DNA of 64,000 bases from Xanthobacteraceae bacterium (GTDB lineage: Bacteria; Pseudomonadota; Alphaproteobacteria; Rhizobiales; Xanthobacteraceae). The translations under genes and the position numbers were made by a program. The first letter of the stretch is position 1. Each line of letters begins with the position of its first letter. Shown piece by piece: positions 1-64,000 of the stretch. The stretch covers positions 1-64,000 of the forward strand of contig JARLIY010000132.1 of assembly GCA_031291475.1 (NCBI GenBank), read 5' to 3'. The notes under the pieces were generated by a model. It saw only the letters and a program-made list of their open reading frames with translations, was not told the origin of the DNA and did no database searches.

Positions 1-2
1 AT

Positions 3-1622
3 ATCGTCGATACGCCGGGCCACGCCGATTTCGGCGGCGAGGTCGAACGCATCCTCGGCATGGTGGACGGCGCGCTGGTGCTGGTCGATGCCGCCGAGGG
101 CCCGCTGCCGCAGACCAAGATCGTCGTCATCAAGGCGCTCAAGGTCGGGCTCAAGCCGATCGTCATCATCAACAAGGTCGATCGGCCGGACGCCCGGCCG
201 AGGGAAGTCGCCAACGAAGTCTTCGACCTGTTCGCCGCGCTCGATGCGACCGAGGCGCAGCTCGATTTCCCGCTGCTCTACGGTTCGGCCAAGCAGGGCT
301 GGATGGCTTCCGACCCTGCGGGACCCAAGGACAAGGGCATGGCGCCGCTGTTTGATCTCGTGCTGCGCCACGTGGCGTCGCCCGTGGTCGAGGAGGGCCC
401 CTTCCGCATGCTGGGAACAATCCTCGAAGCCAATCCCTATCTCGGCCGCATCGTCACCGGACGCATTTCCTCGGGCTCGGTAAAGCCGAACCAGACGATC
501 AAGGTGCTCGACCCCCATGGCAACATCGTCGAGGAGGGGCGCGCGACCAAGGTGCTTGCCTTTCGCGGGCTGGAGCGGATGCCGATCGAGGAGGGATTCG
601 CCGGCGACATCGTCTCCATTGCCGGCCTGCCCGAGGCGACGGTCTCGCATACACTGTGCGCCCCCGAAGTGACCGAGCCGTTGCCGGCGCAGCCGATCGA
701 CCCGCCGACATTGGCGATGACGTTCCGCATCAATGATTCGCCGCTCGCCGGCACTGAGGGCGACAAAGTGCAAAGCCGCGTCATCCGCGAGCGGCTGCTG
801 CGCGAGGCGGAGGGCAACGTCGCGCTACGGATTTCCGAGTCTACGGAAAAGGATTCCATGGAGGTTGCCGGCCGCGGCGAATTGCAGCTCGGCATTCTGA
901 TCGAGACCATGCGGCGCGAAGGGTTCGAGCTCTCGGTATCGCGGCCTAAGGTCCTGTTTCAGTACGGGCCTTCGGGCGAATTGCTCGAGCCGATCGAGGA
1001 AGTCCTGATCGACGTCGACGAACAACACGCCGGCGTGGTGGTGCAGAAACTTGCCGAGCGCAAAGCCGAGCTGGTGGAGATGCGGCCTTCCGGCGGCGGC
1101 CGCGTGCGGCTCGTCTTTTACGCGCCGACGCGCGGCCTCATCGGCTATAATGGTGAGCTGGTGACCGATACGCGCGGCACCGCGGTCATGAACCGCATTT
1201 TTCACGCTTACGGGGCGCACCGGGGAGATATCGAGGGCCGGCGCAACGGGGTCCTGATCTCGACCGATCAGGGTGAAGCCGTCGCCTACGCCATGTGGAA
1301 TCTGGAAGACCGCGGTCCGATGATGATCGAGCCGGGCTGGAAGGTCTACCGCGGCATGATCGTCGGCGAGCATACCCGCGGCAACGATCTCGAGGTCAAC
1401 GTGCTCAAGGGCAAAAAGCTGACCAACATCCGCACCCATTCCAAGGACGAGGCCATCCGCCTGACCCCGCCGATCCGCATGACGCTGGAGAAGGCGCTCG
1501 CCTATATCGAGGACGACGAGCTGGTCGAAGTGACGCCGAAATCGATCCGTCTGCGCAAGAAGCTGCTCGATCCCAACGAGCGCAAGAAGGACGAGCGGCG
1601 CAAGGAAGCCGAGCGGGTGTAG
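3..1622 (+). CDS. typA: GTP-binding protein TypA/BipA (5' truncated by window edge)
   Basis: Frame is open to the window start (IVDTPGHADFGGEVERILGMVDGALVLVDAAEGPLPQTK); NKVD G4 motif; TypA-type C-terminus. Confidence 0.95.
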   Translation: MVDTPGHADFGGEVERILGMVDGALVLVDAAEGPLPQTKIVVIKALKVGLKPIVIINKVDRPDARPREVANEVFDLFAALDATEAQLDFPLLYGSAKQGWMASDPAGPKDKGMAPLFDLVLRHVASPVVEEGPFRMLGTILEANPYLGRIVTGRISSGSVKPNQTIKVLDPHGNIVEEGRATKVLAFRGLERMPIEEGFAGDIVSIAGLPEATVSHTLCAPEVTEPLPAQPIDPPTLAMTFRINDSPLAGTEGDKVQSRVIRERLLREAEGNVALRISESTEKDSMEVAGRGELQLGILIETMRREGFELSVSRPKVLFQYGPSGELLEPIEEVLIDVDEQHAGVVVQKLAERKAELVEMRPSGGGRVRLVFYAPTRGLIGYNGELVTDTRGTAVMNRIFHAYGAHRGDIEGRRNGVLISTDQGEAVAYAMWNLEDRGPMMIEPGWKVYRGMIVGEHTRGNDLEVNVLKGKKLTNIRTHSKDEAIRLTPPIRMTLEKALAYIEDDELVEVTPKSIRLRKKLLDPNERKKDERRKEAERV

Positions 1623-1888
1623 GCGATCCCCGGCAACGTCATGCCCGGTCGCGCATAACCGCGCGGGAGGAACCGCAGGCGCGGCAGAACTCTCGATACC
1701 TGCGGGTGCGCGCAAAATATCAGCCAACCGTGTCGCTCGGGCAACAGCTCCTCAGATTGCGCTCAGGCTTGCGTTTTTTGCCGCCCGATGATGGCGCCGG
1801 GGGCACCATTCCGCTAATAATCCACATCGGTATCGGATCGGCAAACGCGGGACTTGAAGGCCGCTGAATCGCTTGCTTTGATTACGCC

Positions 1889-2398
1889 ATGAGCACCGTC
1901 CTCATCGAAATCCGTCGCGCCAAGCCGTACGATGCCGGCGCGGTTGCGGATGCTCACGATGAGGCATGGCGGACCGCATATCAGGGCATCATCCCCGGCA
2001 CCGAATTGGACCGGCTGATCAACCGCCGCGGCCCGGCATGGTGGGACTCAGCCATCCGCAAGGGCAGCCGCATTGCGCTCCTGCAGTTCGGCGACAAGAT
2101 CGCCGGCTATACCAACTACGGACGCAACCGCGCGCGCAGCCTGCATTACGACGGCGAGATCTACGAGCTATATCTGCGGCCGGAATTCCAGGGAGTGGGT
2201 TTCGGCCGCCGGCTGTTTACCGCCGCGCGCCGCGATCTGGCGCAAAGCGGATTGAAATCGCTGATCGTCTGGGCGTTGTCGGAGAACGACACCGCCGTGG
2301 AGTTCTACCGCGCGCTCAGCGGCAAGACCGTCGCCCGCTCGTCGGAAAAATTCGGCACGCGCGTCCTCGACAAGGTTGCCTTCGGCTGGAACAGCTGA
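1889..2398 (+). CDS. GNAT family N-acetyltransferase
   Basis: GNAT-like motif LYLRPEFQGVGFGRRLFTAARRDLA and ALSENDTAVEFYRALSG. Confidence 0.85.
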   Translation: MSTVLIEIRRAKPYDAGAVADAHDEAWRTAYQGIIPGTELDRLINRRGPAWWDSAIRKGSRIALLQFGDKIAGYTNYGRNRARSLHYDGEIYELYLRPEFQGVGFGRRLFTAARRDLAQSGLKSLIVWALSENDTAVEFYRALSGKTVARSSEKFGTRVLDKVAFGWNS

Positions 2399-2401
2399 AC
2401 C

Positions 2402-2734
2402 TCAGCCGGTCTTGAGCCATTGTCCCAGCGCCGCGACCAGTGCCGCGGCATCACCCGCAACCCGAATTCGCTTCACGCGCGAGGCCGCCCCGCTTGCAAG
2501 CTCCACCTGACGAGGAGCAATGCGCAGCGCCTCGGCAATAAGGCGGCAGAGCGCCGCGTTTGCTTCTCCATCGGAAGGTGCAGCGCGCACCCGCGCCTTG
2601 AGCACGGAGCGGCCATCGGCACCGCGCTCGACCCCTTCGATGGCGTCGCGGCCGCCGCGCGGCGTGAGACGCACGTCGATGACGACGCCTTGCGGCACCG
2701 CCTTCCACGGCACCTGATGAGGCACGGCTCTCAA
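2402..2734 (-). CDS. DUF167 (YggU-like) family protein
   Basis: [14 protein letters not shown]...[18 protein letters not shown] pattern; follows yggT with overlapping start/stop (TTGA). Confidence 0.8.
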
Positions 2735-3021
2735 TAGACGTTTGGCAGGATGTAAAGCGCGATCACGTAACGGATAAAGATGATAATCAGGAACAGCACG
2801 ACCGGCGACACATCGATGCCGCCCAGATTCGGCAACAGGTTGCGGATCGGGCGCAGTGCAGGCTCGGTAATGCGGTAGAGAAATTCGCCGATCATGGCGA
2901 CGACCTGGTTGCGCGTATTGACGACGTGGAACGCGATCAGCCAGGAGAAGATTGCCGCCGCAATCACGATCCAGATGTAGAGTTCGAGGGCAAGATCGAT
3001 GACAAGGAAAAGGGCGCGCAT
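2731..3021 (-). CDS. YggT family membrane protein
   Basis: 96 aa with hydrophobic segments; [28 protein letters not shown] is typical of YggT. Start trimmed because the longer ORF runs into the tRNA. Confidence 0.85.
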
Positions 3022-3059
3022 GGGTGGCTTTCGCGAGTGAGGACGAGCGAACCTTGGAC

Positions 3060-3135
3060 TGGTGGAGCCGAGGGGAGTTGAACCCCTGACCTCCTCATTG
3101 CGAACGAGGCGCTCTCCCAACTGAGCTACGGCCCC
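3060..3135 (-). tRNA. tRNA-Ala (anticodon CGC)
   Basis: Reverse complement GGGGCCGTAGCTCAGTTGGGAGAGCGCCTCGTTCGCAATGAGGAGGTCAGGGGTTCAACTCCCCTCGGCTCCACCA folds as a cloverleaf; loop TTCGCAA gives CGC; G3:U70 pair; encoded CCA. Confidence 0.95.
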
Positions 3136-3323
3136 GCCATGACTGCCGCCGGGCCCCTAAGCGCCGGCTTTTGGCGAGTTCGGGCCATTTAGGGCCGGGG
3201 ACCCGAGGTGTCAATGGCTTCCGCGTTTCCGCAGAAGACCCTGGAATATCCGGCGCCGCCGCCGCATCATATTCGCGACTTAAAGGCGCTGATTTATTGC
3301 GGGATCACGAGGAACGACCCGTT

Positions 3324-4136
3324 ATGCGACCGATAACCCTTAAGCTTTGCTTTGCGGCGCTGTGGCTTGGCTTCGCGGCGCCGGCCGTTGCGGCGACGGT
3401 GCCCTGCGGCGGCGACTTCGGGGCCTGGCTCGACGGATTCAAGCAGGAAGCGGCGGCGCAAGAGGTCTCGCAGCGCACGATCCAATCCGCGCTCGCCGGC
3501 GTGACCTACGACCCGGGAATCATCGCGCGCGACCACGCGCAGGGCGTTTTTCGCCAGAGCTTCGAGCAATTTTCCGGGCGAATGGTGCCGCCGCGGCTCG
3601 CGCGCGGCGCACGCCTCCTCCAGCAATCCGGTCCGATCTTCAGCCGGATCGAGCAGCAATTCGGCGTGCCCGGCGCGGTCATTGTCGCCATCTGGGGCCT
3701 GGAGACCGACTTCGGCGCCAACTCCGGCAAATTCCCGACCATTCGCTCGCTGGCGTCGCTTGCCTACGATTGCCGCCGCCCGGAGAAGTTTCGCGGCGAG
3801 TTGCTCGCAGCGTTGCGCATTGTCGATCGCGGCGACATGAACCCAAGCGACATGCGCGGCGCCTGGGCCGGCGAGATCGGCCAGACGCAATTCCTGCCGT
3901 CGTCCTATCTCAAATACGCCGTCGACTATGACGGCAATGGCCACCGCGATCTCATTCACAGCGTGCCCGACGTGCTCGCGTCCACCGCCAATTATCTCAA
4001 GGGCTATGGCTGGCAGCGCGGTCAGCCCTGGGGCGAAGGCACCGCCAATTTCCAGGTCCTGCTGCAATGGAACGCATCGCAGGTCTACACCAAGACGGTC
4101 GCTTATTTTGCCCAGCAACTCGCCGCCGGCCAGTAA
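3324..4136 (+). CDS. Lytic murein transglycosylase (MltB-like)
   Basis: Signal-like N-terminus; IWGLETDFGANSGKFPTIRSLASLAYDCRR and GEIGQTQFLPSSYLKYAVDYDGNG motifs. Confidence 0.92.
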   Translation: MRPITLKLCFAALWLGFAAPAVAATVPCGGDFGAWLDGFKQEAAAQEVSQRTIQSALAGVTYDPGIIARDHAQGVFRQSFEQFSGRMVPPRLARGARLLQQSGPIFSRIEQQFGVPGAVIVAIWGLETDFGANSGKFPTIRSLASLAYDCRRPEKFRGELLAALRIVDRGDMNPSDMRGAWAGEIGQTQFLPSSYLKYAVDYDGNGHRDLIHSVPDVLASTANYLKGYGWQRGQPWGEGTANFQVLLQWNASQVYTKTVAYFAQQLAAGQ

Positions 4137-4156
4137 TCCAGCGGACCGCCGCACAC

Positions 4157-4843
4157 CTAGCCGGCAATCCAACGTTCAAGAAATACGCTGAGCCAGGCGC
4201 GCGCGCTGTAATCGTAGACCGCGCGATCGGCAAAATGTGCGGTGCGCGGCTTGGCGCCGGGCATTTCCAGGCGATCATGCCCCCGCGCCATCCACCGATA
4301 CATCGTGGCGTGGGTCACGTCCGGGTGAAATTGTAACGCGTAGCTTCGCCCGTGTCGGAAGGCCTGCACCTCGAACATGTCGCCCTCGGCGAGCAGCTCG
4401 GAACCGGCCGGCAAATCGAAGCCTTCGCGGTGCCACTCATAGACTTGCTCCGGCCAGGGATCGACGAGCGCCAAGCCGGCCGGGGTGGGCCGGATCGGGT
4501 AATACCCGATCTCTGCGTGGCCCGCGGGATGCAAATACACGCGCGCTCCGAGCGCCCGCGCGCACATCTGCGCGCCAAGGCAAATGCCGAGGAACGGCCT
4601 GTCCTCCTTCAGCGGTACAGCGATCCAGTCGATCTCCCGGCGGATGAAGTCGTCCTCATCGTTGGCGCTCATCGGGCCGCCAAAAATGACCGCTGCCGAG
4701 TGATCGGTTAGCGTCGGCGGCAGCGGATCGCCGAAGCGCGGGCGGCGCACGTCGAGCTGGTAGCCGAGCCGCTCCAACGCGTAGCCGACCCGGCCCGGGG
4801 TCGATCGCTCCTGGTGCAGAATGATCAGGATCGGCTGTGACAT
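4157..4843 (-). CDS. Glutamine amidotransferase class I-like protein
   Basis: FLGICLGAQMCARALGARV nucleophile elbow; LQFHPDVT histidine motif. Confidence 0.88.
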   Translation of the reverse strand: MSQPILIILHQERSTPGRVGYALERLGYQLDVRRPRFGDPLPPTLTDHSAAVIFGGPMSANDEDDFIRREIDWIAVPLKEDRPFLGICLGAQMCARALGARVYLHPAGHAEIGYYPIRPTPAGLALVDPWPEQVYEWHREGFDLPAGSELLAEGDMFEVQAFRHGRSYALQFHPDVTHATMYRWMARGHDRLEMPGAKPRTAHFADRAVYDYSARAWLSVFLERWIAG

Positions 4844-4950
4844 GGTCGAAGGAATCGAATTCGCTCGCGCATCGTTTGGTATCGCGTTGGGTTGTAAATT
4901 CCAAGGCGCGGCAATGCGCCGCCACGAATGGCGCCGTCGATGAGTGTGAC

Positions 4951-5424
4951 CTATGCGCCGCCGGCTTCGCCCGATTCTCTCTCTATGCGTTGCCGCAGCT
5001 CGATCCGTTCCCGCGGCGACACGCCGAGCAAGTCGGCTGCGCGCCATAACAGGTTGTCTTCCAGTTCGTCGCGGCGACCGTCGGAATAGACGATCTCCCA
5101 CATCATCTCGATAACGCGGGCCCGCGCTGCCTCGTCGAGCGTGCGATTGAGCAGGCTGGTAAAGTGGTAAAGGTCGACGGCTTCATGCTCGGCCTGCGTT
5201 GCCTTGTCGATCAGCTCATCGGCCAGCACGTCGTCGAGGTTAAAGCGGCGCTTGACGACGGAATGCAATTTATCCCGCTCACGCTGCGACATATCGCCGT
5301 CGATGGCGGCGGCGTGCACAAGCAGCGCCACCGCCGCGAGGCGGTAATCGTTCTCCACGAATTGGCTCGGATGTTTCTCGCCGCCCACGAAATCGGAGAC
5401 GAAACTCCTAAACGATTCAAACAT
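4951..5424 (-). CDS. TerB-family tellurite resistance-like protein
   Basis: ALLVHAAAIDGDMSQRERDKLHSVVKRRF...EIVYSDGRRDELEDNLLWRAADLLGV. Confidence 0.85.
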   Translation of the reverse strand: MFESFRSFVSDFVGGEKHPSQFVENDYRLAAVALLVHAAAIDGDMSQRERDKLHSVVKRRFNLDDVLADELIDKATQAEHEAVDLYHFTSLLNRTLDEAARARVIEMMWEIVYSDGRRDELEDNLLWRAADLLGVSPRERIELRQRIERESGEAGGA

Positions 5425-5572
5425 GATCCTTCCTTGCGGGTGGCGTTCATTTCCCACGTTCATATCGCGAGGTAAAGCACGCCGTTCAAGCCTCGCCCGC
5501 TTGGCGAAGCCGGCGCAATGGCCGATCGGGGTGCTGGAGACTCGGGAAATCTGGCGCCCGCCCCGCGCCGGC

Positions 5573-8500
5573 TCACTCCGCGGCGGCGGCCTTGGCCGCC
5601 GCCTGCTCTTGGACGAATTTCTGCAGCGTCACCAGATCGGGCTTGCCGGAGCCGAGCAGCGGCAGCTTGTCGACGATGATGACCTCGGACGGGAACATCA
5701 GCTCGTGGGCGTGCTGGCTGCGCGCATAAGCTTGAAAATCGGCGCGGGTGGCGCTGTGCTTGTCGGTGACGAGAATGAGGCGCTCGCCCTTGCGCGCGTC
5801 GGGAACCGCCAACACCGCCGAGTTATAGTGCGGCCACAGCTCGGCCGCGAGCATCTCGACGGCGGCAAGCGAGATCATCTCGCCGCCGACCTTGGCGAAG
5901 CGCTTGGCCCGGCCCTTGATGGCGATGTAGCCTTGATCGTCGATGGCGACGATATCGCCGGTGTCGTACCAGCCCTCCGGCGGCGGCTCCAGCACGCCCG
6001 GCTTGTCGGCGCGCAAATAGCCGAGCATCACATTCGGGCCTTTGATGAACAGCCGCCCCGCGCCCTCATCGACGCCTTCGACCTTTTCAATTCTTGCCTG
6101 CATGCCAGGAAAGAGGCGACCGACGGTACCGAACTTGTTGAACATCGGCGTGTTGAACGCCACCACCGGCGACGTCTCGGTCACGCCATAGCCTTCCAAA
6201 ATGCGCAACCCGAACTTTTCCAGATAAATCCGGCGGGTCGATTCCTTGATCGGCTCGCCGCCGGCGACGATGTAGCGCAACGAGCGAAAATCGTACGGGT
6301 TGGCCATGCGCGCATAGCCGGCGAGGAAGGTATCCGTGCCGAACAGATAGGTTGCACAGATGCCGTAGACCAATTCCGGCACGGTGCGGTAATGCAGCGG
6401 CGATGGATAGAGATAGGTCGGCACGCCGGAAATAAGCGGCAACACAATGCCGCCCATAAAGCCGAACGAATGGAATGCCGGCAGCGCCATGAACAGCCGG
6501 TCTTCGCGGCCGAAATCGATGCGGGCTTCTGCCTGTGCCACGTTCGACAGGATGTTGCGGTGGGAGAGAACAACCCCCTTGGGGGTTCCCTCCGTCCCGG
6601 AGGTGAACAGGACGACGGCCCAATCGTCGGGTTTGCGCGCGACCAGCGGCCTTTTCGCCCGCAGCGCGCCGCGCAGCTTGTCGGCAAAGCTCACGGTCTT
6701 GCGGATGTCTTCCAGATAGATGATGCGAACCTTGTTCTCGATCGCGGCAATGAGTTTCTCAAGTCTCGCCTTTTCCACGAAGGCATGCGCAGTGAGGATG
6801 GTGTCAACTTGCGCCGCGCGGCAGGCGCCGAGCACGTTGGCGGCTCCCGCGGTGAAGTTGATCATGGCCGGCACGCGTCCGGCGGACATCAACGCCAGCA
6901 CGGTCACGGCGCCGCCGTTCGAGGTCGGTAACATGACCCCGATCGGGCGCCCTTCGAGCGCAAGCGGCATCAGCTTGGCGCCGAGAATCCGCGTCGCTTG
7001 CAACAGCCGCTTGTAGGTCAGCCGGCCGCTGGTCGGGTCTTCGATCGCCGGCCACTTGCCGCCATGGATTTTCGCCGCCGCGATGACCGCTTCGATCACC
7101 GTGCGGTCGGTGCGCGCCGTGCGGAACATCAGATTGGACATGACGTCGTACAGCGCCGCGCCCGCGGCCAGGCGCCGCTTCCGCCCCTTCAGCTCCGGAT
7201 TGACGTTCATCTTCACCGGTTCGAGGATGGTCACCTTGATCTGCGGGAACCACCGCCGCCGCACCTGCGTGCTCTTCAAGCGGCTGAAGATCGTCCGCTC
7301 CGGCCCTTCGATGCGCACCGGCACCACCATGGCGTCGGACTTGTCGGCGATCATCGCCGCGCCGTCGTAGATCTTCATCAGGCTGCCGGTCAGCGTGATG
7401 CGCCCTTCGGGAAAGATCACCAGCATGTTGCCGTCTTTCACCGCATTGATGATGGTGCGCATCGCCATCGGTTTGAGCGGATCAAGCGCCATGGTGCGCA
7501 CGAAAGGCAGGAAAGGCTGAATCCACCATTGCCGCGATATCCCGATGTCGACGGCGAAGACCGGGCGCTTGGGCAGAAGCGACATCGCGATCGGCGCGTC
7601 GAGGAAGCTCACGTGGTTCATCGCGATGATGGCGTTGTCGCCGGCCTTGGCGACGTTCTCCAGCCCCGTGACCTCAAGGCGGAAGAAAGCGCGGAAAATG
7701 ATCGAAAGAAGATCATTCAGCCAGCTCGCCGGCATGGTGCGGGCGATGAGGACGGCGACGACCAAGTTACCGACCCCGATGAGCGCGAACAGGATCGGTA
7801 TGCCGAGGCCGAGCTTTTGCAGCACGGCAAGGATAATGGCGCCGACGACCATGAAAGCGGCATTGAGCACATTGACGGCGGCGACGACGCGGGCGCGGTG
7901 ATCGGCGCCGGCCCAGGCCTGTACCGCGCTGAAGGTCGGCACGATGAAAAGTCCGCCCGCGATCGCCAGCCCCGCGAGATCGACGGCGACGTGAATGCTG
8001 TGCGGCGACGCAAAGTAGGCGGCAATGCCGAGCGGGCTTGCCGATTGAACGATCGTCGACGCCGTCCAGCCGAGATCGAGCGCGAACACGCCCAGCAGCA
8101 CGGCGCCGAACAGCGTCGGCAACAGGATGATGCGCCCATGCGCGAGCCATGCCGCGAGGCCGGAGCCGATCGCCACCGCCACCGAGAAGATGGTGAGGAA
8201 GATGGTGACGACCCCTTCGTTGCCGCCGATGGTGAACGTCACGAGCGGCGGCAGGAGCGACAAGACGAGCGCGCCGACGAGCCAGAACCAGCTCGTCACC
8301 AGCGCGCCCCACCATAGCCGGGGCTCGGCGCGCACATATTTGATCAGCGCACCGGTGGACGCGAAGATATTGCGATTGATGGCGAGGTGAGGCGCTCCCT
8401 CGCCGGTCGGCGGAATGAACCGGCTCGCGATCCAGCACGCCACCGAGGACACTAGCATCAGCCAGGCAAAGTGGATCGGATTGCCGCCGTCCCGCGCCGC

Positions 8501-8983
8501 GATCCCGGCCACGATAGTGCCCAGCAGGATGGCGAGGAACGTGCCGCCCTCGACCAGCGCGTTGCCGGACGGCAATTCCGCGCGGGCGAGATGATCGGGA
8601 AGGATGCCGTATTTGATCGGCCCGAACAGCGAGGCGATGGTGCCGTACAGGAACACCGCAACGAACAACAGCGCGATCGAATGGAAAGCAAAGCCCGCGA
8701 CCGCGAGCGCGGCGACGGCGATCTCGAAAAGCTTGAGCCGCTGCGCCACGAAAGCTTTGTCGTAGCGGTCGGCGAGTTCGCCGCCGAGCCCGGAGAGGAA
8801 GAAGAACGGCGCGATCAGCGTGGCGCCGGCAAGCGTGATCAAGGCCCCAGAATTGGCCCCGCCGACCTGGAAAAGGATGAGAAAGACCAGTGCGGTCTTG
8901 AGGAAGTTGTCGCCAAAGGCCGAGAAGAATTGGCACCAGAACAGGGGCGCAAAGCGTCGCGTCGTCATCAGGGACGTGGACAT
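5573..8983 (-). CDS. Acyl-[ACP]-phospholipid O-acyltransferase-like fusion (MFS + PlsC acyltransferase + AMP-dependent acyl ligase)
   Basis: N-terminal MFS helices; NHVSFLDAP and FPEGRIT acyltransferase motifs; LFTSGTEGTPKGVVLSHRN AMP-binding motif; YDTGDI. Confidence 0.9.
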   Translation of the reverse strand: MSTSLMTTRRFAPLFWCQFFSAFGDNFLKTALVFLILFQVGGANSGALITLAGATLIAPFFFLSGLGGELADRYDKAFVAQRLKLFEIAVAALAVAGFAFHSIALLFVAVFLYGTIASLFGPIKYGILPDHLARAELPSGNALVEGGTFLAILLGTIVAGIAARDGGNPIHFAWLMLVSSVACWIASRFIPPTGEGAPHLAINRNIFASTGALIKYVRAEPRLWWGALVTSWFWLVGALVLSLLPPLVTFTIGGNEGVVTIFLTIFSVAVAIGSGLAAWLAHGRIILLPTLFGAVLLGVFALDLGWTASTIVQSASPLGIAAYFASPHSIHVAVDLAGLAIAGGLFIVPTFSAVQAWAGADHRARVVAAVNVLNAAFMVVGAIILAVLQKLGLGIPILFALIGVGNLVVAVLIARTMPASWLNDLLSIIFRAFFRLEVTGLENVAKAGDNAIIAMNHVSFLDAPIAMSLLPKRPVFAVDIGISRQWWIQPFLPFVRTMALDPLKPMAMRTIINAVKDGNMLVIFPEGRITLTGSLMKIYDGAAMIADKSDAMVVPVRIEGPERTIFSRLKSTQVRRRWFPQIKVTILEPVKMNVNPELKGRKRRLAAGAALYDVMSNLMFRTARTDRTVIEAVIAAAKIHGGKWPAIEDPTSGRLTYKRLLQATRILGAKLMPLALEGRPIGVMLPTSNGGAVTVLALMSAGRVPAMINFTAGAANVLGACRAAQVDTILTAHAFVEKARLEKLIAAIENKVRIIYLEDIRKTVSFADKLRGALRAKRPLVARKPDDWAVVLFTSGTEGTPKGVVLSHRNILSNVAQAEARIDFGREDRLFMALPAFHSFGFMGGIVLPLISGVPTYLYPSPLHYRTVPELVYGICATYLFGTDTFLAGYARMANPYDFRSLRYIVAGGEPIKESTRRIYLEKFGLRILEGYGVTETSPVVAFNTPMFNKFGTVGRLFPGMQARIEKVEGVDEGAGRLFIKGPNVMLGYLRADKPGVLEPPPEGWYDTGDIVAIDDQGYIAIKGRAKRFAKVGGEMISLAAVEMLAAELWPHYNSAVLAVPDARKGERLILVTDKHSATRADFQAYARSQHAHELMFPSEVIIVDKLPLLGSGKPDLVTLQKFVQEQAAAKAAAAE

Positions 8984-9176
8984 GACTCTCCCGCCGTTGG
9001 CTTCCCGATCAGCGTTGGCTCCCACGTCAGTTTAGACGGATGCGGGCGGCTTGGCGACGAGGAACCGGGGAAAACGCGGTTGACTGGCACGCCTGAGCAA
9101 CCACCGCCGCGTCTTGAATTCCCTAGTTAGATCAAAGGGCTTAAGCTAAGGCCGCAGCCGGCCTTGCTCGGCGGAT

Positions 9177-9629
9177 TCACGGGATTTGGGGCTCAAGCCC
9201 GAACTGCGCCAGCAACGCTTCGACTTGGTGCACCACGGCGCTCAGGTCATAGGGTTTGAAGACAAACACGTCGGCGCTATCGCGGGCATAGCCTTGCGAT
9301 TGGTGGCTCGACGTCAGGATCAGCTTGATGCGCGGATAGCGTTCGCGTGCAAGTCTGCTCAGGCCAAGACCGTCCAGCCGGCCGGGCATGCGAATATCCG
9401 TGAACAGGACCTGTATAGGCAAGGCTCTCTCGAGAATGGTCAATGCTTCGTCAGCGTTGGATGCCTCGAGGACGTGAATTCCCTGATTGCGCAGCTCGTC
9501 GGCAATCGACAATCGGATCAACACCTCGTCCTCGACCACCAGAACCGTCGGCCTTTCGGGCTTAACCCCGATTGGCATAGCCAGCATTGAGTCCCCCGAC
9601 ATGCATCGCACCTGCGATTCGCCTGCCAT
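9177..9629 (-). CDS. Single-domain response regulator (REC)
   Basis: VLVVEDEVLIRLSIADELR...VLFTDIRMPG...ILTSSHQS...VFKPYD. Confidence 0.85.
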   Translation of the reverse strand: MAGESQVRCMSGDSMLAMPIGVKPERPTVLVVEDEVLIRLSIADELRNQGIHVLEASNADEALTILERALPIQVLFTDIRMPGRLDGLGLSRLARERYPRIKLILTSSHQSQGYARDSADVFVFKPYDLSAVVHQVEALLAQFGLEPQIP

Positions 9630-9762
9630 TTTACCCTAATCTATCACTGCTGGCAGGCTGCGCCCGGCGCGACAACGTTCCTCACCGTGCGGAAGTTCCT
9701 TCACCTCGGCTGCGGAGCCGAGATTCGCGGCGGATGACTTCAGAGCGTGGCGAGTCCGCCCG

Positions 9763-10098
9763 TTATTCGGCGACCATTCGGCCTTTTGCCGTATCCTCGT
9801 GATACTCGCCGATGAATTCGTATATTCCGGGATTGAGCGGGCTGATGTGCACGACGCCTTGCGACTTGCCGGCAATCACCTTCTCGACTTTCAGGGCGGC
9901 AGAATCGAACTCCTCCGAACGCGGATCGGTGTTTATGACCGTCACCGCGATCCGCCTGCCGGCCGGCACGCGCAATTCGGCCGGATCGAAACGATGATCG
10001 CGAATTGTAATCGTCGCCGCATAGGCCTCGTCGGCTCGCGCGGGCGCTCCCGGAGCCGCCAGCACCGCGAATAATAAAAAAATAGCGGCGCGCATCAT
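9763..10098 (-). CDS. Cupredoxin-domain periplasmic protein
   Basis: Signal peptide; TITIRDHRFDPAELRVPAGRRIAVTVINTDPRSEEF...PLNPGIYEFIGEYHEDTAKGRMVAE. Confidence 0.8.
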   Translation of the reverse strand: MMRAAIFLLFAVLAAPGAPARADEAYAATITIRDHRFDPAELRVPAGRRIAVTVINTDPRSEEFDSAALKVEKVIAGKSQGVVHISPLNPGIYEFIGEYHEDTAKGRMVAE

Positions 10099-10105
10099 GG
10101 CGTCG

Positions 10106-10645
10106 TCAGTCAGAAGCTTCCTTGCCCGGGATGTGGAACGTCCAGCTTTCCGAGAATGGCTGCCACCAATCCGGAACGCCGGTCGCTTTGTCGACGTGGC
10201 GGACAAAGCCCGCCTTCGACGGCGGTTCAAAGTGGAACGTCAGCCGATAGTCGCCATCACCCATGAGCACAACGTTGTTTGCGTAATGCGGCCCGTCACC
10301 CGCGGTCATCGCCAGAAGTTTTCCCGTCTTCTTGAATTTAGTGCCGACCTTTTCGATCGTGTAGGAGATCGTCAAGTACGGAATCCACTCGTCCTCTTTG
10401 AAGCCGTGCTTTTCATCCTTGGTGGCGTGCACGTCGACTTCAAGATGAACGGCGTTCGGGCCCATATCCATGCTTTTGCTCATCGGCGCCATTTCGATGC
10501 CGAGCAGATAATGCGGAACGATTTGCATGTCGTTCTGCACGACCGGCTCGCCGACATAGAATTCTTTCGCCTTGGCCGGCAGCGTCGCCAGCAAGACCAT
10601 GGCGGCCGCGACCCAGGTGGCATCCCAAAAGCGTCTCATGATCAC
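10106..10645 (-). CDS. Periplasmic iron-transport protein, P19/Tpd family
   Basis: EFYVGEPVVQNDMQIVPHYLLGIEMAPM...VHLEVDVHATKDEKHGFKEDEWIPYLTISYTIEK is typical of P19/Tpd. Confidence 0.85.
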   Translation of the reverse strand: MIMRRFWDATWVAAAMVLLATLPAKAKEFYVGEPVVQNDMQIVPHYLLGIEMAPMSKSMDMGPNAVHLEVDVHATKDEKHGFKEDEWIPYLTISYTIEKVGTKFKKTGKLLAMTAGDGPHYANNVVLMGDGDYRLTFHFEPPSKAGFVRHVDKATGVPDWWQPFSESWTFHIPGKEASD

Positions 10646-10685
10646 TCACCCCCATTGACGGTGGCGCCGGCGAATTCGGCGGGTC

Positions 10686-10716
10686 GCAGTTTTTCTTTAG
10701 AATAAAGAAAAACTGC
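10686..10716. repeat. Perfect inverted repeat GCAGTTTTTCTTTA-GAA-TAAAGAAAAACTGC
   Basis: Both 14-nt arms are exactly complementary by direct reading. Confidence 0.9.
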
Positions 10717-10789
10717 AATATTTTCAGTATGTTAGACTAACAGAAAAGGAAATCGCCGGTCAACAATCGCAACAGCGATTTAGCGCGGC

Positions 10790-11524
10790 TTACTTTTTGT
10801 TGCGGAAGCGGCGCGGCCCGCTGTCGGTAACGCCAAGGTGGGTTTCCAGAGCCGCGCGGTCGCCCAACAGCGTCGCGCTTGCGGCGGCGTGAACGACAGC
10901 GCCGCGCTCGATGATGATGGCGTGATCGGTGACGCCGAGAATTTTTTTCGCGTTCTGCTCGACGAGGATAGCCGACATGCCCTCTTCGCGGATGATCCGG
11001 CGCAAGGCGCCCAGCAATTCCTCGACGATGATCGGCGCCAAGCCTTCGAGCGGCTCGTCGAGCAACATGACGCGCGGATTGAGCACCAAAGCGCGTGCGA
11101 CCGCCAGCATCTGCTGCTCGCCGCCCGAGAGTTGATTGCCGAGATTCTGCCGCCGCTCGTCGAGCCGCGGAAACAATTCATAGACCTTGTGCGTCGTCCA
11201 GCGCCCCGGCTGCGCGACCGCGGTCAGATTTTCGTGCACCGTGAGCGATTTGAATATATTGCGCTCCTGCGGCACCCAGCCGACGCCGGCGTGAGCGCGC
11301 TGATCGGGACGCAGCCGCGTGATATCGAGCCCGTCGAGCGCGATCGTGCCGGAGAAGTAGCGGGTCACGCCGACGATCGAATTGATGAGCGTGGTCTTGC
11401 CCATGCCGTTGCGCCCGAGCAGCGCCAGTGACTGGCCTTCGGCGAGCGACAGCGAAATGCCCGACAGCACTACGGCTTCGCCATAACCCGCCGACAGACG
11501 GTCGACGCTCAACAGATCAGGCAT
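10790..11524 (-). CDS. livF: Branched-chain amino-acid-type ABC transporter ATP-binding protein (LivF-like)
   Basis: LLGRNGMGKTTLINSI, LSGGEQQMLAVARAL, LLDEPLEGLAP; gene order. Confidence 0.88.
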   Translation of the reverse strand: MPDLLSVDRLSAGYGEAVVLSGISLSLAEGQSLALLGRNGMGKTTLINSIVGVTRYFSGTIALDGLDITRLRPDQRAHAGVGWVPQERNIFKSLTVHENLTAVAQPGRWTTHKVYELFPRLDERRQNLGNQLSGGEQQMLAVARALVLNPRVMLLDEPLEGLAPIIVEELLGALRRIIREEGMSAILVEQNAKKILGVTDHAIIIERGAVVHAAASATLLGDRAALETHLGVTDSGPRRFRNKK

Positions 11525-12266
11525 CGAGCTCCTCGCCGAGATAAGCCGCCTTGACCCGCGGATCCCGCGCTACGTCTTCGGGCGCGCCGTCGACCAGCAA
11601 GCCGCCGTTGACCAGGACCGAGATCCGATCGGCGAAGGAAAAAACCAGATCCATGTCGTGCTCGATCAGCAATACGGTGACCTCTTCGGGCAGCGCCGCG
11701 ATGGTGGCGAGAAATTCATGGCGCTCCGCCTCGGGCACGCCGGCGGCCGGTTCGTCGAGCAAGAGCACCTGCGGCCGGCAGGCAAAGGCAAGCGCGATCT
11801 CAAGCAGACGCTGCTTGCCGTAGGACAGGATCGCGGTGCGCGCATGCATGACATCGGCGAGGCCAAAGCGCTCGAGCACCGCGACGATCTCGCCGGTCAC
11901 CGCCGGGTTGCTGCCGACAACCCGCCACCAATCGCTGCCCGCGCCGAGACGCTCGGAGACCGCCAACCCGATCGTTTCCAGCGGCGAGAGCTCCAGGAAC
12001 AGCTGATTTATCTGAAATGTACGTGCCATGCCGAGCCGTACCCGCGCGTGCGGCGGCAGCGCCGTGATGTTTTTGCCGTCGAGCATGATGGTGCCGGCGG
12101 TGGGTCGCAGGACCCCGGTCAGCAGGTTGATGATCGTGGTCTTGCCGGCGCCGTTCGGCCCGATCAACGCATGCCGTGCGCCCTTCTCAACCGACAGCGA
12201 AACGTCGCGCGTGGCGACGATGCCGCCGAACCTTTTTTCCAGGCCGAAGGTTTCCAAAATCGGCAT
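11517..12266 (-). CDS. livG: Branched-chain amino-acid-type ABC transporter ATP-binding protein (LivG-like)
   Basis: LIGPNGAGKTTIINLLTGVLRPTAG, RTFQINQLF, LLLDEPAAGV. Confidence 0.88.
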   Translation of the reverse strand: MPILETFGLEKRFGGIVATRDVSLSVEKGARHALIGPNGAGKTTIINLLTGVLRPTAGTIMLDGKNITALPPHARVRLGMARTFQINQLFLELSPLETIGLAVSERLGAGSDWWRVVGSNPAVTGEIVAVLERFGLADVMHARTAILSYGKQRLLEIALAFACRPQVLLLDEPAAGVPEAERHEFLATIAALPEEVTVLLIEHDMDLVFSFADRISVLVNGGLLVDGAPEDVARDPRVKAAYLGEELDA

Positions 12267-12269
12267 GGC

Positions 12270-12442
12270 ACTAGTGTCCCGATTCCGAAGTTCGCAAGTG
12301 CATGCGGCATTCTCTCATGCGAATTTCGGAATCAAAAAAGGACACTAGTACTTGTATAGCGCTAGGGCGGCTTTTGGATTTGAAGTTCCTATGAGAGGTT
12401 GCCGCCATGTGTAGGAACTCCAAATCCGCCGCACTAGTGTCC
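12270..12442. repeat. Mosaic of palindromic repeats between livM and livG
   Basis: ACTAGTGTCC at 12270-12279 and 12433-12442, inverted copy at 12340-12349; nested IR GATTCCGAAGTTCGCA (12281-12296) / TGCGAATTTCGGAATC (12318-12333); second IR 12376-12391 / 12412-12427. Confidence 0.9.
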
Positions 12443-13489
12443 GTCCGGAGCCGCGCCGCCGACCGCGGCTTGCCGCCGCGTCATCATCCGCCGCCCGATC
12501 CGGATGATCGAGGCGCGCAATGCCGCGGTCCGGGCCTCGACGCGCTCGCGGCCGACGAGCACGATGACCACCAGCACGAAGCCGATCCAGAACTGCCAGT
12601 ATTGCGGCGTCAGGCTGGCGATCCAGTCCTGCAGGAACTTGTAGATCACGGCGCCGATCAGGCCGCCATAGAGATAGCCGGTGCCGCCGATGATGAGCAC
12701 GAGCAGGAGGTCGGCCGAACGCTCCAGCGAGAAGACGTCGAGCGAGCAGAACGCCGTGGTTTGGGTCAGCAACCCGCCGGCGATGCCGGCGAAGCCGGCG
12801 GAGAGTGTGTAGATCGCGACCAGGCGGCGCTTGACCGGAATGCCGACCGCGGACGCGCGCAAGGCGTTGCCTTTCACCGCCCGAAGCGAAAGGCCGAAAG
12901 GCGAATAGACGATGTGCCGCGCGGCAAGGAAGCAAAGGAACAGCACGATCAGGCAGTAGGCATAGCCGGTGTGGCCGAACAGATCGAAGCGGAACATGCC
13001 GAGGATCGGCGCGATGGTGACACCCTGCAGCCCATCGGCGCCGCCGGTAATGTTGGAATAGCGGTTGGCAATTTCGCCCAATATGAGCGCGACGCCCAGC
13101 GTGACCATGAGCCGGGTCAAGTCCGAGCCACGCAACACCAGGAAGCTGGTGACAAAACCGAGCGCGGCGGCGACTAGGCCCGAACAAATAAGTGCGACCA
13201 CCGGCTCGTTGATGAAGCCGTATTTGGCCACCAGGCCGGAAAAATATCCGGCAAGGCCGAAAAAGGCCGCCTGTCCCAGCGAGATGATGCCGGCATAGCC
13301 GAGGATCAGATCGAGCGACAACGCGAATAGCGCCAGAATCGCCGTCTCGGTCAGGATCAGATGCTTGCCCGGAAATAGCCAGATGGTGGCGAAGGCAAAG
13401 ATCCAGAACGCGATTTCCAGCGGCGACCAGTGGGCTCGACGCGCCAGATAAGCGGCGGCGTCACCGGCAACAGGAGCCAGTATGCTCAC
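12434..13489 (-). CDS. livM: Branched-chain amino-acid-type ABC transporter permease (LivM-like)
   Basis: LDLILGYAGIISLGQAAFFGLAGY motif; GTG start overlapping livH stop. Confidence 0.88.
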   Translation of the reverse strand: MSILAPVAGDAAAYLARRAHWSPLEIAFWIFAFATIWLFPGKHLILTETAILALFALSLDLILGYAGIISLGQAAFFGLAGYFSGLVAKYGFINEPVVALICSGLVAAALGFVTSFLVLRGSDLTRLMVTLGVALILGEIANRYSNITGGADGLQGVTIAPILGMFRFDLFGHTGYAYCLIVLFLCFLAARHIVYSPFGLSLRAVKGNALRASAVGIPVKRRLVAIYTLSAGFAGIAGGLLTQTTAFCSLDVFSLERSADLLLVLIIGGTGYLYGGLIGAVIYKFLQDWIASLTPQYWQFWIGFVLVVIVLVGRERVEARTAALRASIIRIGRRMMTRRQAAVGGAAPDGH

Positions 13490-14346
13490 CGGGCCGCGCT
13501 CCGCGCGAACAAGCCCTGAGGCCGCCAGATCAAGACCGCGATCATAATGGTGTAAATGACGAAGGCGCCGAGCTTGGGTACGTAATATTTGCCTGCGACA
13601 TCGGCGAAGCCGAGCAGGATCGAGGCGAGGAATGGGCCGGTGATGCTCGACGTGCCGCCGACGGTCACCACGATCAAAAAGTAGATCATGTATTTAAGCG
13701 GGAAGGTCGGATCGAGACCAAGAATTTCGGCGCCCAGCGCACCGCCAAGCCCCGCCAGCCCGGAGCCGAAAGCGAACGTAACGCTAAAAACCACGCCGAC
13801 GTTGATGCCGAGACCGCGCGCCACGCGCTGATCGTCCACCGCCGCACGCAAGCGGCTGCCAAACCGCGTTTTGGCGATCATCAATTGCAACGCGACCGTA
13901 AGCAGCCCGCAGATCAGGATGATGAGCAGACGATATTTGCTCATCCCCACCCCGAACACGATGAACTGACCTTGCAACGCCTGAGGGATGAGGACGAATT
14001 GCTGCGAGGAGCCCATCACATAATCGACGGCGGCCACCGACATGAAAACAAGCCCGATGGTGAACAACACCTGGTCGAGATCGCTCCGGCCATAGACGTG
14101 GACGTAGAGCGTACGCTCCAGTAGCCCGCCGAGCGCCGCCGTCACCAGAAATGCCAGCGGCAGCCCGAGCGCGAACGGCACACCCAGGCGATTGACCAGG
14201 ATGACGGTGCAATAGCCGCCGGCCATGGCGAAGGAGCCGTGCGCCAGATTGATGAAATTCATCAAACCCAAGGTAACGGACAGCCCGCATGCCAGCACGA
14301 AAAGCAGCATGCCGTAGGCAACTCCGTCGAACAGGATGGTCAGCAT
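13486..14346 (-). CDS. livH: Branched-chain amino-acid-type ABC transporter permease (LivH-like)
   Basis: GLMNFINLAHGSFAMAGGYC motif; GRSDLDQVLFTIGLVF. Confidence 0.88.
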   Translation of the reverse strand: MLTILFDGVAYGMLLFVLACGLSVTLGLMNFINLAHGSFAMAGGYCTVILVNRLGVPFALGLPLAFLVTAALGGLLERTLYVHVYGRSDLDQVLFTIGLVFMSVAAVDYVMGSSQQFVLIPQALQGQFIVFGVGMSKYRLLIILICGLLTVALQLMIAKTRFGSRLRAAVDDQRVARGLGINVGVVFSVTFAFGSGLAGLGGALGAEILGLDPTFPLKYMIYFLIVVTVGGTSSITGPFLASILLGFADVAGKYYVPKLGAFVIYTIMIAVLIWRPQGLFARSAAR

Positions 14347-14370
14347 GATCGGCCGAGCGTTAGCGCGCGC

Positions 14371-14497
14371 GCTCCCCCTCCCCGCGGGCGGAGAGAAGGT
14401 CGGGAAGAGGGGGGCTCGCCGCTTGGCGCAGCTTTACGGTAACGCCCCCTCACCCGCTCGCTCCGCTCGCAATCTCTCCCGGCATGCGGGGAGAGAT
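14371..14497. repeat. GC-rich palindromic intergenic repeat between substrate-binding protein gene and livH
   Basis: CCCCCTCCCCGC...GAGGGGGG complementarity and ATCTCTCCC-N8-GGGAGAGAT (14472-14497). Confidence 0.75.
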
Positions 14498-14501
14498 GTC
14501 C

Positions 14502-15680
14502 TCACTTCTGTTCCGCAGCCTTGACCGGATCCTTGACGGCCGGGAAGGTGGCGAATTCGACGTTGTAGAGCTGGCCGTTCTTCTTTTCGACCTTGCGGAT
14601 ATAGATATTCTGAACGATATCGCGCGTCTGCGGATCGATCGAGATCGGGCCACGCGGGCTTTCCCAGCTCATGCCCTTGATGGCCTCGATGAGAGAGTCG
14701 CCGTCAGTCTTGCCGCCGGCCTTCTTCAAGGCCTCGTAGATGAGGTGCATGCCATCATAGCCGCCGACGGCCATGAAGTTCGGCCGCATGCCGTTATTAG
14801 CTTTCTCGAATGCGGCGACGAACTCCTTGTTGAGCGGCGAATTGTGATCAGCGGAGTAGATATGCGCGGTGACGGTGCCGATCACCGCATCGCCCATGCC
14901 GTTGATCAGGTCGTCATCCATGACGTCGCCCGGGCCGATGATCTTGATGCCGGCCTTGTCGAGACCGCGCTCGACGAATTGCTTGACGAAGGTGCCGCCT
15001 TGCCCGGATGGAACGAACACGAAAATCGCATCGGGCTTTTCGTCGGCGGCGCGCTGCAGGAACGGCGCGAAGTCGGGGTTGGCCAGCGGGAAGCGGATTG
15101 ATTCGATCACGTCGCCTCCCTTTTTCTTGAATTCCGCCGTGAACGACTTTTCGGCGTCGACGCCCGGCGCATAATCGGAGATCATCGTCACGACTTTTTT
15201 GATGCCGTTGTCCGCCGCCCAGTCGGCCATCGGCACAGTCGATTGCGCCAGCGTGAAGCTGGTGCGCGCGATATAGGGTGATTTTTCGGTGATGATCGAC
15301 GTGCCTGCTGCGGTTACGATTTCGGGTGTCTTCGATTCGGACGACAGCGGCGCGACCGAAAGCGCCGCCGGTGTGACGCCGAAGCCGGCAAGGAATGACA
15401 CCTTGTCGTTGACGATCAGTTCCTGCGCGATGCGCTTGGTGTTGTCGGGGACGGCGGCGTCGTCCCGGATGATGAGTTCGATCTTCTTGCCGGCAACCGT
15501 GTCGCCGTGTTGCGCCATGTAGAGCTTGATGCCGGCTGCTTCCTGTTTACCGGTGGACTGCTGCTGCCCGGTCATCGGCAGGATGAAGCCGATCTTGACC
15601 GTCTCTTGGGCGAACGCAGCGTCAGTCGCCGCAAGCCCGAGCGCAGCAACAGCTGCGGCAATAAAATAGCTACGGACCAT
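14502..15680 (-). CDS. ABC transporter substrate-binding protein (branched-chain amino-acid type)
   Basis: Signal peptide; VKIGFILPMTGQQQSTGKQEAAGIKLYMAQHG periplasmic-binding fold; next to livHMGF. Confidence 0.9.
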   Translation of the reverse strand: MVRSYFIAAAVAALGLAATDAAFAQETVKIGFILPMTGQQQSTGKQEAAGIKLYMAQHGDTVAGKKIELIIRDDAAVPDNTKRIAQELIVNDKVSFLAGFGVTPAALSVAPLSSESKTPEIVTAAGTSIITEKSPYIARTSFTLAQSTVPMADWAADNGIKKVVTMISDYAPGVDAEKSFTAEFKKKGGDVIESIRFPLANPDFAPFLQRAADEKPDAIFVFVPSGQGGTFVKQFVERGLDKAGIKIIGPGDVMDDDLINGMGDAVIGTVTAHIYSADHNSPLNKEFVAAFEKANNGMRPNFMAVGGYDGMHLIYEALKKAGGKTDGDSLIEAIKGMSWESPRGPISIDPQTRDIVQNIYIRKVEKKNGQLYNVEFATFPAVKDPVKAAEQK

Positions 15681-15838
15681 GGTTATCCTCCCGAAATACG
15701 CTGATTTTTCACTGCCGGGCATTGGCATAGCCATTCCGGCAGGCCCTTGTCCAGATCGCAGGTTGTCTCAGCGGAGCGAACGTCCCGCTTTTCGGCCTCC
15801 CGCTAGGCGATTAACCGGCGGCGGCGCCGCGCGAAGAC

Positions 15839-15874
15839 CAAAAAGAAAGAGGCCCTGACTTACGCCGGGGCCTC
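15839..15874 (-). terminator. Intrinsic terminator downstream of amtB
   Basis: Minus strand GAGGCCCC-GGCGTAAGTCA-GGGCCTC followed by TTTCTTTTT. Confidence 0.8.
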
Positions 15875-15918
15875 TAGACAGACGGCTGCCGGTGTCGGCA
15901 ACCGTGGTTTCGCAACGT

Positions 15919-17355
15919 CTATTGGATCGTCTCGCCGTGCAGCGCGAGATCGAGGCCTTCGCGCTCGACGTCCTCGCTCACGCGCAGGCCGATCACCATG
16001 TCCACGATTTTGAGGATGATCAGAGTCACCACCACGTCGTAAGCAAAGACGACAGCGACGCCGATGATTTGATTGAGCAATTGGCCGGGATTGCCCTCGA
16101 GCAGGCCGGCGGTGCCGCCATAGGCCTCGACGGCGAACACGCCGGTGAGGAGGGCGCCGGTCGCTCCCCCGACAGCATGCACACCGAATGCGTCGAGCGC
16201 ATCGTCGTAGCCGAAGAAGTGCTTCAGCCCGGTGACGCCCCAGTAGCAAACAATGCCCGCGGCAACACCGATGGCGAATGCCCCCATCGGACCGACGAAG
16301 CCGGAAGCCGGCGTAATGGCAACGAGGCCGGCCACTGCTCCCGAGCAAATGCCGATGACCGTCGGTTTGCCGCGCATGATCCACTCGACGATCATCCAGG
16401 TGAAACCAGCGGTGGCGGTGGCGATGTGCGTCACCGCCATCGCCATACCGGCCTGCATGCCGGCGCTGACCGCCGAGCCGGCATTAAAGCCGAACCAGCC
16501 GACCCACAGCAGCGAGGCACCGATCATGGTCAGCACCATGTTGTGCGGTGGCGCGGTATCCTTGCGCTTGCCGACCATAAGCGCGGCCATCAGGCCGGCG
16601 GTGCCCGAGTTAACGTGCACCACCGTGCCGCCGGCGAAATCGAGCACGTGAAGTTTCGCGTCGGGATTGGCGCTGTTGAAAATGCCGTCCGGTCCCCAAA
16701 CCCAATGCGCAATCGGCGAATAGACGAAGATCGCCCACAGGCCGATGAACCAGAGCATGGCCGAGAATTTCATGCGCTCGGCAAACGATCCCGCGATCAG
16801 GGCCGCGGTGATGATCGCGAAGGTCAACTGGAACATCGAATAGACGGTTTCGGGAATCGTCGGCGCCAGCGGGTTGGGATTGCCGATGCCCTTGGTGATG
16901 TCGCTGACGATGCCTTGCAAGAACGCGCGATCGAGCCCGCCGATGAACGGTGTTCCCGCTCGGAAAGCGAGGCTATAGGTGAAAAACAGCCAGAGGATGC
17001 TGATCAAGCAGGTGATAGCGAAACTGGTCATCACCGTGTCGCCGACGTTCTTCCTGCGCACCATGCCGCCGTAGAACAACGCAAGCCCCGGGATCGTCAT
17101 CATCAACACGATGGCCATCGATGTGAGCATCCAGGCGGTATCGCCGGAATTGGGCGAGCAATTGGTCAGGGTCTTGGCGTCGCAAGCCGGCGGAGGCGCT
17201 TCGGCGGCGGGTGCGGCCGGCGCGGCTGCGGGCGCAGTCGCGTCAGGGGTCTGCGCGTAGGAGACGTGGACTGTCGGCAGGCTCAGCAGCATTGCCAGCG
17301 CAATAGCGCCAACGATAGCGAGCAGCCCCGCACGCGAGAATTTTTTTGAGGTCAT
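15919..17355 (-). CDS. amtB: Ammonium transporter
   Basis: Amt signature (FAGGTVVHVNSGTAGLMAALMVGKRK; GIVCYWGVTGLKHFFGYDDALDAFGVHAVGG). Confidence 0.95.
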   Translation of the reverse strand: MTSKKFSRAGLLAIVGAIALAMLLSLPTVHVSYAQTPDATAPAAAPAAPAAEAPPPACDAKTLTNCSPNSGDTAWMLTSMAIVLMMTIPGLALFYGGMVRRKNVGDTVMTSFAITCLISILWLFFTYSLAFRAGTPFIGGLDRAFLQGIVSDITKGIGNPNPLAPTIPETVYSMFQLTFAIITAALIAGSFAERMKFSAMLWFIGLWAIFVYSPIAHWVWGPDGIFNSANPDAKLHVLDFAGGTVVHVNSGTAGLMAALMVGKRKDTAPPHNMVLTMIGASLLWVGWFGFNAGSAVSAGMQAGMAMAVTHIATATAGFTWMIVEWIMRGKPTVIGICSGAVAGLVAITPASGFVGPMGAFAIGVAAGIVCYWGVTGLKHFFGYDDALDAFGVHAVGGATGALLTGVFAVEAYGGTAGLLEGNPGQLLNQIIGVAVVFAYDVVVTLIILKIVDMVIGLRVSEDVEREGLDLALHGETIQ

Positions 17356-17393
17356 GATTTCACTCCTGTCCGTATCGATGGAGGTGCGGGTTG

Positions 17394-17789
<396 letters not shown>

Positions 17790-17969
17790 TTACCGCGTTG
17801 GAATATTGCCCCCCTTCGCGGTTTGACGCTGAACATGCAATCAAGCGGCGTGCCAGTTCCAGCAAAGCCGCCCTAATATCTGCAATCCATGGCCAATCCG
17901 CCGCCCGCCCGCCTCTCAGCGCCCTAACATCGGACAGGGTGCATAATAACCTGCATAATAAGTAGGCTG

Positions 17970-18326
<357 letters not shown>

Positions 18327-18441
18327 TCAACCTTCAGGATTTACTGCTCATATTATTGGCATCGGGGTCAAGAATTAAGCTTTGCCGAAACGAAAGGCGG
18401 CAATGGATTTCCCCGCATAACAATGGATTTCCCCCGCATGA

Positions 18442-19320
18442 CTATGCCGGCCGCGGACGGCGCTGCCGCAACAGACCCTCCTGCGCGACCGAGGCGACAA
18501 GGGTGCCATCGCTGGCATAGATCAGGCCGCGGGCGAAACCGCGGGCGCCCCCGAGATTCGGGCTGTCTTCGGCATAGAGCAACCATTCATCGGCGCGAAA
18601 CGGCCGATGAAACCACAGCGCATGATCGAGGCTCGCTGCCATGATGTCGTCGTGGAAGACGGTTTGCCCGAGTGGGACGAGCGCCGTATCGAGCAAGGTC
18701 ATGTCCGAGGCATAGGCCAGGACGCATTGATGGATCGCCGGCTCGTCCGGCAGACGGCCGGTCGCCCGAAGCCAGATGTGGAAGCGGCTGCCCTCGATCT
18801 TCTCGCCGAGATAGCGGCGATATTCGACCGGCCGCAGTTCGATCGGCCGCTCGCGCTCGTAATATCGCCGCACCGGATCGGCCATGCGTGACAGCAGGCG
18901 ATCCCTGACCTCGCCTTCGCTCGGCAGTTCGTCCGGCCGCGGCACGTCCGGCATCGGGAATTGGTGCGTCGGTCCGTCTTCGGCGATGTGAAACGACACT
19001 TCCGTGGAAAAAATGGCGCGGCCGTGCTGGATGGCGACGACCCGCCGCGTGGTGAAGCTCCTGCCGTCGCGAATCCGATCGACTTCGTAGATGATGGGTA
19101 CCTTTGGATCGCCGCCGAGCAGGAAATAAGCGTGCAGCGAATGCGGCGGCCGCTGCGCCACGTCCTCGACCGTGCGGCAGGCGGCAACCAGGGCTTGGCC
19201 GATCACCTGTCCGCCGAACACGCGCTGCCAGCGCGATTGCGGCGAGCGGCCGCGAAACAGGTTCACCTCGAGCGGCTCGAGATCGAGAATGGACAGAACG
19301 TCCTGGACGGCAGACGGCAT
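18442..19320 (-). CDS. tesB: Acyl-CoA thioesterase II
   Basis: VFGGQVIGQALVAA, SLHAYFLLGGD, ASLDHALWFHRPFRADEWLLY. Confidence 0.93.
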   Translation of the reverse strand: MPSAVQDVLSILDLEPLEVNLFRGRSPQSRWQRVFGGQVIGQALVAACRTVEDVAQRPPHSLHAYFLLGGDPKVPIIYEVDRIRDGRSFTTRRVVAIQHGRAIFSTEVSFHIAEDGPTHQFPMPDVPRPDELPSEGEVRDRLLSRMADPVRRYYERERPIELRPVEYRRYLGEKIEGSRFHIWLRATGRLPDEPAIHQCVLAYASDMTLLDTALVPLGQTVFHDDIMAASLDHALWFHRPFRADEWLLYAEDSPNLGGARGFARGLIYASDGTLVASVAQEGLLRQRRPRPA

Positions 19321-19449
19321 GAATGAGGTCCGACCTACCTATATATTGATATTGCGGAAAGTCGGCCTAGGCCGGGCCGGCGGCGAATTCGCATGTACAT
19401 CAGCCAATGCTATGCTGCGGACAGGTAGCAGTACAGGCTTTGCGTATTC

Positions 19450-20697
19450 ATGACCGGCCGGGACGACCAGATCGACGTGCTGATTGCCGGCGGCGGCTTT
19501 GCCGGGTTGACGCTTGCGATCGCGCTACGCCAGAGCCTGGGGCCGTCTTTCTCCGTCACTGTCGCCGACCCGACGCTTGGCAACGGCCATGCCGATGACG
19601 AGCGTGCCTCGGCGATTGTCGCGGCGGCGCGCCGACTGTTCGAGGCGCTCGGGATTTGGCAAAGCGTCGTCGAGGAAGCGCAGCCGATCCTCGATATGAC
19701 CGTCACCGATAGCCGGCTCGGCGACGCGGTGCGTCCGGTCTTCCTCACCTTCGCCGGCGAAATCGAGCCGGGTGAGCCCTTCGCCCATATGATCGAGAAT
19801 CGCTTCCTGATTGCTGCGCTTGAGGCGAAGGCGCGCCAGGTTGGGGTCGCCTTGCGCGCGACGGCGGTCGCGAACTTTTCTTACCCGCCCCTGCCGCAAG
19901 GCACTGCGCACCGCCTCGATGTCGCGTTTGCGGACGGCGGCACGCTTGCGGCGCGCCTCTTGATCGCCGCCGACGGCGCACGTTCCTCGATCCGCGAGCG
20001 CGCCGGCATCGCCGTGCATGGCTGGGACTACGATCAGTCGGCTATCGTAACCAATGTCCGCCACGAGCGCGATCATGGCGGCCGCGCGGAGGAACACTTC
20101 CTCCCCGCCGGCCCGTTTGCCATCCTGCCGCTGAAGGGGCGGCGCTCGTCGATCGTCTGGACGGAGACGACACCCGAGGCGAACCGGATTGTGGCGCTGC
20201 CCGACGCCGCCTTTCGTGACGAGCTCGAACAGCGTTTCAAACTGCATCTCGGCGAAATCACCGCCGTTGGCGCGCGGCGAGTCCACCCGCTCGGCTTCTT
20301 CGTCGCCCGCGCATTCATCGCCGAGCGCATCGCATTGGTCGGCGATGCCGCGCACCTCATTCATCCGATCGCCGGACAGGGGCTCAATATGGGGCTCAAG
20401 GACGTCGCCGCGCTTGCCGAAGTCATCGTTGACGCGGCGCGGCTCGGTCTCGATCCCGGCGCCCCGAACGTGCTCGAGCGCTACCAGCGCTGGCGGCGGT
20501 TCGATACGATGACCATGGGGATCGCAACCGACGGGCTCAATCGTCTGTTTTCCAATCGCTCCAGCGTGCTGCGCGTGGTCCGCGATGTCGGTCTCGGCAT
20601 GGTCGACCGCGTACCGGGCCTCAAGCGCCTGTTCATCCGCGAAGCGGCGGGGCTGGTCGGCGAAGCGCCGAAATTGTTGCGCGGTAAGTTATTGTAA
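19450..20697 (+). CDS. UbiH/UbiF/VisC/COQ6-family FAD-dependent hydroxylase
   Basis: IAGGGFAGLTLAIALR FAD motif; LVGDAAHLIHPIAGQGLNMGLKDVAALAE. Confidence 0.92.
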   Translation: MTGRDDQIDVLIAGGGFAGLTLAIALRQSLGPSFSVTVADPTLGNGHADDERASAIVAAARRLFEALGIWQSVVEEAQPILDMTVTDSRLGDAVRPVFLTFAGEIEPGEPFAHMIENRFLIAALEAKARQVGVALRATAVANFSYPPLPQGTAHRLDVAFADGGTLAARLLIAADGARSSIRERAGIAVHGWDYDQSAIVTNVRHERDHGGRAEEHFLPAGPFAILPLKGRRSSIVWTETTPEANRIVALPDAAFRDELEQRFKLHLGEITAVGARRVHPLGFFVARAFIAERIALVGDAAHLIHPIAGQGLNMGLKDVAALAEVIVDAARLGLDPGAPNVLERYQRWRRFDTMTMGIATDGLNRLFSNRSSVLRVVRDVGLGMVDRVPGLKRLFIREAAGLVGEAPKLLRGKLL

Positions 20698-20828
20698 TTA
20701 CGACTACATCGGGCGAAAAACTGTGGGGCGAAAAAGGGCAAAAGGCGATTATGCTGCGCGGTAAGCCATTGTAAAAGCAAGATTTTTGACCAAAATTGAA
20801 GGCAAATTCAGCCGGAAATGTTGCAGCA

Positions 20829-21812
20829 ATGAGATTCAACCGTATCGGGGTCATCGGAGCCGGCGCCTGGGGGACGGCGCTGGCGCTGACCTGCCTGCGC
20901 GCCGGACGAAGCGTTACCGTCTGGGAGCCCGACGCCGCCCATTCCGCCCGGCTGAAGAAGACCCGCGAAAGTCCCTTCCTGCCCGGCGTGCGGCTCGATG
21001 ACCGCATCGCGCTGGCCGGCGGTTTCGCCGACGCCGCGCGGGCCGAGGCGCTCCTCCTTGTCGTGCCCGCACAATCCGTGCGCTCCGTCGCCGGGTCCTT
21101 GGCGCCACTGATCGCCGCCGGCACGCCGGTGATCGTCTGCGCCAAGGGCATCGAACGCGGGACAAAAAAATTTATGAGCGAGGTCATCGCCGAGTGCGCG
21201 CCGAACGCGGTGCCGGCGATTTTATCCGGACCGAGTTTCGCCGCCGACGTTGCCCGCGGGCTGCCGACGGCGGTCACTTTGGCGGCCGCCGACGACAAGC
21301 TCGGCGGCGAGCTGGCGCGGGCGATCGGCTCGACGAATTTTCGTCCCTATCATTCCAGCGACATGCGCGGGGCCGAACTCGGCGGCGCGGCCAAGAACGT
21401 GCTTGCCATCGCCGCCGGCATTGTGACCGGCCGCGGCCTTGGCGCCAGCGCTTCGGCGGCGCTGATCACGCGCGGCTTCGCCGAGCTCGTGCGCTTCGGC
21501 AGGGCCTATGGCGCAAGGGCGGAGACGATGATGGGGCTGTCGGGGCTTGGCGATTTGCTGCTGACCTGCTCGAGCCCCCAGTCCCGCAACTTCACTTTCG
21601 GCGTCAATCTGGGCCGCGGCCAAAAGCCCGAAGCCATCCATGCCGGTCTTGCCGAAGGCGTGTTCACGGCGCCGGTTCTCCTGGAGATGGCGCGCGAGCG
21701 GGCCGTCGACATGCCGATCTCATTCGCCGTCGCTGCGATGCTGGATGGGACGATGAGCGTCGATGCGGCGATCGAATCTTTGCTGACGCGACCGTTCAAG
21801 GCGGAGGGGTGA
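20829..21812 (+). CDS. gpsA: NAD(P)H-dependent glycerol-3-phosphate dehydrogenase
   Basis: [55 protein letters not shown]. Confidence 0.95.
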
Positions 21813-21813
21813 C

Positions 21814-22239
21814 ATGGCGTATTGGCTATTGAAGACCGAGCCCGAGGAATTCTCCTGGGACGATCAGTTAAAGCGCGGCGCCAAGGGCGAGACCTGGAGC
21901 GGCGTGCGCAATTTTACCGCGCGGCGCCATCTGAAAGAAATGAAGAAGGGCGAAAAGTTCTTCTTCTATCATACCGGCGACGAGAAGCAGGTCGTAGGCG
22001 TCGGCGAGGTGGTCCGCGAGCACTATCCCGATCCGACCGCCGCGAAAGGCGAACCGTGGATCGCGGTGACGACCGCAGCGGTCGAGCCTTTGCCGAAACC
22101 GGTGACACTTGCTGCGATCAAGGCCGAACCGAAGCTCAAAGACATGGCGCTGGTGAAATACTCCCGCCTGTCGGTGCAGCCGGTGACGGTGGATCAATGG
22201 AAGATCGTCTGCAAGATGGGGGGCCTGCCGGCGCGCTAG
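21814..22239 (+). CDS. EVE domain-containing protein
   Basis: YWLLKTEPEEFSWDDQLKRG...WSGVRNFTARRHLKEMKKGEKFFFYHTGDEKQVVGV. Confidence 0.92.
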   Translation: MAYWLLKTEPEEFSWDDQLKRGAKGETWSGVRNFTARRHLKEMKKGEKFFFYHTGDEKQVVGVGEVVREHYPDPTAAKGEPWIAVTTAAVEPLPKPVTLAAIKAEPKLKDMALVKYSRLSVQPVTVDQWKIVCKMGGLPAR

Positions 22240-22399
22240 TGGTCGGCTCTGCTACGCCGAGCGCGTGGTCGCGATCATTCCGCCGGCGCGACAATAATGC
22301 CAATAACGCCACAGACAGCCGCCTGTCCGCCAAAAGTCGGCTGTCAATAATGCCCGTAAAGGGAGAGAATGGCGCCGGTTGCGTAACCTGGAGGTCGGT

Positions 22400-24346
<1,947 letters not shown>

Positions 24347-24365
24347 CTCCCTTCTTACATTGTGT

Positions 24366-24506
24366 CGTCATTGCCGGACTTGATCCGGCAATCCATCGAG
24401 CGGCCCCGCTGCATGGACCGCCGGGCCTTCGCCCGCCGAAGCGGTTCTGAGTCTTTGCCTAGGGAAGGCTACGGACCGCGCAGGCGGGTCAAGCCTGGCG
24501 GTGACG
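24366..24506. repeat. Dispersed-type intergenic palindromic repeat
   Basis: Left CGTCATTGCCGGACTTGATCCGGCA and right GCGGGTCAAGCCTGGCGGTGACG ends are imperfectly complementary; inner TTGCCGGA-N5-TCCGGCAA. Confidence 0.6.
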
Positions 24507-24663
24507 AAATGTCGGAAACCTGGTGCACGTAAGACACACCTCGAAAAAATTTGTGAAAACTTCGCCGTGTCGCGCCGCCGGTACTGAGCGAACGCGCGCA
24601 TTCGATCTAAGATCGCGCGCGGTCACCGACTTTGGCGATGGAATTGTCGGGATTTTTTGCGCG

Positions 24664-25194
24664 ATGAGGGCTTCGACGATGCGAGGGAAAATTCTCCTTG
24701 TGGCTGTTGCGGCAACCGCCGCCGGCGCATTTGCTCTGACGCCGCACGGGGCGCAGGCACGCGGCGAAACGGTGACTATGAAAGAGACTTTCATGCCCGG
24801 AACAATCGTCGTGCGCACCAATGAGCGGCATCTTTATTACGTGGTCGGCTATGGACAGGCCATCCGCTATCCGGTCGGCGTCGGCCGCGCCGGCAAGCAA
24901 TGGGCGGGAACGTCCTACATCGACGGCAAATATATCCGGCCCGATTGGGCGCCACCGGCCGCGGTGCGGCACGATCATCCGAACCTGCCGAAGGTGATCA
25001 AGGGCGGCTCACCGCGCAATCCGATGGGTGTCGCGGCCATGTCGTTTGCGGGCAGCGAATACGCCATTCACGGCACCAACCAGCCGGGATCGATCGGCCA
25101 TTTCGTGTCCTACGGTTGCATCCGCATGTTCAATGAGGACGTCAAAGACCTGTACAGCCGGGTCAGCGTCGGCACGCGGGTGGTTGTGCAGTAG
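24664..25194 (+). CDS. L,D-transpeptidase (YkuD domain)
   Basis: Catalytic region AIHGTNQPGSIGHFVSYGCIRMFNEDV; signal peptide. Confidence 0.92.
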   Translation: MRASTMRGKILLVAVAATAAGAFALTPHGAQARGETVTMKETFMPGTIVVRTNERHLYYVVGYGQAIRYPVGVGRAGKQWAGTSYIDGKYIRPDWAPPAAVRHDHPNLPKVIKGGSPRNPMGVAAMSFAGSEYAIHGTNQPGSIGHFVSYGCIRMFNEDVKDLYSRVSVGTRVVVQ

Positions 25195-25242
25195 ACGACT
25201 TGCCAAAATCAAACTGAGACACCACCCCGAAAGTCCGGCGTG

Positions 25243-25479
25243 CTAGAAATCCGAGGTCAGGCCGTCCTTTTCCCAGTCGCCGTAGCGGGTCGGATCGAGC
25301 CCGTCGCGACCCTGGATTTCCTTCGGTTGAGCGGCGGCCTTTTGATCGCGCGCGGCGCGGCGCGAAGCCGCCTCGGCCAGCGCGCGCTCCGCCGCCTCGC
25401 TTAGCCGGTGCTTCTTGTCCCCGCTATCGGCTGCGGCATCGCTCGCGGGCGGTTTCGTTGGCGTGGGGTCGATTGGCAT
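25243..25479 (-). CDS. DUF1674 / SDHAF4-like small protein
   Basis: C-terminal GRDGLDPTRYGDWEKDGLTSDF matches the DUF1674 signature; 78 aa. Confidence 0.8.
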   Translation of the reverse strand: MPIDPTPTKPPASDAAADSGDKKHRLSEAAERALAEAASRRAARDQKAAAQPKEIQGRDGLDPTRYGDWEKDGLTSDF

Positions 25480-25530
25480 CGCCCCTGACTTGGCGTAGCC
25501 CTGCGCCGGCCGCAAGGAGGAATTTTTGCA

Positions 25531-26883
25531 GTGAAGAAAAGGCGTGAGCAGCCCGCCCGCCAGGGCAGCGCCGCCGACGCGCCGGGCCTCGCCACGCGGC
25601 TTCTTGCCGCCGACATCCTCGACGGCGTGCTGCGCCGCCGCCGCCCGCTCGACGATGAACTCGAAGGCCGCGCGCAAGCCGGACTTGCGAGCCTTGCGGA
25701 ACGCGATCGCGCGCTGACGCGGGCGCTGGTCGGGACCGTGCTCCGCCGGCTCGGCACCTTGCGCCACCTGATCGGCCTGTTCACCGAGCGCGGGCTGCCG
25801 GCAAAGGCGCCGCGCGTTGAGATCGCGCTCCTGCTCGGCGCCGCACAGATTCTTTTCCTCAACGTGCCCGACCACGCCGCCGTCGATCTCGCAGTACAGC
25901 TGGCGCGAGCGGACAAGCACGCGGCCCACTTTACCGGCCTGGTCAACGCGGTGCTGCGGCGCATCGCGCGCGAAGGCGCCGGGCGGCTCACCGCCCTCGA
26001 TACGGCCATGCTCGACACGCCGCCATGGCTGATGGCCCGCTGGATCGCGGCTTACGGTGAGACCGCCGCGCGCGCGATCGCGCTCGCCAATAGCCGCGAG
26101 CCGGCGCTCGATCTGACGGTGAAAAACGACCCCGAACAATGGGCCGAGAAGCTTGGCGGGCGCGTGCTGCCGACCGGTTCGGTGCGGCTTGTCGCGCAAG
26201 GCGCCGTGACCGCGCTGCCGGGCTTTGGCGAGGGCACGTGGTGGGTGCAGGACGCCGCGGCGGCGCTGCCGGCGCGTCTCCTTGGCCCCATCGCCGGGCT
26301 GCGCGTCGCCGATCTTTGCGCCGCGCCCGGCGGCAAGGCCGCGCAGCTTGCGGCCGCCGGCGCCCGCCTCACAGCGGTCGATCGCGCGCCCGCGCGACTT
26401 GCCCGCTTGCGCGAAAATCTCAACCGGCTCGGCTTCGCCGCCGAGTTCGTTTGCGCCGATGTCGCGGCGTGGGAGGCCGAGCCGTTCGACGCCGTTTTGC
26501 TCGACCCGCCCTGCTCCTCGACCGGCACCATCCGCCGCCATCCGGACGTGCAATGGCTCAAGCAGGAGGCTGACATCACGGCGCTCGCCGCCCTGCAACG
26601 CCGATTGATCGCGCGCGCGGTGGCGCTGACCAAAGCCGGCGGCACGATCGTTTATTGCACCTGTTCGCTCGAACCCGAAGAAGGTGAGGCCATCGTCGCC
26701 GATCTTCTTGCGCATGAAAACGGCGTGGGCCGGGCGCCGATCGCCGCCGCGGAGGTCTTCGGCCGCGGCGAATTCATCACGCGGGACGGCGACCTGCGGA
26801 CGCTGCCTTGCCATCTCCCCGACGCCGACTCGCGGCTTTCGGGTCTCGACGGTTTCTATGCCGCACGGCTGGTGAAACGCTAG
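25531..26883 (+). CDS. rsmB: 16S rRNA m5C967-type methyltransferase RsmB/Sun family
   Basis: N-terminal NusB-like region; LCAAPGGKAAQLAA; LLDPPCSSTGTIRRHPDVQW; YCTCSLEPEEGE. Confidence 0.9.
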   Translation: MKKRREQPARQGSAADAPGLATRLLAADILDGVLRRRRPLDDELEGRAQAGLASLAERDRALTRALVGTVLRRLGTLRHLIGLFTERGLPAKAPRVEIALLLGAAQILFLNVPDHAAVDLAVQLARADKHAAHFTGLVNAVLRRIAREGAGRLTALDTAMLDTPPWLMARWIAAYGETAARAIALANSREPALDLTVKNDPEQWAEKLGGRVLPTGSVRLVAQGAVTALPGFGEGTWWVQDAAAALPARLLGPIAGLRVADLCAAPGGKAAQLAAAGARLTAVDRAPARLARLRENLNRLGFAAEFVCADVAAWEAEPFDAVLLDPPCSSTGTIRRHPDVQWLKQEADITALAALQRRLIARAVALTKAGGTIVYCTCSLEPEEGEAIVADLLAHENGVGRAPIAAAEVFGRGEFITRDGDLRTLPCHLPDADSRLSGLDGFYAARLVKR

Positions 26884-26989
26884 CGTTTCCGCGGAGCAAA
26901 GCCGCCCGTTGGTCGGCGCTCCATCCTTCCGTTATGGTTCCGAATCGGCGGGACCAGTCGCTTCCGCCCAAGGAGGGGCGAGCGCGGCG

Positions 26990-28762
26990 ATGGCGCGCGT
27001 TTCAGTCGCGAATCAAGCGAGGCTGTCCTGGCTTTTGCTGCGCAGCGGGCTGCGGCAGCTCGCCGGCCGCATCAACGGCCATCCGGTGCTGCGCTGGCCG
27101 CTCCTGCCGCGCAAGGCCGATCGGCTGCTGATCGCCCCGCAGGATCTGCGCACCGCCGACGTCACCCGCGCAACGGAGATCTATTCGGGCCGCTTCGCCT
27201 TCGGCGGCAAAGTCGTGATCTGCGACAGCCGGTCGGTCTTCGAAATGGAGCCGCCGTCCGACGAATGGGCGACGGCCTTGCTTGGCTTCGGCTGGCTGCG
27301 CCACCTGCGCGCCGCCGATTCCGGCATCACCCGCGCCAATGCGCGCGCGCTGGTCGATGAATGGATTTCCCTGCAAGGCGCCTGGCATCCGCTGGGTTGG
27401 CGGCCCGACGTGCTGTCGCGGCGCATCATCTCCTGGCTCAGCCAGGCGCCTCTTCTCCTGCAAGACGCGGATATGCGCTTCTATCGGCGCTTCGTGCGCA
27501 GCCTCGTCCGCCAGGTGCGCTATCTGCGCCACACGGCGGGCGACGCCCATCGCGGCGTCTCCCGCACGCAGGCCACGATCGCGCTCACCTACGCCGCGCT
27601 CTGCATCGCCGGCCAGGCCCGTCACATCAAATCCACCACCGCCGGGCTCAAGAGCGAGATCGAGCGGCAAATCCTTCCCGACGGCGGCCATGTCAGCCGC
27701 GATCCCGGGGCGATCATCGAGATCCTGATCGAGTTCCTGCCGCTGCGCCAGGCGTTCTCCTCGCGCAACATCGCGCCGCCGCCGGCGCTGCTCAACGCCA
27801 TCGAGCGCATGATGCCGATGCTGCGCTTTTTCCGCCATTCCGAGGGGACGTTCGCGCATTTCAACGGCATGGGCGCGACGCCGGCCGAGCTTCTGCTCAC
27901 GCTGCTCGCCTACGACGAGTCGCACGGCGCGCCGCTGTCGAACGCGCCCTATTCCGCTTACCAGCGACTCGAAGCCGGCGGCAGCGTGCTAATCATGGAT
28001 ACCGGCCGCGCGCCGCCGATCGAGATGAGCCTGGAGGCGCATGCCGGATGCCTGTCGTTCGAATTCTCTTCCGCCAAGCAAAACCTCATCGTGGTCAATT
28101 GCGGGATGCCGGCAAATGCGCGCGACGAGTGGCGGCCGCTGGCGCGGGCGACCGCAGCGCATTCGACGGTGACGTTCAACGAGGTTTCATCGGCGCAATT
28201 CGTCGAGGCGCCGCCGTTCCGCCGCGTGCTCGGCGGCTCGCCCATGCTCGGCGGACCGAGTCACGTTTCGGTGTCACGCGAGGAGCGCCCGGACGCGATC
28301 GTGCTGCGCACCGGCCACGACGGCTATGCCGCGAGCTACGGCGTAGTGCATGAGCGCATTTTGACGCTTGCCGCCGACGGCACACGACTCGAAGGCGCGG
28401 ATTTGTTCCTCGCCGCCGACGGCGGGGCGCAGATACGTACCAGTGAGGACCGCTACGCGGTGCGCTTCCATCTGCATCCCCTGGTCAAGGCAACGCGGCT
28501 CAGCGACGGCCACGGCGTCCTGCTGCTCATGCCGAACAAAGAAGTGTGGACCTTCAGCGCCGGTGACGATCCCGTGCAAATCGAAGACAGCGTCTATCTC
28601 GCCGGGAACGACGGTCCGCGGCGCGCGGCGCAGGTGGTGATTCACGGCCACGCGCGAGAGAAGCCGCGGGTGACCTGGAGCTTCCAGCAGGCCAGCTCGC
28701 GTGCCGAAGCGACCGCCGGCGCCGCCCGACGGGCGCGAGACGAAGAGCCGAAGCTGCTGTGA
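26990..28762 (+). CDS. Heparinase II/III family protein
   Basis: Heparinase-like architecture; ILIEFLPLRQAF...GTFAHFNGMG; AGCLSFEFSSAKQNLIVVNCG. Confidence 0.85.
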   Translation: MARVSVANQARLSWLLLRSGLRQLAGRINGHPVLRWPLLPRKADRLLIAPQDLRTADVTRATEIYSGRFAFGGKVVICDSRSVFEMEPPSDEWATALLGFGWLRHLRAADSGITRANARALVDEWISLQGAWHPLGWRPDVLSRRIISWLSQAPLLLQDADMRFYRRFVRSLVRQVRYLRHTAGDAHRGVSRTQATIALTYAALCIAGQARHIKSTTAGLKSEIERQILPDGGHVSRDPGAIIEILIEFLPLRQAFSSRNIAPPPALLNAIERMMPMLRFFRHSEGTFAHFNGMGATPAELLLTLLAYDESHGAPLSNAPYSAYQRLEAGGSVLIMDTGRAPPIEMSLEAHAGCLSFEFSSAKQNLIVVNCGMPANARDEWRPLARATAAHSTVTFNEVSSAQFVEAPPFRRVLGGSPMLGGPSHVSVSREERPDAIVLRTGHDGYAASYGVVHERILTLAADGTRLEGADLFLAADGGAQIRTSEDRYAVRFHLHPLVKATRLSDGHGVLLLMPNKEVWTFSAGDDPVQIEDSVYLAGNDGPRRAAQVVIHGHAREKPRVTWSFQQASSRAEATAGAARRARDEEPKLL

Positions 28763-28812
28763 GATTCATTTCCACCCTCCCCCGCCGGCAGGGGACAGAG
28801 TAAAGAGAGGCC

Positions 28813-30405
28813 ATGAGCGAACATCTGCGCCGCGTATCGCGCGCCCTCATCTCCGTCTCCGACAAAACCGGGGTCGTGGAATTCGCCCGCGCGCTTTTCG
28901 GCTATGACATTGAACTCGTGTCGACCGGCGGGACGCACGCGTTGCTGGCCCAGGCCGGCCTCAAGGTCATTGAGATTTCCGATCTCACCGGATTTCCGGA
29001 AATGATGGATGGCCGGGTCAAAACCCTGCATCCGGCGGTGCATGGCGGGTTGCTCGCCATCCGCAACAATCCCGCGCATGCCGAGGCGCTGCGCGCGCAC
29101 GGCATCCGCCCCATCGATCTCCTGGTGGTCAATCTCTACCCGTTCGAGAAGACCGCGGCGCGCGGCGCGCCTTTCGAGGATTGCATCGAGAATATCGATA
29201 TCGGCGGCCCGGCAATGATCCGCGCCGCCGCCAAGAACCATGCCGACGTCGCGGTCGTGGTCGAGCCGACCGACTATTCCGCATTGCTCGACGAATTCGC
29301 CCAGCACGGCGGGATGACGACGCTCGCGCTGCGCCGCCGGCTCGCCGCCAAGGCTTACGCGCGCACCGCCGCCTACGATGCGGCAATCGCCAACTGGTTC
29401 GCCGACAAACTCGGGGTGGTCGCACCCGACTACCGCGCCATCGGCGGCCGGCTGATCGAGGAACTGCGCTACGGGGAGAACCCGCACCAGACGGCGGCGT
29501 TCTATCGCACAAGCGATGCGCGCTTCGGCGTCGCCACCGCGCTGCAGGCGCAGGGCAAGCAGCTTTCCTACAATAACCTCAACGACACCGACGCGGCCTA
29601 TGAATGCGTCGCCGAATTCGATCCGGCGCGCACCGCGGCTTGCGCCATCATCAAGCACGCCAATCCTTGCGGCGTCGCCGAGGGCGAAAACCTCGCCGAC
29701 GCTTACCGCAAGGCGCTGGCTTGCGATCCGGTTTCGGCGTTCGGCGGCATCGTCGCGCTCAACCGCCGGCTCGATGCTGACGCAGCGCGCACCATCACCG
29801 AGATTTTCACCGAAGTCATCATTGCTCCGGATGCGACCGAGGAAGCGATCGCCATCGTCGGCGGCAAGAAGAATCTGCGGCTCCTGATCGCCGGTGGCTT
29901 GCCCGATCCGCGTGCCGGCGGGCTCGTGGCAAAGACCGTGGCCGGCGGACTCCTCGTGCAATCGCGCGACAAGGCGGTGGTCGATGACTTGGAATTGAAA
30001 ACCGTGACCGCGCGCGCGCCGAGCAATACCGAGCTACGCGATTTGCGCTTCGCCTTCCGCGTCGCCAAGCACATCAAGTCGAATACCATCGTCTATGCGA
30101 AAGAGTCCGCGACCGTCGGCATCGGCGCCGGGCAAATGAGCCGGGTCGATGCGGCGCGCATCGCCGTGCGCAAAGCCGAGGACGCGGCCAAGGCGGCCGG
30201 TCGCAAAGAGCCCGCGACCCGGGGATCGGTGGTGGCGTCGGATGCGTTCTTCCCCTTCGCCGACGGCCTCCTGGTCGTCATCGAGGCCGGCGCCACGGCC
30301 GTCATTCAGCCCGGCGGGTCGGTGCGCGACGATGAGGTGATCAAGGCTGCCAACGACCACGGCGTCGCCATGGTCTTTACCGGCGTCCGGCATTTTCGGC
30401 ATTAG
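28813..30405 (+). CDS. purH: Bifunctional AICAR formyltransferase/IMP cyclohydrolase
   Basis: [52 protein letters not shown]. Confidence 0.97.
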
Positions 30406-30421
30406 CGTCGTTCCAGGGCGC

Positions 30422-30739
30422 CTACACCGCGGCGGTGATCCACTGTTCGAGCTTTTGCTTGGGCGCAGCGCCGACCTGGCGGGAAGCGAGTTGACCGCCC
30501 TTGAACAGCATGAGCGTCGGGATCGACATGATGCCGTATTTCGTCGTGGTCGCCGGATTCTCGTCGACGTTGAGCTTGACGATCTTGACCTTGCCGTTGA
30601 GCGAATTGGAGATTTCCTCAAGCGCCGGACTGATCATCCGGCAGGGACCGCACCATTCCGCCCAGAAATCCACCACGACCGGCCCGCTGGCCTTGAGCAC
30701 GTCCTGATCGAACGTTGCATCCGTGACTTTGTCGACCAT
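30422..30739 (-). CDS. trxA: Thioredoxin
   Basis: [22 protein letters not shown]. Confidence 0.95.
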
Positions 30740-30804
30740 GGCAGACCTCGCTGTTTCGGAAAAAATCGGCAGGGCACGAAACCTATGAATGGCGTTCGCC
30801 AGCG

Positions 30805-33800
30805 TCAAGGGAGCTTCACCGGAGCGTGACCTTCCTGCAGGATTACGGCCAATTCCGCCTCCATCGCCGCGCCGGGAACATCGATGACGTTCGGCCCGGC
30901 GGTGAAAAGCAGTGCCGCGCGAATCGTTTTTTCCGGGTAAATGCGCGCAAGCACCGCGCGATAGAGCGCGAGCTGGGCGACATAGGGCCGTACCTCCGCC
31001 AGGCGGCGCGGGACCGCACGATCGGTCTTGTAGTCGGCGATCAGGACGGCACCGGCCGTTACCGCCAGCCGATCCACTTGTCCCGACACCGCGATCGCGG
31101 GAGCGCCGGGGCGGCCGATGCGGCCGACGATCGGCACCTCGGCGCGGCTTCCCGGCGCGAAAACTTCGGCAAAGACCAAATCGTTGAGGATGGCGAGGAT
31201 CTGTTGCGCGATCTCCGCCTGCTCGCCGGCGGTGAAATCTGCGGCGGCTTTGAGATAGCGCTCGATAGCGGCTTTGCGCCCGGCTTCCGGGATATCGGGC
31301 AAGGACTGCATCAGCCGGTGCACGATGCGGCCGCGTTGGAGCGCTTTGCGGCGCTCGCCGGCGGAGCCCGCATGCGCGAAGGTGCGGCCGATTTCTTCGT
31401 CGAATGCCGTGGACGGTGATAGCGGTACAAAGCGTGGTGTTTCCGGCGGGGCAGGTTCACGCAGCCACGACGGCAGGCGGCGTCGCTCGGCATCCGCTTC
31501 TGCCGCCAACGGCGCGGGCCCCGGGGCCGCAGCGGCCGCAGCGGCCGCCGTGGCCACCGTGGCCGCTGGCTTGCGATAGCGCCAGACTTTTTCGCCGCCC
31601 TCTTCTTCCTCGACCAGAAGCGGCTTCAGCGGCTCATAGATGAGATCGTACCAGCAGCCCTTCGGCCGTCCCTTGACGCCATCGGCGCCGCCGACAATCA
31701 GCCTGTCGGCGGCGCGCGTCATGGCGACGTAGAGAAGACGACGATATTCGTTCTCGGCCTCCGTGGCGGCGAGGCTGCGCGCCTCGGCGACCTGGGAGAC
31801 GTCATCGGCCTTGCGGCCGACCCAGATTGTGGCGCCTTCGGCAAGTTGCAACAGCGGCGGCGGCCGCGGACCGGCGGGCGGCGTCATCGTGTCGGCGAGG
31901 AATACGACCGGCGCTTCCAGGCCCTTGGCGCCGTGCACGGTCATGACGCGCACTTCGTCGCGGCGGATTTCCATATCGCGCTTCACCTCGGCGCGCGCGT
32001 CGCGCAGCCACGTCAAAAAACCTTGCAACGACGGCGTTTCACGCCGCTCATAGTCGAATGCGACGTTGAGGAACTCGTCGATCGCGTCGTTTGCCTCCGC
32101 CCCGAGCCGGGCGAGGAAGCGCCGGCGCGCCCCGCCCTCGCCCAGCAGCAGCGCATAGAATGCGAAAGGCGTTTCACCGCGCGCGCGTTGCGTGAGTTCA
32201 TCGAGACGCGAAACGGCATCGGCGAAGATCGGATTGTCCGCGGCCTTGCGGACGAGCGCCGCGCGCAACGAGGACCGGCCGCGGTCCCAGGCAATCGCGA
32301 ACAAATCTTCGTCGCTAAACCCGAACAGCGGGCTCCTTAACACCGTCGCCAGCGCCAGATCGTGTTCCGGCAAAAGGAGCGCGTCGGCGAGCGCCATCAA
32401 GTCCATCACCGCGATATGCTCCGTGAGCATGAGGCGGTCCGCGCCGGCGACCTGAACCTCCATTCTCTTGAGCGCGCGGATGATCGCCTCGAACAATTCG
32501 CCCCGCTGCCGCACCAGGATCAGAATTTCGCCATAGCGTGCGATGCCCTCGTCCACCAATCTGCGCACATTGCGCGCGATGCGCCGTGCGAGTTTCACCC
32601 GCGGGCTGGTCTCGCTCACGGTATCGAACGGCGCGTCCCATCCTTCCTTGTTTTCGTTGCGCTTATCGGGCTTTTCCGGCTCCCAAATCTCGACCAGGCT
32701 GGGCGCGGCATTCGGCAATGCGATGTGCGGCGGAAAGCCGTCCAGGTCCGAGGTGACGCTCGGCGCCACGTCCTTGCCTTTGAAAACCTTGTCCACGGCG
32801 GCAAGGATGGCTTCCCCCGAGCGGAACGAATGCTCGAACTTGCTGACGACGAATGCCAGCCCGCTCTTCTCGTGCGCGCCCTTGAAATAGCGCAGCATGT
32901 CGGCGAATTCCTTGGGCGCGGCGTCCTGGAACGAATAAATGGACTGCTTTTCATCGCCGACCGCGAAAATCGTTCGCGCCACGCTGCGCGCGCCCGCGCC
33001 GGCGGTGAACTCGGCGGTGAGCCGTCGCACGATGTCCCACTGTTTGTGGCTGGTATCCTGCGCTTCGTCGACCAGGACGTGATCGATGCCGAGATCGAGC
33101 TTGTAATGCACCCAGGCGGCGCTGAAATCGGAAAGCAGCGCCAGCGCCTTGTCGACCAAATCGTCGTAGTCGAGCAGCCCGCGGCGCTCCTTTTCGTCGT
33201 GATAACGGGTCAACACCTCATAGGCGACGGTGACGAGCGCGGCGCTGCGATCGCGGCTGGCGACGGCGCGGCGACGCTGCAGAAGCCCGTAGACACGTTT
33301 CTGCTCCGCCACCAGCCGCTCGACCAACGCGGCGTCATCGATCGCGCCGCTGACGACCGACACGCGCGGCGTACGTCCGCTACCAACGCTCGTGCAAAAT
33401 ATGTCGAGATAGGTTTCGACGCGATCGCCACTCGAAAGCGCCGGCAAGCTTTCGAAGCGGCGAGCCTGCTCGCGGTCATTCTTGCCGCCCCGAGCGAGGA
33501 CTTTTGCGATCGCCGGCCATTCCGGCGGTGCGACGATCGCACCAGAGAAATACGTCGCTTCCACCTCATCGATGCTTTCCGACGGCGCGACGCCGAGCGT
33601 CTGTTCCAGATTCGCAATCGCGGCCTGGATGCCACCCGTTTTCGCCACCCAGCGGGTAATCGCATCGCGCCTGCCAATGGCCTCGCGCACCACGTCGCGA
33701 AAAGTCTGATCGGCCGCTGCCGTCATTGCCGCATTCAGAGCGCGAGCCAGCGCGCTGTCGGGAGCGCGAGCGCCGTCGAGCAGCACGTTGAGCGTCAACC

Positions 33801-34284
33801 GCTCCAGAAACTGCGACTGCTCGGCCTCGTCAAGCACGCTGAAGCGGGCGGCAACGTTGGCTTCGAACGGGAACTGATGCAGCAATTGCGTGCAGAAAGC
33901 ATGGATGGTCTGCACCTTCAGCCCACCGGGCGTTTCCAGCGCGCGGGCGAACAGCCGCCGCGCCAGCGACCGCCGCTGCGCGTCCGGCCTCACGGTGGAA
34001 CTTTCCTGAATGGCCTCATCGAGCCTGGCATCGGTGAACGTCGTCCACTCGGCGAGCGTATCGAACACGCGTTTCGCCATATTGGCGGCCGCCGCCTTGG
34101 TAAAAGTGATGCAGAGGATTTTTTCCGGCTCGAAGCCTTGCAGCAGCAGATTGATGACGCGCTGCGCCAGCACATAGGTCTTGCCGGAGCCGGCGTTGGC
34201 GGCCACCCACGCCGACACGCCCGGATCGGACGCCTCGCTCTGCCTGCGCCGCACTTCGCTCGGAATCGAACCCGGCGTTCTCAT
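30805..34284 (-). CDS. addA: Double-strand break repair helicase AddA
   Basis: [25 protein letters not shown] Walker [30 protein letters not shown]-terminal nuclease [14 protein letters not shown] overlap with addB. Confidence 0.95.
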
Positions 34285-37200
34285 TCGCCGCCCCAAATGT
34301 CGTCGATCTCGCCGCCGGTCGCCGACCATTCCTTGACGCGCGCGAGATGATCGTAGTCGCCGTAATGGGTGGTCCACATCGGATGGACCAGCGAGCGATA
34401 GGGCTGGTCGTCATCATCGAAGCTGGCGACGAGCGCGGTGAGCTTTGCCAGCGCGCGATCGGCTTGGCTGTCGGCCGTGCCCTCGGTGAAATTGATAAGC
34501 TTCGGTTCGCCGGGACGCGCGCCGCCCTTGAGCAGGACGTAGCCGATCTGCGCGACCGAGCCAGCGGGCGCAATCCCGGGAAACCCGCCCCTGCGCAGGA
34601 TCGCGGCTTCGAGCGTGAGCTGCGGCGCCAGCCCGGTGCGCACTTGTTTCTCGGTGCGCGCCGAGCCGGTCTTGTAATCGAGGATGACGTAGTTGCCGTC
34701 GAGATGACGCTCGATGCGATCGGCTCGGCCGACCAGCTTGAAGACGCCTTCCGCCAGAGGAATATCGATCTCGCCGCGGATCTCGGCGACAAGCGTTTCG
34801 ATCTCCGGACGCCGCTGCGCCTCCCAATCGGCAAACCAGCGGGCAATCCGTTCGAAGCGCGGCCACCAAAACGCGCGCGTCTCCGGAAAATCTTCCAACG
34901 CGGCAAAATGCGGCCGGCCGAGGTTGATGAGTTCGCTCGCCGGATCGGGCGGCAAGCCGCTGGCGTGCAGCTGCGTGAACTCGCCCACGGCCGCGTGAAT
35001 GATTGTGCCGCGCTCGGCGGCTCCGGGCGAGACATCGACCGGATCGAGCGGGGTCAGCCGCAGGATGTATTGGGCGTAGATCGTATAAGGGTCGCGCAGC
35101 CAGTTCTCGATATCAGTGACCGACAGGCCCTTCGGCCGCACCGCGCGCGGCGGTCTTGGCGCGGGCTGGGGCGCCGGGATGACCAGCTCGGCCCGGTCAA
35201 GGTCGCGCGCCCACGATACATAAATGTTGCCGCGCCGGACCGCCCCCTGCCAACGCGCGCCGGCAATGGCGGCCAAACGTTGGATGAAGCGCGACGGCAC
35301 CATGGGCGCGCCGGCGATCTTGCTCGCGTGACTGAGGATTACTTCACGCGCGCCGAGCGCTTGCGCGAAATCATGCGCCGAGAGACCGATGCGGCGCTCC
35401 GGCAGATCGAGCCCGAGCGCGAGCCGCATCGGCCGGCTCAGCCAGGCGTCGGTACGGCTCTCCGGCGGCCATGTTCCCTCGACTAAGCCGCCAAGCACGA
35501 CACGATCGCTGTCGGTGAGACGCGCTTCGACGGTGCCGAGGATACGCACGCGCGCATCCGAGCGCGGCTGCGGCCTGACATTCCGGTCCGCAAGCGCGGC
35601 TGCGAAAAGCTCGGCATAATCGGAGGTGTCGACCAAAAGTTCGGCAGCGGCTTCGCTGGTGGCGAGTTCCTCGAACGCGTCCGCGAGCTTGGTGCCGTCA
35701 CGCCCTGCGAATGCGGCTTCATCGCTGCCTTGCCGCGACAAAGCGCCCACCACCTCACGATGGCGCGCAGCAATGTCGCTGAGCCGATGCGTTTGATTGG
35801 CGATGCTTTCCAGCGGCGCCAAAGCGCCGGTGAGCCAGGCAACGAGATCGGCAGCATCGGATAGCTCGGATTCGGTCAGAGTCGTCCGTGGATCGGAGCG
35901 ATGCAGGTCAACCGGCTCCCTGCGCCAAAATTTTTCCAGTTGGGTGCGGAAGGATTTCAGCGCGTGCGCAAGCCCGCCGCTGCCGGGACCGGGGCGCGGT
36001 CCGCGCAGAACCGCGCGTTCGAGCGCGGCGGTCGCGCGCTCGCGGCGATTCACGTCAGGCCGCAGGACTGGATGCTTGAGCAGCCCGAGCAAGGTCACCG
36101 GCTCGAGCCTTCCCAGCGCGGCTTCAGCGGCGAGCCTAGCGAAGATTCCGGCAGGCGTATCGATCAGCGCATTGCCGCCGGAATTCTCCGCCGCGATGTT
36201 CCAGCGCGCCAGCGCCGCGAGCACGCGGCGGCCGAGCGCGCGATCCGGCGTGACCAGCGCCGCCGTCTTGCCGTCCTGCACGGCTTCCCGCAGCGCAACG
36301 GCGATTGCCAGCGATTCCTCCTCGGCATTGGCGGCTTCGATAACGCTGATGCTCTCCAGCGCGGCATCCGCATTTGCGCTGAATTGCCGATCGGCTGCGA
36401 GTTTCGACCAGGCGTCCGCCGTGGCCGCCGGGCGCAGTACCTCTGAGATGAGGCGCTCGCGGTCGCCCGATGGCGCCAGCGTCTGCACCGCGTCGCGCGC
36501 GATGCCGATGCGCGCCAGCAGCGCCTGCATGGCGAATTGCGGATGCCCCGGCGCCGGGGGCTCACCGGAAATCAGTCGCCAGGACTCCTCGTCGAGATCG
36601 GTATCGAGTCCCGGCAACACGACCGCGCCATGCGGCAGCCGGGCGATGGTGGCAATGAGTTCGGCGGTCGCCGGGATCGATCCAGTCGAGCCGGCGGCGA
36701 TCACCGGGCCGTCGGTTTTGCGCGCAAGCCGCGCCGCTTCCGCCTTGATCAACTTGTCGCGCCGCTCGGCAGGCTCGATTAAGCCGCGCTCACGCAGCAA
36801 TTTCGGCCAGTTGTCGCTGGCGATTTCCAGGAATTTCAGCGTGAGCTGCCAATAAGGATCGAGAAAATCGGGCACGAGGCCGTCGAGCTTTTCCCAGGGG
36901 ACGCCGCGCGTGGTCATGTCGTCGATCAGCCGCGCCAGATCGTCGGCGAGCGCGCAGGCCGCCGCCGGCGTTTGCGCGACCAAGGGCGCACCGCTCGCGC
37001 CGCGAACGTCCGGCGAGCTCGCCCATTTGCGGATCAATTGCGTCAGCAAGAGCCGCCGTTCGAGGCCGCCGAGCGCCGACGGCAAAGCCAGCGCATCGAC
37101 GGCGATGGCGCCCGAGGCGGCCTCGGCGAACGCAATCTCGTCCTCGTCGATATCGCCGAGCGCGACGATGCGCGGGAGAATCGCGGCGTCGATATTCAGC

Positions 37201-37382
37201 GAATGCAGAAACGCATCGCGCGCCAGCCGGCAAGCCCGCCGCGTCGGCAGGTAAAGCGCGACGGCGGCCAGCGCCAGCGGATCGTCGGGCAGGCGAAAGC
37301 CGAGCTCACCGCCAGTCAGCGCCTTGATCAGCGTCGGCAGAAACGGCGCCGATGGCGGGATGGTGAAGACGCGCGTGGGCAT
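34281..37382 (-). CDS. addB: Double-strand break repair protein AddB
   Basis: AddB-type N-terminus; C-terminal nuclease region YVILDYKTGSARTEKQV; adjacent to addA. Confidence 0.93.
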   Translation of the reverse strand: MPTRVFTIPPSAPFLPTLIKALTGGELGFRLPDDPLALAAVALYLPTRRACRLARDAFLHSLNIDAAILPRIVALGDIDEDEIAFAEAASGAIAVDALALPSALGGLERRLLLTQLIRKWASSPDVRGASGAPLVAQTPAAACALADDLARLIDDMTTRGVPWEKLDGLVPDFLDPYWQLTLKFLEIASDNWPKLLRERGLIEPAERRDKLIKAEAARLARKTDGPVIAAGSTGSIPATAELIATIARLPHGAVVLPGLDTDLDEESWRLISGEPPAPGHPQFAMQALLARIGIARDAVQTLAPSGDRERLISEVLRPAATADAWSKLAADRQFSANADAALESISVIEAANAEEESLAIAVALREAVQDGKTAALVTPDRALGRRVLAALARWNIAAENSGGNALIDTPAGIFARLAAEAALGRLEPVTLLGLLKHPVLRPDVNRRERATAALERAVLRGPRPGPGSGGLAHALKSFRTQLEKFWRREPVDLHRSDPRTTLTESELSDAADLVAWLTGALAPLESIANQTHRLSDIAARHREVVGALSRQGSDEAAFAGRDGTKLADAFEELATSEAAAELLVDTSDYAELFAAALADRNVRPQPRSDARVRILGTVEARLTDSDRVVLGGLVEGTWPPESRTDAWLSRPMRLALGLDLPERRIGLSAHDFAQALGAREVILSHASKIAGAPMVPSRFIQRLAAIAGARWQGAVRRGNIYVSWARDLDRAELVIPAPQPAPRPPRAVRPKGLSVTDIENWLRDPYTIYAQYILRLTPLDPVDVSPGAAERGTIIHAAVGEFTQLHASGLPPDPASELINLGRPHFAALEDFPETRAFWWPRFERIARWFADWEAQRRPEIETLVAEIRGEIDIPLAEGVFKLVGRADRIERHLDGNYVILDYKTGSARTEKQVRTGLAPQLTLEAAILRRGGFPGIAPAGSVAQIGYVLLKGGARPGEPKLINFTEGTADSQADRALAKLTALVASFDDDDQPYRSLVHPMWTTHYGDYDHLARVKEWSATGGEIDDIWGGE

Positions 37383-37465
37383 ATCGAGGATCAATTCGCA
37401 TTTTGCCGCCGTCCCGCGAATGCGCGGGCCCTATCAGGCGGCATGACCGAATTGCGTAGCCGATT

Positions 37466-38179
37466 CTAATGGGTGGCGGCGAGCGCCGCCTCCGCGGCGG
37501 CGACCGCTTCCGGCGTACCCACATGCATCCAAACGCCTTCAAGGCGCAAGCCGAACAGGCGGCCCTTGGCGCCGGCGCGGTCGAACAGGCCCGTCAGCGG
37601 GAAGGCGCCTGCGGGCGCATCGGCAAACAGCGCCGGGCTAAGGATCGCCGCGCCGGCATAGACGAACGGCACCACCTCGCCTTCGGCGCGCCGCCGCAGC
37701 CGGCCGTCGCTCGCCATGGCGAAATCGCCGCGGCCGGCATAGCCGATGCTGTCGGTAGTCGGCGCCAGCAACAAGAGTGCGTCCATCGTTTGCGCCTCGA
37801 ACGCCTCCGCCAGCCGTGCGAAATTGGGTTTGACGCCGTCGAGCCACACCGTATCCGAATTGACCAGAAAGAACGGCGCGTCGCCCAGTTGCGGCAGCGC
37901 CTTGGCGATGCCGCCGCCGGTGCCGAGCAATGCCCCGCGTTCGTCCGAAATCACGATATGCGGGCGCCGGCGCGGAGCGAGATGGCGCTCCACGGCATCG
38001 GCGAGATGATGCACGTTGACCACGGCGCGCTCGACCCCGGCATCGGCAAGGCGGTCGAGCGAATAGTCGATCAGCGGCTTGCCGCCGATCTGCACCAGCG
38101 GTTTTGGGACGTGTCCGTTATACGGCCGCATCCGCGTGCCGAGGCCGGCAGCCAGTACGATCGCCCGCGTCGGCTTCAT
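37466..38179 (-). CDS. murU: Sugar-1-phosphate nucleotidyltransferase (MurU-like)
   Basis: AIVLAAGLGTRMRPYNGHVPKPLVQIGGKPLIDYSLDRL; adjacent to AmgK-like kinase. Confidence 0.82.
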   Translation of the reverse strand: MKPTRAIVLAAGLGTRMRPYNGHVPKPLVQIGGKPLIDYSLDRLADAGVERAVVNVHHLADAVERHLAPRRRPHIVISDERGALLGTGGGIAKALPQLGDAPFFLVNSDTVWLDGVKPNFARLAEAFEAQTMDALLLLAPTTDSIGYAGRGDFAMASDGRLRRRAEGEVVPFVYAGAAILSPALFADAPAGAFPLTGLFDRAGAKGRLFGLRLEGVWMHVGTPEAVAAAEAALAATH

Positions 38180-38216
38180 ATTCCCCGTGCCCTCAACATC
38201 CGCCGATTCGGCCTTA

Positions 38217-39755
38217 TCATAAACCATCCCGTGGCAGCACGTGGGCGGCGTACCAGGCGTTCAACAGCACCAACGCCGGATGCGCCAGCGAGCGCCGCAA
38301 ATAGCCCAATAAGCGGGGGACGTGACGCAGATATTGCGGCTTGCCATCGCGCCGGTCGAGCCGGGCAAATATGCCGAGGATCTTGGTGGCCCGCTGGGCT
38401 GCCAAGGTGGCGTAAAGCCTGGTGAAGAAGGCGGCGTCGAATCGCCGGTCGTCGGCACGGCGCGCGGCGACATAGCGGCCGAGCAGCGCGACCTCCACTG
38501 ATTCCGGGACGTCGACCCGCGCGTCCTGCAACAGCGAAGCGACGTCGTAGGCGGGCGGACCAAGCAAAGCGTCCTGAAAATCGAGCACGCCGATCCGGGC
38601 GACGCTTTCGCGATCGGGGAGCCACAACAGATTGGGCGAGTGATAATCGCGCAGCACCCAGGTTGCGGGCGCGCTGATCGCCGGTTCAAGCGCCTCCCGC
38701 CACAACGCCACGAACGCTTTGCGCTCCGCCTCGGTGGCGGCCGTGCCGGCGTTCGGCAGATACCAGTCCAGCAGCAACTCGGCTTCGATCAGGAACGCCT
38801 CCATGTCGTAAGGCGGCAGGTGGTAGTCGATATGCGGTGCCGCCGGCAGGCTTGCCGGCAATTTGCGCCGATGCAGCGACACCAAGAGATCGACCGCGGC
38901 TTCGTAGCGCGCCTCGATCGGCGCCGGAGGCTCGCCCGCGACGATCAGTTCGCGGCCGAGATCCTCCATGATGATCAGCCCGCGCTCGAGATCGGCGTGC
39001 ATGATGTTCGGCGCCGACAGATTGCGATCGCGCAACCCCGCGGCCACGGCGATGTAGGGAATAACATCCTCGGCGAGATGCGCGATCGCGCTATAGGGCT
39101 TGCCGTCGCGCACCGGCGGGCCGTCGGGACGGCGCGGCGCGTTCATCATGATTGCCGTCTGACCGTCGAGCGTGAGTCGCTCGAAGATGCGCGTCGAGGC
39201 GTCGCCCACCATGCGCCGGCGCGCCGCTTCGCCGAAACCGTATTCTTCGAGGAATGTGCGCAGCTCCTTCATGCGCTCGGCGCGCGCGCCGAGCGCGCCG
39301 TAGCCGATGACGCGCACGTTGCGGACTTCCGGGCCGACGAGCGGCGCCAGCGTGAAGGCGATGTCGAGGCGATCGGCCGGCAGGAAGCCGGCGGCCCGGT
39401 CGGGCCACTCCAGCAGCACAACGGTGCGCTCCGGCAGATCGTCGAATCCGAGTTCGGCGAGTTCGGCCGCGCCCGTAAGCCTGTAGAAATCGGCGTGTAC
39501 CAGGGGAAAGCGCGGCAGCTCGTAGCTTTGGATCAGCGTGAAGGTCGGGCTCGGCACTTCCATCATGTCATCCGCGGCGAGATGGCGGATGAGCATGCGC
39601 GCGAAAGCGGTCTTGCCGGCGCCGAGGTCGCCGGAAAGCGTCACCAGATCGCCGGGTTCGAGCGCGGCGGCGATGTCGACAGCAAAACGCGCCATCGCTT
39701 GCTCGTCGGGAAGCGTGACGTTGAAGCTTGAACCGCCGGCGGGCGTTGGAAACAT
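38217..39755 (-). CDS. Fused TsaE-like ATPase and AmgK-like aminoglycoside/sugar phosphotransferase
   Basis: N-terminus: TLSGDLGAGKTAFARMLIRHLA...VPSPTFTLIQSYE...HADFYRL; C-terminus: WVLRDYHSPNLLWLPDR...GVLDFQDALLGPPAYDVASLL. Confidence 0.92.
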   Translation of the reverse strand: MFPTPAGGSSFNVTLPDEQAMARFAVDIAAALEPGDLVTLSGDLGAGKTAFARMLIRHLAADDMMEVPSPTFTLIQSYELPRFPLVHADFYRLTGAAELAELGFDDLPERTVVLLEWPDRAAGFLPADRLDIAFTLAPLVGPEVRNVRVIGYGALGARAERMKELRTFLEEYGFGEAARRRMVGDASTRIFERLTLDGQTAIMMNAPRRPDGPPVRDGKPYSAIAHLAEDVIPYIAVAAGLRDRNLSAPNIMHADLERGLIIMEDLGRELIVAGEPPAPIEARYEAAVDLLVSLHRRKLPASLPAAPHIDYHLPPYDMEAFLIEAELLLDWYLPNAGTAATEAERKAFVALWREALEPAISAPATWVLRDYHSPNLLWLPDRESVARIGVLDFQDALLGPPAYDVASLLQDARVDVPESVEVALLGRYVAARRADDRRFDAAFFTRLYATLAAQRATKILGIFARLDRRDGKPQYLRHVPRLLGYLRRSLAHPALVLLNAWYAAHVLPRDGL

Positions 39756-39762
39756 CGCGCGC

Positions 39763-40137
39763 TCAGCCGTGCATGGCGACGACAATGCAGCAAATCGCCC
39801 AGAACAGGCAGTATTCTAAACCGCCGATTTGCCACAGCCATTTGCCCTTGCTGTAGCGCCACGACGCCCAGGCCGCGACCAACAGAAATACCGCCTCCAG
39901 GAGCGCGACATAGCGGGTGTAGATGGCGAACACCATGCCGACCGCGCAGATGGCTTCGATCAAGCTGCAGGAGAAAACCCACAGCTTCACTGGATACAGC
40001 CGGTAATCGTTGTAGATTTTGTAGGTCAATTCGAGATTCGTCACCTTGGCGAAGAAATGCGGCAGCAGGAACAAGCCGCAGGTGAGCCGCAGGATGTTGA
40101 ACTCGTCGGTCAGATCGAAATGCAGCGCAAGGCTCAT
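39763..40137 (-). CDS. DoxX-like membrane protein
   Basis: 124 aa with four hydrophobic segments; RLTCGLFLLPHFFAK. Confidence 0.7.
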   Translation of the reverse strand: MSLALHFDLTDEFNILRLTCGLFLLPHFFAKVTNLELTYKIYNDYRLYPVKLWVFSCSLIEAICAVGMVFAIYTRYVALLEAVFLLVAAWASWRYSKGKWLWQIGGLEYCLFWAICCIVVAMHG

Positions 40138-40168
40138 GCCGGGCACCTCAAGGACCTCAAGATACGCC

Positions 40169-42673
40169 TTACGCCGCCGTCAGTTCGACCGCTGCGGCGA
40201 TGGGGAAGATGCATGTCACCGTGGTGCCCTCGCCGACCACGGAGGAAATTTCGACCGTGCCGCCATGCAGCTCGACGAACGAGCGCACCAGCGACAGGCC
40301 GATGCCGGCGCCGCGATGCTGCGAGCCGAGCGAGTGGGTCTCGAACCAGTCAAAAACCCTTTCCAGCATCTCCTGAGGGATGCCCGGGCCGCGGTCGGTG
40401 ACCGCGAACACCAAAGCGTCGGCGCTACGTTCCGCGCGCAACGTCACGGTCCCGCCGGGAGGCGAGAAGCTCACGGCGTTGGCCAGGAGGTTGAAGAGGA
40501 CCTGCCGCACGCGCCGCTCGTCGGCGACGAAGGAGCCGATGTCACGGGCGGCCCGCGTGTCGAGCACCAGGCCGGCGCCGACCAGACGGTCCTGCACGCC
40601 TTCGGCGGCTGCGGCGATGGTTTGCAGGATGTCGACCGGCCCGAGATTGAGCTGCATGCGGCCGGCGTCGATGGTCGCGAGATCGAGGATGTTGTTGATC
40701 AGAGCCAGCAGAGTGTTGGTGGAGACGGTGATGTAATCGAGATATTCGCGCTGCTTTGCCGCCAGCGCCCCGGTGCTCGGGTCGCCGAGCAGGTGAACGA
40801 AACCGATGATGTTAGTGAGCGGCGAGCGCAGCTCGTAGGATACGTGGTGGACGAAATCGATCTTGATCTTGTCGGCGTCCTCCAGCGCTTCGTTGCGCTC
40901 GCGCAGCGCGCGTTCCACATTCACCGAGTCGGTGACGTCGTGGAACGTCACCAGCGTGGCGCCGGCCGGCAGCGGCACGGTCGTGCAATCGATGACGCTG
41001 CCGTCGCGACGCTCAAGCCGCCCGGCAATCGCCTCGCGGCTGTCGATCGCGGTCACCACCTGGCGCAGCGCTTGCCAGGTGGGATCGTCGCCGTGCAGCG
41101 GCTGGCACTGGGCCGATATCGTTTCGATATGCGGACGCTCGGCCAGCATTTGCGGCGACAAATTCCAGATGCGGGCGAAGGCGGAATTGTGCAGCCGGAC
41201 CCGGCCATCGCTGGCGAACACGGCCACGCCTTCGGCGAGGTTGTCGAGCGTTTCGCCCTGGACACGGATTAATTCCTGGAACCGCCGCTCGAGATCGAGC
41301 CGCTCGGTCACGTCGTCGAACAGGTAGGTCACGCCGCCGTCGGGATTGGGCGTAGTGACGACGCGCAAGGTGCGGCCGTCGGGCAGATGCCAAGTGTGTT
41401 CCGCCGCTTCGACGGCGCGGTAAGCCGCATGAAGCTGCATCTTCCATTGCCGGAAGTCCTGCTCCTCCGGCAGCTTGCGCGAAAGGCGCAGCTCCTCCAG
41501 CACGCCTGAATCGGTCGGTTCCCCGTCGAGATAGAACGCATCGAGGTTCCACAGCGCGCGATAGGCGGCGTTGTAGAAGGTCAGCCGCTGATTGGCGTCG
41601 AACATGGCGACGCCGGTCGAGAGCCGATCGAGCGTGCGGCGGTGGGCGTCGACCATGCGGGCGAGCGCGCTGCGCATGGTTTCCGCTTCGGTGGCGTCGA
41701 TGCCGAGCCCGGCGCTGCCGGTTTCGGTCTGGAAGTCGAGCACATCGAAGCTGCGCCGCGCTCCGGCGACGACGGCCGGGAGCCGGCCGGCATAGCCGCC
41801 GCCGGCGATGCGCGCGCGCGCAATGGCGTCGCGCGCCGAACGATCGAGCAGCTCGAGATTGCGCTCGACGGCCTCGGCGGCGTCGCGCGCTTCGACCGCT
41901 CGGGCATAGGCGGCATTGACGAAGGTGAGCCGCCCGGAAGCGTCGCGCGTCCATACCGGCGATGGCAGCCGTTCGATCAAGGCGCGGAACGAAGCGACCT
42001 CGCGCAGCAGCGCCTCGTGCCGGCCGGCGAGATCGAGGAGCTCGCGCTTGACGCCGCTGGCGTCCTTGAGCCGCAGCACGGCGCGGCCGGCGATGGCGCG
42101 GCCCTGCGCCTCGATCGGACGGCCGCCCAGCGTGGTGAATGCCGTCGAGAAGGCTTCGCCGCGCGCGCGCAAAGCCTCGACGGCCTTCTCCATGGCGGTT
42201 GCCTTCGCGGCATCGAGCCAACTGCCGAAGGCGAGCACGCGATGCGGGGCGGCGACACCGACAACTGCGGGATCGCCGTCGATGATCGGTTCGTCGGATG
42301 CCGCCGGCCAGTCCACCATCACTTGCGGCTCGGTCAGCAGCAGCGCATTGGCGCGGTCGAGAGCCGCGCGCAGCGCCGCAATTTCGTCGTGTGCGGAAGC
42401 TTCCAATCGCGCCGAGTGGGCGCGCGCGCGCAAAAGCATGATCGCGGTGACGACGGCGAATACCAAGAGCCCGGCGAGCAAAGCGAGCACCGCGATTTCA
42501 TGGTGGTCGATGCTGCGGGAGGCGCCGAGGACGAATTCGTGCAACGCCAGGCTTGGCGTTTTGGGCGACTCTTCGGCGCGGGCCGAGAGCGGCGCGACAA
42601 CGCCAACGGCTAGGGGGAATCCGCCGAGCCACGGACGAGCATAGCCCCCGCTCCTCCGGATCGTGTCCGGCAT
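40169..42673 (-). CDS. divL: PAS-domain sensor kinase-like protein, DivL homologue
   Basis: PAS repeats; DHp motif DFVHHVSYELRSPLTNI with Tyr at the phospho-acceptor position; N-box NLLANAVSFSP; G-boxes DRGPGI and RGAGIGLSL. Confidence 0.82.
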   Translation of the reverse strand: MPDTIRRSGGYARPWLGGFPLAVGVVAPLSARAEESPKTPSLALHEFVLGASRSIDHHEIAVLALLAGLLVFAVVTAIMLLRARAHSARLEASAHDEIAALRAALDRANALLLTEPQVMVDWPAASDEPIIDGDPAVVGVAAPHRVLAFGSWLDAAKATAMEKAVEALRARGEAFSTAFTTLGGRPIEAQGRAIAGRAVLRLKDASGVKRELLDLAGRHEALLREVASFRALIERLPSPVWTRDASGRLTFVNAAYARAVEARDAAEAVERNLELLDRSARDAIARARIAGGGYAGRLPAVVAGARRSFDVLDFQTETGSAGLGIDATEAETMRSALARMVDAHRRTLDRLSTGVAMFDANQRLTFYNAAYRALWNLDAFYLDGEPTDSGVLEELRLSRKLPEEQDFRQWKMQLHAAYRAVEAAEHTWHLPDGRTLRVVTTPNPDGGVTYLFDDVTERLDLERRFQELIRVQGETLDNLAEGVAVFASDGRVRLHNSAFARIWNLSPQMLAERPHIETISAQCQPLHGDDPTWQALRQVVTAIDSREAIAGRLERRDGSVIDCTTVPLPAGATLVTFHDVTDSVNVERALRERNEALEDADKIKIDFVHHVSYELRSPLTNIIGFVHLLGDPSTGALAAKQREYLDYITVSTNTLLALINNILDLATIDAGRMQLNLGPVDILQTIAAAAEGVQDRLVGAGLVLDTRAARDIGSFVADERRVRQVLFNLLANAVSFSPPGGTVTLRAERSADALVFAVTDRGPGIPQEMLERVFDWFETHSLGSQHRGAGIGLSLVRSFVELHGGTVEISSVVGEGTTVTCIFPIAAAVELTAA

Positions 42674-42712
42674 GCCCCTTAGCCTCTGCTGGCTGCCACC
42701 GCCATCGCCAGA

Positions 42713-42758
42713 CCCCCTCCCTTCCCTCCCCCGCTTGCGGGGTAGAGAAGGGAGGGGG
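42713..42758. repeat. Near-perfect 46-nt palindrome, 22-nt arms with TT loop
   Basis: CCCCCTCCCTTCCCTCCCCCGC-TT-GCGGGGTAGAGAAGGGAGGGGG, two mismatched pairs. Confidence 0.85.
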
Positions 42759-42866
42759 AAGAGCCCGCGAATCGCCCGACTTTACTCTCAAGCGGAATCG
42801 CGCCGAAAGAGTCCAGATCGTGAACGGGGGAACGTGAAACGCGCCGAGGCCGGTTACTGCGAATCC

Positions 42867-43283
42867 TTATCCCCGTTCAGGCGTTCCGCGCGGCGGGCCA
42901 TGTCTTCGAGGTTGATGCGGCTGAGCGCCGAGCCGAATTCCATCTCGGCCGGGGTCAGCGGAAACCACCACTTTGGCCACCAGCTCGGAGTCCGATCCAT
43001 CTTCCAGCCCATCGACCGTGCCTGCCGCACTTGCTGCACGCAGGATGTCGTTCGCCGTCACCTGCGTCCGCTGCCGCGCCAATTCGTAACCGCCGCGCGG
43101 CCCGCGGATACCATTGAGGATTCCGTCGCGCACAAGCGATTGCAGCACGGTCTCAAGGTGCCGGGGCGGCAAGCCGTGACGCGCCGCCAGAGTCCTGGCG
43201 GAAATCGGCCGCCCTTCCGCTTGCAGTGCCACGTCGATGACAGCTGCAATCGCAAGGAGTCCTTTGCGCGGAAGCAGAGACAT
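42867..43283 (-). CDS. Rrf2 family transcriptional regulator (probable 3' frameshift)
   Basis: MSLLPRKGLLAIAAVIDVALQAEGRPISARTLAARHGLPPRHLETVLQSLVRDGILNGIRGPRGGYELAR; C-terminus diverges from the Rrf2-like continuation in the +1 frame. Confidence 0.85.
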   Translation of the reverse strand: MSLLPRKGLLAIAAVIDVALQAEGRPISARTLAARHGLPPRHLETVLQSLVRDGILNGIRGPRGGYELARQRTQVTANDILRAASAAGTVDGLEDGSDSELVAKVVVSADPGRDGIRLGAQPHQPRRHGPPRGTPERG

Positions 43284-43374
43284 GCAAGCAGAGAAAACGT
43301 CGCACGGGAGAATTGGTTCGCGCTTGGGAGGTAATTGGTTACTCTTCAAGCAGTTCCCGTGACCGACGTCCTAT

Positions 43375-43842
43375 TCAGTCATGCCCCGTCGAACCCATTC
43401 CGCCAGCGGCGCGCGCGGTCGAATCGAGGCTCGCCGCTTCGATAAACTCGATTCGTTGCACCGCCGCGACGATGAGCTGCGCGATGCGCATGCCGCGGCT
43501 TATGGCGAAAGGCTCGGAACCGAGATTGACCAGAATGACCTGCACTTCCCCGCGATAATCCGCATCGATGGTGCCGGGAGAATTGAGCACGGTGACCCCG
43601 TGACGGACGGCCAGACCCGAGCGCGGCCGAATTTGCGCTTCGTGGCCGGGCGGCAGCGCGATCGCGACGCCGGTCGGGATCATCGCGCGCGCCCCCGGCG
43701 CCAGTTCGACCGGCGCGTCGGCCGGCACAGCAGCGAGAAGATCGAGGCCGGCGGCGAGCGCGCTTTGATATTGCGGCAGCGGCAGATCGGCGGCATGCGA
43801 TAGCCGCACGACGCGGACTTCGACTGGTGCGCCACCGCTCAC
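43375..43842 (-). CDS. dut: dUTP diphosphatase
   Basis: [47 protein letters not shown]. Confidence 0.96.
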
Positions 43843-45236
43843 TTTTTCGTATCCGCAAGCGCCGCGGCGATCCGCGCGATCAGTGCGCGCGCGACCTCGT
43901 CCTTCGATTGCGGCGGCCAGGATTCGACACCGTCGGCACTGACCAGGTGAATCGTGTTGCTGTCGCCGCCCATAATGCCGGTCGCGGGCGAAACATCGTT
44001 GGCAAGGATCCAGTCGCAGCCTTTCTTCTTGAGCTTGGCCTCGGCGTTGGCGACGACATGATCGGTTTCCGCGGCGAAGCCGATCACCAGACCTGGCCGG
44101 CCCGATTTGCGGTGCGCGACCGTGGACAGGATATCCGGGTTCTCCACCAATTCGATTGTCGGCGGCGGGCCGTGCTTCTTGATCTTGCGTTGACTCGTCC
44201 GCTGTGGGCGCCAGTCGGCAACGGCGGCGGCAAAGACGGCAGCGTCCACCGGCAGTGCTTTCTCAACCGCCGTCAGCATCTCCTGCGCGGTCTCGACCCG
44301 GACGACGCCCACGCCCGGCGGATCGGGCAAATTCACCGGCCCGCTGACCAGCACGACATCGGCGCCGGCGGCCGCCGCCGCCGCGGCGATGGCGTGACCC
44401 TGCTTGCCGGACGAGCGGTTGGCGAGCATGCGTACCGGGTCGAGCGGCTCATGTGTCGGTCCGGACGTGACCAGCACGCGCCTGCCGGCAAGCACCCCGC
44501 CGCTATGAATGAGCGCCGCCGCGGCGGCGGCGATTTCCAGCGGTTCGGACATACGGCCGGTGCCGGCTTCGCCGCGCTCGGCCATTTCGCCGGCATTCGG
44601 CCCGACGACGTGGACGCCGTCGGCCGCAAGTTGCGCGAGATTGCGTCGCGTCGCCTTCGCCGCCCACATGCGCGGGTTCATCGCCGGCGCGATCAGGATC
44701 GGCCTGTCGGTTGCAAGGAGGACGGCGGCGGCCAGATCGCCGGCATGTCCTCCCACCATTTTGGCGATGAGGTCGGCGGTGGCAGGCGCAACGACGACGA
44801 GGTCGGTGTCGCGCGCCAGCCGGATATGGCCGACATCGAACTCGCTCGCTTGATCGAACAGGTCGGTATAGGCGCGCTCGCCGCACAACGCGCCGGCGGC
44901 GAGCGGCGTCACGAAATTCTGCGCCGCGCCGGTCAGGATGCAACGCACATGCGCGCCGCGGTCCTGCAGGCGGCGGATGAGATCGAGCGATTTATAGGCG
45001 GCAATGCCGCCGCCGATGATGAGGAGAACGCGCGTCGTAGCGGCGGGCAGCGTTTCGCGCTTGGCGCGAGCGGCATCGTCCCGTGCAGCGGCGCCGGCAA
45101 AGCTTTCCTCATCCGCCGCGGCGCTGCGCAGGATGGTGCGCACTTCGTCTTCGACCGAGCGGCCGTTATGGGCAGCGCGCAGCCGCAGGCGCCGCTTGAG
45201 CGTGTCGTCGAGCTGCCGGACGGTGAGACTGGCCAT
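43839..45236 (-). CDS. coaBC: Phosphopantothenoylcysteine decarboxylase/phosphopantothenate-cysteine ligase with N-terminal FitA-like RHH domain
   Basis: CoaB/CoaC motifs ([59 protein letters not shown]) preceded in frame by [39 protein letters not shown]. Confidence 0.95.
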
Positions 45237-45274
45237 CGGCTTCCCCAAGGCAGATCAGCACGTTAGCAGAACTG

Positions 45275-45300
45275 TGATTGCATTGCAATCAATGCAATCA
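45275..45300. promoter_or_regulatory. Candidate operator: perfect inverted repeat TGATTGCATTG-CAAT-CAATGCAATCA upstream of coaBC
   Basis: Half-sites TGATTGCA (45275), TGCAATCA (45284) and TGCAATCA (45293) at exact 9-nt spacing; overlaps ubiB stop; 38 nt 5' of coaBC start. Confidence 0.55.
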
Positions 45301-46872
45301 GCGGATCAGGAGGATGACGATCCATAGCAGCAAGGCGGCGATCACCCACAGCGCGACGATCGACCAGCGGCCGCGGCGGGCTTCGGCCTTGCCGATCTCG
45401 CCGACGGTTTGCGGCGAGAGCACGAGGCCGTCGCGGGTGATTTCGTCGAGCTGATCGAGCACGCGCGCGCCGCGCGTCAAGAGGCCCGGCGCGTTGCCGA
45501 TGAAACGGCCGATTTCGCCGGCGCCCTGCACCGCACCTTCGAGCTTGCCGGCCGGGCCGAGGTGCCGGGTCATCCATTCGCGCACCACCGGTTCCGCGGT
45601 CGACCACATATCGAGCTTGGGATCGAGCGAGCGCGCCACGCCTTCGACCACCACCATGGTCTTTTGCAAGAGCAGCAATTCCGGCCGGGTGCGCATGTCG
45701 AACAGGCCGGTGACCTCGAACAGCAGCGTCAGCAATCGCGCCATCGAAATATCTTCGGCGGCGCGATTATGGATCGGTTCACCGATGGCGCGAATGGCTT
45801 GCGCAAAGCTTTCCACCGAATGGGTGGGCGGCACATAGCCCGCCTCGAAATGCACCTCGGCGGTACGATGGTAATCGCGCGTGATGAAGCCGTGCAGGAT
45901 TTCCGCGAGAAACAAACGCTCTTTGGCGCCGAGCCGGCCCATGATGCCGAAATCGACGGCAATGAGCCGGCCGTCGTCGTCGACGAACAGATTCCCCGGA
46001 TGCATGTCGGCATGAAAGAAGCCGTCGCGCAGCGCGTGGCGCAGGAAGGTCTGGATCAGCGCCCGCGCCAGTTGCGGCAGGTCGAAGCCCTTGGCGATGA
46101 GGCGCGCGCGATCCGACAGCGGCGTGGCGTCGATCCATTCCAGCGTCAGGACTTCCTTGGTGGTGCGGTCCCAGTCCACTGCGGGGACGCGAAAATCCGG
46201 ATCGTCCTTGGTGTTGTCGGCCATTTCCGAGAGCGCAGCCGCTTCCAGGCGGAAATCCATCTCGACGGTGACCGAGCGTCGCAAGGTATCGACCACTTCA
46301 ACGAGGCGGAGCCGGCGCGCCTCCGCGGAAAAATCCTCCGCGTGCCGGGCGACGAAGGTGAAAGCGCGCAAGTCGGCATGGAAACGCCGCTCGATCCCCG
46401 GCCGCAGCACCTTGACGGCGACGGCCTTCGGTCCGCTCGCGGTTTCGACCTCAGCGCGATGCACCTGGGCGATCGAGGCGGCGGCGACCGGCGGGCCGAA
46501 GCTGAGATAGATTGCGCTGACCGGCCTGCCGAACGAGGCGGCGACGGCGGCTTCCGCTTCCTTCTGCGGGAAGGGCGGCATCTGGTCCTGCAAATGCTCG
46601 AGATCGTGGGCAAGCGCCGCGCCAACGACATCGGGGCGCGTCGCCAGAAACTGGCCGAGTTTGACGTAGCTCGGGCCGAGCCGCGTGAGCGCGACCGACA
46701 GACGCGTTTCGGCGGCGCCGCTCGACGGACGCTCGATCAGCCGCGCGACGCGGATCAGAGGACGCGCCGCCGGCGGTATGATCGCCGGATCGATGACGCC
46801 AAAAACGCCTTCGCGGGCGAAAACCCAGCCGGCGCGGCCGAGCCGCAGAAGATACGCGGGAGCGGAGATCAC
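45298..46872 (-). CDS. ubiB: Ubiquinone biosynthesis atypical kinase UbiB
   Basis: [60 protein letters not shown]. Confidence 0.96.
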
Positions 46873-47639
46873 AAACGCCAGCCGGAATGCAGCGCCACGA
46901 TGCCGCCGCTCATCGCCCGGAAGGAAACGCGGGCAAAGCCGGCCGCGCGCATCATGGCGGCGAAGTCCTGCGGTTTGGGAAAGCGGCGGATCGATTCCAC
47001 CAGATAACGGTAGGATTCGGCATCGCCGACCACAACGCGGCCCAGCGCGGGAATGACGTTGAACGAATACAAATCGTAGAGCCTGTCGAGGCCGGGCATA
47101 GTCACGACGGAGAATTCGAGGCAGAGAAACCGTCCGCCGATCTTGAGCACGCGAAACGCTTCGGCCAGCGCCGCTTCGATGCGCGGCACGTTGCGGATGC
47201 CGAAGGCGATCGTCGCCGCGTCGAAGCTGCGGTCGGGAAACGGCAGCTTTTCGGCATTGCCTTCGATGAAAGCGATCCTTCCCTCGATTCGTTCACCGCG
47301 CGCGCGGGAGGTTCTTGAGGCGGCGCGCTCACGGCCGACCGCAAGCATGTCGAGATTGATATCGCAGACCGTAGCGCGGGTCGCCTCGCCGCCGGCCTCG
47401 ATCACGCGCAATGCGACATCGCCGGTGCCGCCGGCGATGTCGAGGAGCGCGAATGGCCGATTCTTCGGCGGGTCGACCGCCGTCACCAGCGCATCCTTCC
47501 AGGCGCGATGCAGCCCGAACGACATCAGGTCGTTCATCAGGTCGTAGCGGCGCGCGACGCTGTGAAACACGTCGTCGACCAGCGCCTGCTTGTCCGCGAG
47601 CGGCACTTCCCGCGCGCCGAACTGGGCCGTGTCTGCCAT
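46869..47639 (-). CDS. ubiE: Ubiquinone/menaquinone biosynthesis methyltransferase UbiE
   Basis: [45 protein letters not shown]. Confidence 0.96.
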
Positions 47640-47747
47640 GGCTGCGTTTCCTTCAGCACTCCGGCTAAACCATAGCGCGGCAGCGGAAGCGACGCTATGT
47701 CTGGCAAATTAACCATCCTGCTTGCGCCAGCGAAAGCCGATTGAACG

Positions 47748-48629
47748 ATGCCCGAATTGCCTGAAGTCGAAACCGTGCGCCGCGGGCTTGAGCCGGCGAT
47801 GCAGGGCGCGCGCTTCACCAAGGTCGAGGTGCACCGCGGCGATCTGCGCTGGCCTCTGCCCAAGGATTTCGCCCAGCGCCTTAAAGGCAAGACCGTGACC
47901 GGACTCGGTCGCCGGGCGAAATATCTGCTCGCCGACCTCTCCTCCGGCGACGTGCTGCTCATGCATCTCGGCATGTCCGGCTCGTTTCATGTTTTTCGCC
48001 GCGCCGGCAACGAGGGACTGGGCCGCACCTATCACGAACGCGCGCAGCACGCGGCCCACGACCACGTGGTCTTTCATATGTCGTCCGGCGCCATCGTGAC
48101 CTTCAACGATCCGCGCCGCTTCGGCTCGATGAAAATCGTCGCGCGGCAAAAGCTCGAGGCAGAGCCGCTGCTGAAAAAGCTCGGCCCTGAGCCGCTCGGC
48201 AACGCCTTCGACGCCGCGATGCTGGCGCGCGCCTGCCGGGGAAAAAAGACGAGCCTCAAAGCAGCGCTGTCGGATCAGCGGGTCGTCGCCGGGCTGGGCA
48301 ACATCTATGTCTGCGAGGCGTTGCACCGCGCGCGGCTTTCGCCCAAGCGTATGGCCTCGACCATCGCCGATCGGACCGGCGCCCCCAACGAGCGCGCCGA
48401 ACGTCTGGTCGATGGAATCAGGGCGGTGCTCGCGGAAGCGATCGAGGCCGGCGGCTCGTCGCTGCGCGACCACAAGCGCCCCGACGGCGATCTCGGCGCC
48501 TTCCAGCACCACTTCCGCGTCTATGATCGCGAGGGTGAAAAATGCCCGACGCCCGGCTGCCGCGGCACCGTCAAGCGCATCGTGCAGAATGGACGCTCGA
48601 CGTTTGATTGTCCGGTATGCCAGAAGTGA
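47748..48629 (+). CDS. mutM: Formamidopyrimidine-DNA glycosylase
   Basis: [32 protein letters not shown]-terminal zinc finger [27 protein letters not shown]. Confidence 0.97.
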
Positions 48630-48638
48630 AATTCAGCT

Positions 48639-48657
48639 CTCCCCGCCCGGCGGGGAG
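48639..48657. repeat. Small GC-rich hairpin CTCCCCGC-CCG-GCGGGGAG upstream of the enoyl-CoA hydratase gene
   Basis: Direct complementarity, 8-nt arms. Confidence 0.7.
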
Positions 48658-48681
48658 GGAAATTAAGCCGGGAGCGGCCCC

Positions 48682-49455
48682 ATGAGCTACGAAAACATCA
48701 TCGTCGAGACCCACGGCAAGGTCGGACTGATCCGCCTCAACCGCCCGCAGGCGCTCAATGCGCTCAACCGCGCGCTTATGGGCGAATTGACCGCAGCCCT
48801 CGACGCCTTCGAGGCCGAAGCCGCAATCGGTTGCATCGTCATCACCGGTTCGGACAAGGCATTTGCCGCCGGCGCCGACATCAAGGAGATGGCCGACAAG
48901 AGCTTCGCCGACGCTTTCCTCGGCGACTTCGCCGCGACCTGGGACCGCGCCGCCACCATACGCAAGCCGGTCATTGCCGCTGTCGCCGGCTTCGCGCTGG
49001 GCGGCGGCTGCGAGCTCGCTTTGCAGTGCGATCTCATCATCGCCGCCGACAATGCGAAATTCGGCCAGCCGGAGATCAAGCTCGGCATCATTCCCGGCAT
49101 CGGCGGCACGCAGCGCTTCACCCGCGCGGTCGGCAAGGCCAAGGCGATGGATATCATCCTCACCGGCCGCATGATGGACGCGCAGGAGGCCGAACGCGCC
49201 GGCCTGGTGGCCCGCATCGTGCCGGCGGCGCAAGTCGTCGACGAGGCGCTGAAGGCCGCCGCGACCATCGCTGCGATGTCGCTGCCCTCGGTGCTCGGCG
49301 CCAAGGAGGCGGTCAACCGCGCCTTCGAGACCTCGCTGGCCGAGGGCGTGCGTTTCGAGCGGCGGGTGTTTCATTCCCTGTTCGCCACCGCCGACCAGAA
49401 GGAAGGCATGGCGGCTTTTATCGCCAAACGCCCGCCGAAATTCGAGAACATGTGA
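48682..49455 (+). CDS. Enoyl-CoA hydratase
   Basis: [68 protein letters not shown]. Confidence 0.94.
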
Positions 49456-49503
49456 TTTTGGCGTGGACCGGCGCGGTGCTTCGCGGAAGGCGAAGCATGG
49501 ATT

Positions 49504-50574
49504 TTACTGCTTTGCCTCGCCGGCGGCTGCCGCGGAATAGCGCGAATAGAAAAGCTCGACCCGCTGCCGCCACATCGTCACGAATGCGGCCGAGGTCATA
49601 CGCTCGACCGATTTCCAAACATGCTTGATGGTCGGCAGCGTGTTGCCCCACACCGCGCGTTTGCACCACTTTTCGCCTTTTTCGATGCCCTCATCGGTCG
49701 CGCACATCGATTTCCAGGCGATCCGCTCCGGATGTTTGACGTGCTCCGCGGCGCCCTGCCAGCCTTGCTGGTGAATCAAATAGAGGTCGCTCAAAGTCGG
49801 CTTCTTGTTCGTATCCCATTCGAACAATGTCGCGTCGGTGATGAATTTGTAGGCCGCCGCGATCGCGTTGTCGCGCGCATTGAAAATGTCGCCGGAGCCG
49901 TATTTTCGGAACTCATACTTGCTGAGCTGGAATAGACCGATATACGAGCCGGTGCGCTGCGTGGGATCGAAATCGGATTCGATTTTGGCGACCGCTTTCA
50001 TGAAGCTGAGATTCACGCCGAAAGCTTCGGCTGCGTGTTTGATCTCCTCGACGGGAGTTCCAACCGAGACCTCCTTGAGCGAATCGAGAACGATATCCGC
50101 CGGCCTCTCGGGGGGCGGATGCTCGTCGTAAACATAATAAGCGAGATAGGAGAGATCGCGTTTTACCGGCATTCCGGCAGGGGAAGAATCCGCGGGCAAT
50201 GACGCGTCCTGCTCCAGCCTTGCCTGGTCCTTTTCCGGAGTGCCGATGGCGGCCCCTTCGCGGCGCGAAAGCAAACCCTCTCGCTTTGGCAGCGCACCAG
50301 TCGGGTCGGAGAAATCGGCAGAGACCAGCAGCTCCGCATCCCACTCAACTTCGACCAGCGGATTTGGCGGCAGCGCACTCGGCGGTCTGTCGAGAACCAA
50401 CTGACGCGTCGCGGTGACAGCAATGGCAGCGCCAAGAGCGGCGGCGGCGATCGTAAAAGAAAACCGAAACGCATCGATTTGCCGCCAATCCTTGGCGCGT
50501 TGAACGGCCCACGCTGAGAGTTGGCGCCCGAGATTTAGCAAATTGTCTCTTTCGCGGAAAATGACAACGGTCAT
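49504..50574 (-). CDS. Membrane-anchored lytic-transglycosylase-fold protein
   Basis: N-terminal hydrophobic segment; MKAVAKIESDFDPTQRTGSYIGLFQLSKYEFRKYG (SLT-like Glu and downstream motif). Confidence 0.78.
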   Translation of the reverse strand: MTVVIFRERDNLLNLGRQLSAWAVQRAKDWRQIDAFRFSFTIAAAALGAAIAVTATRQLVLDRPPSALPPNPLVEVEWDAELLVSADFSDPTGALPKREGLLSRREGAAIGTPEKDQARLEQDASLPADSSPAGMPVKRDLSYLAYYVYDEHPPPERPADIVLDSLKEVSVGTPVEEIKHAAEAFGVNLSFMKAVAKIESDFDPTQRTGSYIGLFQLSKYEFRKYGSGDIFNARDNAIAAAYKFITDATLFEWDTNKKPTLSDLYLIHQQGWQGAAEHVKHPERIAWKSMCATDEGIEKGEKWCKRAVWGNTLPTIKHVWKSVERMTSAAFVTMWRQRVELFYSRYSAAAAGEAKQ

Positions 50575-51845
50575 TTGCGCACGCAAACCACCCGCAGGAC
50601 CGATTGATCGATCGCCACGTGATCGGCTTCCGCAGCGGCCGACGCCGTGACGGACGCCACCCCCTGCGCCTGCAGGAAGGCGCGGATCGTCGCGGCCGGC
50701 AAGAGCGTTGCGCCCGGCGCGACGGCGCCGCCACCGGCGACGATTGCGGGTTTGACATCGACCATGCCGGCCAGCGCGCCGCGGGAATCGACCGCCGCCG
50801 CGCCGGAAAAGCCGGGTGTCGGCGCCAGCTCGATGCCCTGCGCGCCGAGGTGGGCGGTGGTGCTGCTGACGCCAGCTTCACCGGCCTGGGCAAGCGGATC
50901 GGCAATGCCGACGAGGGTAAGGTCGCCGGTTGGACCGGCATCGCCGCCGATCGGCGCCGGTACAAGGTTGCGCGCGCCATAGAGGCGCAAAAGCGCGAGA
51001 TCGTTCGCCTTGTCGGCCGCGAGCCGCTCGGCGTGGCCGAGCGGCGGCACCGCGATGACCTGGCATTCGTCGATGAGATGCGCCGGCGCGATGAGAGCAC
51101 CGTCGCCGGAGACCACGATCGCGGTGCCGTATTCCACCGCGCGCCGCATGCCCGGCAGCGGTCCCGCTTTAGGGTCGGGAAAACCGGCGAACGTGCCGGC
51201 CATGACCAGCGCCACGCGGCTCATAATGCCTTCGGTCGCCTGGTCATAGAGGATGGTGATGCCGCGCACCTCGCTGCCATGCGCGTCGGCGCGGACCAGA
51301 AAATTCTTCAGACCCTGCACGCCGGTGATCACGAAGGAATCGGGCTTCAATTCACTCGACGCGATCTGCCTGCGCGAGGCTTTCTTCTCCTCCTCGAACA
51401 ACGCCGGCAACGCCGCCTCGGCGAGGCGAAAGGTTTCGATCTGAATCTGCCCCTGCGCCGACGTCCAGCGGCTGCCGATGCGGGTGGTGGCGGCGCGGGG
51501 CACGAGCTTTTCCGGCAGCCCCAGGCGGGCGCCGGTCGCCGGATCCTCGATCACCCGCCAGCCGATCGCTTCCGCCGCGATGCCAGCGGGCGTCGCGGAC
51601 GACTCGCCTTGCTGCTGCGCGATGAGGCTTGCGGCGTCATCGCCCCTGCCGCGTTTGCGCGACGCCTTGACGGCTTGGCGATGGCGCACAATCGCTGTCG
51701 GCTCGGCAACCGGTTCGGCGGGGCTCTGCAAGGCCGCGACGCGGGTGCGCACGGCCTTGCGAATATGCGAATCCTTCGCGAGCGCGGGCGCGCACGCCGC
51801 AATCAGGCCGACAATGATGGCCGCCGCCCTCAGGCCCAAAGTCAT
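50571..51845 (-). CDS. Trypsin-like serine protease-fold periplasmic protein
   Basis: Signal peptide; candidate triad IAPAHLID / ANDLALLRL / TPGFSGAAAVDSRGALAG; ATGA overlap with next gene. Confidence 0.72.
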   Translation of the reverse strand: MTLGLRAAAIIVGLIAACAPALAKDSHIRKAVRTRVAALQSPAEPVAEPTAIVRHRQAVKASRKRGRGDDAASLIAQQQGESSATPAGIAAEAIGWRVIEDPATGARLGLPEKLVPRAATTRIGSRWTSAQGQIQIETFRLAEAALPALFEEEKKASRRQIASSELKPDSFVITGVQGLKNFLVRADAHGSEVRGITILYDQATEGIMSRVALVMAGTFAGFPDPKAGPLPGMRRAVEYGTAIVVSGDGALIAPAHLIDECQVIAVPPLGHAERLAADKANDLALLRLYGARNLVPAPIGGDAGPTGDLTLVGIADPLAQAGEAGVSSTTAHLGAQGIELAPTPGFSGAAAVDSRGALAGMVDVKPAIVAGGGAVAPGATLLPAATIRAFLQAQGVASVTASAAAEADHVAIDQSVLRVVCVRK

Positions 51846-51954
51846 TCCATGATCCCCACCGACGCCCAAAAGTAGCCGAACGCGGCCCCACCGCCAACCA
51901 TGGAAGCGACCCGAATCGGTGGTTCCCCACGCCTTTCACGCTTATGTTGACCTT

Positions 51955-52755
51955 ATGCTGAGCGCCGATGAGCTCGAACGTTATGCGCGCCATATCGTGC
52001 TTCCCGAGGTGGGCGGACCGGGACAGGTGGCGCTCAGCCGCGCGCGTGTGCTGGTAATCGGTGCCGGCGGCCTCGGCTCGCCGGCGCTCCTCTACCTGGC
52101 CGCCGCCGGACTAGGCACGCTCGGCGTGATCGACGACGACGTGGTGACGCTTTCCAATCTGCAACGCCAGGTGATCCATGCCACGCCCGATCTCGGCGTG
52201 GCGAAGGTCGAAAGCGCCGCGGCGGCGATTCGCCGGCTCAACCCGCACGTGGCCGTCGAAGCCCACCGCGCCAGGCTCGCAGCGCAAAATGCGCTGAAGC
52301 TCATCGGCTCCTACGATTTCATCGTCGACGGTTCCGACAATTTCACCACGCGCTATCTGGTCTCGGACGCCTGCTACTTCGCCAAAAAGCCGCTGGTGAC
52401 GGCGGCGCTTAGCCCCTTCGACGGCACGCTCACCACAATCCGCGCCCACGAACGCGGCGCCAACGGCAAGCCGAACCCGACCTATCGGTGTCTTTTTCCG
52501 GAACCGCCGCCGCCGGGCACCGTGCCGGCCTGCGCCGAGGCCGGGATTCTCGGCGCGCTTGCCGGCGTCATCGGCTCGATGGCGGCGCTGGAAGTGATCC
52601 GCGAGATTGTCGACTTCGGCGAGGGCCTGGTCGGACGCCTCCTCATGCTCGATGCGCGCGCGATGCGCTTTGAGACTTTGAGCTACGCGTGGGATCCGAA
52701 GAATCCGCTGTCCGGCGAGCACCCGACCATCAAGGATTTGTCGGGGCATTCGTGA
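51955..52755 (+). CDS. HesA/MoeB/ThiF family adenylyltransferase
   Basis: ELERYARHIVLPEVGGPGQVALSRARVLVIGAGGLGSPALLYLAAAGLGTLGVIDDDVVTLSNLQRQ. Confidence 0.93.
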   Translation: MLSADELERYARHIVLPEVGGPGQVALSRARVLVIGAGGLGSPALLYLAAAGLGTLGVIDDDVVTLSNLQRQVIHATPDLGVAKVESAAAAIRRLNPHVAVEAHRARLAAQNALKLIGSYDFIVDGSDNFTTRYLVSDACYFAKKPLVTAALSPFDGTLTTIRAHERGANGKPNPTYRCLFPEPPPPGTVPACAEAGILGALAGVIGSMAALEVIREIVDFGEGLVGRLLMLDARAMRFETLSYAWDPKNPLSGEHPTIKDLSGHS

Positions 52756-52767
52756 GGCTCGTCGTCC

Positions 52768-53403
52768 TCATCTCGCCTGCCCGTGATAGGCGCTATTCGG
52801 CCGCATGTCGGTTGCCGAGGCAACGCGGTTCGACATGTTGAAGAAGCCGGTGACCGCTGCGATGTCCCAGATGTCGCGGCCGGTGAAGCCGACGTGGCGC
52901 AACGCCGCGCGATCCTTCTCTTCGATCGTCCACGGTTCGGCGCTGAGCTTGACGGCAAAGTCGAGCATCGCGCGCTCGCGGGCCGACAGCCGCGCCGCGC
53001 GATAGTTCATCGCCATCAATTCGCCGAGCGCCGGATCGCCGGAAAGCTGGCGCACCGCCGCGCCATGGGCGACGAGGCAGTAGTAACAGCGATTGTGCGC
53101 AGAGACGGCGACCGCGATCATCTCGCGCTCGAGCTTGCTCAAGCCCGACGGCGCCAGCATCAAATCGTTGTACATGGCGACGAACGCCGAGAGCTTTCCC
53201 ATATCGAAGGCATAGGCTTTGAGCACGTTCGGCACGAAGCCGAGCTTTTCCTTGCATTTGGCGAAATAAGCGGCCATTTCCGGTGAAAGCGGCGCGGGCG
53301 AGAGCTTAAGCGCGGTGATAACGGTGTCGTCGCCGGCAACCGCGGATGCGCGCGGCGTCCGCGCACGATGGCCGGAGGCGGTTTTGCTACTGCGCTTGGC
53401 CAT
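52768..53403 (-). CDS. AhpD-like/carboxymuconolactone decarboxylase-family peroxidase-related protein
   Basis: AVSAHNRCYYCLVAHGAAVRQLSGDP CxxC..H motif; GFTGRDIWDIAAVTGFFNMSNRVA. Confidence 0.88.
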   Translation of the reverse strand: MAKRSSKTASGHRARTPRASAVAGDDTVITALKLSPAPLSPEMAAYFAKCKEKLGFVPNVLKAYAFDMGKLSAFVAMYNDLMLAPSGLSKLEREMIAVAVSAHNRCYYCLVAHGAAVRQLSGDPALGELMAMNYRAARLSARERAMLDFAVKLSAEPWTIEEKDRAALRHVGFTGRDIWDIAAVTGFFNMSNRVASATDMRPNSAYHGQAR

Positions 53404-53551
53404 CTTGGTCCCTTCTGGGCGGTCCCGGTATCCCGCTGTCGGCGGGAGAGGATAAAGTGACGTTACAGATTATAGATCGTTGCGCTAGAATGTGCGTGCT
53501 GCACGAGCGATGTCGCGGGGGTGCCGCTCGTGAGCCCGCGAGGGGAAAATT

Positions 53552-56500
53552 ATGGACGTGCCAAGCGTACCCCCCGAGGAAAATGCCGCCAGCCAAACAC
53601 TCCTCGGTCAAGCCGCGTCGTTGCTCGCCGGCCGCTGGCGCGATCTGTCGCCGGATTTCCTGACCGAACTCTACGGAAACACCGCGCCCGAAGACATCGA
53701 ACATTACCGTCCGGAGGAGCTTGCCGCGATCGGCGAGCAAGCGTGGTCGTTCCTCCTTGAGCGCGAACCCGGAGCGCCCAAGATCGGCTTCGCGCCCGCG
53801 CGGCTGACACCCAGCGTATCGGTGCTCGACATCCTCAACGACGATATGCCTTTCCTCGTCGATTCGGTGCTCGCCGAATTGAGCGAACGCGGCCTCGACA
53901 TCCGGCTCGTGGTCCACCCGGTCTTCACCATCGAACGCGACGTGGCCGGACGGATGACCGCGTTCAAAGGAACGCGCAAGGGCGAAGGTCACCGCGAAAG
54001 CTTCATTCACGTTCACGTCGCCGGCATGGACGCCGCCGAAGATCGGGCGGCGGTCGTCCGCGCGCTTGAAGAGGTGCTCGCCGACGTGCGCGTCTGCGTC
54101 CAGGACTGGCGGGCAATGCTGGCGCGCGCCAGTGAGGTCGCGGCGGAATTGAAGGCCAACCCGCCGCCTTTGCCGGCCGAAGAGATCGCCGAAGCGATCC
54201 ATTTTCTGCAGTGGATCATGGCGGATAATTTCACTTTGCTCGGCGCCCGCGACTACGCATTCACCGACGACGAGCATTTCCTCCAACCGAGGTTCGAAAC
54301 CGGGCTCGGCCTGTTGCGCTCGCGCGAAATGCGGCTCCTGCGCCGCGGCGACCAGCTTGTCACCATCACTCCCGAAATCGCCGAGTTCTTGAAAGAGCCG
54401 AAGCTCCTGATCATGACCAAAGCGGCGGTGCGTTCCCGCGTGCACCGGCGCGTGCATCTGGATTACATCGGGGTCAAACGCTTCGATCGCGACGGCAAGT
54501 TGGTCGGCGTGTGCGTGTTCTGCGGATTGCTCACCTCGACGGCCTATACGCGGTCGGTGCGCGCCATTCCCACCCTGCGGCGCAAGGTCGATCATATCAT
54601 CAGCCGCGCCGGGTTCGATCCGTTGAGCCATTCCGGCAAAGCGCTGGTCAACGTGCTGGAGCACTATCCGCGCGACGAATTGTTCCAGATCGACGAAGAA
54701 ACGCTCTTTCAGTTCGCGCTCGTCATCCTTCAACTCGACGAACGCCCGCGCGTGCGCGTCCTGCCGCGCCGCGACCGCTTCGACCGCTTCGTGTCGGTTC
54801 TCGTCTACGTTCCGCGCGACCGCTACGACAGCCAGATCAGACTGCGGATCGGCGATTATCTCGCCACCGCGTTTAAGGGCCGCATGCGCGCCTTCTATCC
54901 GTTCTTCCCGGAAGGGCCGCTGGTGCGGGTCCATTTCATCATCGGCCGCTACGAAGGCGAAACGCCCGTCGTCGACCGCGCCGTTCTCGAGCGTGGGGTC
55001 GAAGCCATCGTGCGCAGCTGGACCGACGCGCTCGAGGAGACGCTCGCAGCCGCTCATGCATCGGCGAAAGGTCGCGTGCTGGCGGCGCGCTATCGCGACG
55101 CGTTCCCGGTCGATTATCGCGAGGTCTATCCGCCGGAGACGGCCGTCGCCGATATTCAAACGGTCGAGACGCTGACCGCCGAGCATCCGCTCGGCGTCGA
55201 CTTTTACCGCGATGCCGGCTCGGCGCCGACGAGCGCCGGCCTCAAGGTGTTCAGCCACAGCCGCCCGATTCCGCTCTCCGAGCGGGTGCCGGTCTTGGAG
55301 AATATGGGCTTTCGCGTCGTCGACGAGCGCACCTACCACATCGATCCGCAAGACGCGACCGACGTCTGGTTTCACGACATGACGCTCGAAAGCGCGCTCG
55401 GCCAGCCGTTCGAACTGGCCGCGCTCAAGAACAAGCTCGACGCGTGCTTCCTCGCAGTGATGGGCGACCGCGCCGAGAACGACGGCTATAACGGGCTCGT
55501 GCTGGCAACCGGCCTGGTGTGGCGCGACGTCGCGCTGATCCGCACGCTCTCGCGCTTTTTGCGGCAAGTGCGGGTGGCGTACTCGCAGGACTATATGTGG
55601 ACGACTTTGCACAAGCATGCCGGCATCGCGGCGCAGATTGTCACCCTGTTCCATACGCGGTTCGACCCGCATCTCGGCGTGCCGCCGGATGAACGCGTCG
55701 CGCGCGAGAATTTTATCGCCTCGGCAATCGAAACCGCGTTGCAGACGGTCGACAGCCTCGACGAGGACCGCATCCTTCGCCGCTTCGTCAATGCGGTGGC
55801 GGCCGCGATCCGCACGAACGTTTATCAGTTCGACGGCGCCGGTCAGCCGAAAGAGCTGATCGCCGTCAAGTTCGCCAGCCGCAAACTCGACGATATGCCG
55901 CTGCCGCGGCCGCTGTACGAGATTTTCGTCTATTCGCCGCGCGTTGAGGGCGTGCATCTGCGGTTCGGCAAAGTGGCGCGCGGCGGCATCCGCTGGTCGG
56001 ACCGGCCGCAGGATTTCCGCACCGAAATCCTCGGCTTGGTCAAGGCGCAGAACGTGAAGAATGCGGTGATCGTGCCGGTCGGCGCCAAGGGCGGCTTCGT
56101 GCCCAAGCGCCTGCCGCGCAGCGGCCCGCGCGAGGCCATCCAGGCCGAGGGAACCGCTACCTACAAGCTCTTCATCTCGACGCTGCTCGACATCACCGAC
56201 AATATCGGCACCGGCACGACCGGCGTCGTGCCGCCGCCTTACGTCGAACGCCACGACGGCGACGATCCTTATCTCGTCGTTGCCGCCGACAAGGGCACGG
56301 CGACATTCTCCGATATCGCCAACGAGATCGCCATCGCGCATAACTTCTGGCTTGGCGACGCCTTCGCCTCCGGCGGCTCGGCGGGCTACGACCACAAGAA
56401 AATGGGCATCACCGCCCGCGGCGCCTGGGAATCGGTGAAGCGCCATTTCCGCGAAATGGACGTCGATCTCGGCAGCACGCCGTTCACGACGATCGGCGTC

Positions 56501-58366
56501 GGCGACATGTCAGGCGACGTGTTCGGCAACGGCATGCTGCGCGAGACGACGACCAAACTCGTTGCCGCCTTCGACCATCGTGATATCTTCATCGATCCCG
56601 ATCCCGATCCGGAGCGGACTTTCGCCGAGCGCAAAAGACTGTTCGATTTGCCGCGCTCGAGCTGGCAGGATTTCGACAAATCGGTCCTGTCCAAGGGCGG
56701 CGGGGTATTTTCACGCGCCGCCAAGGAGATCAAGCTTTCCGCCGAGGCACAAAAGCTGCTCGGCGTCGGCGAGCGGCTCACCCCGGCCGAGCTGATCCGC
56801 GCCATCCTCAAGGCGCCGGCCGATTTGCTCTTCTTCGGCGGTATCGGCACCTATATCCGCGCGGCGGACGAAGGCGACGAGGCCGCCGGCGACCGCGCCA
56901 ACGATCCCGTTCGCGTCACCGGCAAGGATTTGCGCTGCAAGGTGATCGGCGAAGGCGCCAATCTCGGCATGACCCAGCGAGGCCGCATCGAGGCGGCGTT
57001 GCACGGCGTGCGGCTCAATACCGACGCTATCGACAATTCCGCCGGCGTGAACACCTCCGACATGGAGGTGAATATCAAGATCGCGGCGGGCATTCCGGTG
57101 CGCGACGGACGCCTGACCATGGACGCCCGCAACGTGCTGCTGGCGGAGATGACCGACGACATCGCCGCTCTGGTGCTGCGCAACAATTACCTGCAACCGC
57201 TGGCGCTATCGCTTTCCCAGCGGCGCGGCATGGAGGATTTCGGCTTCCTGCAGCGACTGATCCAGACGCTGGAGACGCGCGGCCTGCTCGACCGCGCGGT
57301 AGAGTTCCTCGCCGACGACATGCAACTTGCCGAGCGCCGCCGCCGCCTGCAGCCGTTCTCGCGGCCGGAACTGTCGGTGCTGCTCGCTTACGCCAAGCTC
57401 ACGCTCTATGAAGACCTGCTGGAGTCCGCGGTGCCGGACGATCCGTATCTCGGCCGCGAGCTCGGCCGCTATTTCCCCAAGGCGATCGCCGAACGATTCC
57501 CCGACGCGCTCGAACATCACCGGCTGCGCCGCGAGATTATCGCCACCCAGCTCGGCAACTCGATGATCAACCGCGGCGGCCCCTCGCTCATCGTGCGGAT
57601 CGCCGATCAGACCGGGGCCCCGCCGTCAGCCATCGCCTCGGCCTTCGCCGCCGTGCGCGACAGTTACGGCATGAGCGCGCTCAACAGCGCGATCGACGGC
57701 CTCGACAACCGGATCGCGGGCAAGGTGCAGCTCGATCTCTACGCGGCGGTGCAGGACCTGCTGCTCAACCGCATCGTCTGGTTCCTGCGTAATGTCGATC
57801 TCTCCAAGGGACTGGCGAACGTGATCGAGCATTATCACGAGGGCATCGCCGCGGTCGCTGACGCCCTCGGCGGCGCGCTGTCGGAGCGCGCATTAAGCGC
57901 GCGCGCGGCGCGCCTGAAGGAATTAACCGCCGCAGGGGTGCCCGAGAGCCTGGCGGGCCAGATCGCTAATCTTGCGCCGCTGACCGCGGCTCCCGACATC
58001 GTCACGGTTGCCGATCGCACCGGCAAAGCCGTCGGCGAAGTCGCGGCCACATATTTTGCGACCGGCGCGTTTTTCCACCTCGACCAAATCGCCAGCGCTG
58101 CCGGCAACATCCCGATATCGGATTATTTCGACCGGCTGGCGCTCGATCGCGTGCGCGATTCCATCGGCGATGCCGAACGCCGATTGACCGCCGCGATGGT
58201 CGGTAACGGTGCAGCGGGGGCCGACGCCGTCGGGGCCTGGGTGGCGCCGCGCAAAAGCGAGGTTGAGCGCATCCGCGGGGCGATCCACGAAATCGCCAAT
58301 TCCGGCCTCACCTTGTCGAAGCTTGCGGTCGCGGCGAGCCTGCTTGGCGATCTGGTGAAGCAATAG
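53552..58366 (+). CDS. NAD-specific glutamate dehydrogenase (large type)
   Basis: 1604 aa; GKVARGGIRWSDRPQDFRTEILGLVKAQNVKNAVIVPVGAKGGFVPKRLP; VGDMSGDVFGNGML. Confidence 0.95.
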   Translation: MDVPSVPPEENAASQTLLGQAASLLAGRWRDLSPDFLTELYGNTAPEDIEHYRPEELAAIGEQAWSFLLEREPGAPKIGFAPARLTPSVSVLDILNDDMPFLVDSVLAELSERGLDIRLVVHPVFTIERDVAGRMTAFKGTRKGEGHRESFIHVHVAGMDAAEDRAAVVRALEEVLADVRVCVQDWRAMLARASEVAAELKANPPPLPAEEIAEAIHFLQWIMADNFTLLGARDYAFTDDEHFLQPRFETGLGLLRSREMRLLRRGDQLVTITPEIAEFLKEPKLLIMTKAAVRSRVHRRVHLDYIGVKRFDRDGKLVGVCVFCGLLTSTAYTRSVRAIPTLRRKVDHIISRAGFDPLSHSGKALVNVLEHYPRDELFQIDEETLFQFALVILQLDERPRVRVLPRRDRFDRFVSVLVYVPRDRYDSQIRLRIGDYLATAFKGRMRAFYPFFPEGPLVRVHFIIGRYEGETPVVDRAVLERGVEAIVRSWTDALEETLAAAHASAKGRVLAARYRDAFPVDYREVYPPETAVADIQTVETLTAEHPLGVDFYRDAGSAPTSAGLKVFSHSRPIPLSERVPVLENMGFRVVDERTYHIDPQDATDVWFHDMTLESALGQPFELAALKNKLDACFLAVMGDRAENDGYNGLVLATGLVWRDVALIRTLSRFLRQVRVAYSQDYMWTTLHKHAGIAAQIVTLFHTRFDPHLGVPPDERVARENFIASAIETALQTVDSLDEDRILRRFVNAVAAAIRTNVYQFDGAGQPKELIAVKFASRKLDDMPLPRPLYEIFVYSPRVEGVHLRFGKVARGGIRWSDRPQDFRTEILGLVKAQNVKNAVIVPVGAKGGFVPKRLPRSGPREAIQAEGTATYKLFISTLLDITDNIGTGTTGVVPPPYVERHDGDDPYLVVAADKGTATFSDIANEIAIAHNFWLGDAFASGGSAGYDHKKMGITARGAWESVKRHFREMDVDLGSTPFTTIGVGDMSGDVFGNGMLRETTTKLVAAFDHRDIFIDPDPDPERTFAERKRLFDLPRSSWQDFDKSVLSKGGGVFSRAAKEIKLSAEAQKLLGVGERLTPAELIRAILKAPADLLFFGGIGTYIRAADEGDEAAGDRANDPVRVTGKDLRCKVIGEGANLGMTQRGRIEAALHGVRLNTDAIDNSAGVNTSDMEVNIKIAAGIPVRDGRLTMDARNVLLAEMTDDIAALVLRNNYLQPLALSLSQRRGMEDFGFLQRLIQTLETRGLLDRAVEFLADDMQLAERRRRLQPFSRPELSVLLAYAKLTLYEDLLESAVPDDPYLGRELGRYFPKAIAERFPDALEHHRLRREIIATQLGNSMINRGGPSLIVRIADQTGAPPSAIASAFAAVRDSYGMSALNSAIDGLDNRIAGKVQLDLYAAVQDLLLNRIVWFLRNVDLSKGLANVIEHYHEGIAAVADALGGALSERALSARAARLKELTAAGVPESLAGQIANLAPLTAAPDIVTVADRTGKAVGEVAATYFATGAFFHLDQIASAAGNIPISDYFDRLALDRVRDSIGDAERRLTAAMVGNGAAGADAVGAWVAPRKSEVERIRGAIHEIANSGLTLSKLAVAASLLGDLVKQ

Positions 58367-58385
58367 CCAAAGATAGCGGCCCGCC

Positions 58386-58422
58386 ACAAAAAAGAACCCC
58401 AAGCAGAGTACGCGCTTGGGGT
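58386..58422 (-). terminator. Intrinsic terminator on the minus strand
   Basis: Minus strand ACCCCAAGC-GCGTACTCT-GCTTGGGGT followed by TCTTTTTTG. Confidence 0.6.
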
Positions 58423-58530
58423 CCGTAAGTCGTTGCCTCAACTTAGGCTTATTTGAACCGAGCGGCAGGGGTGTCGGGGGGGATTGGGAGCCGCTCGGCC
58501 CGCCTTATGCGCAAGAAATATGTGCACCGC
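58386..58530 (-). ncRNA. Candidate small RNA: C-rich-loop hairpin plus terminal terminator
   Basis: Minus-strand stem CCGAGCGGC/GCCGCTCGG (58458-58466 with 58490-58498) enclosing UCCCAAUCCCCCCCGACACCCCU; no minus-strand protein gene to use the terminator. Confidence 0.35.
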
Positions 58531-58845
58531 TTGCCAATGCAATGCGGATCACGCGTTAGTGTCTCCCGCTGCGGCAAAACGCCCGTTTTCAGAAGGCAAC
58601 GCTTGCAGCCGAAATCACAGGGCGGAAAATACGATGCCCGGCTGCAATGCAGTGCAGCAAACGGCCGTTACATGGCTGTCACGATCACGGGCTGTGAGCG
58701 TCAAGCAAGCTTCGTAAATGAACACTTTCATCTAACCTGAGGTTTTGCCTCAGCTTTTACGGCGGAAGCTGAAGCGCGTTTGCTGGGCCCACCGTCCTCG
58801 CGCTACCATAATCACATTCGCCGCGGATTGCGGCGAGGTGAGGCC

Positions 58846-59685
58846 ATGACCGCCGTCGCCACGTTTCAGCCGTTGTATACGCTCGCCGGCTTTTCCATCG
58901 GCGTGCTGGTGGGCATGACCGGCGTCGGCGGCGGCTCCTTGATGACGCCGCTCCTGATCTTGTTGTTCGGCATTCATCCGGCAGTCGCGGTCGGCACCGA
59001 CCTTCTGTACGCCGCCGCGACCAAGACCGCCGGCAGCTTCGTGCACGGCTTCAATCGCACGATCGATTGGCGGGTGGTGCGGCGGCTGGCGGCCGGCAGC
59101 GTGCCGATGACGATCGTCACGATCATCGCGCTCAGTCATCTCGATATCAATGGCCCGGTGTCGCAGCAGCTGATCGGCGCGGTGCTGGCCTTCGCGTTGT
59201 TCCTGACCGCGGCGACGCTGGTGTTTCGCAAGGCCATGGTCGCGCGATACGCCGCAAATATCGGCGCTCTTCCGGAAAACCGTATCGCGCTGCTCACCGT
59301 CGCCGTCGGCGGCGCGCTCGGCGTTTTGGTTTCGATTTCATCCGTGGGCGCCGGCGCCATCGGCGTCACCGCTCTGGTTCTGCTCTATCCGAAGCTGCCG
59401 ACGGCGCGCATTGTCGGTTCGGACATCGCGCATGCCGTTCCGTTGACGCTGGTCGCCGGCGTCGGGCATTGGTTTTTAGGCTCTGTCGACTGGCCGATCT
59501 TCGCGGCTTTGATCGTGGGATCGGTGCCGGGAATTCTGATCGGCAGCTATGCCGCCATCCGCGTCCCGGAAACCGCGCTCCGCGTCGTGCTGGCCGTGAC
59601 GCTTGTCGCGGTAGCGATGAAGCTGACGTTCGGGCTATTGCCGCCGACGGCGAACGTGGTGGCGGTGCAAGCCGCCCCACATTAA
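58846..59685 (+). CDS. Sulfite exporter TauE/SafE family protein
   Basis: GVLVGMTGVGGGSLMTPLLILLFGIHPAVAVGTDLLYAAATKT. Confidence 0.92.
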   Translation: MTAVATFQPLYTLAGFSIGVLVGMTGVGGGSLMTPLLILLFGIHPAVAVGTDLLYAAATKTAGSFVHGFNRTIDWRVVRRLAAGSVPMTIVTIIALSHLDINGPVSQQLIGAVLAFALFLTAATLVFRKAMVARYAANIGALPENRIALLTVAVGGALGVLVSISSVGAGAIGVTALVLLYPKLPTARIVGSDIAHAVPLTLVAGVGHWFLGSVDWPIFAALIVGSVPGILIGSYAAIRVPETALRVVLAVTLVAVAMKLTFGLLPPTANVVAVQAAPH

Positions 59686-60471
59686 TCACGCGCCGTAGCG
59701 ATGCAAATCGCTGCCGTGAACGCCGAGCCATACCTTGGCTCGCTCATGATCCGGGCAGAGGCGTTGGACCAGCCGCCAGAATCTGGCGGAGTGGTTCATC
59801 TCGACGAGGTGCGCGACCTCGTGCGCCGCAAGATAATCGAGCACGAAACCCGGCGCGAGGATGAGCCGCCAGGAAAACGACAGCACGCCGGTCGTCGAAC
59901 AGGACCCCCAACGGCTTGCCTGATCGCGCACGGCAACCCGCCTGACGCCAACACCAAGAACGGCGGCAAAGCGATGGCTGGCCGCTTCGAGCTCGCGCCT
60001 GGCTTCGCGCCGCAGGAAATCGCCGATGCGCCGGTCGATGTGCGGAGCTTCGCCGGCGACACAGAGAAGCTGCGCGCCGCCGCTGTCTGCCTCGGTCCAG
60101 ACCGTGCCGCGCGCGCTGTGGCGATGCGCGATCCGGTGCGGCAACCCCCACAGCGGCACGACGATACCGTGCGCGAAAGGCACCGCCTCCGGCAGCCGAT
60201 GCAGCCGCGCCGCGATCCAGCCGCCGTGCTTCTGCGCGAAGTCGCGCGCCTCTTTCAGAGTGCCGCGCGGGGGTATGGTGAGAATGACGTCGCGGGTCGC
60301 CGCTTGAATGCGCAAGGTATAACGCCGCGCCTGACGATGCCGCCGCAGCCGCACGAGATAGACCGATTTGTCGAACACGATCTCGATCGCCTGAGGCTCA
60401 CTCGAGCGACGGTAGAGCAGCGCACGGAGCGGCATGGCCGACGTTTCCGAACCCAACCCGATTCGCATCAT
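59686..60471 (-). CDS. YgjP-like (M48-type) metallopeptidase domain protein
   Basis: RWGSCSTTGVLSFSWRLILAPGFVLDYLAAHEVAHLVEMNHSARFWRLVQRLCPDHERAKVWL. Confidence 0.9.
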   Translation of the reverse strand: MMRIGLGSETSAMPLRALLYRRSSEPQAIEIVFDKSVYLVRLRRHRQARRYTLRIQAATRDVILTIPPRGTLKEARDFAQKHGGWIAARLHRLPEAVPFAHGIVVPLWGLPHRIAHRHSARGTVWTEADSGGAQLLCVAGEAPHIDRRIGDFLRREARRELEAASHRFAAVLGVGVRRVAVRDQASRWGSCSTTGVLSFSWRLILAPGFVLDYLAAHEVAHLVEMNHSARFWRLVQRLCPDHERAKVWLGVHGSDLHRYGA

Positions 60472-60514
60472 GCCAGATTCGCCGGCCGGGCGGCAGTGGA
60501 GCGGCGGACGGGGA

Positions 60515-61981
60515 TCAGGCCGGCTGCCGGCGGGCCGGGGCGGCGCCTGCCGCCGCCGTCGCGCGCTCGCCGCGAGGAGCCGCGCCGTTGCTTCCTTTGC
60601 GCACGGCGACGCCGCTGCGGCGTCCCGTGCTTTGACTCATCGTCAGAACGAAATCGGCGATGCGGGGAGCGATCTCGGCGAGGAAGCGCGAGCCGTTGAA
60701 CACGCCGTAATGTCCGACGCCCGGCTGTAGCCAGTGCGCCTGCCGATCCGCCGGAATGTTGACGCACAACTGGTGCGCCGCTTCGGTTTGGCCGACGCCC
60801 GAGATGTCGTCATGTTCGCCTTCGACGGTGAGCAAGGCGACGCGCCTGATCCGGCTCAGATCGACCGGCCGGTCGCGATGCTTCATCTCGCCTTTCGGCA
60901 TCGCGTGACGCACGAACACGGTGTCGACCGTTTGCAGATAGTATTCGGCGGCGAGATCCATCACCGCCAGATATTCGTCGTAGAATTCCTTGTGCTTGTG
61001 CGCGGAGTCGCCGTCGCCGCGCACCAGGTGCAGGAACAAATCCCGGTGTGCCTCGAGGTGCCGATCGAGATTCATGGTGACGAAGCCGTTGAGCTGCAGG
61101 AAGCCCGGATAGACGTCGCGCATGAAGCCGGGATTGGGAAACGGCACTTTGGAGACGACGTTACGGCGGAACCAATCGATGCCGCGCCGCTCGGCGAGCT
61201 TGTTGACGCTCGTCGGATTGACCCTGGTGTCGATCGGTCCGCCCATCAATGTCATCGATACCGGCACGTAGGGGTCGTCGTCCGCCTCCATGCGGGCGAC
61301 CGCGGCCATGACCGGCACCGCCGGCTGACACACCGCCAGCACGTGCATGTCGCCGCCCAGCGCATGCAGGATCGAGATCACGTAATCGATGTAATCGTCG
61401 AGATCGAAGCTCCCCTCGGAGACGGGGACGGTGCGCGCATCGCGCCATTCGGTGATGTAGACGTCGTGGTTGGGGAGAAAGGCCTCGACCGTTCCGCGCA
61501 GCAATGTCGCGTAATGGCCCGACAACGGAGCAACGATCAAGAGCCGCGGCTGCGGGCGGCGCGGAACGTGCTCGAAGATGCGCTCGAAATGAAGGACGCG
61601 GCAGAACGACCGTTCCCAGACGGTGGCGATCTGCACCGGCACGCGCTCGCCGCCGACAAGCGCCGAGGAGATTCGCCAATCCGGCTTGTCATAGCGGCGC
61701 GTCGAGCGTTCGAACACTTCGGCGGCGGCGGCGATCGATTTTCCGAAGGTCGTGAAGTAGAGCGGATTGAGCGGGTTCTTGAAGAATAATCGCGTGGCGT
61801 CGGCCCAGGCGCGGGCCGGATTGAGCGCGGCGTGGCTCATCTCGTAAAGCCAATAAACCGGCGTCGTCGCCAGTACGCCCGTGCCGCCCGGCACGGCTGG
61901 CGCGCCGCCGAATTCGCCGATAGCCATCGATGTTCCTTGCCCGGCCTGCTGCGAGGCAGCAATTTTAGGGCGATATGTCAT
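60515..61981 (-). CDS. phaZ: Intracellular polyhydroxyalkanoate depolymerase
   Basis: LLIVAPLSGHYATLLRGTVEAFLPNHDVYITEWRDARTVP; HVLAVCQPAVPVMAAVA; PGVGHYGVFNGSRF. Confidence 0.92.
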   Translation of the reverse strand: MTYRPKIAASQQAGQGTSMAIGEFGGAPAVPGGTGVLATTPVYWLYEMSHAALNPARAWADATRLFFKNPLNPLYFTTFGKSIAAAAEVFERSTRRYDKPDWRISSALVGGERVPVQIATVWERSFCRVLHFERIFEHVPRRPQPRLLIVAPLSGHYATLLRGTVEAFLPNHDVYITEWRDARTVPVSEGSFDLDDYIDYVISILHALGGDMHVLAVCQPAVPVMAAVARMEADDDPYVPVSMTLMGGPIDTRVNPTSVNKLAERRGIDWFRRNVVSKVPFPNPGFMRDVYPGFLQLNGFVTMNLDRHLEAHRDLFLHLVRGDGDSAHKHKEFYDEYLAVMDLAAEYYLQTVDTVFVRHAMPKGEMKHRDRPVDLSRIRRVALLTVEGEHDDISGVGQTEAAHQLCVNIPADRQAHWLQPGVGHYGVFNGSRFLAEIAPRIADFVLTMSQSTGRRSGVAVRKGSNGAAPRGERATAAAGAAPARRQPA

Positions 61982-62021
61982 GGCAACTTCATAAAGGCAA
62001 TTTTTTCCGCATTTGTTCCCC

Positions 62022-62121
62022 AGACCGTGATCCAATCAATTTGAATCGGATCATGGTCTAGATTCTTCGTTGGAGCATGATCTTTTCGGAAAACCGGTAT
62101 CCACTTTTCCGGATCATGCTC
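62022..62121. repeat. Two adjacent palindromic intergenic repeats
   Basis: AGACCGTGATCC...GGATCATGGTCT (62022-62059) and GAGCATGATCTTTTCGGAAAACCGGTATCCACTTTTCCGGATCATGCTC (62073-62121). Confidence 0.85.
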
Positions 62122-62166
62122 TAGGAAAGTCAACACTTTCCCGCCCATTCCGGCGGTCCATTGCGG

Positions 62167-62988
62167 CTATTCGCCGGTCTGCATCAGCGAGCCCTGGCGG
62201 CGGGCGCTCTGCAGCAGCTTGAGGAAGCCGAACACACCGCCGGTGAAGAAGACGGCGTTGAGCGCCAACGCATAGAGCATCAGATCGGGACGGAAGGCGT
62301 GCTCGATCAGCAACGCGCGCATCCCCTCGAAGACGTAAGTTGGGGGCAGCGCCCATGCCGCCGGCTGCAACCATACCGGCAACGTCGTGACCGGGTAGTA
62401 GACGCAGGTCAGCGGCATGAACAGGAACATGATCGACCAGGCGAAGTTCTCGGCGCCAAGCCCGTTGCGCAGCACCAGGCCGGATACGAAAATCCCCACC
62501 GCCCAGCTCGTCAGCATCAGGTTGATGAAGAACGCAACCAGCGCCAGGCCGAGGCCGTAGAGGTTGAAGCCGAAGAAAATGATGGCGAGCACGGTCACCG
62601 GGACGGCGCCGATCAACAACCGCACGATGCTCATCACCATGAGCGCGGTGACGAACTCGAACGGCCGCAACGGGCTCATCATCAGATTGCCGATGTTGCG
62701 CGACCACATCTCCTCAAGAAACGAGATCGAGAAGCCAAGCTGGCCGCGGAACAGAATGTCCCACAGCAGCACCGCTCCGATAAAGGTGCCGGCGGCGCGG
62801 GCAAAAAGACCGGCATTCTGCATGACGTAAAGCTGCAGGAATCCCCAGGTGATCATCTGCACCGTCGGCCAATAGATGAGTTCAACCAGCCGCGGCCAGG
62901 ATGAGCGCAAGAGATACCAGTAACGCAGCATCATCGCCGCGACGCGACGCGGCGAAAATGTCGCCGTGCTCAGGGGGCGTGCGTTCAC
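62167..62988 (-). CDS. ABC-2 type transporter permease
   Basis: Multiple TM segments; EEMWSRNIGNLMMSPLRPFEFV; GTG start overlapping upstream ATPase stop. Confidence 0.88.
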   Translation of the reverse strand: MNARPLSTATFSPRRVAAMMLRYWYLLRSSWPRLVELIYWPTVQMITWGFLQLYVMQNAGLFARAAGTFIGAVLLWDILFRGQLGFSISFLEEMWSRNIGNLMMSPLRPFEFVTALMVMSIVRLLIGAVPVTVLAIIFFGFNLYGLGLALVAFFINLMLTSWAVGIFVSGLVLRNGLGAENFAWSIMFLFMPLTCVYYPVTTLPVWLQPAAWALPPTYVFEGMRALLIEHAFRPDLMLYALALNAVFFTGGVFGFLKLLQSARRQGSLMQTGE

Positions 62989-63740
62989 AGCGCGGCCTCG
63001 CGCTCTTCGTCGCGGCGGCGCGCGACGTCGAGGAACACTTCTTCCAGCGTGCGGCGGCCGTAGCGGGCCAGAAGCCGCGCCGGCGTATCGTCATCCTCGA
63101 TGCGTCCCTGTTTCATGATGATAACGCGCTCGCACATGCGCTCCACCTCGGCCATGTTGTGCGAGGCAAGAAGCACGGTAGCGTGATGATCTCGGCAGTA
63201 ACGTTGCAGCCGCGCCCGCACCCAATCGGCGGTGTCGGGATCGAGCGAGGCGGTGGGTTCGTCGAGCAGCAGCAATTCAGGCGAGTTGATCAGCGACTTG
63301 GCGAGCGAGACGCGGGTCTTTTGCCCGGCCGAAAGCTTTCCGGTCGGCCGATCGAGCAGGTCGGTCAGATCGAGCGCCGCGCCCAGCTGTTCGATCCGGC
63401 CGGCGAGGTCGGGCACGCCATAGAGCATGCCGAACACGGTCAGATTCTGCCGGATGGTCAGCCGCATCGGCATTTCGACATAGGGGCTCTCGAAATTCAT
63501 CCGATGCAGCACACGGTAGCGCTCGCGCGGCATCTCCGCCCCGAGCACGGTCACGCGGCCCGCGGTCGGGGTGATCAGGCCCATGATTATGGCGATGGTT
63601 GTGGTCTTGCCGGCGCCGTTGCCGCCGAGCAGCCCGGTGACGGAGCCCCGCTCGATCGAAAACGAAACGCCGTCGACGGCCGGCAGCTTCTTGTAGATTT
63701 TGACGAGGCGCTCGACTTTTATGGCGGATGAGGCAGACAT
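62985..63740 (-). CDS. ABC transporter ATP-binding protein
   Basis: LLGGNGAGKTTTIAIIMGLITPTAG; LSAGQKTRVSLAKSLINSPELLLLDEPTASLDP. Confidence 0.93.
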   Translation of the reverse strand: MSASSAIKVERLVKIYKKLPAVDGVSFSIERGSVTGLLGGNGAGKTTTIAIIMGLITPTAGRVTVLGAEMPRERYRVLHRMNFESPYVEMPMRLTIRQNLTVFGMLYGVPDLAGRIEQLGAALDLTDLLDRPTGKLSAGQKTRVSLAKSLINSPELLLLDEPTASLDPDTADWVRARLQRYCRDHHATVLLASHNMAEVERMCERVIIMKQGRIEDDDTPARLLARYGRRTLEEVFLDVARRRDEEREAAL

Positions 63741-63830
63741 GACCCGCAGATGTGGCGTTTGCCGCCGATGAAGGCAAGGGAAGGAAGGCGCGGCCGACCA
63801 ACGGCCCCGCCGCAAGGACGGTGATTGATC

Positions 63831-64000
63831 ATGAAAATTGGACTTTTCGACCACGTCGAAGACGCCGGACGGCCGCTCTCAACGATGTTCGACGAGCGGC
63901 TGAAATTCGCCGCTGCGGCCGACGAGGCCGGGTTCTATTGCCTGCACGTAGCGGAGCACCACGCCACCCCGCTCAACCTGGTGCCGGTGCCGGGCGTTTA
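63831..64000 (+). CDS. LLM-class flavin-dependent monooxygenase (3' truncated by window edge)
   Basis: Translation MKIGLFDHVEDAGRPLSTMFDERLKFAAAADEAGFYCLHVAEHHATPLNLVPVPGV resembles the luciferase-like N-terminus. Confidence 0.85.
   Translation, partial: MKIGLFDHVEDAGRPLSTMFDERLKFAAAADEAGFYCLHVAEHHATPLNLVPVPGV

What the first reader, a model, noticed from the sequence alone, without database searches (positions are those of the whole stretch)
45102..45236. Ribbon-helix-helix antitoxin-like domain fused in frame to CoaBC
Seen: the coaBC ORF starts with [39 protein letters not shown], an alanine-rich linker follows, and then the canonical CoaC start ([22 protein letters not shown]). There is no stop and no intervening Met. 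Established: this N-terminus has the pattern of FitA/VapB-type RHH antitoxins (MASxxIRNLxxxxxxxLxxRAxxxGRSxExExRxIL). Inference: a core CoA-biosynthesis enzyme may carry a DNA-binding/dimerisation module with no partner toxin nearby, acting as a metabolic sensor or autoregulator, or simply as an oligomerisation domain.
Basis: partly seen in the sequence, partly recalled or inferred. Interest (0 to 1): 0.75.

Follow-up and report, generated by a model that had tools for sequence, protein, structure and literature searches.

The report
CoA enzyme carrying an antitoxin repressor domain
In many rhizobia-like bacteria the essential coenzyme-A enzyme CoaBC carries a DNA-binding domain of toxin-antitoxin type and has that domain's binding site in front of its own gene, so the enzyme very probably switches its own gene down.

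Summary
CoaBC here (43839-45236, minus strand) begins with a FitA-type ribbon-helix-helix (RHH) domain: Pfam PF22513, E 1e-16, best structural match FitA of FitAB. It is no assembly or start-site artefact. The fusion recurs in Xanthobacteraceae and Rhizobiaceae-type Hyphomicrobiales (Pseudolabrys, Rhodoplanes, Brucella, Bartonella, Mesorhizobium, Phyllobacterium). The RHH is under purifying selection as strong as the enzyme core (dN/dS 0.125 vs 0.126; linker 0.44), and the window has no start codon in the linker.

Between ubiB and coaBC lies TGATTGCA-T-TGATTGCA-A-TGCAATCA (45275-45300). This array stands before 79 of 84 fused coaBC genes and 0 of 69 coaBC genes without RHH. Its palindrome occurs once per genome, only there. 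True FitAB toxin-antitoxin operators in related genomes show the same 9-bp octamer grammar. Some relatives still have an intact FitAB module, or fitA with a gutted fitB, between ubiB and coaBC.

Best explanation: an antitoxin-derived RHH makes CoaBC an autogenous repressor of coaBC(-dut), functionally analogous to PutA. DNA binding and metabolite control are inferred, not shown. I found no report of it in the open-access papers searched.

The parts
43839..45236 (-). coaBC CDS with N-terminal RHH fusion, 465 aa plus stop
45117..45233 (-). FitA-like RHH domain, residues 2-40 (PF22513); T5 and R7 invariant in 60 fused homologues
45036..45116 (-). Low-complexity linker, residues 41-67; predicted disordered (pLDDT <50 for residues 45-65), fast-evolving (dN/dS 0.44), no start codon in the window
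44529..45035 (-). CoaC (PPC decarboxylase, FMN flavoprotein) domain, PF02441
43944..44492 (-). CoaB (phosphopantothenate-cysteine ligase) domain, PF04127
45275..45300 (-). Predicted operator TGATTGCA-T-TGATTGCA-A-TGCAATCA: three octamers in 9-bp steps; the last two form a perfect 17-bp dyad; its first three bases are the ubiB stop codon
45287..45292 (-). -35-like TTGATT inside the operator (inferred)
   Evidence: positional conservation only; the consensus promoter scan found nothing in the window
45263..45268 (-). -10-like TGCTAA, 18 nt after TTGATT (inferred); relatives have TATAAT, TAGGAT or TATGAT at 17 nt
45241..45246 (-). GGGGAA, probable ribosome-binding site before the RHH start codon
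   Evidence: sequence only
43375..43842 (-). dut (dUTPase), start codon overlapping the end of coaBC; likely co-transcribed
   Evidence: identification from sequence, not profile-tested
45298..46872 (-). ubiB-like gene upstream
   Evidence: identification from sequence, not profile-tested

Best explanation
The N-terminus of this CoaBC is a working DNA-binding domain derived from a FitA-type antitoxin. RHH domains of two CoaBC chains pair, and two or three such dimers bind the TGNNNNCA octamers, set 9 bp apart, that overlap the promoter between ubiB and coaBC. That lowers transcription of coaBC and, by overlap, dut. CoaBC is therefore a bifunctional CoA-synthesis flavoenzyme that is also its own repressor, a functional counterpart of trifunctional PutA. 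The domain was most likely recruited when a FitAB toxin-antitoxin module next to coaBC lost its toxin and its antitoxin's DNA-binding part became fused to CoaBC, keeping the operator. Shown: fusion, domain identity, selection, operator conservation and its tie to the RHH, single genomic target, and intermediate loci. Inferred: actual DNA binding, repression rather than activation, stoichiometry, and the order of evolutionary events.
For: RHH by profile, sequence match to FitA and fold (best hits are FitA chains of 2bsq, TM 0.77). The fusion recurs in a 101-genome relatives survey and in named genomes. RHH dN/dS 0.125, equal to the core at 0.126, linker 0.44. DNA-reading strand residues T5 and R7 invariant in 60 homologues. 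Operator array beats all 200 shuffles in 79 of 84 fused loci and in 0 of 69 RHH-less coaBC. TGNNNNCA pairs at exactly 9 bp: 77 of 84 fused, 1 of 69 without RHH, shuffles about 0.1; other spacings 0-1 of 84 at 7-12 bp and 9 of 84 at 13 bp. Exact 17-bp dyad once per genome in 25 of 101 relatives, 0 in reversed-pattern controls; every instance lies just upstream of the RHH-coaBC or split-RHH coordinates. Independent-pair test on a CoaBC tree: about 4.8 concordant, 0-0.1 discordant. Genuine FitAB loci have the same 9-bp octamer grammar in 6 of 14. Intact fitAB between ubiB and coaBC in L186, L187 and L203 (L203 with TGATTGCATTGCAATCA); fitA plus internally deleted fitB in L169 and L176.
Against: No binding or expression data. 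The phylogenetically corrected association is borderline (median p 0.06, because few independent switches exist). Five of 84 fused loci lack a shuffle-beating array. The -35/-10 assignment is weak in the window. Split relatives nested among fused ones (G013, and perhaps G006) mean the evolutionary order could also run from fusion to replacement. Monomer modelling cannot show the RHH dimer, so its strand is not formed in the models.
Confidence: 0.85

Rival explanations
1. The RHH is only an extra dimerisation or oligomerisation module that stabilises the CoaBC assembly, without DNA binding.
For: RHH domains are obligate dimers. Fusing EcPutA's RHH to monomeric RcPutA makes it dimeric (PMC5293562). 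CoaBC is an oligomer (dodecamer in mycobacteria, PMC7794376).
Against: It does not predict the operator that accompanies the RHH or the invariant DNA-contact positions T5 and R7. CoaBC is conserved without an RHH in most relatives outside the fused groups.
Confidence: 0.06
2. The operator is bound by another, free FitA-type or unrelated regulator; the RHH on CoaBC is a passive relic.
For: The genome holds another FitAB module (G000 C92).
Against: That module has its own TGATATCA-type operator. The coaBC operator's presence follows the RHH at this locus, and it is the only exact dyad in the genome. A relic would not keep dN/dS 0.125.
Confidence: 0.05
3. Translation really starts inside the linker or CoaC, so the RHH is untranslated or a separate peptide.
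For: A B. ovis flavoproteome paper lists CoaBC with PF02441 at residues 7-180, i.e. a deposited start downstream of the RHH (PMC9045290).
Against: No ATG, GTG or TTG codon between residue 33 and CoaC in the window, nor in the linker of 32 of 84 homologues including Brucella haematophila L064. The RHH and frame are conserved with ATG in 76 of 85 under purifying selection.
Confidence: 0.03
4. The RHH is still a functional antitoxin for a FitB toxin encoded elsewhere, tying toxin neutralisation to CoA synthesis.
For: Related genomes, and this one at C92, hold FitAB modules.
Against: The C-terminal toxin-binding tail of FitA is absent, replaced by a variable linker. C92 fitB has its own fitA.
Confidence: 0.02

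Closest known systems
Trifunctional PutA (E. coli, Salmonella): RHH + proline dehydrogenase + P5C dehydrogenase
   Same: N-terminal RHH fused to a bifunctional flavoenzyme, with an operator in front of its own gene; PutA is a proven autogenous repressor (PMC5293562)
   Different: Unrelated enzyme and pathway (biosynthetic, essential CoaBC instead of proline catabolism). RHH is of FitA type, not PutA type. Signal and membrane switching are not known here. DNA binding not yet shown.
FitA antitoxin of FitAB (Neisseria; PDB 2H1O, 2BSQ)
   Same: RHH family PF22513, same fold, conserved strand arginine, autoregulatory DNA site upstream of its own gene
   Different: No PIN toxin partner, no toxin-binding C-terminal tail, fused to an enzyme
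Ordinary bacterial CoaBC (e.g. M. smegmatis 6TGV)
   Same: CoaC and CoaB domains complete (TIGR00521)
   Different: Ordinary CoaBC begins directly at CoaC; no DNA-binding domain, no operator array

Membership tests
CoaBC (TIGR00521) | CoaC flavoprotein plus CoaB ligase domains above the curated cut-off | tested here: met
   395 bits against cut-off 219.7; PF02441 and PF04127
FitA-like RHH domain (PF22513) | profile match above gathering score | tested here: met
   61 bits against 27
FitA-like RHH domain (PF22513) | RHH fold resembling FitA | tested here: met
   top three Foldseek hits are 2bsq FitA chains, TM-score (query) 0.77, probability 1.00, although E is only 0.1 for so short a domain
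FitAB toxin-antitoxin system | PIN-domain FitB gene adjacent to the antitoxin | tested here: not met
   neighbours are ubiB and dut; FitB present only in split relatives
FitAB toxin-antitoxin system | C-terminal toxin-binding tail on the antitoxin | tested here: not met
   tail of type PxGGxxLE...P..F seen in L169, L187 and L203; variable linker in the fused proteins
FitAB toxin-antitoxin system | autoregulatory operator with repeated octamers upstream | tested here: met
   (sequence level only)
RHH-enzyme autogenous repressors (PutA kind) | RHH in the same chain as the enzyme | tested here: met
RHH-enzyme autogenous repressors (PutA kind) | conserved operator in its own promoter region | tested here: met
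RHH-enzyme autogenous repressors (PutA kind) | specific DNA binding and repression by the enzyme | not testable with these tools
   needs EMSA and reporter assays
RHH-enzyme autogenous repressors (PutA kind) | ligand or redox switch between DNA-bound and enzyme state | not testable with these tools
   needs biochemistry with CoA, acyl-CoA, FMN state, pantothenate intermediates

The most novel reading that the evidence does not exclude
CoaBC of these bacteria is a metabolite-gated repressor: its oligomeric state or its occupancy by CoA/acyl-CoA, 4'-phosphopantothenate or FMN redox state changes how the RHH dimers bind the three-octamer operator, so the CoA pathway reads its own product and sets coaBC-dut transcription, using a DNA-binding part domesticated from a toxin-antitoxin module.
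Probability: 0.4. Interest if true: 0.85.

Novelty: new variant of a known kind. Interest (0 to 1): 0.72.

Why it matters
To my knowledge, transcriptional control of bacterial CoA synthesis is poorly known outside a few systems. Here an essential enzyme of the pathway appears to be its own repressor in many genomes, including genera that matter for plants (Mesorhizobium) and animals (Brucella, Bartonella). It would be a second clear instance, besides PutA, of an RHH joined to a flavoenzyme. It is also an unusually legible case of toxin-antitoxin domestication: intact module, gutted toxin and fusion can all be seen at the same chromosomal site, with operator sequences kept. It makes direct tests easy: one predicted operator, one predicted target.

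Tried and rejected
Assembly, frameshift or start-site artefact: rejected, because the fusion recurs in dozens of independent genomes under purifying selection and the window has no linker start codon. Regulon beyond coaBC: the own-genome search with up to 3 mismatches gave one exact site (at coaBC) and otherwise only 3-mismatch sites; in 100 relatives the exact dyad was found only at coaBC. Consensus sigma-70 promoter in the window: the scan found none; the -35/-10 assignment rests on positional conservation only. Literature: no paper with CoaBC plus ribbon-helix-helix, or phosphopantothenoylcysteine plus antitoxin plus fusion; the two papers with coaBC plus toxin-antitoxin mention CoaBC once each and were not opened; Makarova 2009 has no mention of CoaBC or pantothenate; a B. 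ovis flavoproteome paper annotates CoaBC without the RHH. The published sequence of the Neisseria fitAB operator was not found in the open papers, so its likeness is argued only from FitAB loci in related genomes. Order of evolution: identities between split RHH, fused RHH and true FitA are too close (19-27 of 42) to settle ancestry.

Full report
OBSERVATION. The coaBC gene runs on the minus strand from ATG 45236 to the stop codon at 43839-43841. Its first 40 residues score 61 bits to Pfam FitA-like_RHH (cut-off 27). CoaC and CoaB domains follow and are complete (TIGR00521 395 bits). The PDB search with residues 1-50 returns FitA (2h1o, 2bsq; E 0.012-0.017). A model of residues 1-49 (mean pLDDT 83) is closest to the FitA chains in the FitAB-DNA structure (TM 0.77), then other RHH antitoxins and repressors such as VapB12, CopA(SO), AmrZ, Arc and CopG, with PutA's RHH lower in the list. 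In the full-length model the RHH helices (11-24, 28-50) are confident, the linker 45-65 is below pLDDT 50, and the rest matches M. smegmatis CoaBC 6TGV. The monomer models do not form the RHH strand, as expected for a domain that folds as a dimer.

NOT AN ARTEFACT. In a survey of 101 genomes the same full-length fusion is seen in most of the genus and family. Scanning GTDB contigs finds it in named organisms: Pseudolabrys, Rhodoplanes piscinae, Phyllobacterium, Mesorhizobium, Brucella haematophila, Bartonella apis and B. queenslandensis, and Zhengella. In 143 genomes of the class, no listed match outside the order starts at residue 1; one, G502, starts at 26 and was not examined. Methylobacterium, Microvirga, Hyphomicrobium, Xanthobacter, Azorhizobium and Ensifer adhaerens have coaBC without the RHH. 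Pooled over 17 close pairs, dN/dS is 0.125 for the RHH, 0.126 for the core and 0.44 for the linker. T5, R7, L17, R18, A22, S27, E29 and R33 are invariant in 60 fused proteins; T5 and R7 sit in the strand that in RHH proteins reads the DNA (established knowledge of the fold). In the window there is no possible start codon between residue 33 and CoaC.

THE OPERATOR. Between the ubiB stop and the coaBC ATG lies TGATTGCAtTGATTGCAaTGCAATCA (45275-45300; expected by chance in the window with up to 3 mismatches: 0.00). It consists of three octamers at 9-bp steps; the last two form a perfect dyad. Upstream of 84 non-redundant fused genes the best match to this array exceeds all 200 shuffles in 79; upstream of 69 RHH-less coaBC it does so in none. 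Counting only TGNNNNCA pairs, the 9-bp step occurs in 77 of 84 fused loci. Steps of 7, 8, 10, 11 and 12 bp occur in 0-1, a 13-bp step in 9, and shuffles give about 0.1. RHH-less coaBC have it in 1 of 69. In 34 aligned promoters the octamer columns carry 1.5-2.3 bits while most flanking columns carry 0.0-0.4. A second conserved patch (T..TA) lies 17-18 nt after TTGATT of the middle octamer. Some members have TATAAT, TAGGAT or TATGAT there, so the array probably covers the -35 region and spacer of the coaBC promoter (inference; the window's own -10 is weak and the consensus scan found none). The exact 17-bp dyad occurs in 25 of 101 relatives, once in each. Every instance lies within about 110 bp upstream of the fused RHH-coaBC coordinates, or of the split RHH in G013, with zero hits of the reversed-pattern control. 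The target is therefore single. On a tree of 160 CoaBC cores, fusion status needs at least 6 changes on starred branches. Over independent pairs, the operator goes with the RHH in 4.7-4.9 of 6-7 pairs and against it in 0-0.1 (median sign-test p 0.0625).

THE OPERATOR IS OF ANTITOXIN TYPE. Fourteen stand-alone FitA-like loci from related genomes, most with a PIN toxin ORF downstream, were read. Six of 14 have TGNNNNCA pairs at exactly 9 bp directly upstream of fitA (shuffles 0.00), for example TGATATCA-T-TGATCTCA-A-TGATATCA (L215) and TGATATCA-T-TGCCATCA (L219). The coaBC operator is thus written in the grammar of the FitA family.

INTERMEDIATES AT THE SAME SITE. Three genomes have an intact fitA-fitB pair between ubiB and coaBC (L186, L187, L203). 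The L203 and L187 toxins score as PIN domains at E 6e-16 and 1e-16. L203 has TGATTGCATTGCAATCA in front of fitA. Two genomes keep a full-length fitA followed by a gutted fitB of which only the two ends remain (L176: MIVLDTNVVSELMNPAS...VEIIDPW; L169 from the window's own genus, with the complete three-octamer operator). G006 keeps no RHH but has a single TGCAATCA and a stretch matching the 3' end of that fitB fossil in the coaBC leader. L204 has a decayed RHH ORF there. Two Rhizobiaceae-type genomes carry other VapBC modules at this place (L196, L197). The simplest history is: toxin-antitoxin module next to coaBC, loss of toxin, fusion of the antitoxin's RHH to CoaBC, operator kept. Because the split G013 sits among fused relatives, replacement of the fused RHH by a new module is also possible, and 42-residue RHH identities cannot decide.

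HOW IT LIKELY WORKS. RHH domains pair and lay antiparallel strands in the major groove. With three octamers at 9-bp steps, two or three dimers could line up over the promoter, blocking RNA polymerase. CoaBC from mycobacteria is a dodecamer with CoaC trimers at the vertices and CoaB dimers at the edges, and its CoaB activity is inhibited by CoA and acyl-CoA at IC50 38-148 uM (PMC7794376). A multivalent DNA-binding particle whose enzyme part senses CoA thioesters is therefore conceivable but unproven. The closest functional analogue is PutA, whose N-terminal RHH makes a bifunctional flavoenzyme an autogenous repressor; grafting such an RHH to a PutA without one transfers DNA binding and dimerisation while leaving catalysis intact (PMC5293562). 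As in PutA, the flexible linker would let the RHH dimer reach DNA.

NOVELTY. No paper in the held open-access library joins CoaBC with ribbon-helix-helix, or phosphopantothenoylcysteine with antitoxin and fusion; two papers mention coaBC and toxin-antitoxin in the same text, each with CoaBC named once, and were not opened. A Brucella ovis flavoproteome lists CoaBC from a start downstream of the RHH. Subscription journals were not searchable, so an unseen report is possible. The kind (enzyme with RHH as autoregulator) is known; the enzyme, pathway, antitoxin origin and phylogenetic breadth appear new.

Noticed in passing
L169 (G013 C69:3700-6300), L170 (G006 C144): In the window's own genus two genomes have coaBC without RHH. 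G013 has a full fitA plus a gutted fitB between ubiB and coaBC; G006 has only a single octamer and a fitB 3'-end scar. Repeated exchange between toxin-antitoxin module and fusion at one site is unexplained.
   Followed up: partly
L196 (G126), L197 (G377): Different RHH-PIN (VapBC-type) modules sit directly upstream of coaBC in Rhizobiaceae-type genomes, suggesting the ubiB-coaBC gap is a repeated landing site for toxin-antitoxin modules.
   Followed up: partly
L060, L064, L078, L089, L093, L108, L109: In Rhizobiaceae-type fused genes an additional TGCAATCA (or CGCAATCA) octamer lies immediately before the start codon, between the ribosome-binding site and ATG; it could allow control of translation or of transcript elongation.
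   Followed up: no
L133, L148, L150, L152, L155, L156, L158: The g24 genomes have two separate dyads, TGATTGCANTGCAATCA and TGATAGCATCGCTATCA, instead of three octamers in a row: a variant operator layout.
   Followed up: no
PMC9045290, BOV_RS15430: The deposited Brucella ovis CoaBC starts downstream of the RHH; gene calls in this group may often clip the domain.
   Followed up: partly
L204 (G304), in the leader just before coaBC: A short ORF MDDLIIEIRDELSAALERIAAREGCDAGETADG looks like a decaying RHH antitoxin remnant.
   Followed up: no
window 42867-43349 (-): An ORF resembling an Rrf2-type regulator lies just downstream of dut, followed by a PAS-histidine-kinase-like gene (40169-42673); not examined.
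   Followed up: no
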